DNA from: Promicromonospora soli
GTDB taxonomy: Bacteria; Actinomycetota; Actinomycetes; Actinomycetales; Cellulomonadaceae
DNA length: 64,000 nucleotides
Assembly: GCF_014653785.1 (NCBI RefSeq)
Contig: NZ_BNAS01000001.1
Span: forward strand, 1,188,952 to 1,252,951
Direction: 5' to 3'
The position numbers were made by a program, and so were the translations under genes. The notes below the pieces were generated by a model that saw only the letters and a list, made by a program, of their open reading frames with translations, was not told the DNA's origin and did not search any database. Below, piece by piece: positions 1-64,000 of the stretch (position 1 is the first letter of the stretch; every line of letters starts with the position of its first letter).

Positions 1-7
1 GTCTCGA

Positions 8-83
8 CAGGCTCGACCACCGAAGGCAGGCTCGACCACCGAAGGCAGGCTCGACCACCGAAGGCAGGCTCGACCACCGAAGG
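8..83. repeat. Four tandem 19-bp repeats
   Basis: Four perfect head-to-tail copies of CAGGCTCGACCACCGAAGG (8-26, 27-45, 46-64, 65-83) lie just downstream of leuD. The preceding bases (gtctcga) resemble one arm of the hairpin at 60086-60130, so this may be the edge of a terminator-like palindrome whose other arm lies outside the window, followed by slippage-type expansion. Confidence 0.9.
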
Positions 84-97
84 TCAGACCGCGAAGA

Positions 98-733
98 TCA
101 GACCGGGCGGGCCGCCTCGATCTCGATCGACGGCAGGTGCTTGGCCGGCAGGGTCTTCGGGCGCCACGGCTCCCGGGTCTCCTCGAAAGCGGCGATCGCG
201 TCGGCCTGCTGCAGGGTGAGGCCGATGTCGTCGAGCCCCTCCATGAGACGCCACCGTGTGTAGTCGTCGATCTGGAAGGGCACGGTGACGTCGTCCGCCG
301 TGGCGGTCTTGGCCTCGAGGTCGACGGTCACCTCGGTGCCCGGCTTGGTCTCGAGGATCTTCCACAGGATCTCGATGTCCTCGGGCGAGACGACGCCCGC
401 GACGAGTCCCTGCTTGCCCGAGTTGCCGCGGAAGATGTCGGCGAACCGGGAGGACAGCACTACGCGGAAGCCGTAGTCCTTGAGCGCCCAGACGGCGTGC
501 TCACGCGAGGACCCCGTGCCGAAGTCCGGCCCGGCCACGAGCACGGACCCCTTCGAGTACGCCTCCTGGTTCAGCACGAACGACGGGTCGCCCCGCCATG
601 CCGCGAACAGCGCGTCCTCGAACCCGGTGCGCGTGACCCGCTTGAGGTACACGGCGGGGATGATCTGGTCGGTGTCGACGTTGCTGCGCCGCAGCGGCAC
701 GCCGACGCCGGTGTGGGTGTGGATCTTCTCCAT
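98..733 (-). CDS. leuD: 3-isopropylmalate dehydratase small subunit LeuD
   Basis: Small subunit of isopropylmalate isomerase, which with LeuC converts 2-isopropylmalate to 3-isopropylmalate in leucine synthesis in the cytoplasm. The 211-aa product has the family's hallmarks: an N-terminal [13 protein letters not shown] segment (about residues 15-27) and the swivel-domain motif [13 protein letters not shown] (about 68-80). Length fits the usual 190-210 residues. The gene follows leuC after 13 nt, so they form one operon reading leftwards. The last residues run close to the 19-bp tandem repeats, which probably mark the operon end. Identification is from conserved motifs and context. Confidence 0.97.
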
Positions 734-746
734 GGTCAGGGTCCTC

Positions 747-2285
747 TCAGCGCAGCGCGGGCTGGCCCACGGGCCGGCTCGCGATCGGCATGGGCAGGTC
801 GGTGACGAACTCGCCCAGCGGGGAGGCGCCCACGCCGTCGAGCGGCGTGCCGTCGAACGTGGTCAGGTCGATTTCTTCGGGCAGGTCCAGGTCGCTGACG
901 CTGGACAGCGTGCCCCGGATCGCCGTCGCCGCGGCGACCAGCGGCGATACCAGGTGGGTGCGCCCGCCCTTGCCCTGCCGCCCCTCGAAGTTGCGGTTCG
1001 ACGTCGAGGCCGACCGCTCCCCCGGCGCGAGCTGGTCCGGGTTCATACCGAGACACATCGAGCAACCGGCGTTGCGCCACTCGGCGCCAAAGTCCTTGAA
1101 GATCACGTCGAGGCCCTCGGCCTCGGCCTGCAGCCGCACGCGAGCCGACGACGGGACCACCAGGACCCGCACGGAGTCGGCCTTCTGGCGGCCCTTGACG
1201 ACCTTCGCGACGGACCGCAGGTCCTCGATCCGACCGTTGGTGCAGGAGCCGATGAACACCGTGTCGACATGGATGTCGCGCAGCGGGATGCCGGGCTCCA
1301 GGCCCATGTACTCCAGGGCCTTCGCCGCAGTCTCGCGCTCGCCCTCGTCGGCGATGTCCGCCGGTACCGGCACGGACGCCGACAGCGGCAGGCCCTGACC
1401 CGGGTTCGTGCCCCAGGTGACGAACGGCTCGAGGTCGGACGCCTCGAGCACAACCTCGGCGTCGAACTCCGCGTCGTCGTCGGACCGCAGGGTCTTCCAG
1501 TACTCCACGGCCGCGTCCCAGTCCGCGCCCTCGGGCGCGTGCGGGCGGCCCTTGAGGTACTCGAACGTGGTCTCGTCCGGCGCGATCATGCCGGCGCGGG
1601 CGCCGGCCTCGATCGACATGTTGCAGATGGTCATCCGGGCTTCCATGGAGAGAGCGCGGATGGCCTCGCCGCGGTACTCGAGCACGTAGCCCTGACCGCC
1701 GCCGGTGCCGATCTTGGCGATGATCGCCAGGATGATGTCCTTGGAGGTGGCGCCAGCGGGCAGCGTCCCGTCCACCGTGATCGCCATCGTCTTGAACGGA
1801 GCGAGCGGCAGCGTCTGCGTGGCGAGCACGTGCTCCACCTCGGACGTGCCGATACCGAACGCGAGCGCGCCGAACGCACCGTGCGTGGAGGTGTGCGAGT
1901 CGCCGCACACGACCGTGAGGCCGGGCATCGTGAGCCCGAGCTGCGGTCCCACCTGGTGGACGATGCCCTGGTCGGCGTCACCGAGGCTGTGCAGGCGGAC
2001 GCCGAACTCCTTGGCGTTGGCCCGCAGCGTCTCGATCTGCGTGCGGCTCGTCGCGTCGGCGATCGGCCGATCGATGTCGAGCGTTGGGGTGTTGTGGTCC
2101 TCGGTAGCGATCGTGAGGTCGGGTCGCCGCACCTGCCGTCCGGCGAGGCGCAGCCCCTCGAACGCCTGGGGGCTCGTGACCTCATGCACTAGGTGCAGGT
2201 CGATGTAGAGAAGATCAGGCGAGCCTCCCTCGCCTCGGCGCACCAGGTGCGCTTCCCAGACCTTCTCCGCCAGCGTGCCGGCCAT
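747..2285 (-). CDS. leuC: 3-isopropylmalate dehydratase large subunit LeuC
   Basis: Aconitase-family large subunit carrying the 4Fe-4S cluster that isomerises 2-isopropylmalate with LeuD. The 512-aa protein has the aconitase signature [15 protein letters not shown] (about 126-138) and the three cluster ligands: Cys348 in FIGSCTNG and Cys408/Cys411 in GCSMCLG. The C-terminus continues past the aconitase domain with a normal LeuC tail. The ATG at 2285 is preceded by GGAGG about ten bases upstream, which fixes the start. It is the first gene of leuCD and is divergent from an IclR regulator with only 94 bp between start codons, the classical actinobacterial arrangement for NdgR/LtbR control. Confidence 0.97.
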
Positions 2286-2343
2286 TGCGGTTCGCCTCCC
2301 TCTTAAGAAAACTACCTCTTCAGGAACAACTTTGGGTCCCGAC

Positions 2344-2373
2344 TTGCAATCTCACGTTCCGAGACGGCAATAT
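2344..2373 (+). promoter_or_regulatory. Promoter of the IclR regulator with an inverted repeat in the spacer
   Basis: TTGCAA (2344-2349) and CAATAT (2368-2373) are spaced by 18 bp, and the -10-like element ends six bases before the ATG at 2380. No Shine-Dalgarno sequence precedes that ATG, so the transcript is probably leaderless. Between the hexamers lies TCTC-N7-GAGA (2350-2364), a plausible regulator site in the leuC/regulator intergenic region. The promoter for leuC must overlap this area on the other strand, but I could not pick convincing hexamers for it. Confidence 0.45.
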
Positions 2374-2379
2374 CGCGGT

Positions 2380-3099
2380 ATGGACGATACTAGCGGAGTC
2401 GGCGTCTTGGACAAGGCGGCGTCCGTCCTCGGGGCACTCGAGGCCGGCCCGGCCACCCTGGCGCAGCTCGTCTCCTCGACTGGCCTGGCTCGCCCGACGG
2501 CGCACCGACTGGCCGTGGCACTCGAGCACCACCGTCTCGTGGCCCGAGACATGCAGGGCCGTTTTGTGCTGGGTCCGCGCCTCAACGAGCTGGCCACGGC
2601 CGCCGGTGAGGACCGCCTGCTGGCGGCTGCGAACCCGGTCCTCATCGCGCTTCGCGACCACACGGGCGAGAGCGCCCAGCTCTACCGCCGGCAGGGTGAC
2701 CACCGCGTTTGCGTCGCCGCCGCCGAACGCCCGGTCGGCCTGCGCGACTCCATACCCGTGGGTGCGACGCTCAGCATGAGCGCCGGATCCGCGGCCCATG
2801 TGCTGCTCGCCTGGGAGGAGCCGGACCGGTTGCACCGTGGCCTACGCGACGCGACGTTCACGGCCACCATCCTTTCCGGTGTCCGACGCCGAGGCTGGGC
2901 CCAGTCCGTCTCAGAACGTGAGCTCGGTGTGGCATCGGTCTCAGCCCCGGTTCGTGGCCCATCCGGCCGGGTCGTGGCCGCCGTCAGCGTGTCCGGGCCC
3001 GTGGAGCGTCTCTCCCGGCAGCCCGGCCGGCTGCACTCGGCCGCCGTCGTCGCCGCTGCGAACAAGCTCACCGAGGTGCTGCACCGGTCCGGCGAGTAG
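2380..3099 (+). CDS. ndgR: IclR-family regulator of leucine genes (NdgR/LtbR type)
   Basis: DNA-binding regulator of 239 aa. An N-terminal winged helix-turn-helix (about residues 10-70, including TLAQLVSSTGLARPTAHRLAVALE) is followed by an IclR effector domain ending in the usual PVRGPSGRVVAAVSVSGPVERLS segment (about 190-215). The family in this exact position, divergent from leuCD, is NdgR in Streptomyces and LtbR in Corynebacterium, which control leuCD and other amino-acid genes; applying that role here rests on synteny. I chose the ATG at 2380 over an in-frame GTG at 2275, because the upstream extension would run into leuC and carries no domain. Confidence 0.88.
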   Translation: MDDTSGVGVLDKAASVLGALEAGPATLAQLVSSTGLARPTAHRLAVALEHHRLVARDMQGRFVLGPRLNELATAAGEDRLLAAANPVLIALRDHTGESAQLYRRQGDHRVCVAAAERPVGLRDSIPVGATLSMSAGSAAHVLLAWEEPDRLHRGLRDATFTATILSGVRRRGWAQSVSERELGVASVSAPVRGPSGRVVAAVSVSGPVERLSRQPGRLHSAAVVAAANKLTEVLHRSGE

Positions 3100-3322
3100 C
3101 GACCCCGCTGAGCCAGCTCTGCAGGTAGCGCTCGCTCGGGCGCCCGTCGAGGCGCGCCCGAGACCCGAACCGGTGCGCACACGGTGTGCAGTCGGTGAGC
3201 GGTCGGTGAGTGTTGGGTCGCCACGCCGGGCCAGGTCATTCCCCTGGTCCATGTCGAGTAAGTACCCTTTCGCGAGACGTGTGCACATCAGGGGCGCACG
3301 CTCCTACGTCGTGAGGTATCTG

Positions 3323-3505
3323 ATGCCCCCCAAGGTGAGGCTCATCATCATCTGGCTCGTGGTGATCTTCTTGCTGTATTCGGTCATCAACGACCCCGAG
3401 CGCTCCGCCGACGTCGTGCTTGCCCTCTGGGACGTCATCTGGGGAGCCATCGCGAACATCGGCAAATTCTTCGAGGAGCTCTTCACCGGGTCCATCGGCC
3501 GCTGA
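3323..3505 (+). CDS. Small membrane protein of 60 aa
   Basis: A 60-residue product with a basic start (MPPKVR), one hydrophobic helix (about residues 7-22, LIIIWLVVIFLLYSVI) and an amphipathic second half (about 28-55) that could be a second membrane-associated helix. A GAGG sequence six bases before the ATG supports the start; a GTG at 3311 is an alternative. It lies 118 bp upstream of the PH-domain membrane protein on the same strand, so the two may act together at the membrane. I recall similar short proteins in other actinobacteria next to PH-domain genes, but none has a known function. Confidence 0.72.
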   Translation: MPPKVRLIIIWLVVIFLLYSVINDPERSADVVLALWDVIWGAIANIGKFFEELFTGSIGR

Positions 3506-3623
3506 CCACGTAGGGTCGACGGCGGGGCCCGACGATCGGACCAGGCCCATGGGGCCGGATCCAGCGGTTCGATCCAGCAGCCCGAACCATCGAATCCATC
3601 CGACGCACCCCGGGGAGACCCGC

Positions 3624-4598
3624 ATGAGCGCCACCGCGGACTTCGTCATCCGCAGCCGCGCCCTGCAGCGATACATCCTCGCGAACGAGAAGATCATCAT
3701 CGCCACGCACCGGCACTGGGCCATGCTGTGGGAGCCGATTCTGACAACAGCAGGTTCGTTCGTGCTGGTCGTGTCGGTCCTCGCCGCGGTAGAGCCCAGT
3801 GTCCGGGACGAGCTGGCATGGCTGTGGCTGCCGTTCCTCGTCCTGGGCGCGCGCCTGCTGTACAAGTGGCTGGAGTGGCGGGCCCAGTGGTTCGTCATGA
3901 CCGACCGCCGGCTCCTGCTGCTCTCCGGGTTCCTGGTGCACCGGGTGGCGATGATGCCGTCCGAGAAGGTGACGGACCTCGGGTACGAGCGCACACCGCT
4001 CGGCCAGCTGCTCGGCTACGGCACCTTCATCCTGGAGACCGCCGGGCAGGACCAGGCGCTCGACCGGGTCACCTGGGTGCCCCGGCCCGACTCCCGGTAC
4101 CGCCTCATCATCGCGACGCTCTTCCACCCGGACTCCGCCGACGCCGAGGCCGCAGCGCAGACCAACCCGAACATCCGGCCGCAGGCCGCGCCACCGGTCG
4201 AGTCTCAGGCGGCCGCCCCGCCCGCTCTCATGCCGCGGATCGGGCGGCGCAGCAACCCGCCGACGCAGCGCATCACCCTCCCGATCGCCCGCGAAGGCGC
4301 CGGGTCGGGCAGCATGACCGGGGACGGCGCCGCGCCGGGCAGCATGACCCCGGACAGCACTATCAAGGGCGGCACCGTCCCGGACAGCACGATCCCGGAC
4401 AGAGGGGACCCGACTGGTGTGACCTGGTCGAAGACCGGGAGCGCGGCGGCACCCGCGGCGTCGGGCAGCGGGACTCCGGCCGGCCGGGCGAGCGACGGCG
4501 GCGAGCATGTGCCCGGCGGTCCTACCGCCGACCCGGGCCCGGCCGAGGTGCGGCCCAAGCCGTTCATCGAGGGCGGCAAGGACCCGAAGATCAGCTGA
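3624..4598 (+). CDS. PH domain-containing membrane protein (bPH2/YdbT-like)
   Basis: A 324-aa protein with two membrane helices (about residues 38-75, either side of a short polar turn) followed by a bacterial PH domain (about 75-170, with WFVMTDRRLLLLSGFLVHRV and KVTDLGYERTPLGQLLGYG). The rest is a low-complexity, Pro/Gly/Thr/Ser-rich tail containing imperfect repeats of GSMT and PDSTI units (about 230-265). The ATG is preceded by GGGGAG seven bases upstream. Bacterial PH proteins of this kind are membrane-anchored and often stress-linked, but the specific job is unknown. A strong palindrome follows the stop codon. Confidence 0.82.
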   Translation: MSATADFVIRSRALQRYILANEKIIIATHRHWAMLWEPILTTAGSFVLVVSVLAAVEPSVRDELAWLWLPFLVLGARLLYKWLEWRAQWFVMTDRRLLLLSGFLVHRVAMMPSEKVTDLGYERTPLGQLLGYGTFILETAGQDQALDRVTWVPRPDSRYRLIIATLFHPDSADAEAAAQTNPNIRPQAAPPVESQAAAPPALMPRIGRRSNPPTQRITLPIAREGAGSGSMTGDGAAPGSMTPDSTIKGGTVPDSTIPDRGDPTGVTWSKTGSAAAPAASGSGTPAGRASDGGEHVPGGPTADPGPAEVRPKPFIEGGKDPKIS

Positions 4599-4616
4599 CG
4601 AACCATGGCAACGACG

Positions 4617-4646
4617 AAAGGCCTGGTCCACGTGGACCAGGCCTTT
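4617..4646. terminator. Bidirectional terminator, 30-bp perfect palindrome
   Basis: A perfect palindrome with 15-nt arms beginning AAAGGCCTGGTCCAC. It lies between the PH-domain gene (plus strand) and the tRNA genes (minus strand), and the outer bases give a short A run on one side and T run on the other, so it can end transcription from both directions. Confidence 0.9.
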
Positions 4647-4652
4647 CTGCTG

Positions 4653-4725
4653 TACCCCCAGCGGGATTTGAACCCGCGTTACCGCCGTGAGAGGGCGGCG
4701 TCCTAGGCCGCTAGACGATGGGGGC
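4653..4725 (-). tRNA. tRNA-Glu (anticodon CTC), copy 1
   Basis: 73 nt that fold as a standard cloverleaf. The anticodon arm is CCGCC-CTCTCAC-GGCGG with anticodon CTC, and the T arm is CGGG-TTCAAAT-CCCG. The acceptor pairs GCCCCCA with TGGGGGT (closing G-T pair), with discriminator A. CCA is not encoded. The sequence is identical to the copy at 4762-4834. Confidence 0.97.
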
Positions 4726-4761
4726 CTGAACGAATCCGCCGACCGAAGCCGGTGGACTGCG

Positions 4762-4834
4762 TACCCCCAGCGGGATTTGAACCCGCGTTACCGCCGTGAG
4801 AGGGCGGCGTCCTAGGCCGCTAGACGATGGGGGC
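4762..4834 (-). tRNA. tRNA-Glu (anticodon CTC), copy 2
   Basis: An identical 73-nt tRNA-Glu, 36 bp upstream of copy 1 on the same strand, presumably co-transcribed with it. Sequence identity extends only a few bases past the gene, so the duplication is confined to the tRNA. Confidence 0.97.
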
Positions 4835-4925
4835 CTGAACTACCGGTTATGGACCGGTTGCCGGTGAGAACCGTAGCGCACCGTGCGACCAACTCGCGTC
4901 GGCTATAGGTGCGCTGCGCTCTGCG

Positions 4926-4997
4926 CTGGGGTACCAGGACTCGAACCTAGACTAAGTGAACCAGAATCACTCGTGCTGCCAATTACACCATACCCCA
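4926..4997 (-). tRNA. tRNA-Gln (anticodon CTG)
   Basis: 72 nt. The acceptor arm TGGGGTA/TACCCCA is followed by discriminator G. The anticodon stem AGTGA/TCACT encloses TTCTGGT, giving anticodon CTG. CCA is not encoded. It lies upstream of the two tRNA-Glu genes on the same strand and is probably first in that transcript. Nothing recognisable fills 4998-5115. Confidence 0.96.
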
Positions 4998-5115
4998 TGG
5001 GGGTATGACCGCCTGGAATACACCTGTCTCCGACAGGCTTTCCGTGGAGGCCTTACCGCTGGAGAACACTACCTGACCTCAGACGGTGGGCAAAACGGGA
5101 TCCGGGTGCCGTCCG

Positions 5116-5976
5116 TCACGCAGGCAAATCCGGGCTGGGTGAGGGGCCGTAGCCCAGTGCCGCCGGGAGCTCGGCCAGTGTCTCGATCACCACGATGCCG
5201 ACCGCCCGCAAGGCGTCCGGGTCCTGCGGGTCGTCCTGCCCGGCGTCACGCTGCATGGCATCACGCTGCACGGCGTCCGGCTGCGCGGCGCTGGGGACCG
5301 CAGGGACGGACCGCGAGGGGCCCCCATAGCCCGGACCACGCCGGTGACCCGCCCGGTCCAGCCAGACGCCCGTCAGGTGCGCCTGTCGGGCCGCCAGTGC
5401 GTCCACGGCGGGCTCGTCGCCCACGTACGCGGTCCTGGACGGTTCAGTGCCCAGCCGCCGCGCACCCTCGAGGAACACGCGGGGATCGGGCTTGCCGAAG
5501 CCGAGCGTTTCCACCCCGACGAGCACCGGCAGGTCGGCGAGCCCCGCCGCCTTCAGCTTGCGCTCCTGCAGGTCCGTGGCGGCGTTCGTCACGACGCCGA
5601 CGCGGATCCCCGCGGCGAGCGCGGCGTCGACGGCGGCCCGGGCGTCCGCGTGGGCCGTCCACGACTGCTCGAACGTGCCCCAGAACAGCGCGTCCCACGC
5701 CTCGAAGGACGACTCCGTAACGGGCGCTGCGCCGAACGTCTCGTGCAGCAGCGCGGCCCGGTGCCGGCGCTGGGTCAGGTGGTCCATCTCGCCGCTCGTG
5801 TAGCGGCGGTAGTAGCCGCCCGGATCGGTACGCCAGTGCGACAGGATCTCGGGCTCGCGCTCGGGCGATACGTGCGGCAGGTGCTCCGCGCGCACGGCCG
5901 CGAGCGCTCGCGCGAAGGCCCCCTTGGTGTCGACGAGGGTGTCGTCGACATCGAACAGGATGCCGTCCACCGTCAT
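5116..5976 (-). CDS. HAD-family hydrolase
   Basis: Haloacid-dehalogenase-type phosphatase of 286 aa. Motif I is FDVDDTLVDTKG (about residues 8-19; Asp nucleophile and acid/base Asp two residues on). Motif II is the Thr in GVVTNAATD, and motifs III/IV are in the LGFGKPDPRVF and YVGDEPAVDALAARQAH segments. The cap is helical, as in the subfamily of phosphoglycolate and sugar-phosphate phosphatases; the substrate cannot be read from sequence. The last 70 residues are a low-complexity tail with repeated Gln-Arg-Asp-Ala units. The ATG overlaps the stop of the upstream CPBP gene by 4 nt and has AAGGGGG before it. Confidence 0.9.
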   Translation of the reverse strand: MTVDGILFDVDDTLVDTKGAFARALAAVRAEHLPHVSPEREPEILSHWRTDPGGYYRRYTSGEMDHLTQRRHRAALLHETFGAAPVTESSFEAWDALFWGTFEQSWTAHADARAAVDAALAAGIRVGVVTNAATDLQERKLKAAGLADLPVLVGVETLGFGKPDPRVFLEGARRLGTEPSRTAYVGDEPAVDALAARQAHLTGVWLDRAGHRRGPGYGGPSRSVPAVPSAAQPDAVQRDAMQRDAGQDDPQDPDALRAVGIVVIETLAELPAALGYGPSPSPDLPA

Positions 5977-7097
5977 GCTCGATCCCCCTTCGCCGTGTCC
6001 CCCTCGGCCGCATGTCCGGACGCCAGGCCCGCGTCCGCCCGGTACGCCGCGGGGTAGGACGCCGCTTGGTACGTCAGCACGGGGGCGGCCGGCACCGGAT
6101 CGGTCACCATCCGGGTCGGCCGTCGGCGTCGCGCCCACCACAGCAGCACAGCGGTCGTGACTATCGTCACGCCGATACTGATCGCTCCCTCGACGGGCGG
6201 CACCTCGGTGATCAGGAGCGAGTCCGCCAGACCGTCGTAGGCGATGGCGAGGCCGAACGCCAGCAGGTTGTTCGCCACGTGCAGCGCGACGGCGAGCTCC
6301 AGCCCGCCCGTCCGCCACACGAGCAGGCTGGCGATCAGGCCGAACACCAGCCGGTCGGCGAACAGCCACGGGCTCTGCGTGCCGTGCGCCAGCGCGAACA
6401 GGAACGCCGTCACGACCGCTGGCACGACGACGGCCAGCCACCGCCACCGCAGCCAGCTCCCGATCCACTGCGACAGCCAGCCACGGAAGAAGTACTCCTC
6501 GCCGGCCGCCTGCAGCGGCGTGGTCAGCAGGACCACGACGGTGAGCGCCATCCAGGCGGACGCCGGGGTGAGCGGCCACCAGCCCTCGTCGTCGCCCGAG
6601 CCGTCTGCGCCGGAGCCGTCGTCGGCCGGCAGGTCGAGCTGCGTCAGGACGAGGTCGCTGCCCAGCGTGAGCGGCACCAGGACCAGGAGCGCGAGACCCA
6701 GCCCGCCGAGCAGCAGGCGCCAGCGCACGCGCGCGACCACCGACGACACCAGCCCGGCGCGCTTGGCCTGCGCCCAGGTCGCGACCAGCGCGAGCGGGAT
6801 GCCCAGCGCGAGCCCGAGATTGGTCACGAGGAGGCCGACCGGCGAGGCGAACCAGGCGTCGGTGACCGACGTCGGGTCCAGCAGCTGCACCCCCGCCGCC
6901 TGCGCCACGATGAAGACGAAGAGGTACAGCAGCATCGCCCCGAACAGCACGACAAGGGCGGCCACGAGCGCACCCAGCCCGAGCAGCGGCCGCCACCACC
7001 GGTGCCACGGACCGCGCAGGGCCTGTGGGTACTCACGCGAGGCGGGAGCGGTCCCTGCGGGAGGCGGCGCTGGTACAGGCGTCATGGCGTCGGTCAC
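5973..7097 (-). CDS. CPBP family intramembrane metalloprotease
   Basis: A multi-pass membrane protein of 374 aa with about seven hydrophobic helices. The CPBP/ABI signature is complete: AAGEEYFFRGWL (about residue 200; Glu-Glu and Arg), then FALAHG (about 240) and HVANNLLAF (about 280), which supply the metal-binding and catalytic residues of this glutamic-type intramembrane protease family. An acidic Asp/Gly loop sits about 160-172, and a polar 60-residue tail ends the protein. It is coupled to the HAD gene by an ATGA overlap. Substrates are unknown; relatives act in membrane-protein cleavage or bacteriocin immunity. Confidence 0.9.
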   Translation of the reverse strand: MTDAMTPVPAPPPAGTAPASREYPQALRGPWHRWWRPLLGLGALVAALVVLFGAMLLYLFVFIVAQAAGVQLLDPTSVTDAWFASPVGLLVTNLGLALGIPLALVATWAQAKRAGLVSSVVARVRWRLLLGGLGLALLVLVPLTLGSDLVLTQLDLPADDGSGADGSGDDEGWWPLTPASAWMALTVVVLLTTPLQAAGEEYFFRGWLSQWIGSWLRWRWLAVVVPAVVTAFLFALAHGTQSPWLFADRLVFGLIASLLVWRTGGLELAVALHVANNLLAFGLAIAYDGLADSLLITEVPPVEGAISIGVTIVTTAVLLWWARRRRPTRMVTDPVPAAPVLTYQAASYPAAYRADAGLASGHAAEGDTAKGDRA

Positions 7098-7155
7098 ACC
7101 GCCACGCTAGTCCGAAACCCGAACGAAAGCTGTCAGCCGGTACGGCTCGGACAGC

Positions 7156-8652
7156 TCACTCCACCCCGGCGGAGACCCCGGCCTCTGACGGCGTCACGGC
7201 TGGTGCGGCGGTCTCGGCGAGGCGTGCCAGCGCCGCGTCGAGGCGAGCGAGCGTGCGCTCCCGGCCGAGCACCTCGAGCGACTCGAACAGCGGCAGGCCG
7301 ATCCGGCGCCCCGTCACGGCGACCCGGACCGGGGCCTGCGCCTTGCCCAGCTTCATGCCGTGCGCCTCGCCCACGGTGGTGACCGTGTCCTTGAGCGCCT
7401 CGGCCTCCCAGGCGACCTCGGCGGGCCCCGTGTCGGCCAGGGCCGCGCGCACGTCGGCCAGGAGCTCGCCGGCGGCACCCTTGAATGCCTTGTTCCAGGA
7501 GTCCTCGTCGATGATCGGGGCGTCGAGGAAGAGGAAGTCGACGTTGTCCGTGATCTCCGACAGCAGGGCCACGCGGGAGTGGGCGAGCGGCGCGACGGCG
7601 TCGAACACTGATCGGTCGAACTGCTCCTCGCTCCACGGCGCGTTCGGGCCGTGGAGCCACGGGCCGCAGGCCGCGGTGAACTCCGCCACGCTCAGGGCCC
7701 GGATGTACTCACCGTTGAACGCGGTGAGCTTCTTGACGTCGAAGAACGCCGGGGAGGAGTTCACGTCCTCGATCTTGAACCGGCTCACCATCTCGTCGAA
7801 CGGCAGGATCTCCTCGTCGTTGCCCGGCGACCAGCCGAGCAGCATGAGGTAGTTCACCATCGCGGCTGGCAGGTAGCCCTCCGCGAAGAACGACTCGAGC
7901 GACACCTTGTCGCGGCGCTTCGACAGCTTCTGCCGCTTCTCGTTGACGAGCACCGGCAGGTGCGCCCACACGGGCGGCGCCGCGCCGAGCGCCGCCCACA
8001 GCAGCTGCTGCTTGGGGGTGTTCGGCAGGTGCTCCTCGCCACGGATGACGTGCGTGATGCGCTCGTCCATGTCGTCGACGACGTTGGCCAGCAGGAACAC
8101 CGGCGTGCCGTTGCCGCGCGCGATGACGAAGTCCTCGATGGCCTCGTTCGGGAACGTCGGGTTGCCGCGGATCAGGTCGACGACGTGCGTCTCCCCCTCG
8201 TCCGGCGTGCGGAACCGCAACGCCCGGCCCTCGGCGTACTCGAGCCCACGGTCCCGGCAGAACCCGTCGTAGCCGGCGTGCTGCGAGCCGGTCCGCGCCA
8301 CGAGCACATCGCGCGTGCAGTCGCAGTAGTACGCGGCGCCCGTCTCGAACAGGCGCAGCGCCGACTGCTGGTGCAGCTCGACGTTCTGCGACTGGAAGTA
8401 CGGCCCCTCGAACGCCGGGTCCTGGGTGCTGATCCCCAGCGACTCCATCGCCGCCAGGATCCCTTCCACCCACTCGGGCTGGTTGCGGGAGACGTCGGTG
8501 TCCTCGATGCGCAGCACGAACGTGCCGCCTTCGTGCTTCGCCACGGCCCAGTTGAAGAGCGTGGAGCGCGCACTGCCCACGTGGAACATGCCGGTGGGCG
8601 ACGGCGCGAAGCGGACACGGATGGGAGAGCTGCCAGGAGCGGGGAACGTCAC
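7156..8652 (-). CDS. gltX: Glutamyl-tRNA synthetase GltX
   Basis: Class I aminoacyl-tRNA synthetase charging tRNA-Glu, and probably mischarging tRNA-Gln as in most actinobacteria that use the GatCAB route. The N-terminal catalytic domain holds the HIGH-type motif in [18 protein letters not shown] (about residues 15-32) and the KMSKS-type motif in RQKLSKRRD (about 255-263). The C-terminal half is the helical anticodon-binding domain. I chose the GTG at 8652 (498 aa); longer in-frame extensions are unlike any GluRS. Two tRNA-Glu genes and a tRNA-Gln gene lie 2.2-2.5 kb downstream. Confidence 0.95.
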
Positions 8653-8771
8653 GGGGACAAGCCTAAGCGGTGGCACCGACACGGTTCCGCGCTCTCCGGT
8701 CCCGCAGGTCGCTGACCAGGAGCCCGCCGGCGTGACTGGTACGCGCCGCGATGACCCGGAATAGTCGCTGG

Positions 8772-9071
8772 TCAGTTTCCTGGAAGCCCGTCGTGCCGCA
8801 CGTGCAGCGGCTCGACCAGGAAACGGTCCTCGTCCTCGAACTTCACGGGTTCGGTGCGCCAGCCCGGTCCGGCGTAGGCCGCGAGCGCCGCCTCGTCCCG
8901 CCACCGGCTCACGTAGGTGAGGGTGTCGGGTCCGACGACGATCTCGTCGCCCAGGAAACCGTCGAGCGTCGCGAACTCCTTTGTCCCGGCCTCGATGAAG
9001 GCGCGGAACTCATCGAGCATGCCTGCCCGCACCTTGGCGGTGGACCGTCTGGTGATCATGCATCGGATCAT
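8772..9071 (-). CDS. Antibiotic biosynthesis monooxygenase-like (ABM) domain protein
   Basis: A 99-aa single-domain protein with the ferredoxin-like pattern of the dimeric ABM/YgiN superfamily: an N-terminal strand ([12 protein letters not shown]), a helix ([15 protein letters not shown]), and the strand pair around [26 protein letters not shown]. The ATG at 9071 shares four bases with the Nudix stop codon, which supports this start; an in-frame ATG at 9059 is the alternative. It is the last gene of a three-gene set (FAH, Nudix, ABM). The substrate is unknown; these small proteins range from quinol oxygenases to stress proteins. Confidence 0.72.
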
Positions 9072-9622
9072 GCCCCGGCGAACCGTGTCCGGGCCAGCAC
9101 CACCAGCTCGGTCAACTCGGGGTTCGGCAGCGAGTCGACGTCCCACCAGCGCACATCCAGGGACTCCGCCGAGACCACGGGCTCGGCATCCGGCTCCGCC
9201 ACGGCCACGAACCGTACGTCCAGGTGGCGTACCGGGCGGACCGAGTCGCCCATGCCCGGCCGGCAGAACGGCACCTCGTGCTCGTCCAGATGCACCGGCA
9301 CGCGCTCGACCCACAGCGGCAGCCCCGACTCCTCGCGCACCTCCCGCTCAGCGGCGTCGGCCAGCGTGCGATCGCCCATCTCGAGGTGACCGCCGAACTG
9401 GAACCATCGCCTGGCCTTCGCGTGGAGTGTCAGGAGCACCCGCTCGCCGTCGTGCGACAGCACCAGGGTCGACGCTGTGATGTGGTCGGGCACGCAGTCC
9501 CGCCAGACACCGTCGTCGTGCGCCTCGAGGTGCCGGACGTACCGAACGCGCAGGCGTTCCTGGTGGTCAGCAGGCGCCGTCCAGTCGGCAAGGACGGTCA
9601 ACGCGTCGTCGTGCAGCGTCAC
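9068..9622 (-). CDS. Nudix hydrolase
   Basis: A 184-aa pyrophosphohydrolase of the Nudix family. The Nudix box is GGHLEMGDRTLADAAEREVREESG (about residues 79-102), split here only for description: Gly-His-x-Glu opening and the catalytic Arg-Glu-x-x-Glu-Glu end are intact. The box opens with GD rather than GE, a variant common in actinobacterial members. The start is GTG at 9622, two bases after the FAH stop, so translation is probably coupled. Substrate unknown; the position in an operon with an FAH-family enzyme gives no firm clue. Confidence 0.9.
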   Translation of the reverse strand: MTLHDDALTVLADWTAPADHQERLRVRYVRHLEAHDDGVWRDCVPDHITASTLVLSHDGERVLLTLHAKARRWFQFGGHLEMGDRTLADAAEREVREESGLPLWVERVPVHLDEHEVPFCRPGMGDSVRPVRHLDVRFVAVAEPDAEPVVSAESLDVRWWDVDSLPNPELTELVVLARTRFAGA

Positions 9623-9624
9623 CC

Positions 9625-10413
9625 TCAGGCCCGCCGCACCACCGGGTTGCTGAGCACGCCGAGGCCTTCGATCTCGACCTCTACCCGGTCGCCCGCGTCC
9701 ATCAGTCCGACGCCGGCGGGGGTCCCGGTGAGGATCACGTCGCCCGGCAGCAGGGTCATGGCCTCGGAGACGAACGACACCAGGAACGGCACGTCGAACA
9801 CCAGGTCCCTGGTCCGCCCGTCCTGCTTGGTCTCGCCGTTCAGGCGGGACACCACGCCGACGTCCTCCGGGTTCACGTCCGTGTCGATCCACGGCCCCAG
9901 CGGGCACGACGTGTCGAAACCCTTGGCACGGCCCCACTGGCCGTCCGTCTTCTGCGCATCGCGCGCCGAGACGTCGTTGGCGCAGGTGTAGCCCAGCACG
10001 TACGCCATCGCGTTCTGCGGCGACACGTCCTTGCACACCTTGCCGATCACGACAGCCAGCTCGGCCTCGTACCCCACCTCGATGGTCCAGTCGGGCAGCA
10101 CGATGGGGTCGTCCGGCCCGACCACCGACGTGTTCGGCTTGAGGAACAGCATCGGCGACGTCGGGACGTCGTTGCCGAACTCGGCGGCGTGCGCGGCATA
10201 GTTGCGCCCCACCGCCACCACCTTCGACCGGGGGATGACCGGGGCGAGCAGCCGGACGCCGTCGCCCAGCTCGATGCGCTCGCCGGTCGGCATGGCCGGC
10301 ATGTACAGGGGGTCGCCGCCCAGGACGGCGAGGAACGTCTTGTCGCCCTCCTGCTGAACGAGGGCGAAGCGGGGGTCGTCTCCGGTGGTAAATCTCGCGA
10401 TACGCACGAGCAC
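9625..10413 (-). CDS. Fumarylacetoacetate hydrolase (FAH) family protein
   Basis: A 262-aa enzyme of the FAH/2-hydroxyhepta-2,4-diene-1,7-dioate isomerase family, which hydrolyse, decarboxylate or isomerise beta-diketo acids using a divalent metal. A short N-terminal domain precedes the FAH fold starting at VVAVGRNYAAHAAEFG (about residue 65). Metal ligands are expected in EVGYEAELAVVIGK (about 111-124; Glu-x-Glu) and in CANDVSARD (about 143-151), with the closing LLPGDVILTGTPAGVG motif near 225. The start is GTG at 10413. It lacks neighbours of an aromatic catabolic pathway, so it could equally be a housekeeping oxaloacetate decarboxylase/tautomerase-like member. Confidence 0.9.
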   Translation of the reverse strand: MLVRIARFTTGDDPRFALVQQEGDKTFLAVLGGDPLYMPAMPTGERIELGDGVRLLAPVIPRSKVVAVGRNYAAHAAEFGNDVPTSPMLFLKPNTSVVGPDDPIVLPDWTIEVGYEAELAVVIGKVCKDVSPQNAMAYVLGYTCANDVSARDAQKTDGQWGRAKGFDTSCPLGPWIDTDVNPEDVGVVSRLNGETKQDGRTRDLVFDVPFLVSFVSEAMTLLPGDVILTGTPAGVGLMDAGDRVEVEIEGLGVLSNPVVRRA

Positions 10414-10432
10414 AATCTACGTCCCACAATTC

Positions 10433-10493
10433 GTTGTGGGCGCGATCGTTGCGCCTACCCGTCCGTTTTAGGCGCAACGATCGCGCCCACAAC
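10433..10493. terminator. Long perfect hairpin, dispersed repeat family copy 1
   Basis: Perfect 24-nt arms (10433-10456 and 10470-10493) around a 13-nt loop. It lies downstream of the methyltransferase stop and upstream of the FAH start. The left arm is identical over all 24 bases to the left arm of the hairpin at 30721, so this is a dispersed element and not only a local terminator. Confidence 0.85.
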
Positions 10494-10502
10494 CAAGGTG
10501 GG

Positions 10503-11534
10503 TCAGGCGCGGGCCAGGACCTCGCCGTTCAGGACCGCGAACCAGCCGTCCGGCGCCGCGGCCCACTCGCGCCAGCCCTGGGCGAGCTGCTCGAGGGCTA
10601 CGTCGTCCGCGAGCGCCGAGTCCTTGGCCTGGACCGCGAAGTTGGACTGGGTGCAGCGCTCGGCCCACAGGCCTCCCCACCAGGTGCGGTCGTCGGGGGT
10701 GGCGTAGCACCAGACGCTCGCGCCGGGCTCGATCGTGGCGGGGTCGAAGCCGGCGTCCCTCACCCAGGAGGCGAGGCGGCGGCCGGCGTCGGGCTCGAAG
10801 CCGTAGGCGTGCGTGACCTCGTGGTACAGCATGTTCCACTCGGTGAGCTCGGCAGACTCGGGGTACCAGGTCATGGCGTCGTAGTCGGCGTCGCGCACCG
10901 CGACGAACCCGCCCGGCTTGGCTACGCGCTTCATCTCGCGCAGGGCGGCCACCGGGTCGGACAGGTGCTGCAGGAGCTGGTGCGCGAAGACGACGTCGAA
11001 CGAGTCGTCCTCGAACGGCAGCTCGTACGCGTTGGCGTGCTCGAAGCTGATGTTTTTCGTACCGTGCGCGTCGGCGAGTCCGCGCGCCGACTCCAGGACG
11101 TCGTCGGACGCGTCCACGCCCACGACGCTGCCCTGTGTCAGCCGCTCGGCCAGGTCGACGGTGACGGTGCCGGGCCCGCAGCCGACGTCGAGCAGCGTCA
11201 TGTCGGAGAGCAGGTGGGGCAGCAGGAAGGCCGCGGAGTTCGCCGCCGTCCGTCGCCGGTGGGAGCGCAGCACGGACTCGTGGTGCCCGTGCGTGTACGA
11301 CTCGGACTCCTTGGTCAGGTCCTTCACCGCGCCCGGGCTGTTCAGGCCCGACCGGCTGCTCGGGGCGTCGACCGCGTCGATCGGGTCGGTCCCCGCCGGC
11401 TTGCCGCGGTCTCGGGAGGCGCCGCCGGCCCCCTCGTTCCCGCCGTTGCTGTACGTATTACCGAACGCGTCGCTGAGCTTGTGGCTCGACGTGTCAGTGC
11501 GGGCCATGTCGAACTCGTTGCCGCTGCCGGTCAT
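10503..11534 (-). CDS. SAM-dependent methyltransferase, class I
   Basis: A 343-aa protein with a Rossmann-type methyltransferase core: motif I LLDVGCGPGTVTVDLA (about residues 114-129), an acidic residue at the end of strand two (GVDASDD), and the later SFDVVFAHQLLQHL and REMKRVAKPGG segments (about 175-205). This resembles UbiE/Methyltransf_11 enzymes. The first 90 residues are unusual, low in complexity and rich in Gly, Ser and Asp, and carry no domain I recognise; an internal ATG at 11507 would shorten them slightly. It diverges from the membrane acyltransferase gene 129 bp away. The methyl acceptor is unknown. Confidence 0.88.
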   Translation of the reverse strand: MTGSGNEFDMARTDTSSHKLSDAFGNTYSNGGNEGAGGASRDRGKPAGTDPIDAVDAPSSRSGLNSPGAVKDLTKESESYTHGHHESVLRSHRRRTAANSAAFLLPHLLSDMTLLDVGCGPGTVTVDLAERLTQGSVVGVDASDDVLESARGLADAHGTKNISFEHANAYELPFEDDSFDVVFAHQLLQHLSDPVAALREMKRVAKPGGFVAVRDADYDAMTWYPESAELTEWNMLYHEVTHAYGFEPDAGRRLASWVRDAGFDPATIEPGASVWCYATPDDRTWWGGLWAERCTQSNFAVQAKDSALADDVALEQLAQGWREWAAAPDGWFAVLNGEVLARA

Positions 11535-11663
11535 GGCCGCACTGTATGTGCGACGCGCAGTGCGGCACACCTTCGTTCTCATCCTTCGGGACGGGTTGTG
11601 CAGCTGCCCAGCCGACGGCGTGGCCGGCGCGCGTCGGCGTCGGCGACGCGCAAGGATGCGCGC

Positions 11664-13085
11664 ATGCCCACGCTTGCCCAGCCGTTCGACAGGCCGTTCG
11701 AAGAACCTGCCGGCCAGTCCTCCGAGCAGCCCTCCCGCGCGCCCGCCGACACATCCGCAGGCACGTCCGCCGACAAGGCGACCGGGAAGCCCGCCGGCGG
11801 GGCCTCTCGCGGGACAATCGGCAGGGTGCGCAACAGACTGCTCGGCGGCCCGGGCCGCGTTCTCGGGGCCGACATCGCCCGGGGTGTCGCCGTGCTCGGG
11901 ATGTTCACGGCGCACGTCGGCGTGACCTCCGGGGACATCAGCACGCTCGAGGGCTGGCTGAGCCTGGCGCACGGGCGCTCGTCGATCCTGTTCGCGACGG
12001 TCGCGGGGCTGTCCCTGGCGCTGTTCACCGGGGGCGCCAAGCCCGTGACGGGCGAGGCGATGCGCACCGCGCGCGCCCGGATCCTCGTGCGCGCCGTCCT
12101 GCTGATGGCCCTGGTCGCGGTGCTCGACCTCTTCGGGACGCGGGTGCTGCTCATCCTCGGCTTCTATGCCGCGTACTTCGTGCTGGCCCTGCCGTTCCTG
12201 CGTATGCCGCCGGTGCGGCTGGCGGCGATCGCGGTGATCATCGCGGTGGTCGGGCCGGTCCTCGTGTACTACGGGCCGGAGGCGCTGGCCCGGGCCGGGC
12301 TGCGGGCCCCGCACGACGGTTCCGGCGCCGCCACCGACTTCCTCCTCACGGGCCACTACCCCGCCCTGGTCTGGATGGCGTACGTGCTCGCCGGGCTGGC
12401 GATAGGACGCTGCGACCTGCGGTCGCCGACGGTGCACCTTGGCCTGGTCGCCGGCGGGTTCGGCGTGGCGGCCCTGAGCTCGATCGCTTCGGCCACCCTG
12501 GTGGCCGACGCCGGAGGCCGGCTCGCCATCGAGGGACAGATCGCCATCACGTCGTCTGAGAACGGCCTGGCTCCGCCCTGGTCCGACCCCTGGCCGCCGG
12601 TGTCCGGCCTGTACCTCGAGGGTCCGCACGACGACACGATGTTCGAGGCCATCGGCTCCGGCGGGTTCGCGCTCGGCGTCCTGGGGCTGTGCCTGCTGGT
12701 CGGCGCCGCTGTCGGCCTCGGGGTGGGCGGCCGGACCGCCGACGGCGGCGGGCCGGCCGGGTGGCTCGGACGGGTCCTGCGGTGGGTGGTGCTGGTGGTC
12801 GCGACGCCGCTGGCCGCCGTCGGCGCTCTGGCGCTGACCGTCTACTCCCTGCAGATCGCCGCCATCTGGTGGTGGACCCGCACCTACTGGGACCTGCTCG
12901 AACCAGAGACCAACGAGCCGCTCGGGTGGATGGTGCTCATCACCCTCGCGGCGGCCACGCTGTGGCGGGCGCTGCTGGGCCGAGGCCCCCTGGAGCGCCT
13001 GTTCGGGAGGGTCGCCCGCAAGGCGTTTCCGGCGTCGGCATCGAGCCGGGCGTCAGGCGAGCCGGCTGATCAGAACCTCACCTGA
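11664..13085 (+). CDS. Membrane acyltransferase-like protein (DUF1624/DUF418, HGSNAT-type)
   Basis: A polytopic membrane protein of 473 aa. After a 55-residue polar tail rich in Pro, Ala and Ser comes the motif GRVLGADIARGVAVLGMFTAHVG (about residues 65-87), typical of the heparan-alpha-glucosaminide N-acetyltransferase/DUF418 superfamily, followed by about nine hydrophobic helices and a C-terminal SLQIAAIWWW region. AAGGA lies seven bases before the ATG at 11664. Relatives transfer acyl groups across the membrane onto sugars, but many actinobacterial members are uncharacterised. The 3' end overlaps the convergent phzF gene by 16 bp. Confidence 0.82.
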   Translation: MPTLAQPFDRPFEEPAGQSSEQPSRAPADTSAGTSADKATGKPAGGASRGTIGRVRNRLLGGPGRVLGADIARGVAVLGMFTAHVGVTSGDISTLEGWLSLAHGRSSILFATVAGLSLALFTGGAKPVTGEAMRTARARILVRAVLLMALVAVLDLFGTRVLLILGFYAAYFVLALPFLRMPPVRLAAIAVIIAVVGPVLVYYGPEALARAGLRAPHDGSGAATDFLLTGHYPALVWMAYVLAGLAIGRCDLRSPTVHLGLVAGGFGVAALSSIASATLVADAGGRLAIEGQIAITSSENGLAPPWSDPWPPVSGLYLEGPHDDTMFEAIGSGGFALGVLGLCLLVGAAVGLGVGGRTADGGGPAGWLGRVLRWVVLVVATPLAAVGALALTVYSLQIAAIWWWTRTYWDLLEPETNEPLGWMVLITLAAATLWRALLGRGPLERLFGRVARKAFPASASSRASGEPADQNLT

Positions 13086-13945
13086 CCGGCGATCGTCGTG
13101 ATCGTGTCGCCGCCGACCCACACCTCACCGTCGGGCAGCTTCTCGACGTGCACGCGGCCGCTGCGACCCAGCACGGTCCCCTGCGACGCGACGTACGACG
13201 ACGGCAGCACGTCCCCGGCGAGCCACTCGCCCAGGCCCGCGTTGAGGCTGCCGGTGACCGGGTCCTCCGCGACGCCGATGGCCGGTACGAACGCACGCAC
13301 CTCGACCGCCGGCTCGCCGGCCCCGTACTCGCCCACGACGCCGACCCCGTACTCGCCGACCACACCGAGCTTCAGGTCGCCCATCGCCGGGTAGTCGGGC
13401 TCCAGCCCGAGCACGGCCTCCGCGTCACGTAGCTGGACCGCCACCCAGCCGGGGCCGTTGTCGACCCAGGCCGAGCGGACGACGTCGGACACGTCGATGC
13501 GCAGCGACCGCGCGATCTGCTCGGCATGGGCGTCGTCGACCGCGCCCGAACGCACCAGGGGCGGCCCGGCGAACGCCAGGCGTTCCCCCTCGCCGACGGC
13601 ATCCCGCCGCACGCGCACCAGGCCCACGCCGCACTCCTGGACCACGTCCTGCCCGCGGGGCTCGCCGCCCGCCTCCAGCCACGCGTGCGCTGTGCCGAGC
13701 GTCGGGTGCCCGGCGAACGGCAGCTCGCCGCCAGGGGTCCAGATCCGCACGCGGTAGTCGGCGCCGGCGTCCCGCCCAGCGTCCGTCGGGGTGAGCAGGA
13801 ACGTGGTCTCCGAGAGGTTGGTCCACCGGGCGAAGGCGGCCATCTGGTCGTCGGAGACGCCGTCGGCGTCGTGCACGACGGCGACGGGGTTGCCGCCCGT
13901 CGGGGCCGAGGAGAAGACGTTTACCTGGCGGAACGGGAGGCTCAT
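13070..13945 (-). CDS. PhzF-family isomerase
   Basis: A 291-aa member of the PhzF/diaminopimelate-epimerase-like fold. Typical features are the opening QVNVFSSAPTGGNPVAVV (about residues 7-24), the NLSETTFLL segment with the conserved catalytic Glu (about 43-51), the TPGGELPFAGHPTLGTAH motif (about 70-87), and EDPVTGSLNAGLGEWL near 225. Despite the name, most family members are unrelated to phenazine synthesis and their substrates are unknown. An eight-residue unit (VVGEYGVG then VVGEYGAG) is repeated back to back around residues 194-209, a small in-frame duplication. Confidence 0.9.
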   Translation of the reverse strand: MSLPFRQVNVFSSAPTGGNPVAVVHDADGVSDDQMAAFARWTNLSETTFLLTPTDAGRDAGADYRVRIWTPGGELPFAGHPTLGTAHAWLEAGGEPRGQDVVQECGVGLVRVRRDAVGEGERLAFAGPPLVRSGAVDDAHAEQIARSLRIDVSDVVRSAWVDNGPGWVAVQLRDAEAVLGLEPDYPAMGDLKLGVVGEYGVGVVGEYGAGEPAVEVRAFVPAIGVAEDPVTGSLNAGLGEWLAGDVLPSSYVASQGTVLGRSGRVHVEKLPDGEVWVGGDTITTIAGQVRF

Positions 13946-13976
13946 GCCGCATACGCTACCGATCCGGCAGCGCCTG

Positions 13977-14939
13977 TCAGGCCGGGAAGATGTTGTCCAG
14001 CTCGGCGAGGTCCTCCGCGGTCGGCGTCCAGGACCAGGCCCGGGCGTTGCTGCGCACCTGCTCGGGCCGGGTGGCCCCCGCGATCACCGACGACACCTCG
14101 GGCCGGGACAGCAGCCACGAGAACGCGACGTCGGTCTCGGTGACGCCGCGCTCCCGGCAGAACGCGCCGAACCGGTCCAGCGCCTCCCACGGCGCGGTCT
14201 CCAGCAGATGGCGCTTCGCGGTCACGAGGCGGGTGCCCCCGGGCCGGGCACCGCCGGAGTACTTGCCGGTCAGCAGGCCGTTCGCCAGGGGGAAGTACGG
14301 CAGCACGCCGATCCCGTACGCCTTCGCCGCGGGCAGCACCTCGCGCTCCACGCCCCGCGACAGCAGCGAGTACTCGTTCTGCGCAGAGACGAACCGCGTG
14401 CTGGTCGTCGACCGGGCGACGTGCTCTGCGTCGGCCACCTGCCAGCCCGTGAGGTTCGAGTGGCCCACGTAGCGGACCTTCCCGGAACGGACCAGGTCGT
14501 CGAGCGCGGCGAGCGTCTCGTCGATCGGGGTCGCCGGGTCGGGCGTGTGCAGCTGGTACAGGTCGATCCAGTCGGTGCCGAGCCGGCGCAGCGACGCCTC
14601 CGCCGCACGCACGATGTACCGGCGGGAGCCACGCGCCCCGAAGTCCGCGCCGTTCGCGCCGTTCATGTCGAGCCCGAACTTCGTGGCGATCAGCACGTCG
14701 TCCCGGCGGCCCTGCAGCGCGGCGCCGAGCAGCTCCTCGGAGAGCCCCGGACGGGCACCGTACCGGTCGGCCGTGTCGAAGAAGGTCACGCCCGCGTCGA
14801 TCGCGGCGTCGACCAGGGCCGTGGCGCCCTCGCTGGTCTCGGTGACGGTGCCGGTGCGGCCGAGGTTGTTGCACCCCAGGCCGACGACGGGAACGGACAG
14901 GCCGGAGCGCCCGAGGCGGCGCAGAGGAAGGTCGGACAT
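13977..14939 (-). CDS. Aldo/keto reductase
   Basis: A 320-aa NADPH-dependent TIM-barrel oxidoreductase. It shows the family signatures: LGLGCNNLGR-like N-terminal strand (about 19-29), GVTFFDTADRYG with catalytic Asp and Tyr (about 50-61), IATKFG with the catalytic Lys (about 83-88), the DLYQLHTPDP segment (about 128-137), and the SVIAGATRPEQV cofactor loop near 285. This layout fits the AKR11/YajO-type general stress reductases. It sits 31 bp downstream of nothing coupled: phzF follows on the same strand but with a clear gap. Its ATG shares bases with a possible start of the divergent glycosylase gene. Confidence 0.93.
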   Translation of the reverse strand: MSDLPLRRLGRSGLSVPVVGLGCNNLGRTGTVTETSEGATALVDAAIDAGVTFFDTADRYGARPGLSEELLGAALQGRRDDVLIATKFGLDMNGANGADFGARGSRRYIVRAAEASLRRLGTDWIDLYQLHTPDPATPIDETLAALDDLVRSGKVRYVGHSNLTGWQVADAEHVARSTTSTRFVSAQNEYSLLSRGVEREVLPAAKAYGIGVLPYFPLANGLLTGKYSGGARPGGTRLVTAKRHLLETAPWEALDRFGAFCRERGVTETDVAFSWLLSRPEVSSVIAGATRPEQVRSNARAWSWTPTAEDLAELDNIFPA

Positions 14940-15024
14940 GCTGGCACCCTACGACGGCCTCCGGTGGGATTCCGCCCCGCCGGAGCGGGCCGGGAGCCTG
15001 CCGTGGCGGCCGTACCCTGGACCG

Positions 15025-16041
15025 GTGAGCACAGTCCTCGGTTCGAATCACGAGCGTGCCGCCGAAGCGATGTTCCCCGAGGAGTGGCTGCCCGTCGCGG
15101 CGGCGCACGCCGAGCGTGCGGATGCGCTCACGGCCGTCTGGCGCGAGGCCCGCGCCGCCGGACGCAAGCACGCTGTCGAGGACTTCCTCTTCACCTACTA
15201 CCCCACCCGGATGACACACCTGCGCCGCTGGCACCCGGGCGCTGGCGTCGCCCTCGCGCTGCCTGACGGCGCCGCCGCGGAGGCTCCCGATCCCGATCCG
15301 GAGGACCGCGCGACATGGCGCTGGCACAGGACCACCAGGTCCGACGGCGCAACGCCCGGCGCCGTCGCTCCCGGCACACTCGACACCGTCACCCTCGACC
15401 TCGATGCCTTCCTCGCCGACCGCGGCGACACCGTGCGGTACGTGCGCGACCTGCTTTCGGCGACGGCGTCGCGCCCGGGGACGTTCGGCTGCTTCGGGCT
15501 CCACGAGTGGGCCATGGTCTACCGCGACCGGGAGGCGGGCCGGGACCAGCGGCACCCGCTGCCGCTGCGGCTCGGGCATGCCGGGACGGACGCCGTGGTC
15601 GAGGCGAACCCCGTGCGCTGCTCGCACTTCGACGCGTTCCGGTTCTTCACGCCGGAGGCGACGGGCCGCAACCAGCTCCAGCCCACCCGGGACGCGCAGA
15701 TCGGCATGGAACAGCCGGGCTGCCTGCACGCCAACATGGATCTCTACAAGTGGTGCCTCAAGCTCGGCCCGGCCGTGCCCGGCGACCTCCTGCTCGACGC
15801 GTTCGAGCTGGCCCGCGACATCCGGTGGACCGACATGGCCGCCTCGCCGTACGACGTGTCCGGGTACGGCGTCGCCGCCGTCGAGATCGAGACACCGCAG
15901 GGCAAGGCGGAGTACGTGCACCGGCAGCGGGAGTACGCGAGGCGGTCCGACGGTCTCCGTCGTCGGCTGCTCGACGTCTGCGACACGGTGCTCGCCACCC
16001 GCAACGCCATGGAACGGACCGCGACCAACGTTCCGCGGTAG
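15025..16041 (+). CDS. Conserved actinobacterial protein usually annotated 3-methyladenine DNA glycosylase
   Basis: A 338-aa protein containing VEDFLFTYYPTRMTHLRRWHPG (about residues 50-71, quoted as consecutive motif FLFTYYP and LRRWHPG), the diagnostic segment of a conserved actinobacterial family carried in databases as 3-methyladenine DNA glycosylase. Other conserved stretches are FGCFGLHEWAMVYR and DLYKWCLKLGP. I see no helix-hairpin-helix motif of classical glycosylases, so the enzymatic name is doubtful. I place the start at GTG 15025, which matches the length of relatives; an in-frame ATG at 14938 would overlap the divergent aldo/keto reductase start. Confidence 0.75.
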   Translation: MSTVLGSNHERAAEAMFPEEWLPVAAAHAERADALTAVWREARAAGRKHAVEDFLFTYYPTRMTHLRRWHPGAGVALALPDGAAAEAPDPDPEDRATWRWHRTTRSDGATPGAVAPGTLDTVTLDLDAFLADRGDTVRYVRDLLSATASRPGTFGCFGLHEWAMVYRDREAGRDQRHPLPLRLGHAGTDAVVEANPVRCSHFDAFRFFTPEATGRNQLQPTRDAQIGMEQPGCLHANMDLYKWCLKLGPAVPGDLLLDAFELARDIRWTDMAASPYDVSGYGVAAVEIETPQGKAEYVHRQREYARRSDGLRRRLLDVCDTVLATRNAMERTATNVPR

Positions 16042-16143
16042 GGCCCTGCCGTACTGCCCCAGCCGGTGCGCGATGTTGTCCAATGCCCGCGGGCACCATG
16101 AACCAGGAGCACTTTTTCACCCGCTCTATGGGAGGATGGTCCT

Positions 16144-16998
16144 GTGTCGAGCGCGCTCGTCGGCATCAGTCCGACGCCCGTCGAAGTACCGCCCGTCGTA
16201 CACGCCTTGGCCGGACGGCTGCGGTCCGGGGCGACGGTCGTTCCCGTATGGCGCAACGAGTACGGCGGTATCACGGTCCGGCTCGAGGAGCCCGAGGAAG
16301 CGCCTGGTGCGAGCTCGTATCTCAAGTGGGTGGCCCCCGGCGCGGCCTGCCCGGACCCCCTGGCCGAGGCCGACCGTCTGGTCTGGGCCGACTCGTTCAC
16401 CGCGGTCCCCCGCGCGCTGGAGGCCGGCCGAGACACGTACGGCTCCTGGCTGCTCACGGCGGCCGTCGAGGTCGACGGCGCGGTAGCGACCTCGGCCATC
16501 GAGCCCCGGTGGCAGGGCCTGGCGGCGCGCTCGGCGATCGCGATCGGCGTGGGCCTGCGCCGCTTCCACGACGCGCTCCCCACGGACACCTGCCCGTTCG
16601 TCCGCACGGCCCAGCTGCGCGTCGCCGCGCTCACGACCGGCCCGACGGCTCCGCCGACCGCCGCGGAGCGGGCCACGATCGCCGCCGCCCTCGGGAACCC
16701 CCCGCCGGTCGACCGGCTCGTGGTGTGCCACGGCGACCCCACGGTGCCGAACACCCTCCTGGACGGCGTCGGCCGGTTCGCGGCCCACGTCGACGTCGGT
16801 GACCTGGGCGTGGCGGACCGCTGGTCCGACATCGCGGTCACCACCCGCAGCGTCACCCGTCGCTACGGTGCCGGCCTGGAGCCGCTGGTGCTCGCCGCGT
16901 ACGGCGTAGCGCCCGACCCCGAGCGGACCACGTACTACCGGGCCCTGTGGGACGTCGAGGAGGCCGCCCGTGCCGGTCAGCGGCGGCGCGCGTCGTAG
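16144..16998 (+). CDS. APH(3')-like phosphotransferase, paralog 1
   Basis: A 284-aa kinase of the aminoglycoside phosphotransferase/choline kinase fold. The catalytic loop VCHGDPTVPNTL (about residues 194-205, with His-Gly-Asp and Asn) and the Mg-binding segment HVDVGDLGVADRWSDIA (about 215-231) closely match APH(3') enzymes. The N-lobe lysine is probably in SYLKWV (about 60-65). GGGAGG lies nine bases before the GTG start. The next gene is a clear paralog. Substrate is unknown: many chromosomal actinobacterial members do not confer resistance, so this should not be read as a proven resistance gene. Confidence 0.85.
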   Translation: MSSALVGISPTPVEVPPVVHALAGRLRSGATVVPVWRNEYGGITVRLEEPEEAPGASSYLKWVAPGAACPDPLAEADRLVWADSFTAVPRALEAGRDTYGSWLLTAAVEVDGAVATSAIEPRWQGLAARSAIAIGVGLRRFHDALPTDTCPFVRTAQLRVAALTTGPTAPPTAAERATIAAALGNPPPVDRLVVCHGDPTVPNTLLDGVGRFAAHVDVGDLGVADRWSDIAVTTRSVTRRYGAGLEPLVLAAYGVAPDPERTTYYRALWDVEEAARAGQRRRAS

Positions 16999-17103
16999 AC
17001 GCGGTGCATCAGCCGGCATCCATCGTTCGGAGGAGGGCCGGCCGCCCGTGCGGAGTGAGAAAACACGTCGTAGTTCCTTGGCGGCGTCTGAGACGCTGGC
17101 CAC

Positions 17104-17916
17104 ATGACCATCCCCTCCGACGCGATAGCGGTGCCCGACGTCGTGCGGGAGCTCGCCGGCGACGGCCTCGTCACGCCGGCCTGGCGCAACGAGCTGGGCG
17201 GCCTCACGTTCCGTGTCGAACCGTTCGGCGCTAATCCGCTAGAGGCTCAGGACGCGACGCGGCGCGCCTACTTCGTGAAGTGGTCGCCGCGCACGGACCG
17301 GGCCCTGGCCGAGGACGTCGATCTCGCCGACGAGGCGGCTCGGATGCGGTGGGCGGCGCCGTACACCCCGGTGCCGCAGGTACTGGAGGTCGGCGCCGAC
17401 GAGAACGCGGAATGGCTGGCGACGGTCGCGATCGAGGCACGCTCCGCCGTCGACCCGCGCTGGCTGGCCGAGCCCGAGACCGCGGCCCGCGCCATCGGGG
17501 CGGGGCTGCGGGCTCTGCACGACGCCCTGCCCGTCGACGAGTGCCCCTGGACCTGGAGCATCGAGGACCGGATCGCGGGCGCCGAGGCCCGGGCGGCCGC
17601 GGGCCTCCCGTCCGACGGCTGGTCGGCCGAGGCGCGCGCCCGCGTCGCCGATGCACCCGACCACGACCGCCTCGTCGTCTGCCACGGCGACGCATGCGCG
17701 CCCAACACCCTGCTCGCCGACGACGGCAGCTGGGCCGCGCACGTCGACCTCGGCTCCCTCGGCGTCGCCGACCGCTGGGCCGACCTCGCGATCGCGACGT
17801 ACAGCCTGGGCTGGAACTTCGGCGCCGGGTACGAGCACCTGGTCTACGAGGCGTACGGGATCGAGGAGGACCCGGACCGGGTCGCCTACTACCGGATCCT
17901 GTGGGACCTGGGCTGA
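17104..17916 (+). CDS. APH(3')-like phosphotransferase, paralog 2
   Basis: A 270-aa paralog of the preceding gene, sharing the opening pattern (VVRELAGDGLVTPAWRNELGG against VVHALAGRL...VPVWRNEYGG), the catalytic VCHGDACAPNTL and the metal-binding HVDLGSLGVADRWADLA, as well as the ending DRVAYYRILWDLG. The lysine of the N-lobe is in YFVKWSP. The 105-bp gap before it holds no obvious terminator, so the two may share a transcript. The pair most likely arose by tandem duplication, now strongly diverged. Substrate unknown. Confidence 0.85.
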   Translation: MTIPSDAIAVPDVVRELAGDGLVTPAWRNELGGLTFRVEPFGANPLEAQDATRRAYFVKWSPRTDRALAEDVDLADEAARMRWAAPYTPVPQVLEVGADENAEWLATVAIEARSAVDPRWLAEPETAARAIGAGLRALHDALPVDECPWTWSIEDRIAGAEARAAAGLPSDGWSAEARARVADAPDHDRLVVCHGDACAPNTLLADDGSWAAHVDLGSLGVADRWADLAIATYSLGWNFGAGYEHLVYEAYGIEEDPDRVAYYRILWDLG

Positions 17917-17935
17917 CCGGTCCGGGACGGACCCG

Positions 17936-18484
17936 CTACGCCATCGAGGTCTGATCCGCGCGGCGGGCTCGATGGGCCGCCTGGGCGTTGCGGTTGCTGC
18001 ACGTCACGGAGCAGTAGCGCCGCGAGCGGTTACGAGAAAGGTCGAGGACGATCCCCTCGCAGTCGCTGTCGGCGCAGACGGCGAGGCGGGAGAGCTCGTC
18101 GTCCCGGATGACGTCGACCATCGCCATCGCGGTCTCGACGAGGACGCGTGTGGCGAGCGGAGCGTCGTCGGGCACGGCGTGGATGTGCCAGTCCTCGGGC
18201 GGGTGCCGCACGAGCCGGGGCACCGCGCCGGCGGCGGCCAGCATGTCGTTCACCAGGCCCGCGGCTGAGTCGCGGTCGGCGAGGAGCAGCTCGCGCAGCC
18301 GAGGCTGGAGCTCCAGCACCTCGTCGAGCTCGGCCTCAGTGCTGTCGTGCCGGCCCGTGTAGCCGTGCCGGACGAAGAACGCGTCGAGATCCGCCACGGT
18401 CACGATCGTGACCGGCGGCTCGGCGGCGTTCACCAGCGCGACGGCGGCCTGGAGGGATGCCTCAGTGTCATGAGCGAAAACCAC
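17936..18484 (-). CDS. CGNR zinc-finger protein (ABATE domain)
   Basis: A 182-aa probable transcription factor of a widespread actinobacterial family. The N-terminal two-thirds is the helical ABATE domain (DUF1470); the C-terminal finger has Cys residues in VCADSDCEGIVLD and the CSVTCSNRNAQAAHRAR segment (about 137-176), where SNRNAQAAHR replaces the more usual CGNRVKVAAYR. All four metal-binding cysteines are present. The start is GTG at 18484. It diverges from the EamA transporter, with 39 bp between start codons, so it may control that gene as well as itself. Confidence 0.88.
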   Translation of the reverse strand: MVFAHDTEASLQAAVALVNAAEPPVTIVTVADLDAFFVRHGYTGRHDSTEAELDEVLELQPRLRELLLADRDSAAGLVNDMLAAAGAVPRLVRHPPEDWHIHAVPDDAPLATRVLVETAMAMVDVIRDDELSRLAVCADSDCEGIVLDLSRNRSRRYCSVTCSNRNAQAAHRARRADQTSMA

Positions 18485-18485
18485 G

Positions 18486-18515
18486 TTGACACATTACCCC
18501 GTACCCCCGTAGCGT
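18486..18515 (+). promoter_or_regulatory. Promoter of the EamA transporter
   Basis: A consensus TTGACA (18486-18491) is followed 18 bp later by TAGCGT (18510-18515), with the ATG only eight bases beyond. Transcription should begin at or next to the start codon, so this is probably a leaderless mRNA. It lies in the 39-bp divergent gap with the CGNR gene. Confidence 0.6.
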
Positions 18516-18523
18516 CAGGACCC

Positions 18524-19537
18524 ATGGGCACTGTGACACCTGACATCACCGGGCTGGGCGCCATCGAGCCGGGTGTCGTCCGATCACCTCGCACCCGCCG
18601 CCTCACCGCCGGCCTGGTGTTCGCGGGCGTCTCCGCCGCGGCGTTCAGCCTGTCCGGGGTGTTTGCGAGCGGGCTCCTCGACACGGACTGGAGCCCTGGC
18701 GCGATGGTCCTCGCCCGCGTCGCGCTGGCGGCAGTCGTGGTGCTCCCGCTCGGCATCGTGTCGTTGCGCGGGGACTGGCGCCCCGTGCGCCGCAATCTCG
18801 GGCTCATCGCCATCTACGGAGCGGTCTCGGTCGCGGGCTGCCAGTTCGCCTACTTCTCCGCCGTGCAGTACATGGCCATCGGCCCGGCCCTGCTCATCGA
18901 GTACACGGCACCGGCGGCCGTGGTGCTCTGGTTCTGGCTCCGGCACGGCCAGCGTCCGACGAGGGCCACCATCATGGGCACGCTGCTCGCCGCCGTCGGC
19001 CTCGTGCTGGTCCTGGACCTGGCCTCCGGCGCTCCGGGCGCCACGGCGATGGATCCGGTCGGCGTCGCCTGGGCCCTCGTCGCGATGCTCGGCGTCGCCA
19101 CGTACTTCGTCATCAATGCCAAGGCCGACACCGGGCTGCCGCCGCTCGCCCTCGCGGCCGGCGGCCTGACCACCGCCACCCTGGCCCTTGGCGTGCTCGG
19201 CGCGACCGGGCTCATGCCGCTGGAGTACAGCACCGCATCGCCGGTCTACGCGGGCACGGCCGTGCCGTGGTGGCTGCCGGTGGTCGGCCTCGGCATCGTG
19301 ACCGCCGCGCTCGCCTACGTGGCCGGGATCGCCGCCGGCCGCCTCCTGGGGCCACGGCTGTCCTCCTTCGTCGGGCTGTTCGAGGTGGTCGCCGCCATCG
19401 CCTTCGCCTGGCTGCTGCTCGGCGAGCTCCCCGGGACGATCCAGCTCGTGGGCGGCGTCCTGATCCTCGCCGGTGTGATCGCGGTCCAGGCCGGTGAGAA
19501 GCGGACGGGTGCGGCCTCGGCGGACGGGCGTCGGTAA
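18524..19537 (+). CDS. EamA/RhtA-type drug-metabolite transporter
   Basis: A 337-aa membrane protein with ten predicted helices arranged as two EamA repeats (about residues 25-155 and 170-315), typical of the DMT superfamily that exports amino acids or metabolites such as threonine and homoserine. Characteristic pieces are the FSLSGVFASGLLD helix one, YFSAVQYMAIGPALLIEYTAP, and the closing LLLGELPGTIQLVGGVLILAGV. I take the ATG at 18524 because the promoter ends just before it; an in-frame ATG at 18470 would lie upstream of that promoter. The cargo is unknown. Confidence 0.88.
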   Translation: MGTVTPDITGLGAIEPGVVRSPRTRRLTAGLVFAGVSAAAFSLSGVFASGLLDTDWSPGAMVLARVALAAVVVLPLGIVSLRGDWRPVRRNLGLIAIYGAVSVAGCQFAYFSAVQYMAIGPALLIEYTAPAAVVLWFWLRHGQRPTRATIMGTLLAAVGLVLVLDLASGAPGATAMDPVGVAWALVAMLGVATYFVINAKADTGLPPLALAAGGLTTATLALGVLGATGLMPLEYSTASPVYAGTAVPWWLPVVGLGIVTAALAYVAGIAAGRLLGPRLSSFVGLFEVVAAIAFAWLLLGELPGTIQLVGGVLILAGVIAVQAGEKRTGAASADGRR

Positions 19538-19574
19538 ACGGGCCGGTACGGCGTCGGGCACTAGGCTTGGCGAC

Positions 19575-20696
19575 ATGCCAGACCCCACGACGACTGGCCC
19601 TGTGGACCGTCATCGCGTGAGACCGCTCGGTGAGAATCCGGGCCGAGCGCCCAAGGTGCCCACGCTCGAGGAGGTCGCCCTGCGGGCGGGGGTCTCGCGG
19701 TCCGTGGCGTCCCGTGCGATGAACAACGTCCGCAATGTGAGTCCGGCGAAGCGCGAGGCGGTCGCACGGGCCGCGAGCGAGCTCGGCTACGTCCCGAATG
19801 CGACGGCGCGAGCCCTGGCGACGAGCACGGTCGGGTCGGTGGTCCTCGCAGTGTCCAACGACGACCCGGCACTGTTCGGGGATCCGTTCTTCTCCCAGGT
19901 GCTCGTCGGTGTGGCAACGGCGCTGGACAAGTCGGAGCTGGACCTGACGCTCATGCTCGCGTCCTCGGAGCACGGCCAGGCCCGGCTCGAGCGGCTGCTG
20001 AGGTCCCGTCGGTCCGACGGGGTGATGCTCATGGCCCTGCGGGGGGACGACCCGCTGAACCGGGTCGCGGCGGCGACCGATCTGCCGGTGGTGCTCGGTG
20101 GCCGGCCGCTGGACGGAGAGGCCCGCTGGTACGTCGACGTCGACAACCGAGGCGGTGCCCGCCTCGCCGCAGAGCACCTGCTGAGCTCCGGGCGCCGGCG
20201 CATCGCCACGATCACCGGTCCGATGGACCTGCAGGCATCGGTCGCCCGGTATCAGGGTTTCGCCGACGCGATGGCGGTGGGGCAGCTGCCCGCGGACCTC
20301 GTCGAGCACGCCGACTTCAGCTACGAGGGCGGCGCCCAGGCGATGGCGCGGCTGCTCGCCGCGCACCCCGACATCGACGGCGTCTTCGCCGCCTCGGACA
20401 ACATGGCCGCCGGCGCCCTGCGCGCCCTCAAGGCTGAGGGTCGCCGCATCCCCGACGATGTCGCCGTGGTCGGCTTCGACGACCTGGAGATCGCGCGCCA
20501 CACAGAGCCGGCGCTCACCACGATCAGCCAACCGATCCGTGGTCTCGGTCAGGAGATGGCCACGATGCTGGTCCGGCTGATCAGCGGTGAGACCCCGACC
20601 CCGATCATCCTGCCGACGCGGCTGGTCGTGCGAGGCTCGGCACCCGGCGAGGGGGCACCCGCGGAGCGGGCACCCGGCGAGGGGATCGAGACCTGA
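19575..20696 (+). CDS. LacI-family transcriptional regulator
   Basis: A 373-aa repressor with an N-terminal LacI helix-turn-helix and hinge (about residues 29-85; TLEEVALRAGVSRSVASRAM, then NATARALAT) and a periplasmic-binding-protein-like effector domain. The C-terminal tail repeats an APGEG/APAERAPGEG unit. The gene converges on the lichenase gene, next to GH6, so control of glucan use is likely. The recognition helix (SRSVASRAMNN) differs from the GRGTVSRVIN type I remember for CelR, so it need not be the protein that binds the CelR-like boxes in this window. A TAGGCT element seven bases before the ATG suggests a leaderless transcript. Confidence 0.9.
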   Translation: MPDPTTTGPVDRHRVRPLGENPGRAPKVPTLEEVALRAGVSRSVASRAMNNVRNVSPAKREAVARAASELGYVPNATARALATSTVGSVVLAVSNDDPALFGDPFFSQVLVGVATALDKSELDLTLMLASSEHGQARLERLLRSRRSDGVMLMALRGDDPLNRVAAATDLPVVLGGRPLDGEARWYVDVDNRGGARLAAEHLLSSGRRRIATITGPMDLQASVARYQGFADAMAVGQLPADLVEHADFSYEGGAQAMARLLAAHPDIDGVFAASDNMAAGALRALKAEGRRIPDDVAVVGFDDLEIARHTEPALTTISQPIRGLGQEMATMLVRLISGETPTPIILPTRLVVRGSAPGEGAPAERAPGEGIET

Positions 20697-20717
20697 CCCC
20701 CTCGCCGGGCGTCGCCG

Positions 20718-21497
20718 TCAGTACTGCGTGTACCGGACCCAGTCGTAGGTGGCGGTGCGCTGCCCGGAGTAGTTGAACGGCCCGAGCCAGTCATCAACAC
20801 CGGTCCCGGGCCACAGGTTCATCATGATGCGCTGCGGATGCGTCGGCAGCGGGCCGCGCGAGCCGTTCTCCTGGTGGACGAGGCGGCCGTCGACGAACCA
20901 GTTGATGGTGCCCCCTCGCCACCACTCGATGGCGTAGTTGTGGTAGCCGGCCGCGGCGTCGAAGCCGAGGTTGATGATCGCCTCGTGCCCCCCGACGCCG
21001 CTGGTGAAGTAGTTGGTCTGCATCTGCCAGGTGTTCTTGCCGAGGATCTCGACGTCGATCTCGTCCCACGGCTGGCCGTCGCTCGGCCCGGTGTAGGTGA
21101 AGAACGAGCTGACGATCCCGGACCCGGACGCCGCCTTCATCCGCACCTCGTAGCGCCCGTAGGAGTACAGGTCATTGGTGCGGTACTCGCCGGAGGCGTA
21201 CGGCCTGCCCGAGCAGCCGCTCGGGCAGGTGGCGTTGTCCAGGTTCAGGCCCATGACCCCGCCGCTGTGCCAGACGTGGTCGGCCCGCCAGCCGGCGTTG
21301 AACATGCCCCCGTTGGTCCAGCCGTCGGCCTTGTTCCAGCGCCCGGCGTTGTGGGAGTCGAGGTTGTCGACGAAGCTGCCGCCGGCGGCCTGGGCGGGCG
21401 GTGTCAGCCCCGGCGCCGCCGAGAGGCCGAGCAGCAGGGCCAAGGCCAGGAGCAGACGGCGTGGTGCGGAGCGGTGTCGCATCGTCATTGATCGCAT
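20718..21497 (-). CDS. Secreted lichenase, GH16 beta-1,3-1,4-glucanase
   Basis: Secreted enzyme of 259 aa cleaving mixed-linkage beta-glucan (EC 3.2.1.73 type). A signal peptide (about residues 1-38, hydrophobic LLLALALLLGLSAAPG, AQA cleavage) is followed by a single GH16 domain. The catalytic motif is DEIDVEILGK, giving nucleophile Glu146, assisting Asp148 and acid/base Glu150. The later segments FTSGVGGHEAIINLGFD and MMNLWPGTGVDDWLG are those of bacterial lichenases. No binding module is present. GGAGGT lies four bases before the ATG. It is 84 bp downstream of GH6 on the same strand and converges on the LacI regulator. Confidence 0.95.
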   Translation of the reverse strand: MRSMTMRHRSAPRRLLLALALLLGLSAAPGLTPPAQAAGGSFVDNLDSHNAGRWNKADGWTNGGMFNAGWRADHVWHSGGVMGLNLDNATCPSGCSGRPYASGEYRTNDLYSYGRYEVRMKAASGSGIVSSFFTYTGPSDGQPWDEIDVEILGKNTWQMQTNYFTSGVGGHEAIINLGFDAAAGYHNYAIEWWRGGTINWFVDGRLVHQENGSRGPLPTHPQRIMMNLWPGTGVDDWLGPFNYSGQRTATYDWVRYTQY

Positions 21498-21505
21498 GAG
21501 TACCT

Positions 21506-21521
21506 CCATTGGTACCGATGG
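21506..21521. promoter_or_regulatory. Near-perfect 16-bp palindrome at the lichenase ribosome-binding site
   Basis: CCATTGGTACCGATGG matches its reverse complement at all but one pair of positions. It begins nine bases upstream of the lichenase ATG and touches the Shine-Dalgarno sequence. It does not resemble the CelR-type box found upstream of GH6 and GH5, so it may be the site of another regulator, or an RNA structure limiting translation. Confidence 0.45.
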
Positions 21522-21581
21522 TGCGGGAGACCCCGGCATCGAGCCAGGGCTGGGTGCTCGTCGAGCCGGGCGGCTACCTCC

Positions 21582-22877
21582 TCACCTCCGGTCGAGCGCC
21601 GGCTGGGCGAGCTCGATCAGCTCTCGTGCCTGCTCGGGGAACCACTGGCCGGCGGCCGGGTCGACCATGCCGCGCTCGGGGTCCTCGGGCCCGCCGAGGC
21701 CGCGGAAGCACTCGCCGTCGGACTCGCCCGGGATCTTGATCCACAGGAGGGCGTCGACGAGCTCGTTTCCGGTGTCGGTCGTCGGCCGCAGGCCCAGGCC
21801 GCGGTGCGGCGGGTTGCACCACGTCTCGGCGTCGGGGTAGACCCCGGCCGGCGCGGCCCAGGCGCCCCGGCCGTTGCGGCTGGTGTCGACGACGAAGTGC
21901 GTGGTGGCCTCGACGTCGCCGAGGGCGAGGTCGTAACGCGAGTCGATGCCCGCGGTGTTCAGTGCCGGGTCCGTCGCGGTCGGGCTCCAGATGCCCTGGT
22001 TGGACAGTGTCACGCCGGTCCAGTCGTTCGCGGGGCCGCCGCTCCAGTACTGGTTGCCGCAGCTCGCGTAGTCGCCGGTCGCTACCTGTGTGGCGTAGGC
22101 GATGCACCGGGAGATCCAGGTGCCGTAGGCGACGCTGTTCTCGGTGAGCTCGTAGTTCGACACGTTCAGGAAGAACCCGTCCGCGCGCTCGACACCGGCC
22201 TTGACCAGGCGGTCTGCGGCCTCACCCACGTTCAGCCAGGACGTGTTCGTGCCATCGAGGTACACGACGGCGTTCGGCTGCTGCTTCAGGCGGTCGACCG
22301 CGTAGTTGAGCATCTCGAAGCGCTCCGCGGCGGCGTCCCGGCCCGTGGTCTCGGGGTCGTACTCCGGCGGCCGGCACCGCTCGAGCTGCCCGTCCAACGG
22401 GGTGTACCAGGGGATGACGCCGAGCCCGTCCGGCTCGAGGACGACCGCGGCCTCCTCGTTCCCGATCCCGGCCGCGAAGCCGTCGATCCACGCCTTGTAC
22501 TCGTCGACGCCGAGGGCGCCGCCCGCCGAGTAGAGCGCGCAGTCGCGGAACGGGATGTTGTACGCGACCAGTACGGGGACCTTCTCGCCCGTGCGCTTGA
22601 CGAGCCTCCGGACGTCCGTCTCCACCTCGGCGGGACTCCCGTCCGTGAACCAGGTGGAGCTGGGGATCTTGCTGAGCAGGAGCGCGTCCCGCTTGGCCTG
22701 CCCGCGCAGAGCGTGGGCCGCCTCCTTGGTGGTGCTCTGGGGGTCGTTGAAGAGCTCGGTCCCGGGGGCCAGGACGTCGTTGCTCGCCCAGGCCGGGCTG
22801 CCACCGAGCAGGGTTGCGCCGAGAGCGCACACGGTGAGCGCGGCCATGAGCCGCCGCCGAGAGTTCGGTCGTGTCAT
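21582..22877 (-). CDS. Secreted GH6 cellulase
   Basis: Inverting beta-1,4-glucanase of family 6, 431 aa, secreted. Signal peptide: MTRPNSRRRLMAALT with hydrophobic core to AWA (about residue 31). The GH6 signature VAYNIPFRDCALYSAGG places the catalytic acid at Asp112, and the second conserved region is the ALLWIKIPGESDGEC segment near 385. There is no carbohydrate-binding module, so it is a single-domain enzyme; endoglucanase or cellobiohydrolase cannot be decided without the loop structure. GGAGACC precedes the ATG at 22877. A CelR-type operator lies 75-88 bp upstream of the start. The lichenase gene follows and may be co-transcribed. Confidence 0.95.
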   Translation of the reverse strand: MTRPNSRRRLMAALTVCALGATLLGGSPAWASNDVLAPGTELFNDPQSTTKEAAHALRGQAKRDALLLSKIPSSTWFTDGSPAEVETDVRRLVKRTGEKVPVLVAYNIPFRDCALYSAGGALGVDEYKAWIDGFAAGIGNEEAAVVLEPDGLGVIPWYTPLDGQLERCRPPEYDPETTGRDAAAERFEMLNYAVDRLKQQPNAVVYLDGTNTSWLNVGEAADRLVKAGVERADGFFLNVSNYELTENSVAYGTWISRCIAYATQVATGDYASCGNQYWSGGPANDWTGVTLSNQGIWSPTATDPALNTAGIDSRYDLALGDVEATTHFVVDTSRNGRGAWAAPAGVYPDAETWCNPPHRGLGLRPTTDTGNELVDALLWIKIPGESDGECFRGLGGPEDPERGMVDPAAGQWFPEQARELIELAQPALDRR

Positions 22878-22951
22878 GCGGGGGGTCTCCCAAGGTCTCC
22901 GCGAACGCGTCGTTGCATGTTCGCGACGGTGAGGCATGGACTGGAAACATG

Positions 22952-22965
22952 TGGAAGCGCTCCCA
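22952..22965. promoter_or_regulatory. CelR-type operator upstream of GH6
   Basis: TGGAAGCGCTCCCA (minus strand TGGGAGCGCTTCCA) differs by one base from the 14-bp CelR operator TGGGAGCGCTCCCA known from cellulase genes of Thermobifida. It lies in the divergent region between GH6 and the helicase gene, 75-88 bp before the GH6 ATG. Confidence 0.8.
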
Positions 22966-23072
22966 GTTTGCCCATCGTCCGGGGCATCGGGCAACCGTGT
23001 CAAGGTCTCCTGGCGTCACGAGGTCCGACGACTCCGCAGCACGCTTCACCCGCCTGCAAGAATGGGCGGACC

Positions 23073-25856
23073 ATGACGGCGCCCTCTTCGACAACCTCGA
23101 CCTCCGCGACAGCCACCTCGACGACCGGCCGGTCCGGCTCTGCATCGGACATCCCGAAGCCCGCCGGGACCCTGATCCCGTACCTGCCCGCGCCCACGGG
23201 CAAGGACCCCGATCCGGACGTCCTGTTCGAGAGCTTCGGCGAGTGGGCCGCCGCGGGCGGGCGGGCGCTCTACCCGCACCAGGAGGAGGCTCTCCTGGAG
23301 GTCATGACCGGTTCCCACGTGGTCCTCGCGACGCCGACCGGCTCCGGGAAGTCGATGGTCGCGATGGGCGCGCAGTTCGCCGCGCTGGCGGCCCACCGGT
23401 CCGGACGCGGCGGCCGCACGTACTACACGGCCCCGCTGAAGGCGCTGGTCAGCGAGAAGTTCTTCGATCTGGTGGCGGCCTTCGGCTCGAAGAACGTGGG
23501 CATGATGACCGGCGACTCCGCCGTCAACCCGGATGCACCCATCATCTGCTGCACCGCGGAGATCCTCGCGAACCTCGCGCTCCGCCGCGGCAGCGGCGAC
23601 GGCGAGACCGGCCTCGGCACCGATGACGACGCCATCTCGCAGGTGGTCATGGACGAGTTCCACTACTACGGCGACCCGCAGCGCGGCTGGGCCTGGCAGG
23701 TGCCGCTGCTGGAGCTCAAGGACACGCAGTTCATCCTGATGAGCGCCACGCTCGGCGACACGACCCGCCTGCGCGAGGACATCGAGGAGCGCACCGGCCG
23801 GCCCGTTGCCGAGGTCGCGGGCGCCGAGCGTCCCGTGCCGCTCACCTTCTCCTACGTGGTGGAGCCGCTCACCGAGGTCATCCAGGAGCTCGTCCAGACC
23901 CACCGCGCCCCGGTCTACGTGGTCCACTTCACGCAGAAGGACGCCGTCGACCGCGCCCAGTCCCTGCTGTCGATGAACGTCTCGAGCAAGTCCGAGAAGG
24001 AGGCCATCACCGCCGAGATGGGCGCCTTCCGGTTCGGCACGGGGTTCGGCAAGACGCTCAGCAAGTTCCTGCGGCACGGCGTCGGCGTGCACCACGCCGG
24101 CATGCTGCCGAAGTACCGCCGCCTCGTGGAGCGCCTCACGCAGAAGGGCCTGCTCAAGGTCGTGTGCGGCACCGACACCCTGGGCGTCGGCATCAACGTG
24201 CCGATCCGCACGGTGCTCCTGACCAGCCTCGTGAAGTTCGACGGCGAGCGCATGCGCCACCTCAGCGCCCGTGAGTTCCACCAGATCGCCGGGCGCGCGG
24301 GCCGCGCCGGGTACGACACCGTGGGCGAGGTCCTCGTCATGGCGCCCGAGCACGTCATCGAGAACCGAAAGCTCCTGGCCAAGGCGGGCGACGACCCGAA
24401 GAAGCTCAAGAAGATCGTGCGCAAGAAGGCGCCGTCCGGCTCCGTGAACTGGACCGACGCCACGTTCGAGCGCCTGCGCGACGCCGATCCCGAGCCGCTC
24501 GTCTCCCAGTTCCGCGTGAACCACGCAATGGTGCTCAACGTCCTGGCGCGAGCGTCGGTCCGTCCGACCGGCCCCGGGGCCGCGACCGCAGACCCCGTTG
24601 ACGCCATGCGCCACCTCCTGACGGCCAACCACGACACCGAGACGCAGCAGGCCGAGCACGTGCGCCAGGCGTTCCGCATCTACAGGTCGCTGCGGACCGC
24701 CGGCGTCGTCGAGAAGGTCATGGTCTCCGACAGCGCAGTGCCGGACGGCGACGGCCGGCTCCGCCCGTCGGCCCGCCTCATGGTGGATCTCCCCCGCGAC
24801 TTCGCGCTGAACCAGCCGCTGTCGCCGTTCGCCCTGGCGGCCATGGACCTGCTCGACGTCGAGAGCCCGGCGCACTCGCTCGACGTCGTCTCCGTCATCG
24901 AGGCCACCCTCGACGACCCCCGCCAGGTGCTCATGGGCCAGCAGAACAGGGCCCGCGGCGAGGCGGTCGCCGCGATGAAGGCCGAGGGCCTCGAGTACGA
25001 CGAGCGCATGGAGCTGCTCGAGGAGGTCACCTGGCCCAAGCCGCTGGCGGACCTCCTGGAGCCCGCCTTCCACACCTACCGCCGCACCAACCCGTGGGTG
25101 GCGGACGCCGAGCTCTCCCCCAAGTCGGTGGTGCGTGACATGGTCGAGAAGGCCATGACGTTCGCCGAGATCGTGAGCGTGTACGGGCTGGAGCGCACCG
25201 AGGGCGTGGTGCTGCGCTACCTCGCCGACGCCTACCGCGCCGTGCGCCAGGTGGTTCCCGACGAGCACCGCACCGAGGAGGTGCAGGAGATCATCGAGTG
25301 GCTCGGCGAGCTCGTTCGCGGCGTGGACTCGTCGTTGCTCGACGAGTGGGAACGCTTGGCGAACCCCGTGGACGACGATGCCGACCTCGTGACCGACGGC
25401 GAGCTGGCCGGCGCCGGAGCCGAGGCGCCCGCCCGACCCGTCACCGGCAACCCGCGCGCGTTCCGCCGGCTGGTCCGCAACGCGATGTTCCGCCGCGTCG
25501 AGCTGGTCGCGCGCGAGGCCTACTCCGCGCTGGCCGCCCTGGACCCGGGCTGGGACGCCGACGCCTGGGGCGAGGCCCTGGACCCGCTGTTCGAGGAGCA
25601 GGGCGACGACGCCGTGGGCATCGGGCCGGAGGCGCGCTCGGCAGCGCTGCTGACGATCCTCGAGCCCGGCGCCGACCTGCCGGGCAGCGCCGGCGGCGAG
25701 ACCGGCCGCGTCGAGCCCGGGACCTGGTGGGTGCGTCAGGTGCTCGACGATCCCGTACGCAACCACGACTGGGCCATCACGGCGCGGGTCGACCTGGCGG
25801 CCAGCGACGAGGCCGGCGAGGTCGTGCTCACGGTGGTCGGCGTCGGGCAGATCTGA
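23073..25856 (+). CDS. Ski2-like superfamily II DEAD/DEAH helicase with DUF3516-type C-terminus
   Basis: An ATP-dependent helicase of 927 aa. The N-terminal RecA domain has Walker A ATPTGSGKS (about residues 86-94), Walker B as VVMDEFHYYG (DEFH in place of DEVH), and motif III MSATLGD. The second RecA domain ends with HQIAGRAGRAGYD (motif VI). The remaining 450 residues match the all-helical DUF3516 region restricted to actinobacterial relatives of eukaryotic Ski2/Mtr4 RNA helicases; an RNA-related role is inference. The first 40 residues are a Thr/Ser-rich tail. The ATG at 23073 is the first in frame after the cellulase promoter region. A terminator hairpin follows the stop. Confidence 0.88.
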   Translation: MTAPSSTTSTSATATSTTGRSGSASDIPKPAGTLIPYLPAPTGKDPDPDVLFESFGEWAAAGGRALYPHQEEALLEVMTGSHVVLATPTGSGKSMVAMGAQFAALAAHRSGRGGRTYYTAPLKALVSEKFFDLVAAFGSKNVGMMTGDSAVNPDAPIICCTAEILANLALRRGSGDGETGLGTDDDAISQVVMDEFHYYGDPQRGWAWQVPLLELKDTQFILMSATLGDTTRLREDIEERTGRPVAEVAGAERPVPLTFSYVVEPLTEVIQELVQTHRAPVYVVHFTQKDAVDRAQSLLSMNVSSKSEKEAITAEMGAFRFGTGFGKTLSKFLRHGVGVHHAGMLPKYRRLVERLTQKGLLKVVCGTDTLGVGINVPIRTVLLTSLVKFDGERMRHLSAREFHQIAGRAGRAGYDTVGEVLVMAPEHVIENRKLLAKAGDDPKKLKKIVRKKAPSGSVNWTDATFERLRDADPEPLVSQFRVNHAMVLNVLARASVRPTGPGAATADPVDAMRHLLTANHDTETQQAEHVRQAFRIYRSLRTAGVVEKVMVSDSAVPDGDGRLRPSARLMVDLPRDFALNQPLSPFALAAMDLLDVESPAHSLDVVSVIEATLDDPRQVLMGQQNRARGEAVAAMKAEGLEYDERMELLEEVTWPKPLADLLEPAFHTYRRTNPWVADAELSPKSVVRDMVEKAMTFAEIVSVYGLERTEGVVLRYLADAYRAVRQVVPDEHRTEEVQEIIEWLGELVRGVDSSLLDEWERLANPVDDDADLVTDGELAGAGAEAPARPVTGNPRAFRRLVRNAMFRRVELVAREAYSALAALDPGWDADAWGEALDPLFEEQGDDAVGIGPEARSAALLTILEPGADLPGSAGGETGRVEPGTWWVRQVLDDPVRNHDWAITARVDLAASDEAGEVVLTVVGVGQI

Positions 25857-25868
25857 CCGGCAGGGACT

Positions 25869-25914
25869 GGGCGGGCCCTCAGGGGGCCCGCCCTAAATCG
25901 GCATGTCCGATTTA
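25869..25914. terminator. Helicase terminator hairpin plus adjoining inverted repeat
   Basis: A GC hairpin (GGGCGGGCCC at 25869-25878 with its complement at 25884-25893, 5-nt loop) follows the helicase stop. It abuts a second inverted repeat, TAAATCGG-N5-CCGATTTA (25894-25914), which supplies an A/T-rich end and could also be an operator for the SGNH hydrolase gene, whose likely promoter (TTTACC at 25922, TAAACT at 25945) starts just after it. Confidence 0.65.
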
Positions 25915-26011
25915 CTGCCTATTTACCATACGGCGGTCTTGACCTAAACTCCCCTTATTAGAGTCCCGGTCAGCAGCGCCGCGCGGGCGCTGCCTGGACA
26001 CAGGAGTGCCA

Positions 26012-27253
26012 ATGACGACGCACCTGCGATTTCCCGACCTCGCCCTCCGCCTCCTCATCGCCGCCGGCATGCTTGCCGGCCTCTTTGCCGCTGCCGCCCC
26101 GGCAGCCGCAGCTCCCCGGGCCGCCGACGCCCCCGGCGTCGGGACGCCGTGGGTCGTGACCGTCGGCGACTCCTACATCTCCGGCGAGGCCGGACGCTGG
26201 GCCGGCAGCTCGAACAGCGACTCCGCCCGGGCCGACGCCCTCGGCCCGACCGCCTACTTCGACAACCCGGGCGGCACGGGCGAGACCATCGACCGCTGCC
26301 ACCGCTCCCGGTCGGCCCCCGCGTTCATCGGCGGCGGGATCAACGGCCTCAACCTGGCCTGCAGCGGCGCCCGCACGGCGACCTCCACGGCCGACCGGTT
26401 CAAGCCCGGCATCGACTTCTACGCCGACGCCGCCAACAGCGCGCACAAGGGGCAGGCGCGCATGCTGCAGGAGTTCGCGACCACCCACAACGTCCGCATG
26501 GTCGCGATCTCGATCGGCGGCAACGACTTCGGGTTCAGCAGCATCGTGCAGCGCTGCGTCGTCGACTTCCTGGGCTCCCCCACCTGGGCCAAGGACCTCT
26601 GCTCCGACGACTCCTCGGTGACCGCCAACTTCACGACGGCGAACGTCGCCGCCGTCCGCGCCCGGATCGCGGGCGCCTTCCAGAACGTCCGCACGGCTAT
26701 GCGCAGCGCCGGCTACACCGACACGCAGTGGACCCTGCTGGTGCAGAACTATCCGTCGCCCATGCCGGACGGCGCGGGCATCCGCTACTCCGAGTCCGGC
26801 TACTCGCGCCAGTTCACCGGCGGGTGCGGCTTCTGGAACGCCGACGCCACCTGGTCCAACTCGACGGCCCTTCCCACCATCAACGGCGCGGTGGCCGGAG
26901 CCGTCGCCGACTCCGGCCTGACCAACGTCCGGCAGCTCGACCTGACCCACGCCTTCGACGGGCGGCGCCTGTGCGAGCGGGCCGTCGGCCTCTACGAGGA
27001 GGTGGGCCTGGCCACCTGGCAGACGCCGGGCGCCGTCGACCGCACCGAGTGGGTCAACCAGATCCGGACCGTGTCGACCATCGGCGACAGCCCGTACTAC
27101 GTGCAGGAGTCGCTGCATCCCAACTACTGGGGCCAGCTCGCCATGCGCTCCTGCGTGCGGCAGGCCTGGAACGGCGGGGCGCCACGGAGCGGTTCGTGCA
27201 CCATCGCGGGCACGGGCCTGACCAACGGCGAGCCGAACATGTCGCTCCGCTGA
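26012..27253 (+). CDS. Secreted SGNH/GDSL-family hydrolase
   Basis: A 413-aa secreted esterase/lipase-like protein. A signal peptide (about residues 1-34, LLIAAGMLAGLFAAAAPAAAA) leads into the SGNH fold: block I VVTVGDSYISGEAGRW (nucleophile Ser about 51), block II around LACSGARTAT, block III ISIGGNDFG (about 165-173), and block V SLHPNYWGQ with the catalytic Asp/Ser-x-x-His position (His about 371). Several cysteines suggest disulphides, as in actinobacterial secreted SGNH lipases. CAGGAG lies six bases before the ATG at 26012; the overlapping GTG at 26006 would spoil that site. Substrate unknown; acetylated polysaccharide is possible given the cellulolytic setting. Confidence 0.88.
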   Translation: MTTHLRFPDLALRLLIAAGMLAGLFAAAAPAAAAPRAADAPGVGTPWVVTVGDSYISGEAGRWAGSSNSDSARADALGPTAYFDNPGGTGETIDRCHRSRSAPAFIGGGINGLNLACSGARTATSTADRFKPGIDFYADAANSAHKGQARMLQEFATTHNVRMVAISIGGNDFGFSSIVQRCVVDFLGSPTWAKDLCSDDSSVTANFTTANVAAVRARIAGAFQNVRTAMRSAGYTDTQWTLLVQNYPSPMPDGAGIRYSESGYSRQFTGGCGFWNADATWSNSTALPTINGAVAGAVADSGLTNVRQLDLTHAFDGRRLCERAVGLYEEVGLATWQTPGAVDRTEWVNQIRTVSTIGDSPYYVQESLHPNYWGQLAMRSCVRQAWNGGAPRSGSCTIAGTGLTNGEPNMSLR

Positions 27254-27261
27254 CCCGAGCG

Positions 27262-28023
27262 TCAGACCAGCCCGATCAGCCCGCGGCCGAGCGTCGCGAA
27301 CCCGCCCACGTAGGCGAGCGCCACGAGCACCTTGCGCGTGGCGCTCGCCGAGATCCGCCCGACGAGCAGCTCACCCAGCCCGATGGAGGCCACGAGCGCG
27401 ACGCCGATCACCGCCCACTCCCAGACGGCCAGGTCCGGGAACATGGCGTCGGCGACCAGGAGCTTGGCCGTCATCGCCGCCAGCGCGTTGGTCAGGAAGA
27501 TCGGCTGGGCGGTGGCCGCGAACGCGCGGGGGTCCCAGCGGTCGAGCACGGAGTAGACGGCGATGGGCGGGCCCCCGATCCCGGCCGCGACGCTGCCGAA
27601 CCCGGCGGCCGCGCCCGTGATGAGGAGCGGCAGGCGCGCCTCGGGCGCGAAGGGCCGCTTCGCCCCGCGCAGGCGAGAGGTCACGAGGGCGAGCGTCATG
27701 GCGACCACGACGATGCCGCCGACGCTGATCTCCAGGACGGATGCGCTCGCGTTCTTCAGGAGCAGCGCCGCCGGGACGCTGACCAGCAGCGAGGCGGTCA
27801 CGAGCCAGCGGTAGCGGAACCAGTCGACCCCGCGGATCGTGCGCCCGAGCACGAGCAGCGCCATCATCGCGCCCACGAGATTGACGAAGAGGACGCCCTC
27901 GATCGGGCCGATGAGGAGCACGATGAACGGCCCCGCGACGAGCCCGAAGCCCATCCCCGCCACGCGTTGCAGGGAGCCCCCGACGAGGATGGCAAGGATC
28001 AGGAGGGCTAACACGTTACCCAC
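27262..28023 (-). CDS. TSUP family (TauE/SafE-like) membrane transporter
   Basis: A 253-aa membrane protein with about eight helices in two repeats, containing the family's signature regions GFGLVAGPFIVLLIGP (about 24-39) and AAAGFGSVAAGIGGPPIAVY (about 145-164). TSUP proteins move sulfite, sulfoacetate or other anions; the cargo here cannot be told. I take the start as GTG at 28023, the usual length for the family; in-frame extensions up to 28215 are Arg-rich and would overlap the opposite ybaK promoter. Convergent with the SGNH gene, 8 bp apart. Confidence 0.85.
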   Translation of the reverse strand: MGNVLALLILAILVGGSLQRVAGMGFGLVAGPFIVLLIGPIEGVLFVNLVGAMMALLVLGRTIRGVDWFRYRWLVTASLLVSVPAALLLKNASASVLEISVGGIVVVAMTLALVTSRLRGAKRPFAPEARLPLLITGAAAGFGSVAAGIGGPPIAVYSVLDRWDPRAFAATAQPIFLTNALAAMTAKLLVADAMFPDLAVWEWAVIGVALVASIGLGELLVGRISASATRKVLVALAYVGGFATLGRGLIGLV

Positions 28024-28144
28024 GCTAACTGATCGCTTCCCGACCGAGCCGACCGGGAATCGACGGCGCAGGACTGCGCCGTTGCGGAGAGCTCGCGCGG
28101 GAAATCTGTGCGCTGCCAGGGGCCGGAGGAGGCAGAATCGCGTC

Positions 28145-28645
28145 GTGGCCAAGAAGACAGCACGCGCCAGCCATGGGACCCCGGCCGTCGTGGCGCTCGA
28201 GAAGGCGGGCGTCACGCACTCGCTGCACCCGTACGAGCACGACCCGTCGAGCGACCTCAGCTACGGCATGGAGGCGGCGGAGGCGATCGGCGTCGACGCG
28301 CCGCAGGTGTTCAAGACCCTGCTGGCCGACGTCGACGGGAAGCTCGTGGTGGGCATCGTCCCCGTGGACCGCCAGCTCGACCTCAAGGCCCTGGCCCGGG
28401 CCGCGGGCGGCAAGAAGGCGGCCATGGCCGAACCCGCGGCGGCAGAGCGCGCAACCGGGTACGTGGTGGGCGGCATCTCGCCGCTGGGGCAGAAGACACG
28501 GCACACCACGGTGCTCGACGAGTCGGCGGAGGCGTTCGACGTCGTCTACGTGTCCGGGGGCCGGCGCGGGCTCGACGTCGGCCTCGCGCCGGCCGACCTG
28601 CTGACGCTGACCGGTGGGACGACGGCGCCGATCGCGCGGGTCTGA
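28145..28645 (+). CDS. ybaK: Cys-tRNA(Pro) deacylase YbaK/EbsC
   Basis: A trans-editing enzyme of 166 aa that hydrolyses Cys-tRNA(Pro) made in error by prolyl-tRNA synthetase. The YbaK domain is complete: VFKTLLADVDGKLVVGIVPV with the key Lys (about residues 59-78), the LDLKALARAAGGKKAAMAEP segment and VGGISPLGQKTRHTTVLDES (about 107-126). The GTG at 28145 fits the family length. It diverges from the TSUP gene and stands alone. Confidence 0.93.
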   Translation: MAKKTARASHGTPAVVALEKAGVTHSLHPYEHDPSSDLSYGMEAAEAIGVDAPQVFKTLLADVDGKLVVGIVPVDRQLDLKALARAAGGKKAAMAEPAAAERATGYVVGGISPLGQKTRHTTVLDESAEAFDVVYVSGGRRGLDVGLAPADLLTLTGGTTAPIARV

Positions 28646-28694
28646 ACGCGAGTCCGGGCCCGAGGACCCGGCCGGCGCCGCCGTCCCTACCGGA

Positions 28695-29108
28695 TCAGGC
28701 CTCGGCGGCCTGCTTGCGGTAGGTCGGCAGCAGAGCGTCGCTGGGCACGATCTGCTTGCCGAGCGGCATCAGCGAGACCGGGATCAGCTTGAGGTTCGCC
28801 CAGGCCATCGGGATGCCGATGATCGAGATCACGAGCGGGATCGCCGTGATGATGTGCCCGAGGGCGAGCCACCAGCCTGCGACGATCACCCAGATCACGT
28901 TGCCGATCAGGGAAAGCACTCCTGAGCGCGGGCTCTCGACGACCTCGCGCCCGAACGGCCACAGGGCGTACCCCGCGATGCGGAAGGAGGCGATGCCGAA
29001 CGGGATGGTGACGATGAGCAGGCAGCAGATGATCCCCGCGAGCATGTACCCGAGCCAGAGCCCGAACCCCGCGAAGATGACCCAGATGATGTTCAGCAGC
29101 GTCTTCAT
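28695..29108 (-). CDS. YccF domain-containing inner-membrane protein
   Basis: A 137-aa membrane protein made of two YccF repeats. Each has a hydrophobic pair of helices followed by the same turn: IPFGIASFRIAGYALWPFGR (about 35-54) and IPMAWANLKLIPVSLMPLGK (about 99-118). Together with the NIIWVIFAGFGLWLGY and GNVIWVIVAGWWLALGH segments this is a full-length member. Function is unknown in any organism as far as I know. The next gene upstream is divergent (yggS), 163 bp away. Confidence 0.92.
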   Translation of the reverse strand: MKTLLNIIWVIFAGFGLWLGYMLAGIICCLLIVTIPFGIASFRIAGYALWPFGREVVESPRSGVLSLIGNVIWVIVAGWWLALGHIITAIPLVISIIGIPMAWANLKLIPVSLMPLGKQIVPSDALLPTYRKQAAEA

Positions 29109-29271
29109 GGGGCCATCCTTCCGTAGAACGGCAGGTCAGCGGTACCCGGCAATCCCCTGACCCGACCCTGAGCGCGCCGCGGGCAGCACGACAGGCTTGG
29201 TCACCCGCAGGCACTGGTTGTCCAGTCTGCCGAGGTCGGGCGTCCCCGGCGCGCCGAAATAGACTCGCCCC

Positions 29272-30087
29272 GTGCCCGACCAGTCCCAGCCCTCCGCAGC
29301 TCAGCCGCCGACGGCCGACCGAGCAGCCGCCGCGCCGGCAGCGGCTCAGCCCGCACCCGGCTCGGTCGCCGAGCGTCTCGCGGTCGTCCGGGGCCGGATC
29401 GCCGCTGCCGCCGTCGCGGCCGGACGCGACCCGGGTGAGGTGCGGCTCCTCGTCGCGACGAAGACGCAGACGCCGGACGCCGTGCTCGAGGCGCTGGCGC
29501 AAGGTGTCGACCTGATCGGCGAGAACCGGGTGCAGGAGCTCGTCGCGAAGGCTCCGGCCGTGGCGGGCCGGGTCGCGGACGGTTCGCTGGAGGTGCACAT
29601 GATCGGTCACCTGCAGCGCAACAAGATCAACCAGGTGCTGGCCACCGCCACGTGTCTGGAGACGCTCGACTCGCTGGACCTCGCCCAGGCGATCTCGGAC
29701 CGCTGCGTGCGTGACGGCCGCACCGGTGACCGCGCCCTTGAGGTGATGGTGCAGGTCAACGTCACGGGCGAGGTGAGCAAGTCCGGGGTCGGGCCCGACG
29801 ACGCCGTCGCGCTCGCCACCGCCGTCGCCGCCCTGCCGGGCCTGCGCCTGACCGGGTTCATGACGATCGGCGCACGCCTGGACGGATCGGCCGGGGAGAC
29901 GGTCCGTGCCGGGTTCGCCCGGCTGCGCGCGGTCCGCGACGACGTCCTCGCGTCCGGTGCGCCGGGGACGGGCTCCGCGACCGAGCTCTCCATGGGCATG
30001 ACCGGCGACCTGGAGCTGGCGATCACCGAGGGCGCGACGATCGTGCGGGTGGGCACCGCGGTCTTCGGCCCGCGGCCGGCGCCCTGA
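29272..30087 (+). CDS. YggS/PROSC family PLP-binding protein
   Basis: A pyridoxal-phosphate homeostasis protein of 271 aa with an alanine-racemase-type barrel. The PLP lysine lies in LLVATKTQT (about residue 64), followed by GENRVQEL (about 83-90), MIGHLQRNKINQ (about 111-122) and the C-terminal LSMGMTGDLELAITEGATIVRVG (phosphate-binding segment, about 241-263). A 35-residue Ala/Pro-rich N-terminal extension depends on the GTG start at 29272; a shorter start inside it is possible. In many actinobacteria yggS sits in the ftsZ region; here it is isolated. Confidence 0.92.
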   Translation: MPDQSQPSAAQPPTADRAAAAPAAAQPAPGSVAERLAVVRGRIAAAAVAAGRDPGEVRLLVATKTQTPDAVLEALAQGVDLIGENRVQELVAKAPAVAGRVADGSLEVHMIGHLQRNKINQVLATATCLETLDSLDLAQAISDRCVRDGRTGDRALEVMVQVNVTGEVSKSGVGPDDAVALATAVAALPGLRLTGFMTIGARLDGSAGETVRAGFARLRAVRDDVLASGAPGTGSATELSMGMTGDLELAITEGATIVRVGTAVFGPRPAP

Positions 30088-30199
30088 CCCGACGCCGCGC
30101 GTGACTGCCACCACTCTTTGACCCAGGTCACAGACGTGCGGGCGACCTGACAGCTAGGGTCGACGGGTTTCCCAGCCAACTCCTTGGAGTGATCGCGCC

Positions 30200-30718
30200 A
30201 TGTCCACGGCCACCCTGTTGCGCCCCGCCACTGACGCCGACATCTCTCGTCTGGTCAGTCTGAACAACGCAGCGATCCCCGCCGTCCCGGACACCCCGGC
30301 CGACGACATGACCGAGCTGCTCGACGCCTCGTCGCTCGCCCTGGTCGCGATCGACCCCGAGACGCCCGCCGACCCCCTCGGCTTCGTCGTCGCGCTCGAC
30401 GGCGGCGAGGACTGGTCAGGCGAGAACTACGCCTGGTTCGAGGAGCGGGGCCTGGACCACCTGTACGTGGACCGCATCGTGGTGGGCGAGGGCGCCCGCG
30501 GCCGCGGCATCGGCCGCCTCTTCTACGACGCGGTGTTCGACGCCGCCCGCACCGCCGGCCACGACGTCGTCACCTGCGAGGTCAACCTGAACCCGCCGAA
30601 CCCCGGTTCGATGCGCTTCCACGGACGCCTCGGCTTCGAGGAGCGCGGGCAGCAGCTCACCAAGGGCGGCGACGTCCTGGTGGCAAAGCTCGCGGCAGAG
30701 GTCCACCCCACCCCTTGA
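30200..30718 (+). CDS. GNAT family N-acetyltransferase
   Basis: A 172-aa acetyltransferase with the acetyl-CoA-binding motif A IVVGEGARGRGIGRLFYDA (about residues 93-111) and motif B around VTCEVNLNPPNPGSMRFHGRLGFEERG (about 121-145). The N-terminal segment LLRPATDADISRLVSLNNAAIPAV is like those of RimI-type proteins and the actinobacterial GNATs of this size. The acceptor is unknown. GGAG lies about 12 bases before the ATG. It converges on murQ with a long hairpin between. Confidence 0.88.
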   Translation: MSTATLLRPATDADISRLVSLNNAAIPAVPDTPADDMTELLDASSLALVAIDPETPADPLGFVVALDGGEDWSGENYAWFEERGLDHLYVDRIVVGEGARGRGIGRLFYDAVFDAARTAGHDVVTCEVNLNPPNPGSMRFHGRLGFEERGQQLTKGGDVLVAKLAAEVHPTP

Positions 30719-30720
30719 GG

Positions 30721-30781
30721 GTTGTGGGCGCGATCGTTGCGCCTGAACCGGACGCGTAGTCGCAACGGTCACGCCCACAAC
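30721..30781. terminator. Long hairpin, dispersed repeat family copy 2
   Basis: The left arm (30721-30744) is identical to the left arm of the hairpin at 10433, while the right arm (30758-30781) pairs with it at 21 of 24 positions. It fills the gap between the convergent GNAT and murQ genes and so serves as a two-way terminator, or is a mobile repeat that has landed there. Confidence 0.85.
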
Positions 30782-30792
30782 CAATGCGGGGG

Positions 30793-31752
30793 CTAGGCCC
30801 GGTTCTTGCCCAGGGTCGCCAGGGCCTCGCGGACGGACGGGCTGCCGAACCGCCCCGGCTCGGCGGCGAGGGCACCCGTCGCCGCTGACCGGTCCACGCC
30901 CGCCACGAGCATCACGAGGGCGATCCGCAGGTCGCCGTCGGTCGCCGCGAGCGCGTTCTCGCACACGTCCGGCGCCAGGTCCGTGGCCTGGGTGAGCAGT
31001 CGCACCAGGCGTCCGCGCAGCTTGGCGTTGCTGGCGATCACCTCGACCATGAGGTTGGAGTAGGTCTTCCCGAGCCGCACCATGACCGCCGTCGAGAAGG
31101 TGTTCAGGACCAGCTTCTGGGCGGTGCCCGCCTTCATGCGGGTGGACCCCGTGATGGCCTCGGGCCCGGTGTTCACCAGGATCGGGACGTCAGCCTTCGG
31201 CGCCAGGGACGCGAACGGGTTCGACGCGAGCAGCACGGTCCGCGCGCCGCGGGCGCGGCCCATGTCGAGCGCTCCCCCGACATACGGGGTGCCGCCGCTG
31301 GCTGCGATCCCGAACACGATGTCCGCGGGTCCGACGTCGCGCACGAGCGCACCACCCGCCTCGACGTCGTCCTCCGCACCCTCTGCCGACTTCCTGAAGG
31401 CGCTCAGCCCGCCGGCCAGGTGCGGCACGAACATCTCCTCGCCCACGCCGTAGGTGGGCAGCAGCTCCGCGGCGTCGAGCAGGCCCATGCGGCCCGAGGT
31501 GCCCGAGCCCACGTAGTGCACCCGGCCCCCGGCCCGGATCCCGTCCACCGCCAGGTCGATCGCCTCGACGATGCGCGGGTGCGCCGCGCGTACCGCGGCG
31601 ATGACGGCGGCGTCCTCGTCGGTGATCATGCGCACCATCTCGGCCGTGGAGACCACGTCGATGTCACGTGTGCGCGGGTTGCGCTCCTCGGTGGGTGAGA
31701 CCGGGCGCGACGCCGACTGTGCGTGCCGTTCGATTCCCGCCTCCGCGATCAT
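30793..31752 (-). CDS. murQ: N-acetylmuramic acid 6-phosphate etherase MurQ
   Basis: Cleaves the lactyl ether of MurNAc-6-phosphate to give GlcNAc-6-phosphate and D-lactate during peptidoglycan recycling. The 319-aa SIS-domain protein has the MurQ hallmarks NPRTRDID (about 27-34), YVGSGTSGRMGLLDAAELLPTYG (about 76-98, with the catalytic Glu), and NTGPEAITGSTRMKAGTAQK (about 178-197). I use the ATG at 31752 with AAGGGGG upstream, which fits the family length; an ATG at 31839 overlaps the nagZ stop by 4 nt and would add 29 residues. Last gene of the salvage operon. Confidence 0.95.
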   Translation of the reverse strand: MIAEAGIERHAQSASRPVSPTEERNPRTRDIDVVSTAEMVRMITDEDAAVIAAVRAAHPRIVEAIDLAVDGIRAGGRVHYVGSGTSGRMGLLDAAELLPTYGVGEEMFVPHLAGGLSAFRKSAEGAEDDVEAGGALVRDVGPADIVFGIAASGGTPYVGGALDMGRARGARTVLLASNPFASLAPKADVPILVNTGPEAITGSTRMKAGTAQKLVLNTFSTAVMVRLGKTYSNLMVEVIASNAKLRGRLVRLLTQATDLAPDVCENALAATDGDLRIALVMLVAGVDRSAATGALAAEPGRFGSPSVREALATLGKNRA

Positions 31753-31835
31753 CGGCGAGCCCCCTTCGCTTGCTCTGTGCTCTTTGACTTGGTGTTCCTG
31801 GACTGTGCGTCCCTGGACGCTGTGCTGCTCATTGC

Positions 31836-33668
31836 TCATGACTGCTGATCTGGACGACGGAGGCGCTCGACGGCAGCCGCCGCGTTCGCCCGTCCGGTCC
31901 CGCACGCCACCACGACCCCCGGGCCACCACCACTCAGCGTCCCGAACCAGTCGTCGACCGGCCCGGGGAGACCCGTATGGACCACCACAAGGTCCGGGCG
32001 AACGGCCCACAGCTTCTCCAGCCGGGCACGTTCGGCCGAACCCGGGACGGGTTCACGGGTGATCACGACGAGCGGTTCCGGACGAGGCGCAGTGCTGGGC
32101 ACTGGGTGAGCCTCCGTGCGAGGCACTGCCTGAGCCACTACAGGAGCTGCAGGAGTGCCCACAGGAAAGTCTGCGCCACGTCTGGTACCGGTTCTGTCGA
32201 GATCCGCCGATACACCGTACCGGGATAATCGGGCAATAAACACCGCCAGTCCAGATTCATCGGGACCAAATTGCCCGTCGTCGCTCTCCGCGAGCAGCCT
32301 CGCCCGGGGCCAGGCTGCCGCGATGGCGGTCTGGACGTGCCGGGCCGTACGGCCTGCGGCATGGTCCAGCCGGGTCCGCAGGTCGACCACATCAGGCCTG
32401 GCGTCGGGCGCGAGTGGCACCAGGCGGGCACCCCGCACCTGCACGACGGCGTCCGCGATGCTCGCCCCGAGGTCGGACAGCTCCGCGAGCGCCTCCCTCG
32501 CGGCGTCGACGCCGGTCACCGCACCTGCGACCGCCCGGCGGTCGCGGACCGCCGCGACGAGCGCCCGCGTGCGCGTGCCGGACTCCTCGAGCCGCTCGAC
32601 GGTCAGACGGCCGGCGGAGACTGCCCGGTCCAGGGCGTCGTACGCCTCCGTGTACAGGGCCGGGTCGAGGCCGAGACACAGGAGGTCGGCACCGGCCTCG
32701 ACGGCGCGGACGGCGGCCTCCCCCACGGAACCGGTGAGCCCCCGCAGTGCGCCCATGTCGAGCGCGTCGGTGATGATCGGGCCGTCGTGCCCGAGCTCGC
32801 GCAGCAGGCGCGTCGCCGCCGGCTCGAGGGACGCGGGCGCCGGGCCGACCGCGGGGAAGAGCACGTGGGCGGTCATGACGGCGTCGAGCCGGGACCGGTC
32901 TCGAGTCGCCGGACCGCGCGTGGACGAACCGGGTCCGTCCACCTCCGGGCACAGGGCCCGCGCGAACGGGACGAGGTCGCGCGCGCGGACGTCGTCGAGC
33001 GGTTCGTCCACGACCGGCAGGCCCACGTGGGAGTCCACGGTGGTGGCGCCGTGGCCGGGGAAGTGCTTGCCGCACACGCCGACGCCGGCGCTGCGCAAAC
33101 CGCGGGCGAACGCGATGCCGTGCCGCGCGACGTCGCCGGGCGTGGTCCCGAAGGCGCGCACGCCGATCACCGGGTTGTCGGGTTCGGAGACGACGTCGAG
33201 CACCGGGCCGAGGAGCAGGTCGATGCCGGTTGCTGCGAGCAGCCGGCCCAGGGCCCGTCCCGCGTCCAGGGATACCGCGGCGCTCGACAGGGCGCCGAGC
33301 GCCGCCGCCCCCGGCAGGGACGAGCCGTTGATCGCCTCCAGCCGCGACACGTCGCCGCCCTCCTCGTCGACGGCGATCACCAGGTCGGGCGAGATCGCGT
33401 GCAGCGCCGCGGACAGCGCCGCGGTGGTGGCGACGTCGGGCGTGTTCCGCGCGAAGTAGACGACGCCGGCCAGGCCGGCCCGGGCGGCGTCGGCGAGCCA
33501 GCCGGGCACGCGCGCGCTGTCGTGCCCGCTGCTCTTGGAACCAGAGCCCCCGGAACCAACGCCCTCGGAACCGCCGCTCTCGAAGCCGGGCAGGAGCACG
33601 CCGTTGATGGCGCGCTCCGTCCGTGTCGGCTCGGCGCTCGTCGGCCCGGCAGCGGGCGCTCCGGTCAT
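31836..33668 (-). CDS. nagZ: GH3 beta-N-acetylhexosaminidase, NagZ type
   Basis: Removes GlcNAc from muropeptides or GlcNAc-MurNAc. The GH3 catalytic domain (about residues 20-340) has the NagZ-specific loop GKHFPGHGATTVDSHVGLP, with Lys201/His202 and the Asp212/His214 dyad that replaces the usual acid/base, and nucleophile Asp301 in IITDALDMGAL. At 610 aa it is longer than proteobacterial NagZ (about 340) and carries a C-terminal GH3_C-like domain, as in Bacillus and actinobacterial forms. No signal peptide is visible, so it probably acts in the cytoplasm after import. Its ATG overlaps the upstream permease stop by 4 nt. A Gly/Ser-rich stretch (32-48) is odd. Confidence 0.92.
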   Translation of the reverse strand: MTGAPAAGPTSAEPTRTERAINGVLLPGFESGGSEGVGSGGSGSKSSGHDSARVPGWLADAARAGLAGVVYFARNTPDVATTAALSAALHAISPDLVIAVDEEGGDVSRLEAINGSSLPGAAALGALSSAAVSLDAGRALGRLLAATGIDLLLGPVLDVVSEPDNPVIGVRAFGTTPGDVARHGIAFARGLRSAGVGVCGKHFPGHGATTVDSHVGLPVVDEPLDDVRARDLVPFARALCPEVDGPGSSTRGPATRDRSRLDAVMTAHVLFPAVGPAPASLEPAATRLLRELGHDGPIITDALDMGALRGLTGSVGEAAVRAVEAGADLLCLGLDPALYTEAYDALDRAVSAGRLTVERLEESGTRTRALVAAVRDRRAVAGAVTGVDAAREALAELSDLGASIADAVVQVRGARLVPLAPDARPDVVDLRTRLDHAAGRTARHVQTAIAAAWPRARLLAESDDGQFGPDESGLAVFIARLSRYGVSADLDRTGTRRGADFPVGTPAAPVVAQAVPRTEAHPVPSTAPRPEPLVVITREPVPGSAERARLEKLWAVRPDLVVVHTGLPGPVDDWFGTLSGGGPGVVVACGTGRANAAAAVERLRRPDQQS

Positions 33669-34537
33669 TCCTTCACGGCCCCCGCGGTCAGACCCGAGGC
33701 GAGGCGGCGCTGGACCAGGATGAAGAAGATCATCACGGGCACCGTGATGATCGTGGAGGCGGCCATGATGGCGCCCCAGTCGTTGGAGTGGACGCCGAAG
33801 AACGAGCGGAGCCCGATCGCCACCGTGTAGCTCTCGGTTGCGCCGCCGAGCATCGTCATGGCGAAGATGAACTCGTTCCAGGCGGTGATGAAGCTGAAGA
33901 TGCTCGTCGCGACCAGGCCCGGCGCCACGAGCGGCAGCAGGACCGACCAGAACATCCGGCCCCAGCTCGCGCCGTCGAGGTAGGCGGCCTCCTCAAGCTC
34001 CACCGGGACCGCCGCGACGAACCCGCGCAGCATCCAGATCCCGAACGGCAGCGCGAGCGCGACGTACACCACGACGAGGCCCGTCAGGGTCTCGAGCAGC
34101 TGCAGGTCGCGGACCTGGACGAACAGCGGGATGACCAGCGCCTCGAGGGGCACCATCTGCACGATCAGCACAAGCATGAGGACCTGGGTGCGCATCCGGA
34201 ACCGGAAGCGGGCCACGGCGACGGACGCCAGCAGCGCGAGCGCCGACGAGATGAGGACGGTGCCGAGCGCCACGAGCAGCGAGTTGCGCAGGAACGTGCC
34301 GAACCCGCCCTCGGTGAGGACGAACCAATAGTGGTCGAGCGTGGGTTCGGCGGGCCAGAAGCTGCTGGTGTGCCCGGCCTGCGCGTCGAGCGAGCTGTTC
34401 AGCATCCAGTAGACGGGGAACAGCGTGAAAGCGAGCAACAGGGCGACGAGCACACCCTTGCCGAGCTGACGCAGGGGCGATCTTCGCGGGGTGCGGCGCA
34501 GCGGACGCAGGGTCGGGGCGGAGCGGCCTGCGCTCAT
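33665..34537 (-). CDS. Carbohydrate ABC transporter permease, MalG type
   Basis: Inner-membrane permease of 290 aa with six helices. The EAA loop is VPVELEEAAYLDGASWGRMFWSVLLPLVAPG (about residues 189-219), the site that docks the ATPase. The opening ALLLAFTLFPVYWMLNSSLD and the closing QRRLASGLTAGAVKE are typical of the CUT1 family MalG-like subunit. It overlaps both neighbours by 4 nt. No ATPase gene is in the operon, so a shared MsiK-like ATPase encoded elsewhere is likely. Confidence 0.95.
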   Translation of the reverse strand: MSAGRSAPTLRPLRRTPRRSPLRQLGKGVLVALLLAFTLFPVYWMLNSSLDAQAGHTSSFWPAEPTLDHYWFVLTEGGFGTFLRNSLLVALGTVLISSALALLASVAVARFRFRMRTQVLMLVLIVQMVPLEALVIPLFVQVRDLQLLETLTGLVVVYVALALPFGIWMLRGFVAAVPVELEEAAYLDGASWGRMFWSVLLPLVAPGLVATSIFSFITAWNEFIFAMTMLGGATESYTVAIGLRSFFGVHSNDWGAIMAASTIITVPVMIFFILVQRRLASGLTAGAVKE

Positions 34538-35466
34538 CGCTCCTCCTCCGCCAGGACCGTGCGGACGTAGACCGCGGTGATCACGAGCAGCAGCAGCGTC
34601 AGCAGCACGGCGATCGCCGAGCCGAAGCCGTACCTGTTCTGCCCGAACGACTCCACGTACGACCACACGCCGAGGTTGAGCACCGACCGGTTGGAGCCCG
34701 CGCCGCCCGGCATGAGGTACACCTGCGCGAACACCTTGAAGTCCCAGATGGTCGACAGGATGATCACGACGGCGAACACCTGGCGCAGCTGCGGCACGAT
34801 GATCAGGAAGAACCGGCGGAACGCCCCGGCGCCGTCCATCTCGGCGGCCTCCAGCATCTCCTTCGGCACCCCGAGCAGGCCCGCGAGCACGGTGACGGCG
34901 ACGAACGGGAAGCCGTGGTGGATCACGTTGAGCAGGACTATCGCGTAGAACGTCCACCGGTTGGTGAACCAGTTCGTGGGGTCGTCCAGCAGGCCGAGGG
35001 CCATCAGGGCGTCGTTGAACACCCCGCGGTCGGCGTCGAAGATCCAGACCCACACGTACGTGCCGGTGACGGCGGGCATGGCCCAGGCCGCCATGATCGC
35101 GCTCGAGGTGACGGTGCGCCAGAAGGTCCCGAGCGACGCGAGGAGCACCGCGACGGCCGTGCCGAACACGACGGTGCCGGCCACGGACAGCACGGCGAAC
35201 CCGACGGTGTTGGGCAGCACCACCGTCCACAGCTCGGGCGTGGCCAGGATCTCGGCGTAGTTCTCCAGGCCGATCCAGCTCGGCTCGCCGGTGGTGATCT
35301 CCCGCAGGCCGTAGTCCTGCAGGGAGAAGAGGAACACCCGCACCAGCGGCCAAAGCAGCAGCACCGCCAGGATCGCCAGCGCGGGGGCGAGCAGCAGCCA
35401 GGGCCGCACGACGGCGGCCCTGGCCCGGCTGAGCCGCGGAAGCGTCTCGGTCAGCTGCAGAGTCAC
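34534..35466 (-). CDS. Carbohydrate ABC transporter permease, MalF type
   Basis: Inner-membrane permease of 310 aa with six or seven helices, CUT1 family MalF-like subunit. The opening LLLAPALAILAVLLLWPLVRVFLFSL helix and the EAA loop VPKEMLEAAEMDGAGAFRRFFLIIVPQLR (about 211-239) identify it. The start is GTG at 35466, overlapping the binding-protein stop by 4 nt. It pairs with the MalG-type subunit downstream. The imported sugar is inferred from nagZ and murQ to be a muropeptide fragment or amino sugar. Confidence 0.95.
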   Translation of the reverse strand: MTLQLTETLPRLSRARAAVVRPWLLLAPALAILAVLLLWPLVRVFLFSLQDYGLREITTGEPSWIGLENYAEILATPELWTVVLPNTVGFAVLSVAGTVVFGTAVAVLLASLGTFWRTVTSSAIMAAWAMPAVTGTYVWVWIFDADRGVFNDALMALGLLDDPTNWFTNRWTFYAIVLLNVIHHGFPFVAVTVLAGLLGVPKEMLEAAEMDGAGAFRRFFLIIVPQLRQVFAVVIILSTIWDFKVFAQVYLMPGGAGSNRSVLNLGVWSYVESFGQNRYGFGSAIAVLLTLLLLVITAVYVRTVLAEEER

Positions 35467-36755
35467 TCAGACCCGTTCAGCACGGTCGTCATCTCCTCGG
35501 CGGCGGCCGTGCTCGCCGTCGCCACGTCCGCGTCGCCGGCCAGGATCGACTGCATCATCGTGCTCGTGGTCGCCTTGGCCTGCACCGCCCCGTAGGTGGG
35601 CGCCACCGGCACGGACGCACCGCCCTCGACGAACTGCTGGGCGAACGGCGCCACCAGTGGGTCCGTGCTCTGGAGCGTCTCCTCCAGCAGCGAGACCTGG
35701 CCCGGGAAGTACCCGGACTGCTCGCCCCACTGCTGCGCGAACTCGCCGGTGGTCATCATCTCGATGAACGCGAAGGCCAGGTCCTTGTCCTCGGCCGTCT
35801 CGAACATGCTCAGGTGCGAGCCGCCCAGGACCGACGGCGACATGCCGCCGTCCTGGCCCGGGATCGGCACCGCGGCGAACTTGCCTTCCATGTCGGCGTT
35901 CGCGTCGACGATCGCGCCCGGCGTCCAGGAGCCCATGACGGCCATACCGACGTCGCCGGCCGCGAACGCGTCCAGCACGTCGGTCTCGCGCCAGGTGGTG
36001 GCGCCGGCCGACGAGTAGTCGCCCTCGGTGGCCAGACCCGTCCAGAAGTCGATGCCCTCCTGCGCCTCGGGGCTGTCCAGGCCCGAGGTCCAGGTGTCGC
36101 TGTCGAGCGTGGCGACCTCGCCGCCCGCGCCCCACACCCACGGGTAGACCGTGAACTCGGCGTCGCCGGGGACCGCGACGGCGATCTTGTCCGGGTACTC
36201 CTTCTTGAGCGCCGCCGCGGCCTCCTCGAGCTCGGCCCACGTGGTGGGCGGCTCGACGCCGGACTGCTCGAACATCTCGGTGTTGTAGACCAGCGAACGC
36301 ACACCGGCGTACCAGGGCATGCCGTAGAGCTGTCCGTCGTAGGTACCCGCCTCGACCAGGCCTTCGACCAGGTCGTCGGAGACGCCCGCACCGTCCACGT
36401 ACTCGTCGAGCGAGGCGAGTGCGCCCGCGTCGGCGAACTCGGGGGTCCAGGTGGTGCCGGTCTCGGCGACGTCGGGGGTGGTGCCGCCCGCGATGGAGGT
36501 CACGAAGCGGTCGTGGGCGTCGGCCCACTCGACGAACTCGACGTCGAGCGTCGCGCCGGTCTCCTCCTCGAACGCCGTCGCGACGTCGGCGAAGAAGTCC
36601 TCGGCGCTGGGGTTGGTGCCCTGCATGATCCAGACGTTGAGGGTGCCGTCACCCTCGCCCTCGCCGCCGCCTCCGCTGCCGCACGCGGCCGTCGTCGCCG
36701 CAAGAAGCAGGGCTCCGGTGGCCGCCATGACGGGCCGCCGCATCGCTCGAGTCAT
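35463..36755 (-). CDS. Sugar ABC transporter substrate-binding lipoprotein
   Basis: A 430-aa extracellular solute-binding protein, family 1 (CUT1). The N-terminus is a lipoprotein signal: MTRAMRRPVMAATG, hydrophobic core, then TTAAC with the lipidated Cys at about residue 25, followed by a Gly/Glu-rich linker. The mature protein shows LNVWIMQGTNPSAEDFFADVATAFEEETG and later GTTPDVAETGTTWTPEFA, typical of sugar-binding proteins of Micrococcales. GGAAG precedes the ATG at 36755. First gene of the operon binding protein, MalF, MalG, nagZ, murQ; ligand probably GlcNAc-MurNAc, MurNAc or chito-oligosaccharide. Confidence 0.94.
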   Translation of the reverse strand: MTRAMRRPVMAATGALLLAATTAACGSGGGGEGEGDGTLNVWIMQGTNPSAEDFFADVATAFEEETGATLDVEFVEWADAHDRFVTSIAGGTTPDVAETGTTWTPEFADAGALASLDEYVDGAGVSDDLVEGLVEAGTYDGQLYGMPWYAGVRSLVYNTEMFEQSGVEPPTTWAELEEAAAALKKEYPDKIAVAVPGDAEFTVYPWVWGAGGEVATLDSDTWTSGLDSPEAQEGIDFWTGLATEGDYSSAGATTWRETDVLDAFAAGDVGMAVMGSWTPGAIVDANADMEGKFAAVPIPGQDGGMSPSVLGGSHLSMFETAEDKDLAFAFIEMMTTGEFAQQWGEQSGYFPGQVSLLEETLQSTDPLVAPFAQQFVEGGASVPVAPTYGAVQAKATTSTMMQSILAGDADVATASTAAAEEMTTVLNGSE

Positions 36756-36800
36756 CGTTCGGCTTCCTTCCGCTCGGGTGCCGCGAGAGCAGCCAGTTGA

Positions 36801-36837
36801 CATTTGTGAGAAATGAACTTCCCAATGCGCGGCATTG
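36801..36837. promoter_or_regulatory. Two inverted repeats upstream of the salvage operon
   Basis: CATTTGTGAGAAATG (36801-36815; arms CATTT/AAATG) and the palindrome CAATGCGCGGCATTG (36823-36837; six-base arms) lie 46-82 bp before the binding-protein ATG. RpiR/MurR regulators bind inverted repeats of this size, and a variant of the first recurs at 38074 before the kinase gene. The rest of 36838-36937 shows nothing else I can name. Confidence 0.4.
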
Positions 36838-36937
36838 CGTGGAGATTACTGACCGGGTGAATTCTCTGCTAGGGGTGTTACCAAACCGTGATTGCTCGTC
36901 ATGGCACGGGGTCCCGAGGCAGTGCTTTTGACCCTCT

Positions 36938-37984
36938 CTAAGGCACCCGCGCGGTCCATTCCGGCGTGCCGAACTTCGACTCGACCAGCTCCCGGGCCAG
37001 CGCCCACTCGTGCGGCGTGATCTCGCCGGTCACAGTGCGGTACCGCTCGCGGAACGACGTCTCGAGCGCGTCGATCACGTCGGCGCGGGTGAGCCCGGTC
37101 TGCGAGCGCAGCGGGTCCACGCGCTTGTTGGCGCTACGGGTGCCCTTGTCGCTGAGCTTCTCGCGCCCGATCCGCAGCACGTCCGTCATCTTGTCGGCGT
37201 CCATGTCGTACGCCATCGTCGCGTGGTGCAGGACTGCACCCCCGGCCAGCCGCTTCTGGGCCGCCCCGGCGATCTTGCCCGCGGGCGAGGCGATGTCGTT
37301 GAGCGGCACGTACGCGGCGTCGATGCCGAGGCCGTGCAGCGCCCCGATCACCCAGTCGTCGAGAAACGCGTAGGACCGCTCGAAGCTCAGCCCGTCCACG
37401 AGCGAGCCCGGCACGTACAGGGAGTAGGAGATGGTGTTGCCGGGCTCCATGAACATGGCGCCACCCCCGGAGATCCGCCGGATCACGCGGGCCCCGTGCT
37501 GCTTGGCACCGTCGACGTCGACCTCGTTGCGCAGCGACTGGAACGACCCGATGATCACCGCGGACTCGTCCCACTCCCAGAACCGGAGGGTCGGCCCACG
37601 CCGTCCGGCGCCGAGCTCCTCGGTGAGCACCTGGTCGAGCGCGACGTTGAGCAGCGGCGATACGGCGGGGGTGCGGATCACCTGGAACTCGTGGTCCTCC
37701 CAGGCGGTCGCGTGGCGGAGCGCGCGCCGGGTGGCGATCGCCACGGCGTCGGCGTCGAACCCGACGGCAGAGGCGCCCTCCAGCGCGGCCCGCACCGCCT
37801 CGGCGAGCTGCGCCTTCGAGGCGTCGACGGGCATGCCGTCGAGTGCATCCCCCATGGCCTCGAGCGCCTCGTCGGGTTCGAGGAAGAAGTCCCCGCTCAC
37901 CCTGGTGCCGGCCAGACGCCCGGCTACCACCTCTGTCTCGACACGAACCAGTTTTCCGAGTGGAACCTTGAACTCTCCTCGCAC
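36938..37984 (-). CDS. Lipoate-protein ligase A family protein
   Basis: Attaches lipoate (or a related acyl group) to dehydrogenase E2 or GcvH domains. The 348-aa protein has an N-terminal accessory domain (about 1-90, GKLVRVETEV and VSGDFFLEPDEAL) followed by the catalytic LplA fold: LRFWEWDESAVIIGSFQ (about 140-156), RRISGGGAMFMEPGNTISYSL (about 175-195) with the lipoyl-AMP-binding Arg-Arg-x-x-Gly-Gly-Gly, and the KIAGAAQKRLAGG lysine motif (about 243-255). The accessory domain first, catalytic second order is the reverse of E. coli LplA. Start GTG 37984. It splits the sugar-salvage locus without an obvious link. Confidence 0.88.
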   Translation of the reverse strand: MRGEFKVPLGKLVRVETEVVAGRLAGTRVSGDFFLEPDEALEAMGDALDGMPVDASKAQLAEAVRAALEGASAVGFDADAVAIATRRALRHATAWEDHEFQVIRTPAVSPLLNVALDQVLTEELGAGRRGPTLRFWEWDESAVIIGSFQSLRNEVDVDGAKQHGARVIRRISGGGAMFMEPGNTISYSLYVPGSLVDGLSFERSYAFLDDWVIGALHGLGIDAAYVPLNDIASPAGKIAGAAQKRLAGGAVLHHATMAYDMDADKMTDVLRIGREKLSDKGTRSANKRVDPLRSQTGLTRADVIDALETSFRERYRTVTGEITPHEWALARELVESKFGTPEWTARVP

Positions 37985-38073
37985 GTGTTCACAGTAGGCG
38001 ACGGTGCCTGCGGTGTCCGGCGTCGGAGCCGCCTTGGGTACGGAAGGTGGCGCCCGACGTCGGGCACGTCCGA

Positions 38074-38088
38074 TATTTGGTGAGAATG
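38074..38088. promoter_or_regulatory. Possible RpiR-type operator before the sugar kinase gene
   Basis: TATTTGGTGAGAATG resembles CATTTGTGAGAAATG at 36801 (shared ATTTG, GTGAGA and ATG pieces with one base shifted). It lies 73-87 bp before the GTG start used here for the kinase. If it is an operator, both arms of the locus are controlled together. Confidence 0.3.
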
Positions 38089-38160
38089 GGCAGCAGAACA
38101 GACCAGAATTTCCTCCCCTCTTTAGACAACCTTGCCCTGGTTTCGTGTCAGAATGACCGG

Positions 38161-39300
38161 GTGTCCGAACACGCACGGGTTATTGATGAAGCGGCGCTTT
38201 ATGCCGTTGACGCCTGGGTCGTCGCACTCGACGTCGGCGGCAGCGGGTCGCGCCTGGTTGCGGAATTCGGCAACCCCACGGATGCCCAGCGCATCAGTCT
38301 GAGCGGCCGCGCCGTCAAGGTGAACCACGACGGCAGCGACGCTCCAGCCGTCGTCGCGTCCCTGTGCCAGTCCTTCAACGCGTGGGCCGCCCGCATGGGT
38401 CACCACGGGATGAGCGACGGCAGCACCGCGCCCGTCGCCTCGGCCGCTGTCGGCATCACGGGCCTGACCTCGCTGGTCAGCAACCCGCTCGAGGTGCACG
38501 ACATCCTCGCCCGCGAGCTGCGGACGAACCGCACCGCCGTCGCCGGTGACGCGCTCACCGCGCACCTGGGCGCTCTGCGCGGACGCGCCGGGGCCGTGCT
38601 CTCGGTGGGCACCGGCGCAGTGGCGTTCGGCTACGACGGCGTGAGCCGCTGGCGCCGCGCGGACGGCTGGGGACACCTGCTCGGTGACCTGGGTGCCGGC
38701 GTGTGGGTCGGCGGCGAGGCACTGCGTGCCGCCGGGCGCTACCACGACGGGGCTACCCGCGGTGCCTCGAAGGTTCTCCTGGAAGCGGCGGTCGCCAAGT
38801 TCGGCCTCATCGAGAGCTGGCCCAACCAGTTCTACAAGAACGAGCAGCGCGCCAAGCAGCTCGCGTCGATGGCCCCGGAGGTCATCATCGCCGCGGCCCA
38901 GGGTGACGAGACCTCGATCAACATCCTCGAGCAGGCAGGCCGGCACCTCGCCGACACGCTGTCGAGCGCGCTCGGCAACGGCATCCCGCCGCTCGCCTCC
39001 ACGACCGGCCGCCTGGTGCAGGAGGAGTCACCGCTCACGGTGGCGCTCACCAAGCAGCTCTCCGAGGACCGGCCCGAGGTATCTCTGGTGCCGAGCGCCG
39101 GGTCGCCGCTCGACGGCGCGCTCCACCTGGCGCGGCGCCTGCGTGACGCACCCCAGTCGGTAGCCGGCTTCCGGCCGTGGCTCACCGTCCGCGTGGACGG
39201 CCACCACACGCTCCGCGAGACCCCCGCAGACCTGGGCGCCTCGGACACCCTGGCTGCGAAGCTCTCGGCGACCGAGCTGCCCGGCGACGAGCTTCAGTGA
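38161..39300 (+). CDS. BadF/BcrA-type ATPase family sugar kinase (N-acetylglucosamine kinase-like)
   Basis: A 379-aa ASKHA-fold kinase. Phosphate 1 motif VVALDVGGSGSRLVAEF (about residues 20-36), phosphate 2 region GAVLSVGTGAVAFG (about 142-155) and RADGWGHLLGDLGAGVWVGGEAL (about 163-185) place it in the BadF/BadG/BcrA/BcrD family, which includes N-acetylglucosamine/MurNAc kinases. Beside murQ, nagZ and an RpiR regulator, phosphorylation of GlcNAc or MurNAc after import is the best inference, and it would supply the MurNAc-6-P that MurQ needs. Start GTG 38161; an ATG at 38086 falls inside a putative operator. Confidence 0.82.
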   Translation: MSEHARVIDEAALYAVDAWVVALDVGGSGSRLVAEFGNPTDAQRISLSGRAVKVNHDGSDAPAVVASLCQSFNAWAARMGHHGMSDGSTAPVASAAVGITGLTSLVSNPLEVHDILARELRTNRTAVAGDALTAHLGALRGRAGAVLSVGTGAVAFGYDGVSRWRRADGWGHLLGDLGAGVWVGGEALRAAGRYHDGATRGASKVLLEAAVAKFGLIESWPNQFYKNEQRAKQLASMAPEVIIAAAQGDETSINILEQAGRHLADTLSSALGNGIPPLASTTGRLVQEESPLTVALTKQLSEDRPEVSLVPSAGSPLDGALHLARRLRDAPQSVAGFRPWLTVRVDGHHTLRETPADLGASDTLAAKLSATELPGDELQ

Positions 39301-39411
39301 GCGGCTGTCGTTCGTCCGACGCGTTCCTTCACTACCCCGTCGTGCCCGAGTCCCCGGTACGGGTGTATGTTCTCGACCCCAGCCCCACGACCCCATCCCG
39401 GGAGATGCGAC

Positions 39412-40320
39412 ATGACAGGTGACGTCCTCGTCCGACTCAGGCGCGCACTGCCCACGCTGCGACCAGCCGAGGCGAGAGTGGCACAGACCGTCCTCGACGA
39501 CCCCAACACGGTCGTCGCCTCCACCATCACGGAGCTCGCCGGTCACGCGGACACGTCACAGGCCACCGTGGTGCGGTTCTGCCGCGCCGTCGGCTACGCC
39601 GGTTACCCCGAGTTCCGGATCGACCTTGCGCAGGCGACCAGCCGGCGCGAGGTCGAGATGGAGCGGTCCGGTATCGCCGAGGGCGAGATCAACCAGACCG
39701 ACGACATCGAAGCCGTCGTCTCGAAGATCGCGTTCCACGAGGCCCGGACCATCGAAGAGACCGCCCGCATGATCGACACCGCGGCGATCGAGAAGGTGGC
39801 GACGGCCATCGCCGAGGCCAAGCGGGTCGACGTCTACGGCGTCGGTTCCTCCAACCTCGCCGCCGCCGACCTCGCGATGAAGCTGCAGCGCATCGGCGTC
39901 TTCGTGTTCACCTCCCCCGACCCGCACCAGCAGCTCGCCTCGTCGGCGCTGCTCGAGCCGGGCAACGTCGCCATCGCCGTCTCGCACTCGGGGCAGACGC
40001 GCGAGACCAACCAGGCCCTCGAGAACGCGCGCAAGCGCGGCGCCCTCACGGCGGCGATCACGAACTTCCCGGACGCGCCGATCGGCGCGGTTGCCGACGT
40101 CGTCCTGGCTACCACCGCCCGCGAGACCCAGTTCCGGGTCGGGGCGATGTCCAGCCGCATCGCGCAGCTCACGGTCGTGGAATACCTGTTCGTCCGCGTC
40201 GCCCAGCGCACCTACGACCGCTCGTCGATCGCCATCAAGGCGACCTACGACGCCGTGCGCGACCAGCGCCTCGACCTGGGCCGCGGCAAGGCGGAGCGGC
40301 CGGCCGCGCCGGTAGCCTGA
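39412..40320 (+). CDS. MurR/RpiR family transcriptional regulator
   Basis: A 302-aa regulator. The N-terminal HTH_6 domain (about residues 5-80; LRPAEARVAQTVLDDP, then TITELAGHADTSQATVVRFCRAVGYAGYPEFRI) is followed by a SIS domain (about 120-250; DVYGVGSSNLAAADLAMKLQRIG and ISHSGQTRET-like SVSHSGQTRET) that senses phosphosugars. Given murQ and the kinase next door, MurNAc-6-P or GlcNAc-6-P is the likely effector. GGGAG precedes the ATG at 39412. It follows the kinase gene by 111 bp on the same strand. Confidence 0.93.
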   Translation: MTGDVLVRLRRALPTLRPAEARVAQTVLDDPNTVVASTITELAGHADTSQATVVRFCRAVGYAGYPEFRIDLAQATSRREVEMERSGIAEGEINQTDDIEAVVSKIAFHEARTIEETARMIDTAAIEKVATAIAEAKRVDVYGVGSSNLAAADLAMKLQRIGVFVFTSPDPHQQLASSALLEPGNVAIAVSHSGQTRETNQALENARKRGALTAAITNFPDAPIGAVADVVLATTARETQFRVGAMSSRIAQLTVVEYLFVRVAQRTYDRSSIAIKATYDAVRDQRLDLGRGKAERPAAPVA

Positions 40321-40330
40321 CCACCGATCT

Positions 40331-40442
40331 GCCGAAGTAGAACTGTGGCGAGATAGGACCAGGCGAAGTAGAACTGCAGCAGTTCTACTTCGCCCTGGTC
40401 CTATCTCGCCACAGTTCCATCTCGCCACAGTTCTACTTCGGC
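40331..40442. terminator. 112-bp composite palindrome between convergent genes
   Basis: Built from repeated modules: CCGAAGTAGAACTGTGGCGA at the left end, an inner pair around CGAAGTAGAACTGC and its complement (40362-40393), flanking complements of AGATAGGACCAGG, and an extra partial copy near 40418-40442. Almost the whole stretch folds on itself. It separates the convergent rpiR-type and cimA genes and probably terminates both; its modular build looks like a mobile or expanding repeat. Confidence 0.8.
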
Positions 40443-40452
40443 GGGGGTGGGT

Positions 40453-42084
40453 TCAGGGGCGGGGTTCCACGCCCGACTTCAGCAGCCCGTACACGTACGC
40501 CTCGGTGACGGCCTCCCAGGCGGCCTCGACCACGTTCGACCCCACGCCGACGGTCGACCAGGAGTGCTCGCCGTCGCTGGTCTCGGTCAGCACCCGCGTG
40601 ATCGCGTCCGTGCCGAGCTCCGTGTCGAGGAGGCGGACCTTGAAGTCGATGAGCTCGAACCGGGCGAGCTCCGGGTAGACCCGCGACAGCGCGGTGCGCA
40701 GCGCGTGGTCGAGCGCGTTGACCGGGCCGTTGCCCTCACCGGTCGTCACGATCCGCTCGCCGCCGGCCCAGATCTTGACGGTCGCCTCAGCCACGGCGTT
40801 GGCGTCGGGCGAGTGGACCGACGGCGGGGCCGCGCCCGCCGGGAGGGTCTCCACGATGGTGCGCCAGGACTCGACGGTGAAGAACTCCGGGCGGATTCCC
40901 AGCTCGGACCGCAGCAGCAGCTCGAACGACGCGTCGGCCGCCTCGTAGGTGTAGCCGGCGGCCTCGTCTTCCTTCACGCGGTTCGTGACCCGGGAGAGCA
41001 GCTCGCCCTGTCCGGCCAGGTCGAAGCCCAGCTCGCGGCCCTTGAGCTCGATCGAGGCGCGGCCGGCCATGTCGGAGACGAGCATGCGCATGTCGTTGCC
41101 CACCAGGGTGGGGTCCGTGTGCTGGTACATGTCGGGGTCCACCCGGATGGCGCTGGCGTGCAGGCCACCCTTGTGCGCGAACGCGCTCGCCCCGACGTAC
41201 GGCTGGCGCGCGAACGGCGAGATGTTCGTGATCTCGCTGATGGCGTGCGAGATCCGGGATGCCTCCCGCAGGCCGCCGTCGGCCAGGAGGGACATGCCTG
41301 CCTTCAGCTCGAGGTTGGCCACCACCGTGACGAGGTCGGCGTTGCCGGTGCGCTCGCCGTACCCGTTGACCGTGCCCTGGACGTGCGTGGCGCCCGCCTC
41401 GACGGCGGCGAGGGAGTTCGCGACGGCGCAGCCGGTGTCGTTGTGGGCGTGCATGCCCAGCATCTGCTCCGGCCCGACGGCGGTCCCGGCCCGCAGCTCC
41501 CGCACGATCTCGCCGACCCAGGTGGGCAGCATGCCGCCGTTGGTGTCGCAGAGCGTGACCACCTCGGCGCCGGCGTCGAACGCGGCGGCGACAGCGCTGG
41601 TCGCGTACTCGGCGTCGTGCCGGTAGCCGTCGAAGAAGTGTTCCGCGTCCAGCACCACCCGGCGGCCCTCGCCAACGAGGAAGGCGACGGTGTCGCTGAT
41701 CATCGCGAGGTTCTCGGCGCGGGTCGTCTTCAGCGCACGCTCGACGTGCCGCACGTCCGACTTGGCCACGAGCGTCACCACGGGGGTCGCGGCGTCGAGC
41801 AGGGCCCGCACCTGCGGGTCGTCGCCCGCGCGGACCCCCGCGCGGCGGGTCGCCCCGAACGCGGCGAGCACCGCGTTCTTCAGGGTCAGCTCGGTCGCGG
41901 CACGGGCGAAGAAGTCGGTGTCCTTGGGTACCGCACCCGGCCAGCCGCCCTCGATGTAGCCGACGCCGAGCTCGTCGAGCAGTGCTGCGATGGCGAGCTT
42001 GTCAGAGACGGAGAGGCTCATACCCTCCTGCTGTGCGCCGTCGCGCAACGTCGTGTCGTACACCTGGAACGAGGCGGTGGTCAT
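40453..42084 (-). CDS. cimA: (R)-citramalate synthase CimA
   Basis: Condenses pyruvate and acetyl-CoA to citramalate, opening the threonine-independent route to 2-oxobutyrate and isoleucine; LeuCD and LeuB then serve this pathway too. The 543-aa protein has the HMGL-type barrel: VYDTTLRDGAQQEGMSLS (about 8-25), the metal ligands in GMHAHNDTGCAVANS (about 210-224), and GTVNGYGERTGNADL (about 235-249). The C-terminal LeuA-type allosteric domain (about 395-530) includes GNGPVNALDHALR. GGGA precedes the ATG at 42084. An apparent attenuator lies upstream. 2-isopropylmalate synthase LeuA is related, but GERTGNADL and length support CimA. Confidence 0.92.
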   Translation of the reverse strand: MTTASFQVYDTTLRDGAQQEGMSLSVSDKLAIAALLDELGVGYIEGGWPGAVPKDTDFFARAATELTLKNAVLAAFGATRRAGVRAGDDPQVRALLDAATPVVTLVAKSDVRHVERALKTTRAENLAMISDTVAFLVGEGRRVVLDAEHFFDGYRHDAEYATSAVAAAFDAGAEVVTLCDTNGGMLPTWVGEIVRELRAGTAVGPEQMLGMHAHNDTGCAVANSLAAVEAGATHVQGTVNGYGERTGNADLVTVVANLELKAGMSLLADGGLREASRISHAISEITNISPFARQPYVGASAFAHKGGLHASAIRVDPDMYQHTDPTLVGNDMRMLVSDMAGRASIELKGRELGFDLAGQGELLSRVTNRVKEDEAAGYTYEAADASFELLLRSELGIRPEFFTVESWRTIVETLPAGAAPPSVHSPDANAVAEATVKIWAGGERIVTTGEGNGPVNALDHALRTALSRVYPELARFELIDFKVRLLDTELGTDAITRVLTETSDGEHSWSTVGVGSNVVEAAWEAVTEAYVYGLLKSGVEPRP

Positions 42085-42140
42085 CGATGCTCCCAACGAT
42101 GTGTCTGGCACGGTGGCTGAGGTCAGATCTTCAGGCCAAC

Positions 42141-42200
42141 AAAAAAAGACCCTCCGGGTGTGGAAGGTCTGCGCGTCCGGTGGGGTGTCGCCGGACGCGC
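42141..42200 (-). promoter_or_regulatory. Transcription attenuator of cimA
   Basis: Read on the minus strand: a perfect 10-bp hairpin GCGCGTCCGG/CCGGACGCGC (loop 10 nt, 42171-42200) directly follows the leader-peptide stop codon, and is followed by a second hairpin AGACCTTCC/GGAGGGTCT (42147-42170, one G-T pair, 6-nt loop) ending in seven T residues (42147-42141). The terminator lies 57 bp before the cimA start. A translated leader with Ile codons plus an intrinsic terminator is the classic layout of amino-acid attenuation. Confidence 0.85.
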
Positions 42201-42253
42201 TACGAAATGCTGATCGCCTGTCGCAGGGTGGGGCGCGGGGTCATGCGGGTCAT
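42200..42253 (-). CDS. cimA leader peptide
   Basis: A 17-residue peptide, MTRMTPRPTLRQAISIS, ending in Ile-Ser-Ile-Ser at the edge of the first attenuator hairpin; the stop codon shares its last base with that hairpin. Ribosome stalling at the two Ile codons when charged tRNA-Ile is scarce could change which hairpin forms. The first ATG lacks a clear Shine-Dalgarno sequence; the second Met codon at 42244 may be the real start, or the transcript may be leaderless. I have not seen this peptide described for cimA. Confidence 0.75.
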   Translation of the reverse strand: MTRMTPRPTLRQAISIS

Positions 42254-42375
42254 AGTGCCACAGCCGGGCGGTTGATGGTAGCGGTGTCCAGAAGTGGGGC
42301 CCGGGAGACGGCCGGCCTCAGGTTGGCAGCTCTCACCCCATATCACGCTTCTCCCAAACATCTTTGGACTTTTGT

Positions 42376-42404
42376 TTGCCAATCGCCATAAGTCCGGATA
42401 GGTT
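42376..42404 (+). promoter_or_regulatory. Promoter of the ebo-like cluster
   Basis: TTGCCA (42376-42381) and TAGGTT (42399-42404) with a 17-bp spacer match the actinobacterial housekeeping pattern. The ATG of the first gene is 35 bp further on, behind GGGGAGCG. The 100-bp stretch 42260-42360 between this promoter and the cimA leader shows no gene. Confidence 0.6.
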
Positions 42405-42438
42405 GCTTGGGACGACGCCGTCGAACCGGGGAGCGACG

Positions 42439-43662
42439 ATGCACCACGCCCACGATGACTCTTCAAGCAGGGCCTCTGCACGCACTGGAATCTGGTTCGT
42501 CGGAGCGCGCGGCTCCGTCGCCAGCACCGCCACCGTCGGCCTCGCGGCAATCACCCATGGTCAGTCGCCGCCGACGGGCTGCGTCACCGCGCGGGAGCCC
42601 TTCGCCTCGGCGGCCCTCCCCGCGTTCGCCGACCTCGTCGTCGGCGGGCACGACATCTCCGCCGTCACCATGACCAAGCGCGCGGAGTGCCTCGTCGAGA
42701 CCGGCATGATCCCGCAGCGGCTGCTCGCCGCCACGCACGACGCCCTCGAACGGGCCGACGCCGAGGTGCGGTCCGGGTACGACCCCCATGCCGCCGCGCA
42801 CGGAGGCCCGGAGGAGGCGCACGGGAGCTCGCAGCAGGACGCCGCCGAGCGGCTCGCCGCGGACATCACGGCGTTCCAGGAGCGGCATGCCCTGGCGCGG
42901 GTCGTCGTGATCGACGTCTCCTCGACCGAACCGCCAGTCGTCCCGGTGCCCGAGCACTACGACACCGACGCCCTGCTCGCCGCCCTCGCCGACCCGACCC
43001 GCTCGGTGCTGCCCGCGTCGTCCGTCTCCGCGTATGCGGCGATCCTCGCCGGAGCCGCGTACGCCGCCTTTACGCCGTCGGCGGGCATGGGCCTGCCCGC
43101 CCTGATCCAGCTCGCGCGCGACCGCGGGATCCCCGCGGCCGGGCAGGACGGCAAGACCGGGGAGACCTGGCTGCGCACCGTGCTGGCCCCCGCGTTCGCC
43201 GCGCGCGGGCTGAAGGTGCTCTCGTGGGCCGGCACCAACCTGCTGGGCGGCGGCGACGGCGCCACCCTCGCCGACCCCGAGGCAGTACGCAGCAAGCTCG
43301 CCAGCAAGAACCGCGGCCTGCGGGCGCTGACCGGCAGCGACACCACCCCGCTGCACATCGACAACGTGCCCGACCTGGGCGACATCAAGGTCGCCTGGGA
43401 CCACGTGCACGTGGAGGGCTTCCTCGGGTCGCGGCTCACGCTGCAGACCACCTGGAGCGCCCACGACTCGATGCTCGCCGCGCCGCTCGTCCTCGACCTG
43501 GCCCGCCTGCTCGCGCTCGCCCACGCCGCCGGGATCAGCGGGACCGTCCCAGAGCTCGGCTACTTCTTCAAGGACCCCTGGGACTCGGACGTGCACGACG
43601 CCGCCGAGCAGGCCGGCGCGCTCGAGGACTGGGTTCGCCGCACATCGGCGCAGGTCCGCTGA
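42439..43662 (+). CDS. Inositol-3-phosphate synthase-like protein, first gene of the ebo-type cluster
   Basis: A 407-aa protein of the myo-inositol-1-phosphate synthase family. The Rossmann NAD site is IWFVGARGSVASTATVG (about 19-35), and the conserved SWAGTNLLGGGDGATL and KLASKNRGL segments (about 266-295), with GKTGETWLRTVLAP before them, form the active-site region. It is not the usual actinobacterial Ino1 (about 360 aa) but the longer form with VTMTKRAECLVE. Its stop overlaps the start of the UbiA gene (TGATG), so it is translationally coupled to the ebo genes. It may make a cyclitol or phosphosugar scaffold for the pathway; the product is not known. Confidence 0.85.
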   Translation: MHHAHDDSSSRASARTGIWFVGARGSVASTATVGLAAITHGQSPPTGCVTAREPFASAALPAFADLVVGGHDISAVTMTKRAECLVETGMIPQRLLAATHDALERADAEVRSGYDPHAAAHGGPEEAHGSSQQDAAERLAADITAFQERHALARVVVIDVSSTEPPVVPVPEHYDTDALLAALADPTRSVLPASSVSAYAAILAGAAYAAFTPSAGMGLPALIQLARDRGIPAAGQDGKTGETWLRTVLAPAFAARGLKVLSWAGTNLLGGGDGATLADPEAVRSKLASKNRGLRALTGSDTTPLHIDNVPDLGDIKVAWDHVHVEGFLGSRLTLQTTWSAHDSMLAAPLVLDLARLLALAHAAGISGTVPELGYFFKDPWDSDVHDAAEQAGALEDWVRRTSAQVR

Positions 43663-44747
43663 TGACGTACCGGCCGGAACCCCCGTTCGAGCTGCCACCG
43701 GAGCACCGACCGGAGTCACGGCTGCGGGAGACCGGGCTGAGAATTCAGGCGAGGGCCCTGGCGCGCGCCGAGGCGAGGGCACGTTCGGACGCGGCTTCGG
43801 GGACCCCGGTCAGCGCGCGGCCGCCGCGCCTCGGTGACCTGGCCGAGCTGGTCCGAGCGCCAGCCGCCCTGACCGTCGTCGGGGACTCGCTGGCGGGCCT
43901 GGCCGCCGCCCGGGCAGGCACGCCGACGCCGTTCCGCTCGCGCCACCTCCTGCTGCCCGTTGCCTCGGCCTGTCTCTATCTGGGCGGGATGGCGTTGAAC
44001 GACTACGCCGACCGGGACGTGGATGCCGTCGAACGCCCCGAGCGGCCCGTTCCGTCGGGCCGGGTGACGCCGGGGACAGCGCTCGCGGTCGGCGCGGCCC
44101 TGACCGCGGGTGGCGTGGCAGCGGCAGGGGTCGCGGGCGGGCGACGGGCGCTCGGCGTCGCGATCCCGCTCGCAGCCTGTGTCTGGACGTACGACCTGGC
44201 CGCCAAGGACCGCTCGGCAGGGCCGTTCGTCATGGCGGCGTGCCGCGGGCTCGACGTGCTGCTCGGCGCCACGCCCGGGCGTCTGCGGTCCGCGCTGCCG
44301 GCCGCCGCCGGGCTGTCCGCCCACACGCTGGGCGTCACCCTGCTGTCGCGCGGCGAGGTGCACGGCACGACGGCGCGGGTCGCGGGCGGTGTCGCCGCGG
44401 GCACCGTCGCCGGTGCGGTCGCGGCGGCCACCGCACGTCCCTGGCATGCCGCCACCGCCCTCTCGGCCCGCCGGACCGCTGTCCGCTGGACCACGGTCGG
44501 GGCCGCCACCGCCTACGCCGCGGCCTGCCTGCCGGCGCAGGCCCGCGCCGCCGCCAGTCCCACGGCGGCCAACGCGCGGGCCGCTACCCGGTCCGGGATC
44601 CAGGCGATGGTGCCGCTGCAGGCGGCGTGGGCGGCGCGCTCCGGGAGCCTGGGCACGACGGCGGTCCTGGCCGGGATCGCCGCGATCGGATACGGGCTGC
44701 GACTGCTGGGCCGCACCCGGGGCAGCGCGGGGGTTAGCATCACATGA
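43662..44747 (+). CDS. eboC: UbiA-like prenyltransferase, EboC type
   Basis: An integral membrane aromatic/cyclitol prenyltransferase-like protein of 361 aa. The first Asp-rich motif is MALNDYADRDVDAVERPERPVPSG (about 109-132; NDxxDxxxD), and the second is weaker (WTYDLAAKDRSAG, about 176-188). About eight hydrophobic helices follow. The first 60 residues are a charged cytoplasmic extension. The ARPERPVPSGRV pattern and the place between an inositol-phosphate synthase and eboA fit the UbiA-like EboC. It overlaps neighbours by 1 nt upstream and 4 nt downstream. The acceptor is unknown. Confidence 0.85.
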   Translation: MTYRPEPPFELPPEHRPESRLRETGLRIQARALARAEARARSDAASGTPVSARPPRLGDLAELVRAPAALTVVGDSLAGLAAARAGTPTPFRSRHLLLPVASACLYLGGMALNDYADRDVDAVERPERPVPSGRVTPGTALAVGAALTAGGVAAAGVAGGRRALGVAIPLAACVWTYDLAAKDRSAGPFVMAACRGLDVLLGATPGRLRSALPAAAGLSAHTLGVTLLSRGEVHGTTARVAGGVAAGTVAGAVAAATARPWHAATALSARRTAVRWTTVGAATAYAAACLPAQARAAASPTAANARAATRSGIQAMVPLQAAWAARSGSLGTTAVLAGIAAIGYGLRLLGRTRGSAGVSIT

Positions 44748-45640
44748 GGCCCCCGTTCCTCCTGGGCTACGGCACGAACGGCTTCGGCGACCATCCGCTG
44801 CCCGCCGCGCTCGACGTGCTCGACGACGTCGGGTACGACGCGGTCGCGCTCACCCTCGGCTTCCCGCACCTCGACCCGTTCGCACCCCTCGCGGGCGACG
44901 ACGTCGCCGCGCTGCGCAGGCACCTCAAGCGGATGCGCGGGGGTGCCGGGGCGGCGGTAGTGGTCGAGACCGGCACGCGCTACCTGCTCGACCCGCTGCA
45001 CAAGCACCGGCCGACGCTCGTCGACCGGGACGCGACCCTCCGGATGCGCTTCCTGGAACGCGCCGTCGAGGTCGCGGCGGACCTCGACGCCCGCTGCGTC
45101 TCGTTCTTCTCCGGGATCCTGCCGGACGACGCCGACGCGGCCGACGGCTGGGCCAGGCTCCGCGACCGCATCCCACCCCTGGTCGAGCACGCCGGAGAAC
45201 GCGGGGTGCGGCTCTCGCTCGAACCCGAGCCGGGCATGCTCGTCGAGACCGTCGACGACGCCCTGCGACTTCACTCCGACGTGGGCGCGCCGCCCGAGCT
45301 GGGGATCACCGTCGACGTGGGGCACTGCCTCGTCGTCGAGCCCGAGGGTGTCGAGGGCGCGCTGCGGGCCGCCGCGCCGCACCTGTTCAACGTGCAGCTC
45401 GACGACATGCCGCCCACGCACCACGAGCACCGCCCGTTCGGCGAGGGCAGCATCGACCTGCCGCTCGTGCTCGCCACGCTCGCCGACATCGGCTACACCG
45501 GGGTCGCCGCAGTCGAGCTGCCCCGCCACTCCCACGACGCGCCCCGGCTCGCCCTGGACAGCCGCACCGCCCTGATGCGGGCATGGGCGGCCGTCACCGG
45601 TGCCCGCGCCGACACCACCAGCGACGGGGCCCGCTCATGA
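44744..45640 (+). CDS. Sugar phosphate isomerase/epimerase-like TIM barrel in ebo cluster
   Basis: A 298-aa AP-endonuclease-2-type TIM barrel (xylose isomerase-like superfamily). Expected metal ligands are Glu in LSLEPEPGML (about 164-173), Asp/His in ITVDVGHCLV (about 187-196), His in the FNVQLDDMPPTHHEHRPFGEG segment (about 213-233) and Glu in AAVELPRHSHD (about 253-263). It overlaps both neighbours by 4 nt. In cyanobacterial ebo operons a single such barrel (EboE) is present together with a dehydroquinate-synthase-like EboD; here two barrels occur and no EboD, so this one may fill a different step. Confidence 0.82.
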   Translation: MRPPFLLGYGTNGFGDHPLPAALDVLDDVGYDAVALTLGFPHLDPFAPLAGDDVAALRRHLKRMRGGAGAAVVVETGTRYLLDPLHKHRPTLVDRDATLRMRFLERAVEVAADLDARCVSFFSGILPDDADAADGWARLRDRIPPLVEHAGERGVRLSLEPEPGMLVETVDDALRLHSDVGAPPELGITVDVGHCLVVEPEGVEGALRAAAPHLFNVQLDDMPPTHHEHRPFGEGSIDLPLVLATLADIGYTGVAAVELPRHSHDAPRLALDSRTALMRAWAAVTGARADTTSDGARS

Positions 45641-46308
45641 CCGCCGGCACGAGCGGCTGGCTCGCAGAGGCCTGCGCCGAGGTCGCGCGCGACCCGGACA
45701 GCGTCACCCGTGCGTTCGCGGTCGCCGCCCGCCAGGTGGGCCGCGGGCCGCGGTGGCCGGATACCGACCCGACCGGCGTCGTGCACGGCACGGTCGACGA
45801 CGCCGCGCGGGCGACGCTCGTCGTCGCGCTGGCCGCCGCCGTCGGTACGGGCCCGGACTGTGCCGAGCGCCTGACGCTCCTCTACCGGCAGGGCGACGCC
45901 GCCGAGCGGCGCGGCGTGCTGCGAGGTCTCGACGCGCTCGAAGCGCGGGGCGACCTGAGCGACGCCGGCGGCGCCGGAACTGTCGAGCCTGGCGCCGCTG
46001 AGCTGGTCGTCGCCGGCCTCGAGCTCGCCGCCGACGCCCTGCGGACCAACGACCCGAGCCTCGTCGCGGCCGCCGTCGGCCCGTTCGGGTCCCGCCACCT
46101 GGACCAGCACACGTGGCGGCACGCGGTCCTCAAGCTCGTCTTCCAGGGCGTGAGTCTCGACGCCGCGAGCGGCCTCGAGACCCGGACCGACGACGAGCTG
46201 GACCGCATGGCGCGCGACTTCGCGGCAGAACGCCGGGCCGCGGGACGGCCCGTACCGGCCGACCTCGACCGGCTCACGACCCACCGGCCTGCCACGACAA
46301 GGGAGTGA
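45637..46308 (+). CDS. eboA: EboA domain-containing protein
   Basis: A 223-aa, mostly helical protein. The C-terminal part carries the EboA signature: LRTNDPSLVAAAVGPFGSRHLD (about 129-150), WRHAVLKLVFQGVSLD (about 153-168), and the ending with RTDDELDRMARDFAAERRAAGR (about 176-197). EboA proteins have no known activity; they occur with EboB, C and E in operons linked to transport or secretion of secondary metabolites (scytonemin in cyanobacteria, EDB in Pseudomonas). Overlaps the TIM-barrel gene by 4 nt; eboB follows after 2 nt. Confidence 0.85.
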   Translation: MTAGTSGWLAEACAEVARDPDSVTRAFAVAARQVGRGPRWPDTDPTGVVHGTVDDAARATLVVALAAAVGTGPDCAERLTLLYRQGDAAERRGVLRGLDALEARGDLSDAGGAGTVEPGAAELVVAGLELAADALRTNDPSLVAAAVGPFGSRHLDQHTWRHAVLKLVFQGVSLDAASGLETRTDDELDRMARDFAAERRAAGRPVPADLDRLTTHRPATTRE

Positions 46309-46310
46309 CG

Positions 46311-47186
46311 ATGCGCATCCTCGACCCGCACATCCACATGACGAGCCGCACCACCGACGACTACGAGGCCATGTACGCCTCGGGAGTGCGCGCCGTCGTC
46401 GAGCCGTCGTTCTGGCTGGGCCAGCCCCGCACGAGCGTGGGCTCGTTCACCGACTACTTCGACGCCCTGCTCGGCTGGGAGAGGTTCCGGGCAGCGCAGT
46501 TCGGCATCCGGCACCACGCGACGATCGCACTCAACCCCAAGGAGGCGAACGACCCGCGCTGCCGGGAGGTGCTCGCCGAGGTCCCCCGCTACCTGCTCAA
46601 GGACGGCGTGGTGGCCGTGGGCGAGGTCGGCTACGACTCGATGACCCCCGAGGAGGACGAGGTGTTCGCCGCGCAGCTCGTCATGGCCCGGGAAGCCGGG
46701 CTCCCCGTCCTCGTGCACACCCCGCACCGCGACAAGCTGGCGGGAACGCGCCGCACCCTCGACGTCGTACGCGAGTCGGGCCTGCCGCCGGAACGGGTGC
46801 TCGTGGACCACCTCAACGAGACCAACGTCGCCCTGGTGCGCGACGCCGGGGCGTGGGCCGGGTTCTCCATCTACCCCGACACCAAGATGGACGAGCGCCG
46901 CATGGTCGCCATGCTCCAGGAGTACGGCACCGACCGCATGATCGTGAACTCCGCCGCGGACTGGGGCCGCTCCGACCCGCTCAAGACCGCCCGGACCGGG
47001 CAGGCGATGCTCGCGGCGGGCTTCTCGGCCGACGCCGTCGACCAGGTGCTGTGGCGCAACCCCGTCGCGTTCTACGAGCAGTCGGGAAACCTCGTGCTCG
47101 ACCCGGTACCAGGGTTCAGCGCGGGCGCTCCGCCGGCAGGCGTCGAGTTCGAGGGCTCGTCCGTACTGCGCGGCGCGCGGGCCTGA
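46311..47186 (+). CDS. eboB: TatD-family metal-dependent hydrolase, EboB type
   Basis: A 291-aa amidohydrolase-fold protein. Metal-binding motif HIH is in MRILDPHIHMTSRT (His7, His9); other ligands are in GEVGYDSMTPEEDEVFAAQL (about 104-123; Glu), VHTPHRDK (about 137-144; His), VDHLNETN (about 164-171; His) and MIVNSAADWGRSDP (about 211-224; Asp). This matches TatD-like EboB hydrolases rather than housekeeping TatD nucleases. GGGAG lies six bases before the ATG. Inferred role: hydrolytic trimming or processing of the cluster's metabolite. Confidence 0.87.
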   Translation: MRILDPHIHMTSRTTDDYEAMYASGVRAVVEPSFWLGQPRTSVGSFTDYFDALLGWERFRAAQFGIRHHATIALNPKEANDPRCREVLAEVPRYLLKDGVVAVGEVGYDSMTPEEDEVFAAQLVMAREAGLPVLVHTPHRDKLAGTRRTLDVVRESGLPPERVLVDHLNETNVALVRDAGAWAGFSIYPDTKMDERRMVAMLQEYGTDRMIVNSAADWGRSDPLKTARTGQAMLAAGFSADAVDQVLWRNPVAFYEQSGNLVLDPVPGFSAGAPPAGVEFEGSSVLRGARA

Positions 47187-47198
47187 GGGGGAATCGGG

Positions 47199-48434
47199 AT
47201 GCTGCTCTCGTACTGCACCAACGTGCACCCCGCCGAGGACCTCGACGGCGTGATCGACCAGCTCGGCCGATACTCCGGACCCGTGCGCGAGGCCGCCGGC
47301 CTCGACACGCTCGGCGTAGGGCTGTGGCTGCCCGCCGAGCTGGCGCACCGCCTGGACCGCTCCGCCGCCGACCGGGAACGGCTGCGCGCGGCGCTCGCCG
47401 AGAACCGGCTCCAGGTACACACCCTCAACGCCTTCCCGTACGGCGGCTTCCACCGCGAGGTCGTCAAGCTCGCGGTGTACTCCCCCACCTGGGCGGAGCG
47501 CGCCCGACTCGACTACGTGCTCGCGTGCGCCCGCGTACTGGCCGACCTGCTGCCCGACGACGACACCACCGGGTCGATCTCGACCCTCCCGCTGGCCTGG
47601 CGCGCCCCCTGGACGCAGGCCGACGACGACGAGGCGACGCGGGCCTTCGCCACTCTCTCCGCCGAGCTGCGCGAGCTCGCGGAGCGCACCGGCCGGACCG
47701 TGCGCGTCGCCGTCGAGCCCGAGCCGGGATGCGTGCTCGATACCGTGGAGGACGTCGTCTCGTGGCTGGCCGCGCGCACCGGCGCCGAGCGGCCCGACGA
47801 CCGGCGCATCGACCCCGAGTACGTCGGCGTCTGCCTGGACACGTGCCACCTGGCCGTGTCGTTCGCGGACCCGGCGGGCGCCGTCGGCCGGATCACCAGC
47901 GCCGGCCTGCGTGTGGTCAAGGTCCAGGCGTCCGCTGCGCTCGAGGTCGCCGACCCGTCCGTGCGCGGCGCCCGCGACGCCGTCGGGCGGTTCGTCGAGC
48001 AGCGCTACCTGCACCAGGTGCGTGAGCTGGCGCCGTCGGGCGAGGTGCTGGCCTCCGACGACCTGCCCGTGGCGCTCGGGAACGCGGACCGGCGCCCGGG
48101 GCTGCCGGGCGACGGGCCGTGGCGGGTGCACTTCCACGTGCCGCTGCACCACGAGCCGGACGCCCCGCTGACCGCGACGACGAGGGTGCTGCGCGACGCC
48201 GTCGCCGCGGTCCGGGCCGCGCCGCACGGCGCCGAGGCGCACCTCGACGTCGAGACGTACACGTGGTCGGTCCTGCCGGACGGCGTCCTGGGCGGCGTCG
48301 GGGATGGCGCGCTCGGGGCTGGTGCGGACGGGGCGGGCGGCCTCGTGGCCGGGATCGCGGCCGAGCTGCGCTGGGCCGGGGAGCACCTGATGACCGGGGA
48401 CGCCGCCGTCGCGACCGAAGGAGTCGGCGCATGA
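47199..48434 (+). CDS. eboE: Metabolite traffic protein EboE (TIM barrel)
   Basis: A 411-aa xylose-isomerase-like barrel of the EboE group. The opening LLSYCTNVHPAEDLDGVIDQL (about 2-22) and the FPYGGFHREVVKLAVYSPTW segment (about 74-93) are the strongest family marks; metal ligands are likely in VAVEPEPGCVL (about 170-180), VGVCLDTCHLAVSF (about 208-221) and HFHVPLHHEPD (about 309-319). A Gly/Ala-rich loop (about 365-380) sits near the end. AGGGGGA precedes the ATG. Overlaps the next gene by 4 nt. Named for involvement in metabolite traffic in other bacteria; chemistry unknown. Confidence 0.9.
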   Translation: MLLSYCTNVHPAEDLDGVIDQLGRYSGPVREAAGLDTLGVGLWLPAELAHRLDRSAADRERLRAALAENRLQVHTLNAFPYGGFHREVVKLAVYSPTWAERARLDYVLACARVLADLLPDDDTTGSISTLPLAWRAPWTQADDDEATRAFATLSAELRELAERTGRTVRVAVEPEPGCVLDTVEDVVSWLAARTGAERPDDRRIDPEYVGVCLDTCHLAVSFADPAGAVGRITSAGLRVVKVQASAALEVADPSVRGARDAVGRFVEQRYLHQVRELAPSGEVLASDDLPVALGNADRRPGLPGDGPWRVHFHVPLHHEPDAPLTATTRVLRDAVAAVRAAPHGAEAHLDVETYTWSVLPDGVLGGVGDGALGAGADGAGGLVAGIAAELRWAGEHLMTGDAAVATEGVGA

Positions 48435-49942
48435 GGCCCGTCCTGCTGCTCGACGTCGTCGGGCTCACCGCCCGCGCCCTCGCCCACATGCCGCGCCTGC
48501 GGCGGCTCGCGGACTCGGGCTGGCAGTCCGAGCTCGCCACCGTGCTCCCCGCGGTGACGTGCAGCGTGCAGTCGTCGATGCTCACGGGGCTGATGCCGGC
48601 CGAGCACGGGATCGTCGGCAACGGCTGGTACTTCCGGGAGCTGGGCGACGTGTACCTGTGGCGCCAGCACAACCGGCTGGTCGGCGGCGAGAAGCTGTGG
48701 GAGGCCGGGCGGCGGCACGACCCGGAGTACAGCGCCGCGAACGTGTGCTGGTGGTACGCGATGGGCATGACCACGGACGTCACCATCACCCCGCGCCCGA
48801 TCTATCACGCCGACGGCCGCAAGTCGCCGGACGCGTACGTCCGCCCGGCGTCGCTGCACGACGAGCTGACCGGCCGGTTCGGCGACTTTCCGCTGTTCAC
48901 CTACTGGGGCCCGACGGCGTCGATCGCGTCGACCCGCTGGATCGTGGACGTGACCAGGCACCTGCTGCGCACGCGCGCGTCCCACCTCACGACGGCGTAC
49001 CTGCCGCACCTCGACTACGACCTGCAGCGCTTCGGCCCCCAGTCGCCCGAGGCGGACCGGGCGGCAGCCGACCTGGACGCCGCCCTGGCACCGCTGCTCG
49101 ACGACGCCGAGGCGGGCGGTGTCACCGTCGTCGCCGTCTCGGAGTACGGCATCGCGCCCGCGAACCGGCCCGTGGACATCAACCGGATCCTGCGTCGCGA
49201 GGGCTTCCTGGAGGTCTACGTGCAGGACGGCCGCGAGCAGCTCGACCCGTGGGCGTCGCGCGCCTTCGCCGTCGCGGACCACCAGGTGGCGCATGTCTAC
49301 GTCACCGACCCCTCGGACGTTGCCCGGGTCGCGGACCTGCTGCGCGAGGTACCCGGCGTCGACGAGGTGCTCGACCGTGAGGCGCAGGCCCGCTACGGGC
49401 TGGACCACGAGCGAGCGGGCGAGCTGGTCGTCGTGGCCGAGCCGGGTTCGTGGTTCACGTACTACTACTGGCTGAACGACGACCGCGCGCCGGAGTTCGC
49501 GCGCGGCGTCGACATCCACCGCAAACCCGGCTACGACCCCGCCGAGCTGTTCTTCGACCCCGCCGACCCGCTGGCCAAGGCCAAGGCCGGCCTGAACCTC
49601 GTGCGCAAGAAGCTCGGGCTGCGGTACGCGATGGGTACCACCCCGCTCGACCCGTCGTACGTGCGCGGAACACACGGCCGGCTGCCCGACTCGGCCGCGG
49701 ACACGCCCCTCGTCCTCTGCTCGGACGCGCGGATTCCCGCGGCCGTCTCGCGCTGGGTCGAGGACGACGCCGGCCAGGTGCCGGCGACCGCGGTCAAGGG
49801 GCTGGTGCTGGACCTGCAGGGGGCCCTCAGGACAGCAGGAGCTTCTCCAGCCGGGTCGACGCCGCGACGGCGCCCACCAGGCCAAGTCCCACGAGGTACG
49901 CCACGTGCACCCAGATCCCTGCGTCCACCTGGCCCAGCATGA
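48431..49942 (+). CDS. Type I phosphodiesterase/nucleotide pyrophosphatase-like protein, probable EboF
   Basis: A 503-aa alkaline-phosphatase-superfamily protein. The nucleophile Thr/Ser region is VLPAVTCSVQSSMLTGLMPAEHGIVGNGWYF (about 38-68; Thr43 likely), followed by PHLDYDLQRFGP (about 195-206) with metal-binding Asp and VVAVSEYGIAP (about 235-245; Glu in place of the common Asp-His). No signal peptide, so cytoplasmic. The ATG overlaps the eboE stop by 4 nt. The last 40 residues (Pro/Arg-rich) are read from DNA that also encodes the convergent ABC permease: a 116-bp overlap that suggests a lost stop codon or a frameshift near 49830. Confidence 0.82.
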   Translation: MRPVLLLDVVGLTARALAHMPRLRRLADSGWQSELATVLPAVTCSVQSSMLTGLMPAEHGIVGNGWYFRELGDVYLWRQHNRLVGGEKLWEAGRRHDPEYSAANVCWWYAMGMTTDVTITPRPIYHADGRKSPDAYVRPASLHDELTGRFGDFPLFTYWGPTASIASTRWIVDVTRHLLRTRASHLTTAYLPHLDYDLQRFGPQSPEADRAAADLDAALAPLLDDAEAGGVTVVAVSEYGIAPANRPVDINRILRREGFLEVYVQDGREQLDPWASRAFAVADHQVAHVYVTDPSDVARVADLLREVPGVDEVLDREAQARYGLDHERAGELVVVAEPGSWFTYYYWLNDDRAPEFARGVDIHRKPGYDPAELFFDPADPLAKAKAGLNLVRKKLGLRYAMGTTPLDPSYVRGTHGRLPDSAADTPLVLCSDARIPAAVSRWVEDDAGQVPATAVKGLVLDLQGALRTAGASPAGSTPRRRPPGQVPRGTPRAPRSLRPPGPA

Positions 49943-50666
49943 GCGCTCGTTCGAGCGCCACGCCGTGGTACAGCGGTGTGACCTGCACCAGCCACTGGAG
50001 TGCGGGCGGGTACGTCGCCAGCGGGAAGAAGGTGGCGCTGAACAGGAACATGGGCTGGATCGCGAGGGTCACGTAGTCGAAGTCGACCCAGGACCGCATG
50101 AACGTCGTGGCGAACATGCCGATCGCGGCGAACGCGAACCCGATGAGCACGGCCGCGGGCAGCGCGAGCAGCGCCCACCACGAGGTGACGGCGCCCGCGA
50201 GCGCCGCGACGACCAGGAACAGTGCGGAGTAGATGGCGCCGCGGATGAGTGACCAGCTGATCTCGCCCACGGCGATGTCTCGCGGGCCGAGCGGCGTCGC
50301 CAGCATGGCGTCGTACAGCTTGGCGTACTTGAGCTTCCAGAACACGTTGAACGTGGAGTCGAAGACAGCCCCGTTCATGGCGGACGCCGCGAGCAGGGCC
50401 GGCGCCACGAACGCCGCGTAGGGCACCTCGGCGCCGGAGTCGGTGGTCACGGTCCGGACCAGGCCGCCGATGCCGATGCCCATGGAGAACAGGTAGAACA
50501 CGGGCTCGGCGAAGCCGGTGACGAGCGCGACCCACAGGTGCCGGTAGGCGCGGATGTTGCGCTCGACGAGCATGCGCGCCATCCCGGCGCCGGCGGGGAT
50601 GGGAAGCGCCCGGGCGATACGGGAGGCGAGGCCGCGGGGCGCGGCCGGCGCGGTCGTCGTGCTCAC
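49827..50666 (-). CDS. ABC-2 type transporter permease (second of two)
   Basis: A 279-aa membrane protein with six helices of the ABC-2 (DrrB/NodJ) family; the conserved stretch FVAPALLAASAMNGAVFDSTFNVFWKLKYAKLYDAMLATPLGPRDIAVGE (about 84-133) is the NodJ/DrrB signature. It is paralogous to the permease upstream, and the two presumably form a heterodimer with the ATPase. Start GTG 50666, overlapping the previous gene's stop by 4 nt. Its 3' end overlaps the convergent phosphodiesterase gene by 116 bp. Export of the ebo product is an attractive inference, but direction of expression differs. Confidence 0.9.
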   Translation of the reverse strand: MSTTTAPAAPRGLASRIARALPIPAGAGMARMLVERNIRAYRHLWVALVTGFAEPVFYLFSMGIGIGGLVRTVTTDSGAEVPYAAFVAPALLAASAMNGAVFDSTFNVFWKLKYAKLYDAMLATPLGPRDIAVGEISWSLIRGAIYSALFLVVAALAGAVTSWWALLALPAAVLIGFAFAAIGMFATTFMRSWVDFDYVTLAIQPMFLFSATFFPLATYPPALQWLVQVTPLYHGVALERALMLGQVDAGIWVHVAYLVGLGLVGAVAASTRLEKLLLS

Positions 50667-51505
50667 TTGACCAGCCTCCTGGTCAGGGCTCGCTCGCACA
50701 GCACCCATGCGACCAGGACGAACGCCAGGAGCACACCCAGGTGCAGGGCCAGCCAGGGCGGGTCGACGGTCCCCAGGGCGACCATGCGCGAGGACTCGAC
50801 GCCGTGCCACAGGGGGGTCACCCAGGCGAGCGGCTGCATCCAGGCCGGGAGCTGGTCGATCGGGAAGAAGGTGCCGCTGAACAGCATGAGCGGGGTCGCG
50901 ATCAGGCGGAACAGGATGGTGAACCCGTCCTCGTTGTCCTGGGTCGCGGTGAATCCGAAGATGGGAACCGTGAACGCGAGGCCGGTCAGCACGGCGATCG
51001 GGAGGCACCACAGCGCGCCCCACGTGGCGAACCCGCCGAACAGGGACGCGACCAGCATGAACACGGCGGTGGCTACGACCAGCCGGCCGGCGATGGAGCC
51101 GATGTGCCCGACCAGGATGTCCCGTACGCGCAGCGGCGTGGCGAGCATGGAGTCGTAGAGCTTGCTCCACTTGATGTAGTCCATCACCGGATAGGTGGCC
51201 TCGAACATGGCGAGCCACATGGTCTGCATGGCCACGATCGCCGGCACGACGAACTGCAGGTAGGGCACGCCGCCGAGGCCGCCGGTGCGCTCGTCGATCA
51301 GGGAGCCCAGGCCGATACCCATGGCCAGCAGGAAGAACAGCGGCGACACGAACGTGCTGATGATGGTGCCGCGCAGCGTGCGCCGGTAGACGAGCAGGAG
51401 GTACCCGGTCACGGCGCCGATCCGCTCCCGCGCCGCCAGCGGCGGTCGCGGGCCGTGGTCGCCGCGTGCGGTGAAGACTTCGGTGCTCATCGGTGCGCCG
51501 GTCAT
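50663..51505 (-). CDS. ABC-2 type transporter permease (first of two)
   Basis: A 280-aa ABC-2 family permease with six helices and the same signature as its neighbour (FVVPAIVAMQTMWLAMFEATYPVMDYIKWSKLYDSMLATPLRVRDILVGH, about 84-133). The ATG at 51505 shares one base with the ATPase stop; a second Met 15 bp on (MSTEVF) is a possible start. About 30% identity to the next gene by eye suggests an old duplication. With the ATPase it forms a heteromeric exporter of the DrrAB type. Confidence 0.9.
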   Translation of the reverse strand: MTGAPMSTEVFTARGDHGPRPPLAARERIGAVTGYLLLVYRRTLRGTIISTFVSPLFFLLAMGIGLGSLIDERTGGLGGVPYLQFVVPAIVAMQTMWLAMFEATYPVMDYIKWSKLYDSMLATPLRVRDILVGHIGSIAGRLVVATAVFMLVASLFGGFATWGALWCLPIAVLTGLAFTVPIFGFTATQDNEDGFTILFRLIATPLMLFSGTFFPIDQLPAWMQPLAWVTPLWHGVESSRMVALGTVDPPWLALHLGVLLAFVLVAWVLCERALTRRLVK

Positions 51506-52434
51506 CAGTCCACCAGCGTCCGGCCGGTCAGGTGCAGGAACACGTCTTCCAGCGTGGAGCGCCGCACCAGCGACGACAAGGGCTGGATGCCCCGGTCGTG
51601 CACGCCGGCCGCTGCCTCGTCGCCGTCCTCGGCGTAGACCAGCAGGCGGTCCGGCAGCACTTCGATGCGCTGGCCGATGCCCGCTATCTTGGTGCCGAAC
51701 TCGGCGTGGTCGTCGGCGTCGAACCGGAGCTCGAGCACCTCGCGCGTGGAGTGCTGCCTGATCAGCGCCTGCGGCGATCCCTCGGCGACGATGCGCCCGT
51801 GGTCCATGACGACGAGCCGGTCGCACAGCTGCTCTGCCTCGTCCATGTAGTGCGTCGTCAGGATCAGGGTGACGCCCTGGCGCTTGAGCCGGAACAGCCG
51901 GTCCCACAGCAGATGGCGAGCCTGCGGGTCGAGGCCGGTGGTGGGCTCGTCGAGCAGCAGCATCTCCGGCGTGCTGATCAGCGCTCGCGCGATGGTCAGG
52001 CGACGTTTCATGCCGCCCGACAGCGGCTCCACCCGGTCCTTGGCGCGCTCCGTGAGCTGCGCGAACGCCAGCAGCTCGACCGCGCGCTCGCGTACCTGGG
52101 CGCGCGACAGACCGAAGTACCTGCCGTACACCCACATGTTCTCCTCGACCGTGAGCTCCTGGTCCAGCTGGTCCTGCTGGGGGACGACGCCGAGCCGGGC
52201 GCGGATCTGCGGCCCGTGGGTGGCCGGGTCCTGTCCGAAGATTCGCAGCTCGCCGGCCGTCACCGGCGACACTGCCCCGACCATGCGCATGGTCGAGGAC
52301 TTCCCGGCCCCGTTGGGTCCAAGAAACCCGAAGGACTCCCCCTTGTGCACGGCGAAGTCGACGCCGTCGACCGCGGTGAGGTCGCCGAACCTCTTGGTCA
52401 GACCGCGTGCGCTGAGGAGGATCTCTTCGGCCAT
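51505..52434 (-). CDS. ABC exporter ATP-binding protein (DrrA/NodI type)
   Basis: A 309-aa ATPase. Walker A GPNGAGKSS (about 39-47), Q-loop VVPQQDQ (about 83-89), signature LSGGMKRR (about 138-145), Walker B LLLDEPTTGLD (about 158-168) and H-loop TTHYMDEAEQ (about 192-201) are intact. The C-terminal DrrA/NodI extension (about 220-309), ending TLEDVFLHLTGRTLVD, is present. First gene of the three-gene exporter operon, start ATG 52434. DrrA-type systems export antibiotics, polysaccharides or lipids. Confidence 0.95.
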   Translation of the reverse strand: MAEEILLSARGLTKRFGDLTAVDGVDFAVHKGESFGFLGPNGAGKSSTMRMVGAVSPVTAGELRIFGQDPATHGPQIRARLGVVPQQDQLDQELTVEENMWVYGRYFGLSRAQVRERAVELLAFAQLTERAKDRVEPLSGGMKRRLTIARALISTPEMLLLDEPTTGLDPQARHLLWDRLFRLKRQGVTLILTTHYMDEAEQLCDRLVVMDHGRIVAEGSPQALIRQHSTREVLELRFDADDHAEFGTKIAGIGQRIEVLPDRLLVYAEDGDEAAAGVHDRGIQPLSSLVRRSTLEDVFLHLTGRTLVD

Positions 52435-52594
52435 GCCTCACACAGTAGGACGGGCCACTGACACGGCGAGCGGACGGCGGGTGGCACGGCGAGGAAGCCG
52501 CAGGAGAGCGTCGACGGTCCTCAGCCGCGTGCCGTGCGACCGGGGCCGATGTGTGCTGGAGTGGACATAGACCTCACAACCGGGAGGTACCGCG

Positions 52595-53173
52595 ATGACT
52601 GACCCGAACCGCCCCTACGACCCTGACTATGGGGAGCCACCGCCGCCCGCCTATCCACCGCCGGCCCAGACGCCGGGCACACCGACCCAGCCGGTGGGGA
52701 ACACGGCCGCCGACGCCTACCCCGCCACGGCAGGCACAGAGAACCCGCGCCTCGGTCTCGAGGTGGGCCGTTTCTGGGCCGGAGCGCTGGCAACGATGCT
52801 CGTGGCCGCCCTCATCGGGCTCGCCGCGGTCTTCGTCCTCGAGGAGGTCTTCAACCTCGAGATCCAGCCGCAGGCCGACGTGTTCGGCACGGGCTCCGAC
52901 ATGATGGCCTGGGTCGTGGCGGGTGCGCTCTTCGCTCTCCTGGCGGCGATCGTGCTCTACCTGCTCGTCATGAGCACGCCCCGCCCGAGGGCGTTCTTCG
53001 GCTGGGTGGTCGCCCTCGCCACCGTGATCCTCGCCGCCGTACCGTTCGCCGGTGAGTTCGAGCTCGTGCCGGCCATCCTCGCGGCAATCGTCTGGATAGT
53101 CATCGGCTCCGCGGTCTGGTCGCTGCTCACCGGGACGCTGAGCCGCACGGTGGTGCGGCGCACGACCGTCTGA
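52595..53173 (+). CDS. DUF6069-like membrane protein
   Basis: A 192-aa protein with a 50-residue Pro-rich cytoplasmic start (EPPPPAYPPPAQTPGTPTQP) and four helices (about 60-82, 100-128, 133-150, 155-178). The FWAGALATMLVAALIGLAAVFVLEEVF start and the ATVILAAVPF segment fit an actinobacterial membrane family (DUF6069) of unknown function. GGGAGGT precedes the ATG. The gene stands alone, convergent with a cellulase gene behind a perfect hairpin; 52435-52594 upstream holds no recognisable site. Confidence 0.78.
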   Translation: MTDPNRPYDPDYGEPPPPAYPPPAQTPGTPTQPVGNTAADAYPATAGTENPRLGLEVGRFWAGALATMLVAALIGLAAVFVLEEVFNLEIQPQADVFGTGSDMMAWVVAGALFALLAAIVLYLLVMSTPRPRAFFGWVVALATVILAAVPFAGEFELVPAILAAIVWIVIGSAVWSLLTGTLSRTVVRRTTV

Positions 53174-53187
53174 CCGCTGCCGGACGT

Positions 53188-53227
53188 GTCAGACCCACAG
53201 GTCACGGGGGCGACCTGTGGGTCTGAC
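53188..53227. terminator. Perfect 16-bp hairpin between convergent genes
   Basis: Arms GTCAGACCCACAGGTC (53188-53203) and its complement (53212-53227) enclose an 8-nt loop. It separates the DUF6069-like gene from GH5 paralog 1 and suits two-way termination, though there is no T run. Confidence 0.85.
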
Positions 53228-53253
53228 GCCTGCCTGTCAGTAGGCGCCGGCCG

Positions 53254-55074
53254 TCAGCCAGCCCTGCCCGTGACGGTGCTACCGCTCTTCGTCAGCGTGT
53301 ACCGAACGGTGTCTCCGCTCCAGAAGTGGAACGTCAGGTTCACCGTGCCGTCGTTCACCTCTGCGAAGAAGTCCGGGGTGAGGGTGATGGTCCGTGCTGC
53401 GTAGTTCGGGCTGAACGTCACGTCGAACTGCTTGTACGACGTCCAGCTCTGCGGCCCCGCGTTCGACCCGTCCGCGTACTTCGCCTCCATGGTCGCGAGC
53501 TGGTCGCCCTTGAACGACGTCGGGATCTTGAACGACGCCGTCGTGCCCGAGGCGGCCCGGAGCACCGGCGTCTCCTGGTTGATGATCCGCAGGGTCCACG
53601 GCACGCCACGCGAGTACCGGACCACGAGCTTGCTGGCCGGACCCGGCTTCCGGTCTCCTGCGAGCCGGTTCAGCAGCGCGGCCGACAGCGTGAGCTTGTT
53701 GTCCGCCCCACGGGTGTAGTCGGTCCCTGCGGTCAGCTTGGTGCCGTTGTGCAGGAGGGCCACGAAGCGGGTCCCGTTGGGGTTGAGCCTGAGGCTCTTG
53801 GCGGTGATGCGGCCCGAGGCGGGCAGGAACACCAGGTCCGACGACGCCGTGCCGGACCGCTGCGTCCAGCTCGACGAGATCTGGTTGAACAGCGCCCGGT
53901 CTCGCCACCTGTTCGCGGTGCGGTCGAAGTGCTGCCCGTTGTCCCAGAGCATGGTCGTGAAGCCGCGCTGTCGGGCGGCATAGCCGAAGTACTCGAAGAA
54001 CTTCAGCTTCTCGCCCTGCTGCACGGTCCCGATGTGCCGGTCGAAGCCGAGCAGACCGTACTCTCCGATGATCACCGGCACGCCGCGGGCGACGAACGCG
54101 GAGTGCACCAGGTCGAGCTGGTCGGTCAGGCTCTGCCGCGACTCGGCGTCGAACCTGGTGCGACCGGCGATGTTCACGCTGAAGTGCCAGGGCCCGTAGT
54201 TGTGCACGGTGGCGATGAGGTTCGGGTCGTCCAGCGCGGCGATCTCCGCGGCCAGCGCGTCGAGCAGGGCCGGATCCGACCCCGTGTGCAGCGTCGGCAG
54301 CACCAGCGGCCGCGTCGCGTTCTGGCCGCCGGAGTCACGCACGATCTCGTGGAACACCCTGTTGAGCTCGGCCAGCAGCTCGAGCTCCTGGGCCTCGCCC
54401 GAGCTGCCCGCGAACTGCGGCTCGTTGACGCTCTCGAACGTGAGGCGGGGGCTCTCGTCCTTGAATCGCTCGGCGATCTGGGTCCAGGTGTCGCTGTAGC
54501 GGTCGAGCACGGCGTCGTGGTTCGTGGGCATGGTGTTCACCCACTGCCAGGAGTCGTGGTGGATGTTGATCATCACGTAGAAACCGTCGTCGAGTGCCCA
54601 GTCCACCACCTCCTCGACGCGGTCGAGGTACGCCGGGTCGATCGTGTGATCCGGCGCACCCCCTTGGTGCTCGCTCCAGGTGACGGGGATGCGGATGCTC
54701 TTGAACCCCTGGGCACGAATCTGGTCCAGGAAGTCCTCGGTGACACGCGGGTTGCCCCACGACGTCTCGTCGCTGCCGGTCGAGTCGAGGGTGTTGCCCA
54801 GGTTCCAGCCCGGCTGCATGGCCGCGGCGATGTCCGTGATCGTTGCCTGGGCCCCCACCGTGTCGCTGACCTGCAGCGCCCCGTCCTGCCCGTCCGCCGC
54901 GGCAAGTGCTTCCGCTGTAGCAGGTGCTTTCGCCGGGGCCCGTGCCCCTTGCCTGGCGATGCTGTCAGGCTGTGGACCGTTGGTCGTCTCGGCACCGGCC
55001 GCTGGGGCGACCGATGTGAGGATGAGTGCGAAGCCGGCGGCTATGCCGGCCAGGCTGCGCGCAGTTCTCTGCAT
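53254..55074 (-). CDS. Secreted GH5 cellulase with X2-like modules, paralog 1
   Basis: A 606-aa secreted endoglucanase. Signal peptide about residues 1-28 (IAAGFALILTSVAPAAGA). A GH5 domain (about 75-400) follows a 45-residue linker: GWNLGNTLDSTG, the acid/base Glu218 in LTFESVNEPQF and the nucleophile Glu338 in PVIIGEYGLLGF. After it come a CBM_X2-type module (about 408-500; SDLVFLPASGRITAKSL) and a second beta-rich module (about 505-606; FHFWSGDTVRYTL). Start taken at ATG 55074 (MQRTAR), matching paralog 2. It lies directly downstream of the closely similar gene at 55261-57024. Confidence 0.93.
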   Translation of the reverse strand: MQRTARSLAGIAAGFALILTSVAPAAGAETTNGPQPDSIARQGARAPAKAPATAEALAAADGQDGALQVSDTVGAQATITDIAAAMQPGWNLGNTLDSTGSDETSWGNPRVTEDFLDQIRAQGFKSIRIPVTWSEHQGGAPDHTIDPAYLDRVEEVVDWALDDGFYVMINIHHDSWQWVNTMPTNHDAVLDRYSDTWTQIAERFKDESPRLTFESVNEPQFAGSSGEAQELELLAELNRVFHEIVRDSGGQNATRPLVLPTLHTGSDPALLDALAAEIAALDDPNLIATVHNYGPWHFSVNIAGRTRFDAESRQSLTDQLDLVHSAFVARGVPVIIGEYGLLGFDRHIGTVQQGEKLKFFEYFGYAARQRGFTTMLWDNGQHFDRTANRWRDRALFNQISSSWTQRSGTASSDLVFLPASGRITAKSLRLNPNGTRFVALLHNGTKLTAGTDYTRGADNKLTLSAALLNRLAGDRKPGPASKLVVRYSRGVPWTLRIINQETPVLRAASGTTASFKIPTSFKGDQLATMEAKYADGSNAGPQSWTSYKQFDVTFSPNYAARTITLTPDFFAEVNDGTVNLTFHFWSGDTVRYTLTKSGSTVTGRAG

Positions 55075-55101
55075 TAACAAGGCCCTTCTGGGGGTGACCT
55101 G

Positions 55102-55114
55102 CGGGAACGCCCCA
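55102..55114. promoter_or_regulatory. Degenerate CelR-type site before GH5 paralog 1
   Basis: CGGGAACGCCCCA aligns with the intact box at 57052 (TGGGAACGCTCCCA) but lacks one base in the right half and has C for T at the left end. The flanks (acctg before, atgctggggg after) match in both copies, so this is the same site after a small deletion. Confidence 0.65.
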
Positions 55115-55198
55115 ATGCTGGGGGCGGGATGCGATGGCGTCAAGGGTTGGGTTTACGCCAGGCCCGAGTCACCCGGAAGCCCCTCACCCCCCTTCGTC

Positions 55199-55254
55199 GA
55201 GTGCATGATTTTCGCCCCGTCAGCACGTGCCGACAGGGCGAAAATCAAGCACTC
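55199..55254. terminator. Hairpin downstream of GH5 paralog 2
   Basis: Arms 55199-55221 and 55232-55254 pair at 21 of 23 positions around a 10-nt loop (GAGTGCATGATTTTCGCC... at the left). It separates the stop of GH5 paralog 2 from the promoter of paralog 1, so each cellulase gene probably has its own transcript. Confidence 0.75.
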
Positions 55255-55260
55255 AACAAG

Positions 55261-57024
55261 TCAGGGGTTGCCGGTTACCGTCGTTCCCGTCTTGGTCAGG
55301 GTGTAGGTGACCGTGTCGCCACTCCAGAAGTGGAACGTCAGGTTCACCGTCCCGTCGTTCACTTCGGCGAAGAACTCCGGGGTGAGGGTGATGGTCCCGG
55401 CGTCGTAGTTCGGCGAGAACGTGTAGGCGAACTCCTTGTACGACGTCCAGTTCTGCGGACCGGCGTTGGACCCGTCCGCGTACTTGGCCTCCATCGTCGC
55501 GAGCAGGTCCCCCGTGAACGACGTCGGGATCGCGAACGACCCCGTCGTGCCCGAGGCGTTCCGCAGCACCGGCGTCTCCTGGTTGATGACCCGGATCGTC
55601 CACGGCACGCCACCCGAGAACCGGACCACCAGCTCGTCGGCCGGACCCGGCGTCCGGTTACCCGCCAGCCGCTGCAACAGCGCCGCGGACAGCGTGAGCT
55701 CGTTGCCCGCGAGGGTGTAGTCGGTCCCGGCGACCAGCGCCGCGCCGTCGTGCAGCAGGGCCTGGAAGCTGGTCCCGTTCGGGTTGAGCGTCAGGCTCTG
55801 GGCCGCGACGGCGCCCGAGGCGGGCACGAACACCAGGTCCGACGACGCCGTCCCCGACCGCTGCGTCCAGCTCGACGAGATCTGGTCGAACAGCGCCTGG
55901 TCCCGCCACCTGTACGCCGTGCGGTCGAAGTGCTGCCCGTTGTCCCACAGCATCGTCGTGAAGTTGCGCTGACGGGCCGCATACCCGAAGTACTCGAAGA
56001 ACTTCAGCTTCTCGCCCTGCTCGACGGTCCCGGTGTGCCGGTCGAACCCGAGCAGCCCGTACTCGCCGATGATTACCGGCACGCCGCGTGCGGTGAATGC
56101 GGAGTGCACCTGGTCGAACGTGTCGGTCAGGCTCTGCTGCACCTCGGCGTTGAACCGGGTGTAGCCGGCGATGTTCACGCTGAACGGCCAGAACCCGTAG
56201 TTGTGCACGGTAGCGATGAGGTTCGGGTCGTTCAGTGCGGCGATCTCGCCGGCCAGCGCATTGAGCTGGGCCGGATCGGAACCCGTGTGCAGCGTCGGCA
56301 GCACCAGCGGCCGGGTCGCGTTCACTCCGCCCGAACCGCGCACGATGCCGTGGAACACCCTGTTGAGCTCGGCCAGCAGCTCGAGCTCCTGGGCCTCGCC
56401 CGAGCTGCCCGCGAACTGCGGCTCGTTGACGCTCTCGAACGTGAGGCGGGGGCTCTCGTCCTTGAATCGCTCGGCGATCTGGGTCCACGTGTCGGAGTAG
56501 CGGTCGAGCACGGCGTCGTGGTTCGTGGGCATGGTGTTCACCCACTGCCAGGAGTCGTGGTGGATGTTGATCATCACGTAGAAACCGTCGTCCAGCGCCC
56601 AGCCCACGATCTCCTCGACGCGGTCGAGGTAGGCCGGGTCGATGGTGTGGTTCGGCGCACCCCCCTGGTGCTGGCTCCACGTGACCGGGATGCGGATGCT
56701 CTTGAACCCCTGGGCGCGGATCTGGTCCAGGAAGTCCTCGGTGACCCGGGGGTTGCCCCACGACGTCTCGTCGCTGCCGGTGGAGTCGAGGGTGTTGCCC
56801 AGGTTCCAGCCCGGCTGCATGGCGGCGGCGATGTCCGCGATCGTGCCCTTGTTCTTCCCCCTGCCTGTTGCTGCCGTTACTGCTGCGACCTGCCCGGCCC
56901 GCTCGGCGACGCTGCCTGGTTCCGGACTGCTGGTGGTCCCGGCCCCGGCCGCCGGAGCGACCGAAGCGAGGGTGAGTGCGATGCCGGCGACAATGCCGGC
57001 AAGGGTCCGCGCAGTTCTTTGCAT
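55261..57024 (-). CDS. Secreted GH5 cellulase with X2-like modules, paralog 2
   Basis: A 587-aa secreted endoglucanase, closely similar to paralog 1 along the whole length. Signal peptide about 1-28; a linker 18 residues shorter than in paralog 1; GH5 domain with acid/base Glu201 (LTFESVNEPQF) and nucleophile about Glu321 (PVIIGEYGLLGF); then the X2-type module (SDLVFVPASGAVAAQSL) and the C-terminal beta module (FHFWSGDTVTYTL). ATG at 57024 (MQRTAR). A perfect-symmetry CelR-type operator lies 28-41 bp upstream. A 139-nt stretch is identical to paralog 1. Confidence 0.94.
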   Translation of the reverse strand: MQRTARTLAGIVAGIALTLASVAPAAGAGTTSSPEPGSVAERAGQVAAVTAATGRGKNKGTIADIAAAMQPGWNLGNTLDSTGSDETSWGNPRVTEDFLDQIRAQGFKSIRIPVTWSQHQGGAPNHTIDPAYLDRVEEIVGWALDDGFYVMINIHHDSWQWVNTMPTNHDAVLDRYSDTWTQIAERFKDESPRLTFESVNEPQFAGSSGEAQELELLAELNRVFHGIVRGSGGVNATRPLVLPTLHTGSDPAQLNALAGEIAALNDPNLIATVHNYGFWPFSVNIAGYTRFNAEVQQSLTDTFDQVHSAFTARGVPVIIGEYGLLGFDRHTGTVEQGEKLKFFEYFGYAARQRNFTTMLWDNGQHFDRTAYRWRDQALFDQISSSWTQRSGTASSDLVFVPASGAVAAQSLTLNPNGTSFQALLHDGAALVAGTDYTLAGNELTLSAALLQRLAGNRTPGPADELVVRFSGGVPWTIRVINQETPVLRNASGTTGSFAIPTSFTGDLLATMEAKYADGSNAGPQNWTSYKEFAYTFSPNYDAGTITLTPEFFAEVNDGTVNLTFHFWSGDTVTYTLTKTGTTVTGNP

Positions 57025-57051
57025 GACGAGGCCTTTCTCGTTTTGCACCTG

Positions 57052-57065
57052 TGGGAACGCTCCCA
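57052..57065. promoter_or_regulatory. CelR-type operator before GH5 paralog 2
   Basis: TGGGAACGCTCCCA, one base from the CelR consensus TGGGAGCGCTCCCA, 28-41 bp before the ATG. Another LacI-like core, AAGCGCTT (57105-57112), lies 40 bp further upstream and could be a second, weaker site. Confidence 0.8.
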
Positions 57066-57145
57066 TGCTGGGGGTGTCAGGGAGTGAAGTCAAGGGTCAG
57101 ACGCAAGCGCTTCGATGATCTCGAAATGCGCATACACGCGAGGAC

Positions 57146-57805
57146 TTACGCGAGACCCGCATCCCGGGCCGCGATAGCAGCCTGGACCCGGGACGCGACG
57201 CCGAGCTTGGCGAGCACGCGCGACACATGGGTCTTGGCCGTGGCCTCGCTGATCGTCAGCTCCGCGGCGAGCTGCGCGTTCGACAGGCCGCCGCCGAGAC
57301 CCGCGAGCACGTCGCGCTCCCTCGGCGTCAGGTCCGCGGGCAGGGGTGCGACCGGACCGCCCCGGTTGCCGGAACCGTTCAGGTCCCGCGGCGCGGACAG
57401 CTCCGCGATGAGCCGCCGGGTCACCTCCGGCGCCACCACGCCGTCACCGGCCGCGACGTGCCGTACGGCGTCCACCAGCGCGGACGCCTCAGCGGTCTTC
57501 AGGAGGAAGCCTGCCGCACCGGCCCGCAGCGCGCCGAACACGTACTCGTCCAGGTCGAACGTCGTGAGCACGAGCACCTCGGACAGGCCTTCGTCGACGA
57601 TCTGCCGGGTCGCGGTCACGCCGTCGGTCCCGGGCATGCGGACGTCCATCAGGACGACGTCGGGGCGCAACGCCCGCGCGTTCGCCACCGCCACCGCGCC
57701 GTCGCCGGCTTCGCCGACCACCTCGATATCGCCTGCCGTCGCGAGCAGCATGCGCAGGCCCGCGCGGATCGCCGCGTGGTCGTCGGCGAGCAGGACGCGG
57801 ATCAT
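57146..57805 (-). CDS. NarL/LuxR-family response regulator
   Basis: A 219-aa two-component output protein. Receiver domain 1-120 with acidic pocket (ADDH, residues 7-10), phosphoacceptor Asp54 in VLMDVRMPG, Thr in VLTTFD and Lys103 in GFLLKTAEAS. The C-terminal LuxR helix-turn-helix (about 152-215) is LTPRERDVLAGLGGGLSNAQLA. A short Pro/Gly linker joins them. ATG overlaps the kinase stop by 4 nt. The targets are unknown; the neighbouring GH5 genes are on the same strand 120 bp downstream but have their own operator. Confidence 0.95.
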   Translation of the reverse strand: MIRVLLADDHAAIRAGLRMLLATAGDIEVVGEAGDGAVAVANARALRPDVVLMDVRMPGTDGVTATRQIVDEGLSEVLVLTTFDLDEYVFGALRAGAAGFLLKTAEASALVDAVRHVAAGDGVVAPEVTRRLIAELSAPRDLNGSGNRGGPVAPLPADLTPRERDVLAGLGGGLSNAQLAAELTISEATAKTHVSRVLAKLGVASRVQAAIAARDAGLA

Positions 57806-59115
57806 GCGCGGACTTCCGGCGTCGGCCGATCCGCCGAGGCCGCCGCGACGAGGCGGTCGGGCAGCGGGAGGACCGCCCGGACCCGCCATCCTGTGCCGAC
57901 CGGCCCGGCCTCGAACGATCCGCCGAGGGACTCGACCCGCTCCCGCATCGACACCATCCCGATCCCGCTCCCGCCTCCGACGTCGGCCCGGTCGCGGGGA
58001 GCGTCGCCAGGGCGGGGGCCGACGTCCTGCACCTCGAGCTCCAGGCTCTCGCGCGCGGCGAGGTAGAGCTCGGCACGGATGCCGCCGTGCTTGTGCACGT
58101 TCGTCAGCGCCTCCCGCACCACCCGGTACACCGCGTGGTCCACCGCTGCGGGCAGGACCGTGGCACCGGAGAGCACGCCCTCGGGATCCGTCACCGCCAG
58201 GTCCAGTCCCGCGAGCCGTGCCTGCTCCAGCACGGGGGCCAGCTGGGCGGCGCGTGGCGCGGCCAGCAGGTCCGAGCTGCCCGACCCGGACGACGACGCC
58301 GCGCTGCTGTGCAGCACCCTGATCATCGCCTGCATGTCCTCCAGCGACGCCAGGCTCTCCGCGCGGATGCTGCGCAGTGCCGCGCGGTCGCGCTCCGGTT
58401 CGGCCGCGCCCGCGAGCGCTGCGCCCGAGGTGATTGCTATCGCGGAAAGGTGCGAGGCGACGACGTCGTGCAGGTCGCGGGCGACGGCGGTCCGCTCGGC
58501 GCGGACGGCGTCGTGCCGCGCGGACTCGGCGAGGCGCAGGAGCGCGGTGCCGCGTTCCCGCTCGAGCCGTCCGCGCTCGTGCGCCGCGGCGGTGAGCTCC
58601 CGGCCCTGACGCACGTTCGCGCCCCACCACATCGGCATGACGAGGAGGGTGACCGCCTGGAGCCCGGCGAGGATCGCGAATCGGGCTTCGCCCGTGATCT
58701 CGCCGATCACGATCATCAGCGCGAGCGAGGCGAGGGCGACGCCGACGGCGGTGACCCGCCGCGCCGTCGGGCGGCCGTGCAGGTGGACCGCGTACAGCGC
58801 CTCCCACAGGATCACGATCAGGCCGACGCTGCCGCCGAGCGCGACGTCGGCGCCGAAGGCGACGGTGGCCACGCCGAGCGCGCCGAGCGGGTGGATCCGG
58901 CGCCAGACCAGCGCGGTGCAGCCGACGACGGCGGGGATCACGAACCACCAGGACGGCACGTCCGGGGGTCCGCTCCAGGACGTCCTGACCAGACCGAGGG
59001 CGTCGAGCGCAAGCGCGATGGCGAGGAGGCCCGCTGCCGTGATGACGTCACCGCGCCGGTCTTCGGCCATGACTACCTTGGCGACGGGCGCGATCAGGTC
59101 GGTCGGGCGGGGCAT
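57802..59115 (-). CDS. NarL-type sensor histidine kinase (HisKA_3)
   Basis: A 437-aa membrane sensor kinase. About six helices (residues 22-165) form the sensor, followed by a coiled coil and the HisKA_3 dimerisation domain with phospho-accepting His216 in VARDLHDVVASHLS. The ATPase domain has the N box VREALTNVHKHG (about 330-341) and the G box GGGSGIGMVSMRERV (about 383-397). Operon partner of the response regulator downstream. The signal is probably membrane or envelope related, as in other DesK/LiaS-like kinases without an extracellular domain. Confidence 0.94.
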   Translation of the reverse strand: MPRPTDLIAPVAKVVMAEDRRGDVITAAGLLAIALALDALGLVRTSWSGPPDVPSWWFVIPAVVGCTALVWRRIHPLGALGVATVAFGADVALGGSVGLIVILWEALYAVHLHGRPTARRVTAVGVALASLALMIVIGEITGEARFAILAGLQAVTLLVMPMWWGANVRQGRELTAAAHERGRLERERGTALLRLAESARHDAVRAERTAVARDLHDVVASHLSAIAITSGAALAGAAEPERDRAALRSIRAESLASLEDMQAMIRVLHSSAASSSGSGSSDLLAAPRAAQLAPVLEQARLAGLDLAVTDPEGVLSGATVLPAAVDHAVYRVVREALTNVHKHGGIRAELYLAARESLELEVQDVGPRPGDAPRDRADVGGGSGIGMVSMRERVESLGGSFEAGPVGTGWRVRAVLPLPDRLVAAASADRPTPEVRA

Positions 59116-59223
59116 GCCACCATCTCAGCACGCGGAGGCGCGGCCCGGGTCATCCGAAGGATGTACGCGGTCTCGGCGGTTCGGCCGATGCGCACGCACA
59201 GGGTCTGCACCAGGCTGGGCGGC

Positions 59224-60066
59224 ATGGACATCTTCTCCAGCGAGCTCACGGGTGCCACGCTGTTCGGCGCACTGGCCGTGCTCGCGCTCATCGACTCCAC
59301 GAGCTTCGGCACGCTGCTCATCCCCGTGTGGCTGCTCATGTCGCCCGGACGGGTGCGCGTGGGGCGGATGGTCATCTACCTCGGGTCGATCGCCGGGTTC
59401 TATGCGCTGGTCGGGCTCGTCATCCTGCTCGGCGCGGGCGCTATGAGCGACACGCTCGCCACCGTGTCCAGCACCCGCCCGTTCCTGATCGCGCAGCTGC
59501 TGATCGGCGTGGGGCTGTTCGCGTGGAGCTTCAAGCTGGAGCCGGTGGGGGGCCGCAGGTCCGCGGAACCGGTGGCAAGCGCCACCGCGGCGGGCACGGG
59601 GCCTGTGGCTGGCGCAGGGTCTGTGGCCGGCACAGCAGCGCCGGCGACAGAGACCGGGGCGGGGGCCGACCAACCTGCCGCGCCTACGGGAAAGCTGAGC
59701 CGGTGGCGCGAGCGCGTGCTGGGCAGCGAGTCGGGCAGCGGGCTCGCGCTGGCCACTCTGGCGGTCGGGGCCGGGCTGGTCGAGGTCGCGACGATGCTCC
59801 CCTACCTCGCGGCACTCGGCCTGATCGGGACGCAGGGTCCCGGCTGGCCGACGTCGGGCCTCTGGATCCTGGGGTACTGCCTGGTCATGATCGCGCCCGC
59901 CCTGGTGCTGACCGCGGCGCGCGTGCTCGCCGCACGGCTCGTGGCGGGTCCGCTCGGGCGGCTCGACAGCTGGCTCACCCGGAACGCGGCGAGCACCACC
60001 GCCTGGGTGGTCGGGATCGTGGGGTTCCTCGTGGCCCGAGACGCGATCAGCCGCCTCTGGGGCTGA
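59224..60066 (+). CDS. GAP/Sap-family six-helix membrane protein
   Basis: A 280-aa membrane protein of the GAP family (Sap, sulfolipid-1-addressing protein-like) within the LysE-like fold. N-terminal helices contain LFGALAVLALIDSTSFGTLLIPVWLLM (about 13-39); a 70-residue polar Ala/Gly/Thr-rich loop (about 108-170) separates two groups of three helices. Members in mycobacteria help move glycolipids. Diverges from the histidine kinase 108 bp away. The ATG at 59224 lacks a strong Shine-Dalgarno sequence. Convergent with ilvE behind a perfect hairpin. Confidence 0.8.
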   Translation: MDIFSSELTGATLFGALAVLALIDSTSFGTLLIPVWLLMSPGRVRVGRMVIYLGSIAGFYALVGLVILLGAGAMSDTLATVSSTRPFLIAQLLIGVGLFAWSFKLEPVGGRRSAEPVASATAAGTGPVAGAGSVAGTAAPATETGAGADQPAAPTGKLSRWRERVLGSESGSGLALATLAVGAGLVEVATMLPYLAALGLIGTQGPGWPTSGLWILGYCLVMIAPALVLTAARVLAARLVAGPLGRLDSWLTRNAASTTAWVVGIVGFLVARDAISRLWG

Positions 60067-60085
60067 CCCAGCCCGGTGCCCGTTC

Positions 60086-60130
60086 CGCTGGTCGAGCTTG
60101 TCGAGACCGGCTCGACAAGCTCGACCAGCG
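60086..60130. terminator. Perfect 20-bp hairpin between convergent genes
   Basis: Arms CGCTGGTCGAGCTTGTCGAG (60086-60105) and its complement (60111-60130) with a 5-nt loop. It lies between the GAP-family gene and ilvE. The core (CTCGACAAGCTCGACCA) is almost the same as the start of the window (ctcgacaggctcgacca), so it belongs to a dispersed family. Confidence 0.9.
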
Positions 60131-60140
60131 AGCGCGGTGA

Positions 60141-61271
60141 TCAGGCCAGACGGCGCATCCAGCTGTGCCGGTCCTCGGCCCGGCCGTACTGGATGTCGGT
60201 GAGCTCCTGGCGGATCGCCATCGTGAGCTCGCCGGGCTCCCCGCCGTTGATCTCGTGGTCGAACGTCGCCCCGGCGAGACGCCCCACCGGCGTCACGACG
60301 GCGGCCGTGCCGCACGCGAAGAACTCCTTGACCGTGCCGGACTCGAGCCCGGACACGACCTCCGCGAGCGGGATCCGCCGCTCGACGACCTGGTACCCGC
60401 GGTCGGCGGCGAGCTGCAGCACCGAGGCGCGCGTGATCCCCTCCAGGATCGAGCCGAGCTCCGGCGTGTGCAGGGTCCCGTCGTCCATCACGAGGAAGAC
60501 GTTCATGCCGCCGAGCTCCTCGAGGTACGTGCTGGTCGCGGCGTCGAGGAAGCACACCTGGTCGAAGCCCTGCTCCTGCGCCTCGCGCTGCGGCAGCAGG
60601 CTCGCCGCGTAGTTGCCGCCGAACTTCGCGTCGCCGGTTCCCCCGGGCGGCCCGGCCCGGTGGTACTCCTCGGACACGTAGATCGAGACCGGCCGCACGC
60701 CGCCCGAGAAGTACGGGCCGACGGGCGAGGCGATCACCAGGTACTCGACCTCGAGTGCCGGGCGCACGCCCAGGAACGCCTCGGACGCGTACATGAAGGG
60801 CCGCAGGTAGAGGGACGAGTCCTCGCCGTCGGGCACCCAGGCGATGTCGGTACGGACCAGGGCGGCCAGCGACCCGATGAAGTCGTCCACGCTGAGCGCG
60901 GGCAGGGCGAGGCGGTGCGCGGACCGGGCGAAGCGCGCGGCGTTCCGGTCCGGACGGAACGTCCAGACGGAACCGTCGGAGTGCTTGTACGCCTTGAGGC
61001 CCTCGAAGATCTCCTGCGCGTAGTGCAGCACCGCGGTCGCCGGGTCGAGCTGGAGCGGACCGTACTTCTCGATCCGCCGGTCCTTCCAGCCGTCGGTGCT
61101 GGTCCAGGAGATCCGCGCCATGTGGTCGGTGAACGCGGTCCCGAACTTCGGTGCGCGGAGCGCCTCGGCGCGCTCGGCGTCCGGGGTGGGCGTGTCAGTG
61201 TGCCGCACGTCGAAGAGCGCGACCAGGTCTTCGAGCCGGGTCGGGAGGATGGGGTCCGTCGTCGTTGTCAT
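60141..61271 (-). CDS. ilvE: Branched-chain amino-acid aminotransferase IlvE
   Basis: PLP-dependent class IV transaminase catalysing the last step of Leu, Ile and Val synthesis. The 376-aa protein has LHYAQEIFEGLKAYK (about 86-100), the conserved Arg in LYLRPFMYASEA (about 156-167), the PLP lysine in GDAKFGGNYAASL (about 214-226), YLEELGGMNVF (about 251-261) and the EGITRASVL cofactor loop (about 281-289). I place the ATG at 61271 with AAAGG upstream; a GTG at 61286 is also in frame. Sits downstream of leuB on the same strand beyond a terminator. Confidence 0.97.
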   Translation of the reverse strand: MTTTTDPILPTRLEDLVALFDVRHTDTPTPDAERAEALRAPKFGTAFTDHMARISWTSTDGWKDRRIEKYGPLQLDPATAVLHYAQEIFEGLKAYKHSDGSVWTFRPDRNAARFARSAHRLALPALSVDDFIGSLAALVRTDIAWVPDGEDSSLYLRPFMYASEAFLGVRPALEVEYLVIASPVGPYFSGGVRPVSIYVSEEYHRAGPPGGTGDAKFGGNYAASLLPQREAQEQGFDQVCFLDAATSTYLEELGGMNVFLVMDDGTLHTPELGSILEGITRASVLQLAADRGYQVVERRIPLAEVVSGLESGTVKEFFACGTAAVVTPVGRLAGATFDHEINGGEPGELTMAIRQELTDIQYGRAEDRHSWMRRLA

Positions 61272-61375
61272 GTCGATGCCTTTCACCGGATGCTTTGGTC
61301 AGTCTTCCACGCCCGGCAAGGCATAAGGAGCATTCCGAGCCGGGCGCCTGCCCGGACGGCTTTCGACGTACGAAA

Positions 61376-61413
61376 GCGGCGCCCGGGTTCGGTCTGCGTG
61401 ACCCGGGCGCCGC
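61376..61413 (-). terminator. Terminator downstream of leuB
   Basis: A perfect 13-bp stem GCGGCGCCCGGGT/ACCCGGGCGCCGC with a 12-nt loop, followed on the minus strand by TTTCGT. It lies between leuB and ilvE and should separate their transcripts. A second, weaker stem with alternative pairing (CCTCGCG/CGCGAGG; 61434-61458) precedes it on the leuB side. Confidence 0.8.
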
Positions 61414-61480
61414 CCTCTTACCCCACGAAGTGTCCTCGCGCTGCGGTACTTCGCGAGGGCCCCGAGGGATCGTTCAGCTG

Positions 61481-62539
61481 CTACTCGGTCACGCGGGCCG
61501 CGATGTCGCGGCCTACCTGGTCGGTGGTGCGTACAGCGTCGCCGCGGGCCGCGAGGTCCGCCGCCACGGCGCCCTGGACCCGCGCGGACTCGGCCGCGAA
61601 GCCCAGGTGGTCGAGAAGAAGGGCCACCGAGAGGATGGTCGCGGTGGGGTCGGCCTTGCCCTGGCCCGCGATGTCGGGCGCCGAGCCGTGCACCGGCTCG
61701 AACATCGACGGCGCGGTGCGGTCCGGGTTGATGTTGGCCGACGCGGCCAGCCCGATGCCGCCCGTGATCGCGGCGGCCTGGTCGGTGAGGATGTCACCGA
61801 AGAGGTTGTCCGTGACGATCACGTCGAACCGGCTCGGGTTGGTCGTGAGGTAGATGGTCGCGGCGTCCACGTGCGCGTAGTCGGTGGTGACGTCGGGGAA
61901 CTCCGCGTTCACCTTCTCGACGGTGCGACGCCACAGGTGGCCGGCGTGGACCAGCACGTTGTGCTTGTGCACCAGCGTGAGGTGCTTGCGCTCGCGGGCG
62001 CTGGCGCGGGCGAACGCGTCACGGACCACGCGCTCGACGCCGAAAGCGGTGTTGACCGAGACCTCGGTGGCGATCTCGTGCGGCGTGCCCACACGCAGCG
62101 CACCGCCGTTGCCGACGTACGGGCCCTCGGTGCCCTCACGGACCACGACGAAGTCGATCTCGCCCGGGTTGGCCAGCGGGCTGGAGACACCCTCGTACAG
62201 CTTGGTCGGGCGCAGGTTCACGTAGTGGTCCAGCGCGAAGCGCAGCTTGAGCAGCAGGCCGCGCTCCAGCACGCCGCTCGGGACCGACGGGTCACCGATG
62301 GCGCCCAGCAGGATCGCGTCGTGACCCTTGATCTTCTCGAGGTCCTCGTCGGTGAGGGTCTCGCCGGTCGCGTGCCAGCGGCGCGCGCCGAGGTCGAACT
62401 CGGTGGTGGAGAGCTTGGTGCCCGACGGCGCCAGCGCCGCCTCCAGGACCGAGAGGCCCTGCTCCACGACCTCGGTCCCGATGCCGTCACCTGCGACCAC
62501 TGCGAGGTCGATGCCGCCTGTCGTACCCACCTGTGCCAT
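61481..62539 (-). CDS. leuB: 3-isopropylmalate dehydrogenase LeuB
   Basis: NAD-dependent oxidative decarboxylase converting 3-isopropylmalate to 2-oxoisocaproate in leucine synthesis; in the citramalate route it also acts on erythro-3-methylmalate. The 352-aa protein has [13 protein letters not shown] (about 13-25), substrate Arg residues around [21 protein letters not shown] (about 94-114), the catalytic Tyr/Lys (Lys in HKHNVL) and the signature [25 protein letters not shown] (about 244-268). ATG at 62539, with a TAGGCT element seven bases ahead that suggests a leaderless transcript. Stands as a single gene, apart from leuCD. Confidence 0.97.
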
Positions 62540-62569
62540 GTCCGGAGCCTACGCGGGTGACAAACGGGA

Positions 62570-62585
62570 TGAGACGCGGGTCTCA
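62570..62585. promoter_or_regulatory. 16-bp palindrome upstream of leuB
   Basis: TGAGACGCGGGTCTCA has six-base arms and a four-base centre and lies 31-46 bp before the leuB ATG. It shares the GAGAC/TCTC halves with the inverted repeat in the leuC regulator gap (2350-2364), so both could be sites for the IclR-type regulator. Confidence 0.4.
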
Positions 62586-62643
62586 CGGAATGGACGACGA
62601 CATCGGACACAGCTCGGCGCCGCCACCGGCCGGTCCGTACAGG

Positions 62644-63189
62644 TCAGGCGAACGACCAGGCCGTCGCCCCGCCGGGATCCCGCACGTACAGCGCGTTGGC
62701 CTTGGTGGGGGTCACCCGGTACACGTGCCACGGGGCCGGTCCCGCCGACGGCGCGCTGTACGGAGCGGTCAGCGCGCTGCCGGACTCGTCCGGCTCCGCC
62801 GGCCAGCCACCGTCGACCGCCACCTTTGCGATGTGCGCCACCGTTGCGGGGTCGGTCACCAGCTCGGCGATGCCCTCCACGACCACGTCGTAGTCGTCGG
62901 TCGCGACCGCGATGGTGCACCGCGGTTCGCGCTCCATGTTCCGCCCCTTGCGGGCGCTTCGGCCGGACACCACGTAGAACCCGCCGGCGTCCCAGAACGC
63001 CCCCACACCGGTGGTGTGCGGGCTCCCGTCGGGGTTGATCGTGGTGAGCCAGTGCGAGTGCCGGTCGGGCCCCTGGCCGCCTGGAGCCTGGTCGCCGACG
63101 TCGGCGAGGGATGCGGCGACGGTCTCCCACTCCAGCGGCTGGAGGCCGTAGAGATCAGCCAGATTCTTGGACTTCACGGGTGTGCTCAT
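62644..63189 (-). CDS. Pyridoxamine 5'-phosphate oxidase family protein
   Basis: A 181-aa split-barrel flavoprotein-like domain. HSHWLTTINPDGSPHTTGVGAFWDAGGFYVVSG (about 45-77) and SARKGRNMEREPRCTIAVATDDYDVVVEG (about 78-106) carry the strands and the Arg/Lys residues that hold the cofactor phosphate in this superfamily (FMN or F420). ATG 63189. Likely an F420- or FMN-dependent reductase typical of actinobacteria and not a vitamin B6 enzyme; substrate unknown. The upstream VOC gene is on the same strand 56 bp away. Confidence 0.85.
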   Translation of the reverse strand: MSTPVKSKNLADLYGLQPLEWETVAASLADVGDQAPGGQGPDRHSHWLTTINPDGSPHTTGVGAFWDAGGFYVVSGRSARKGRNMEREPRCTIAVATDDYDVVVEGIAELVTDPATVAHIAKVAVDGGWPAEPDESGSALTAPYSAPSAGPAPWHVYRVTPTKANALYVRDPGGATAWSFA

Positions 63190-63245
63190 GCCTGACCGAC
63201 GACGCCGGGGGCCGGAAGTCATCGGCGCCGTGCTCGCTCGCCCGG

Positions 63246-63650
63246 CTATTGCTCCCGTGACGAGAGCACACAGAACTCGTTGCCGTCCGGGTCCGCCAGA
63301 ACGGTCCACGTCGCGTCCGCCGGCTGCCCGACGTCGATCACCGTCGCGCCGAGCTCGACCAGCCGGGCGATCTCGGCGTCCCGGTCGTCGCTCGTGTGCG
63401 GCGCGAAGTCCCAGTGCAGACGGTTCTTGCCGGACTTCTCGTGCTCGACGGGCACGAACACCATGCCCGGCGGAACCTGATGGAAGTCCAGCTTCTCCGA
63501 GAGCTCGAGCGCCCAGGGCGGCACCAGCACCGACTCCTCGTCCGTCTCGAAGATGGCCTCCCAGCCGAGGGCCTCCGCCCACCAGCGAGCCAGCTTCTTG
63601 TGGTCGGTGGACTCCACCACGGTCGAGTACCAGCGCAGCGCCATTGCCAT
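63246..63650 (-). CDS. VOC family (glyoxalase-like) protein
   Basis: A 134-aa two-repeat vicinal-oxygen-chelate protein. First module: LRWYSTVVESTDHKKLARWWAEALGWE (about 5-31); second begins at NRLHWDFAPHTSDDRDAEIARLVELGATVID (about 80-110), with the closing VLADPDGNEFCVL strand (about 119-131). This is the actinobacterial Glyoxalase_6 type, often of unknown function. Two ATGs six bases apart (63650, 63644) follow AAGAAGGG; I used the first. It may share a transcript with the flavin-type gene downstream. Confidence 0.88.
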   Translation of the reverse strand: MAMALRWYSTVVESTDHKKLARWWAEALGWEAIFETDEESVLVPPWALELSEKLDFHQVPPGMVFVPVEHEKSGKNRLHWDFAPHTSDDRDAEIARLVELGATVIDVGQPADATWTVLADPDGNEFCVLSSREQ

Positions 63651-63814
63651 CGCCCTTCTTGTGACCAGTGACCCGCGATCCGGGCCCGATAGCCACACGC
63701 TAGGACGAGACACTGACACTCGCGATGACTTCGGCGCGCCACGCCCGATGCCGACCGCGGCGTGACGCCGTAACGGCCGCTTCGCCTGGCTGATCCTGAC
63801 CCCGGCATGAGCCG

Positions 63815-63835
63815 CCCGGGCCTCAGCGGCCCGGG
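63815..63835. terminator. Small GC hairpin
   Basis: CCCGGGCC and its complement with a 5-nt loop, 15 bp beyond the stop of the ASCH-domain gene, so probably its terminator. The rest of 63651-63849 shows no gene. Confidence 0.5.
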
Positions 63836-63849
63836 CTGGACCGGACGAG

Positions 63850-64000
63850 TCAGGGCTTGGGGTAGAGCAGCTCGAACCGCTCGCACACGACCGGCATGTC
63901 CTGCGTGAACTCGCGGCCCTCGCCGAGGGTCCGGCGCCAGAACTCCTCGTGGTCCGCGCGCCACGACTCGAGCGTGCGGTCCCCTTCGCCCTCCGCCGCG
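63850..64000 (-). CDS. ASCH domain-containing protein (C-terminal end only)
   Basis: The last 49 codons of a gene that enters from the right window edge. The reading GEGDRTLESWRADHEEFW and FTQDMPVVCERFELLYPKP before the TGA at 63852-63850 matches the C-terminus of ASCH-domain proteins, a PUA-like fold thought to bind RNA or modified nucleic acid. No start is available, and the function cannot be refined. Confidence 0.75.
   Translation of the reverse strand, partial: AAEGEGDRTLESWRADHEEFWRRTLGEGREFTQDMPVVCERFELLYPKP

Follow-up and report, generated by a model that had tools for sequence, protein, structure and literature searches.

The ebo operons were named in 2016, and a cyclitol-isoprenoid (prenyl-cyclitol) product was proposed for them in that year (PMC5133447, available text). 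Their role in transport rests on one deletion study, in the cyanobacterium Nostoc, according to the available part of that report (PMC6282210). UbiA-297, an EboC-family enzyme from marine Flavobacteria, farnesylates in vitro; the acceptors assayed with EboC relatives were aromatic and mostly of the quinoline type, and no cyclitol is named in the available text of that report (PMC9235831). SCO3242 and SCO3243 are reckoned among the genes of the CDA cluster in the available part of a further source (PMC3610822). Ari2, as the available text on aristeromycin biosynthesis describes it, is a relative of myo-inositol-1-phosphate synthase (MIPS) recruited into a specialised pathway for another cyclitol phosphate (PMC11188666).

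Organization of the ebo-type locus

The window, the whole 64,000-nucleotide stretch of Promicromonospora soli DNA that was analysed, contains seven plus-strand genes at 42439-49942. They are as tightly joined as the initial annotation had described, neighbouring genes overlapping by 1-4 nt except for a single 12-nt gap. The first gene (42439-43662) encodes a MIPS-family, NAD-dependent sugar-phosphate cyclase of 407 residues (PF07994, 184.8 bits; PF01658, 101.6 bits), here called IPS, which takes the place of EboD. It overlaps by 1 nt with the gene of an EboC-like UbiA prenyltransferase (43662-44747, 361 residues; PF01040, 56.8 bits), which is followed, with a 4-nt overlap, by the xylose-isomerase-like TIM barrel TIM1 (44744-45640, 298 residues; PF01261, 128.4 bits). 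These matches confirm the inositol-phosphate-synthase-like protein and the extra TIM barrel noted earlier in the cluster. The all-helical EboA domain protein (45637-46308, 223 residues; 4-nt overlap) precedes an EboB-like protein of the TatD/amidohydrolase superfamily (46305-47186, 293 residues; PF01026, 47.4 bits), which has a GTG start and a 4-nt overlap. The 12-nt gap separates the latter from EboE, a ketose-epimerase-like TIM barrel (47199-48434, 411 residues), and a 4-nt overlap joins EboE to an EboF-like type I phosphodiesterase (48431-49942, 503 residues; PF01663, 205.8 bits). The labels of TatD-like EboB and type I phosphodiesterase proposed earlier are matched by PF01026 and PF01663. 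An alternative ATG at 46311 in the EboB-like gene would leave a 2-nt gap after EboA instead of the overlap.

EboA and EboE had been chosen beforehand as the assignments on which the initial annotation could be refuted, and both proteins pass their profile cut-offs: EboA scores 145.3 bits with NF035938 (cut-off 50) and EboE 419.5 bits with NF035939 (cut-off 250). The EboA protein lies below the cut-off of the longer EboA_family model (NF035937, 50.7 against 320 bits), and Pfam alone gave no match for 45637-46308. Its AlphaFold model (pLDDT 94.8) has helical repeats as structural neighbours. A Foldseek search of the PDB with this model yielded no match at E 0.001, and comparison with HEAT-type repeats gave a VIA Z score of 12.0 over 185 residues at 4.2 Å, within the range of common arrangements for helical models. 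The apparent absence of EboA from many relatives was rejected as an artefact of a small profile; NF035938 scored above its cut-off in 5/5 EboA regions tried, and a trimmed EboA profile detected EboA in 87 of 100 sequences searched.

The UbiA/EboC label stands as far as an EboC-like UbiA protein is concerned, but the protein belongs to the SCO3242 family (NF045897, 317 bits, cut-off 260) and reaches only 146 bits with canonical EboC (NF035940, cut-off 250). Its N113, D114, D117 and D121 show at least 97% conservation across 63 rows. Locus L027 resembles the window (NF045897, 347 bits), whereas the EboD-type locus L030 scores 84, below the cut-off. For haloarchaeal EboC the canonical model gives the higher score (178, against 164 for the SCO3242 model), neither reaching its cut-off, and therefore the EboC type does not strictly track the cyclase type. 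A polyprenyl-synthase-like protein is encoded near 6/82 loci.

The remaining enzymes also have conserved residues. E160, D191, H194 and E258 of TIM1 show at least 97% conservation across 88 rows, as do H9, H11, E107, H138, H169 and D219 of the EboB-like protein across 87 rows. TIM1 lies outside the six named ebo genes and is fused to EboA in some relatives. The best solved relative of the EboB-like protein is 3guw (E 2.7e-24), and the EboE model matches L-ribulose 3-epimerase 8yeb with a Z score of 24.2. In the EboF-like protein, E238-Y239-G240 aligns where PhnA, a two-zinc type I phosphodiesterase, carries D-H-G, the D-H of which has a metal role; all 41 EboF-like rows have E-Y-G in place of the PhnA-like motif. 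Moreover, profiles built from the window-type EboB and EboF recover their counterparts in five annotated EboD-type plasmid cassettes.

The cyclase in the EboD position

IPS has both the sequence family and the catalytic lysines of the MIPS superfamily. K286, K290, K317, K378, N267, D237 and D343 (window numbering) each show at least 97% conservation across 97 rows, and the seven active-site positions are identical across 17 ebo IPS, A. fulgidus MIPS and the mycothiol INO1 of the same genome. Position 368 is D in 15 of the 17 ebo IPS and S in MIPS and INO1. Because the MIPS lysines are kept, IPS is likely to be catalytically active as a cyclase and to substitute for EboD, whose fold is different; it could produce ordinary inositol phosphate.

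EboD had been reported missing from the cluster, and this extends to the genome: no eboD was found in a genome-wide PF01761 search, because the single dehydroquinate (DHQ)-synthase match is aroB (TIGR01357, 346.6 bits, cut-off 305). A hidden EboD elsewhere in the genome was rejected on this ground. The DHQ-synthase profile gave no match in the IPS-type loci and their flanks (about 10 kb), and one in L030, whose genome contains two DHQ-synthase matches, one of them within the ebo cassette, and no IPS. In the loci compared, the IPS and EboD slots are exclusive of each other.

Distribution of the operon

The gene order was sought in other actinobacterial genomes, as the earlier reading had suggested; of the 80 named loci, 61, from 33 genera, have all seven genes colinear on one strand. 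Since so many loci keep the genes, order and strand, the arrangement is not due to chance. EboE is present in 19/396 actinobacterial genomes, and IPS lies within the cassette in 17 of these 19. The operon is thus a version of the ebo cassette that is common among actinobacteria rather than a peculiarity of this genome. Its component families have already been named by NCBI.

Some loci are incomplete. EboC, EboE and EboF were not detected in L114, nor EboC or EboF in L117; L088 lacks TIM1 and L027 lacks IPS. Among the 80 loci, IPS occurs without adjoining ebo genes in seven (L090, L091, L092, L095, L096, L104 and L121, the last stopping at a contig end), and in L093 it stands beside TIM1 and EboA only. 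In two Lentzea genomes, EboC is the ebo gene closest to IPS, at a calculated distance of ~22-23 kb and apparently on the same contig; one of these genomes also carries a further cassette that includes an IPS. Of four Micromonospora genomes with a lone IPS, two carry elsewhere an ebo cluster including its own IPS, the third has ebo genes where a contig begins, and in the fourth EboE is matched only weakly.

Related cassettes are present in haloarchaea and Gemmatirosa. The Gemmatirosa cassette contains IPS, yet a 100/100 branch sets its EboF on the side of the EboD-type cassettes, and an AU test rejected (p 0.024) its union with the EboF of the actinobacterial IPS-type, a group chosen after a quick tree. 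In addition, Gemmatirosa IPS lies outside the actinobacterial-haloarchaeal IPS set in a quick tree. This single Gemmatirosa record perhaps represents a second, independent pairing of IPS with ebo genes.

Proposed pathway and gene neighbourhoods

An unrelated, inositol-synthase-like cyclase in the EboD slot points to a small lipid-linked molecule. We somewhat favour the reading that the operon encodes an accessory pathway for a membrane-anchored prenyl-cyclitol, which would serve as carrier or cofactor for an adjoining extracytoplasmic process. IPS would form a cyclitol phosphate from a hexose 6-phosphate, either glucose 6-phosphate or, as with Ari2, a ketose phosphate; for EboD of other phyla the corresponding step has been proposed with sedoheptulose 7-phosphate as substrate. 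The ring or its precursor may be epimerised, dehydrated or hydrolysed by TIM1, EboE and EboB, while EboF would act on a phosphate and the membrane enzyme EboC would attach the prenyl chain, with EboA as a helical scaffold that keeps the enzymes together. In many actinobacteria and some haloarchaea the product may then serve sugar-oxidising proteins, and in Streptomyces and cyanobacteria the assembly of antibiotics or pigments. The neighbourhood varies among loci, and the window's own flanks, which contain no glucose/sorbosone-dehydrogenase-like (GSDH) protein and no antibiotic or ScyE-family genes, offer no clue.

A tentative alternative, along the lines suggested for scytonemin, is that the product is a dedicated lipid carrier with which metabolites cross the membrane. 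It draws on the Nostoc deletion work (PMC6282210, available part), on Streptomyces plasmids whose ebo clusters lie beside NRPS and type II PKS genes, and on the place of SCO3242 and SCO3243 in the CDA cluster (PMC3610822, available part). However, the conserved gene set contains no transporter gene, half of the loci have GSDH-type neighbourhoods, and no lipid-conjugated monomer was observed in Nostoc according to the available text (PMC6282210). The tie to ebo transport made in the initial annotation holds in part: the cluster is of ebo type and the Nostoc study speaks for transport, but a cofactor or sugar-oxidation role would suit the neighbourhoods too.

It is unlikely that the product is instead a redox or catalytic cofactor for extracytoplasmic oxidoreductases of the GSDH-like and ScyE-like families, which we take to share a beta-propeller fold. 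In favour, 43 of 82 IPS+EboE loci encode a GSDH-domain protein within flanks of about 10 kb, on the same strand in 40 of the 43, at a median of 194 bp from the cluster and in 18/34 named genera. Against this, none was found in such flanks of the other 39 loci or around the window. EboE genomes carry at least 1-6 GSDH matches each (at most five candidates were scored in many). GSDH occurs in 19/19 EboE genomes and 240/396 overall; as genome size and class confound this comparison, co-occurrence was rejected as proof of partnership and the argument rests on adjacency. Near the archaeal cassette of Natronococcus lies a GSDH-plastocyanin fusion, and a dehydrogenase and a c-type cytochrome lie some kb from the EboD-type cassette of K. 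vulgare. Two ScyE-like genes adjoin IPS in Thermomonospora (L108), and 5/7 plasmid records bearing a ScyE-family relative have it no more than 5 kb from ebo genes, but these plasmids are not independent, since four of the five carry near-identical to 79% identical copies. Among the matches listed for the 396 genomes, ScyE was near EboE in none of the four EboE genomes with an above-cut-off single-stretch match; the chromosomes give no support, and ScyE was rejected as a general partner. Furthermore, Nostoc ebo mutants retain the monomer in the cytoplasm, which is read as transport (PMC6282210, available part). The wider form of this idea, a new prenylated cyclitol-derived cofactor of such dehydrogenases in bacteria and haloarchaea, its ring made by unrelated EboD or IPS exchanged at least twice, is quite unlikely.

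A part in 3-keto-glycoside sugar catabolism is very unlikely. It would explain neighbours among the 82 loci such as ThuA (26), 3-keto-disaccharide hydrolase (16), Gfo/Idh (24), sugar-binding protein (25) and ROK (28), and a neighbouring TIM barrel related to the 2-hydroxy-3-keto-glucal hydratase 8ro4 (E 2.7e-37). However, none of these five domains was found around the window, three Promicromonospora and five Mycobacterium loci, nor are they named in the annotation of four Streptomyces plasmid clusters (L127, L128, L155 and L156), and sugar breakdown offers no obvious role for a prenyltransferase. ThuA, weaker than GSDH, was rejected as the common neighbour; PF06283 was without a match in 7/20 genomes tried. 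Finally, that IPS, with its MIPS family and catalytic residues, is a spare MIPS whose adjacency means little is highly improbable and was rejected, as a full, canonical mycothiol INO1 lies elsewhere in the genome (TIGR03450, 703 bits), the ebo IPS scores 30 bits against that family's cut-off of 638, and IPS holds its place in 61/80 loci.

Under the favoured prenyl-cyclitol reading, the unrelated cyclase narrows ebo chemistry to a ring derived from a sugar phosphate. MIPS-type enzymes are readily assayed, and the first step of the pathway is therefore directly testable. The haloarchaeal cassettes and recurrent GSDH neighbours suggest that the role of ebo is broader than scytonemin export.

Comparison with known systems

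An IPS-type ebo operon was not found described in the titles and abstracts of openly licensed literature, nor did a metabolite or enzyme assay of this variant come to light there; as for the undescribed metabolite suggested in the initial annotation, the prenyl-cyclitol idea itself was already published for ebo (PMC5133447, available text). The locus has the EboA domain and EboB-, EboC-, EboE- and EboF-like proteins in common with the EboA-F operon of Bacteroidota, cyanobacteria and eustigmatophyte plastids. It differs in that IPS replaces EboD, TIM1 is added (sometimes fused to EboA), EboC is of the SCO3242 family, and the gene order is IPS-C-TIM1-A-B-E-F. UbiA-297 is likewise an EboC-family prenyltransferase inside an ebo cluster (PMC9235831, available part), but that cluster is canonical, with EboD, and its reported products derive from aromatic acceptors. 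Ebo IPS shares the sequence family, the D-G-K-T-G-E-T loop and four lysines with MIPS (A. fulgidus 1u1i; INO1, TIGR03450), whereas in a quick tree it forms its own clade, with haloarchaeal ebo-linked IPS as the nearest group. Ari2 (PDB 6k96) of aristeromycin biosynthesis is a weak sequence match (E 9e-8) and differs in making a five-membered ring out of fructose 6-phosphate.

Operon organization and family placement

The seven genes at 42439-49942 all lie on the plus strand; adjacent genes overlap by 1 or 4 nt, apart from one pair separated by 12 nt. Pfam and NCBIfam profiles identify them in order as a MIPS-family cyclase (inositol-phosphate-synthase-like, IPS), an SCO3242-family UbiA enzyme, a xylose-isomerase-like TIM barrel (TIM1), an EboA-domain protein, TatD-like EboB, EboE, and a type I phosphodiesterase (EboF-like). 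The initial annotation had recognized the fourth and sixth products as EboA and EboE, and both the EboA domain and EboE indeed score above the curated NCBIfam cut-offs. The longer EboA_family model reaches 50.7 bits, under its cut-off of 320, and the UbiA enzyme falls below the canonical EboC cut-off (146 vs 250 bits) and above that of the SCO3242 family (317 vs 260). The operon is a conserved ebo variant with a substituted cyclase, IPS occupying the slot of the dehydroquinate (DHQ)-synthase-like EboD. Directly downstream, ABC-2 type transporter genes are located on the minus strand (49827-52434).

The mycothiol inositol synthase INO1 is encoded by a separate gene elsewhere in the host genome (703 bits), and a genome-wide PF01761 search finds a single DHQ synthase, which scores above the aroB cut-off. 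Among the matches listed, the closest relatives of the window IPS belong to Promicromonospora, with 83-87% identity, which makes this the probable genus of the window.

Conserved catalytic residues of IPS

Among solved structures, A. fulgidus MIPS (1u1i) matches IPS best (E 1.6e-61). Seven positions (K274, K278, K306, K367, N255, D225, and D332 in A. fulgidus numbering) are identical in 17 ebo IPS proteins, MIPS, and the host INO1, and the eighth position compared, 368, differs. These seven catalytic-site positions are kept at 97% or more across 97 rows. A fungal MIPS structure study ascribes catalysis to a comparable lysine network (PMC11348189); the MIPS relative Ari2 is covered in PMC11188666. 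Compared with 1u1i, the PDB entries 3qvw, 3qvx, and 3qw2 show differences at three of the seven positions.

Distribution of the cassette and cyclase exchange

EboE is found in 19 of the 396 actinobacterial genomes sampled (18 above the cut-off), and 17 of the 19 carry a cassette with IPS and the gene order of the window. Another of the 19, G381, has an EboD-type set composed of EboD, B, E, C, and F. The G279 cassette has disrupted EboC and EboE frames (L044:5642-10643), reflecting either decay or sequencing error; IPS was not found within the stretch examined around it, and another contig carries a weaker IPS-like match (323 bits). Genome G128 contains a second set (L027) without IPS, and gives one IPS and one DHQ-synthase match in total.

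A scan with the IPS alignment yielded the best 80 named loci, top-scoring rather than random, of at least 574 relatives. At 61 of these 80 loci, representing 33 genera, all seven genes lie colinearly on a single strand and span at most 9 kb. Among the 19 others, L049, L051, L062, L069, L088, L100, and L121 reach the end of the available DNA, L088 also being without detected TIM1. L107, L115, and L118 (Planotetraspora) contain a ~6 kb insert between EboB and EboE, and their DNA stops within EboE. EboC, EboE, and EboF were not detected at L114, nor EboC and EboF at L117, and L090, L091, L092, L093, L095, L096, and L104 possess IPS without the ebo set. Micromonospora IPS paralogues (L090, L091, L092, L095, ~10001-11170) branch inside the ebo IPS set; aminotransferase, PLP decarboxylase, carrier-protein, and acyl-CoA dehydrogenase genes neighbour that of L091, perhaps for a cyclitol natural product.

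The IPS-type loci searched for DHQ synthase gave no match, and IPS was not found in the stretch examined around five EboD-type plasmid cassettes. The EboF tree has a 100/100 branch that sets the 21 actinobacterial IPS-type rows apart on one side. On a Gemmatirosa plasmid, IPS adjoins EboC, EboF, and EboB, and a search confined to that plasmid found no DHQ synthase. Its EboF lies on the EboD side of the 100/100 branch, and its grouping with IPS-type EboF, chosen after viewing a quick tree, is rejected (p 0.024). In a quick tree that includes two very long rows, the Gemmatirosa IPS is placed beyond the actinobacterial-haloarchaeal set (89 SH-aLRT). Because of these two placements, this single Gemmatirosa record suggests that IPS was paired with ebo twice independently.

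A different IPS-containing cluster, without ebo genes, occurs on Roseomonas and Hymenobacter plasmids (L136:7971-17149, L137:7593-16294), and comprises IPS, Gfo/Idh, a YcaO-like protein, a TIM barrel, and a PIG-L deacetylase.

Five haloarchaeal plasmids are among the IPS matches listed, four of which were examined. The Halocatena, Halobaculum, and Natronococcus sets combine IPS with EboF-, EboB-, and EboC-like genes and two TIM barrels, and lack an EboA match; the Halocatena barrels score far under the EboE profile cut-off. The Halomarina BND7 plasmid has no such set. ThuA is located near the Halocatena set and a GSDH (glucose/sorbosone-dehydrogenase-like)-plastocyanin fusion near that of Natronococcus, and the Halobaculum annotation shows neither.

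Neighbouring genes

A GSDH-domain protein is encoded in the ~10 kb flanks of 43 of 82 IPS+EboE loci (42 with another seed), in 18 of 34 named genera. The gene is on the same strand in 40 of the 43 and within 1.5 kb in 31, at a median distance of 194 bp. EboE genomes hold at least 1-6 GSDH matches each (five candidates at most were scored in many); since these are few per genome, we estimate chance adjacency at about a few percent. By eye, several GSDH N-termini resemble secretion signals. At other loci, the neighbours include ThuA, 3-keto-disaccharide hydrolase, Gfo/Idh, sugar ABC, and ROK genes, as well as a gene for a TIM-barrel relative of 2-hydroxy-3-keto-glucal hydratase.

On Streptomyces plasmids, neighbours of the cluster are NRPS genes (L127) or type II PKS genes (L128), the latter together with a putative diazo-forming cassette. 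Genes of the ScyE family also adjoin the cluster there (NF033206, 253 and 243 bits; cut-off 80). A ScyE relative lies within 5 kb of ebo genes in five of seven plasmid records with one, a proximity not found among the matches listed on the 396 chromosomes. The window contains none of the GSDH, ThuA, 3-keto-disaccharide hydrolase, Gfo/Idh, sugar ABC, ROK, hydratase-related TIM-barrel, NRPS/PKS, or ScyE neighbours. A further Streptomyces plasmid has a solitary EboE amid type II PKS genes (L130:11965-13143). Close to IPS, two Streptomyces-type loci encode a predicted Tat-secreted protein (L127:8410-9201, L028:15241-16167) with no Pfam or NCBIfam match.

Other operon enzymes and comparison with known systems

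EboC retains the N-D-x-x-D-x-x-x-D motif. In alignment, EboB, TIM1, and EboE retain their metal-ligand patterns. EboA is confidently predicted to be all-helical (pLDDT 94.8). The EboE model resembles ketose 3-epimerases (Z 24.2, 263 residues, 2.9 Å) and 2-hydroxy-3-keto-glucal hydratase (Z 22.1), a predicted fold likeness that by itself establishes no function.

On the most economical reading, the variant would make a prenyl-cyclitol; that this product serves as a cofactor is a bolder, testable proposal. PMC5133447 named ebo, proposed an isoprenoid-cyclitol product, and noted a fusion of actinobacterial EboA to a xylose-isomerase-like region (data not shown in that paper); "inositol" is absent from its main text. 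Further reports describe a transport model for ebo (PMC6282210), farnesylation of quinolines by an EboC enzyme (PMC9235831), SCO3242 and SCO3243 as CDA genes (PMC3610822), and periplasmic breakdown of 3-keto sugars (PMC9007349).

The EboF motif E-Y-G does not appear in the abstract or sections 3.2, 3.4, and 3.7 of PMC5133447. The EboF-like proteins (window gene 48431-49942) have Thr43 in 41/41 rows, Asp8 in 31/41, and Q199, a histidine in the reference phosphodiesterase PhnA, in 40/41. They differ from PhnA in the motif itself, which is an invariant E-Y-G in all 41 rows with both cyclase types, whereas PhnA has D-H-G.
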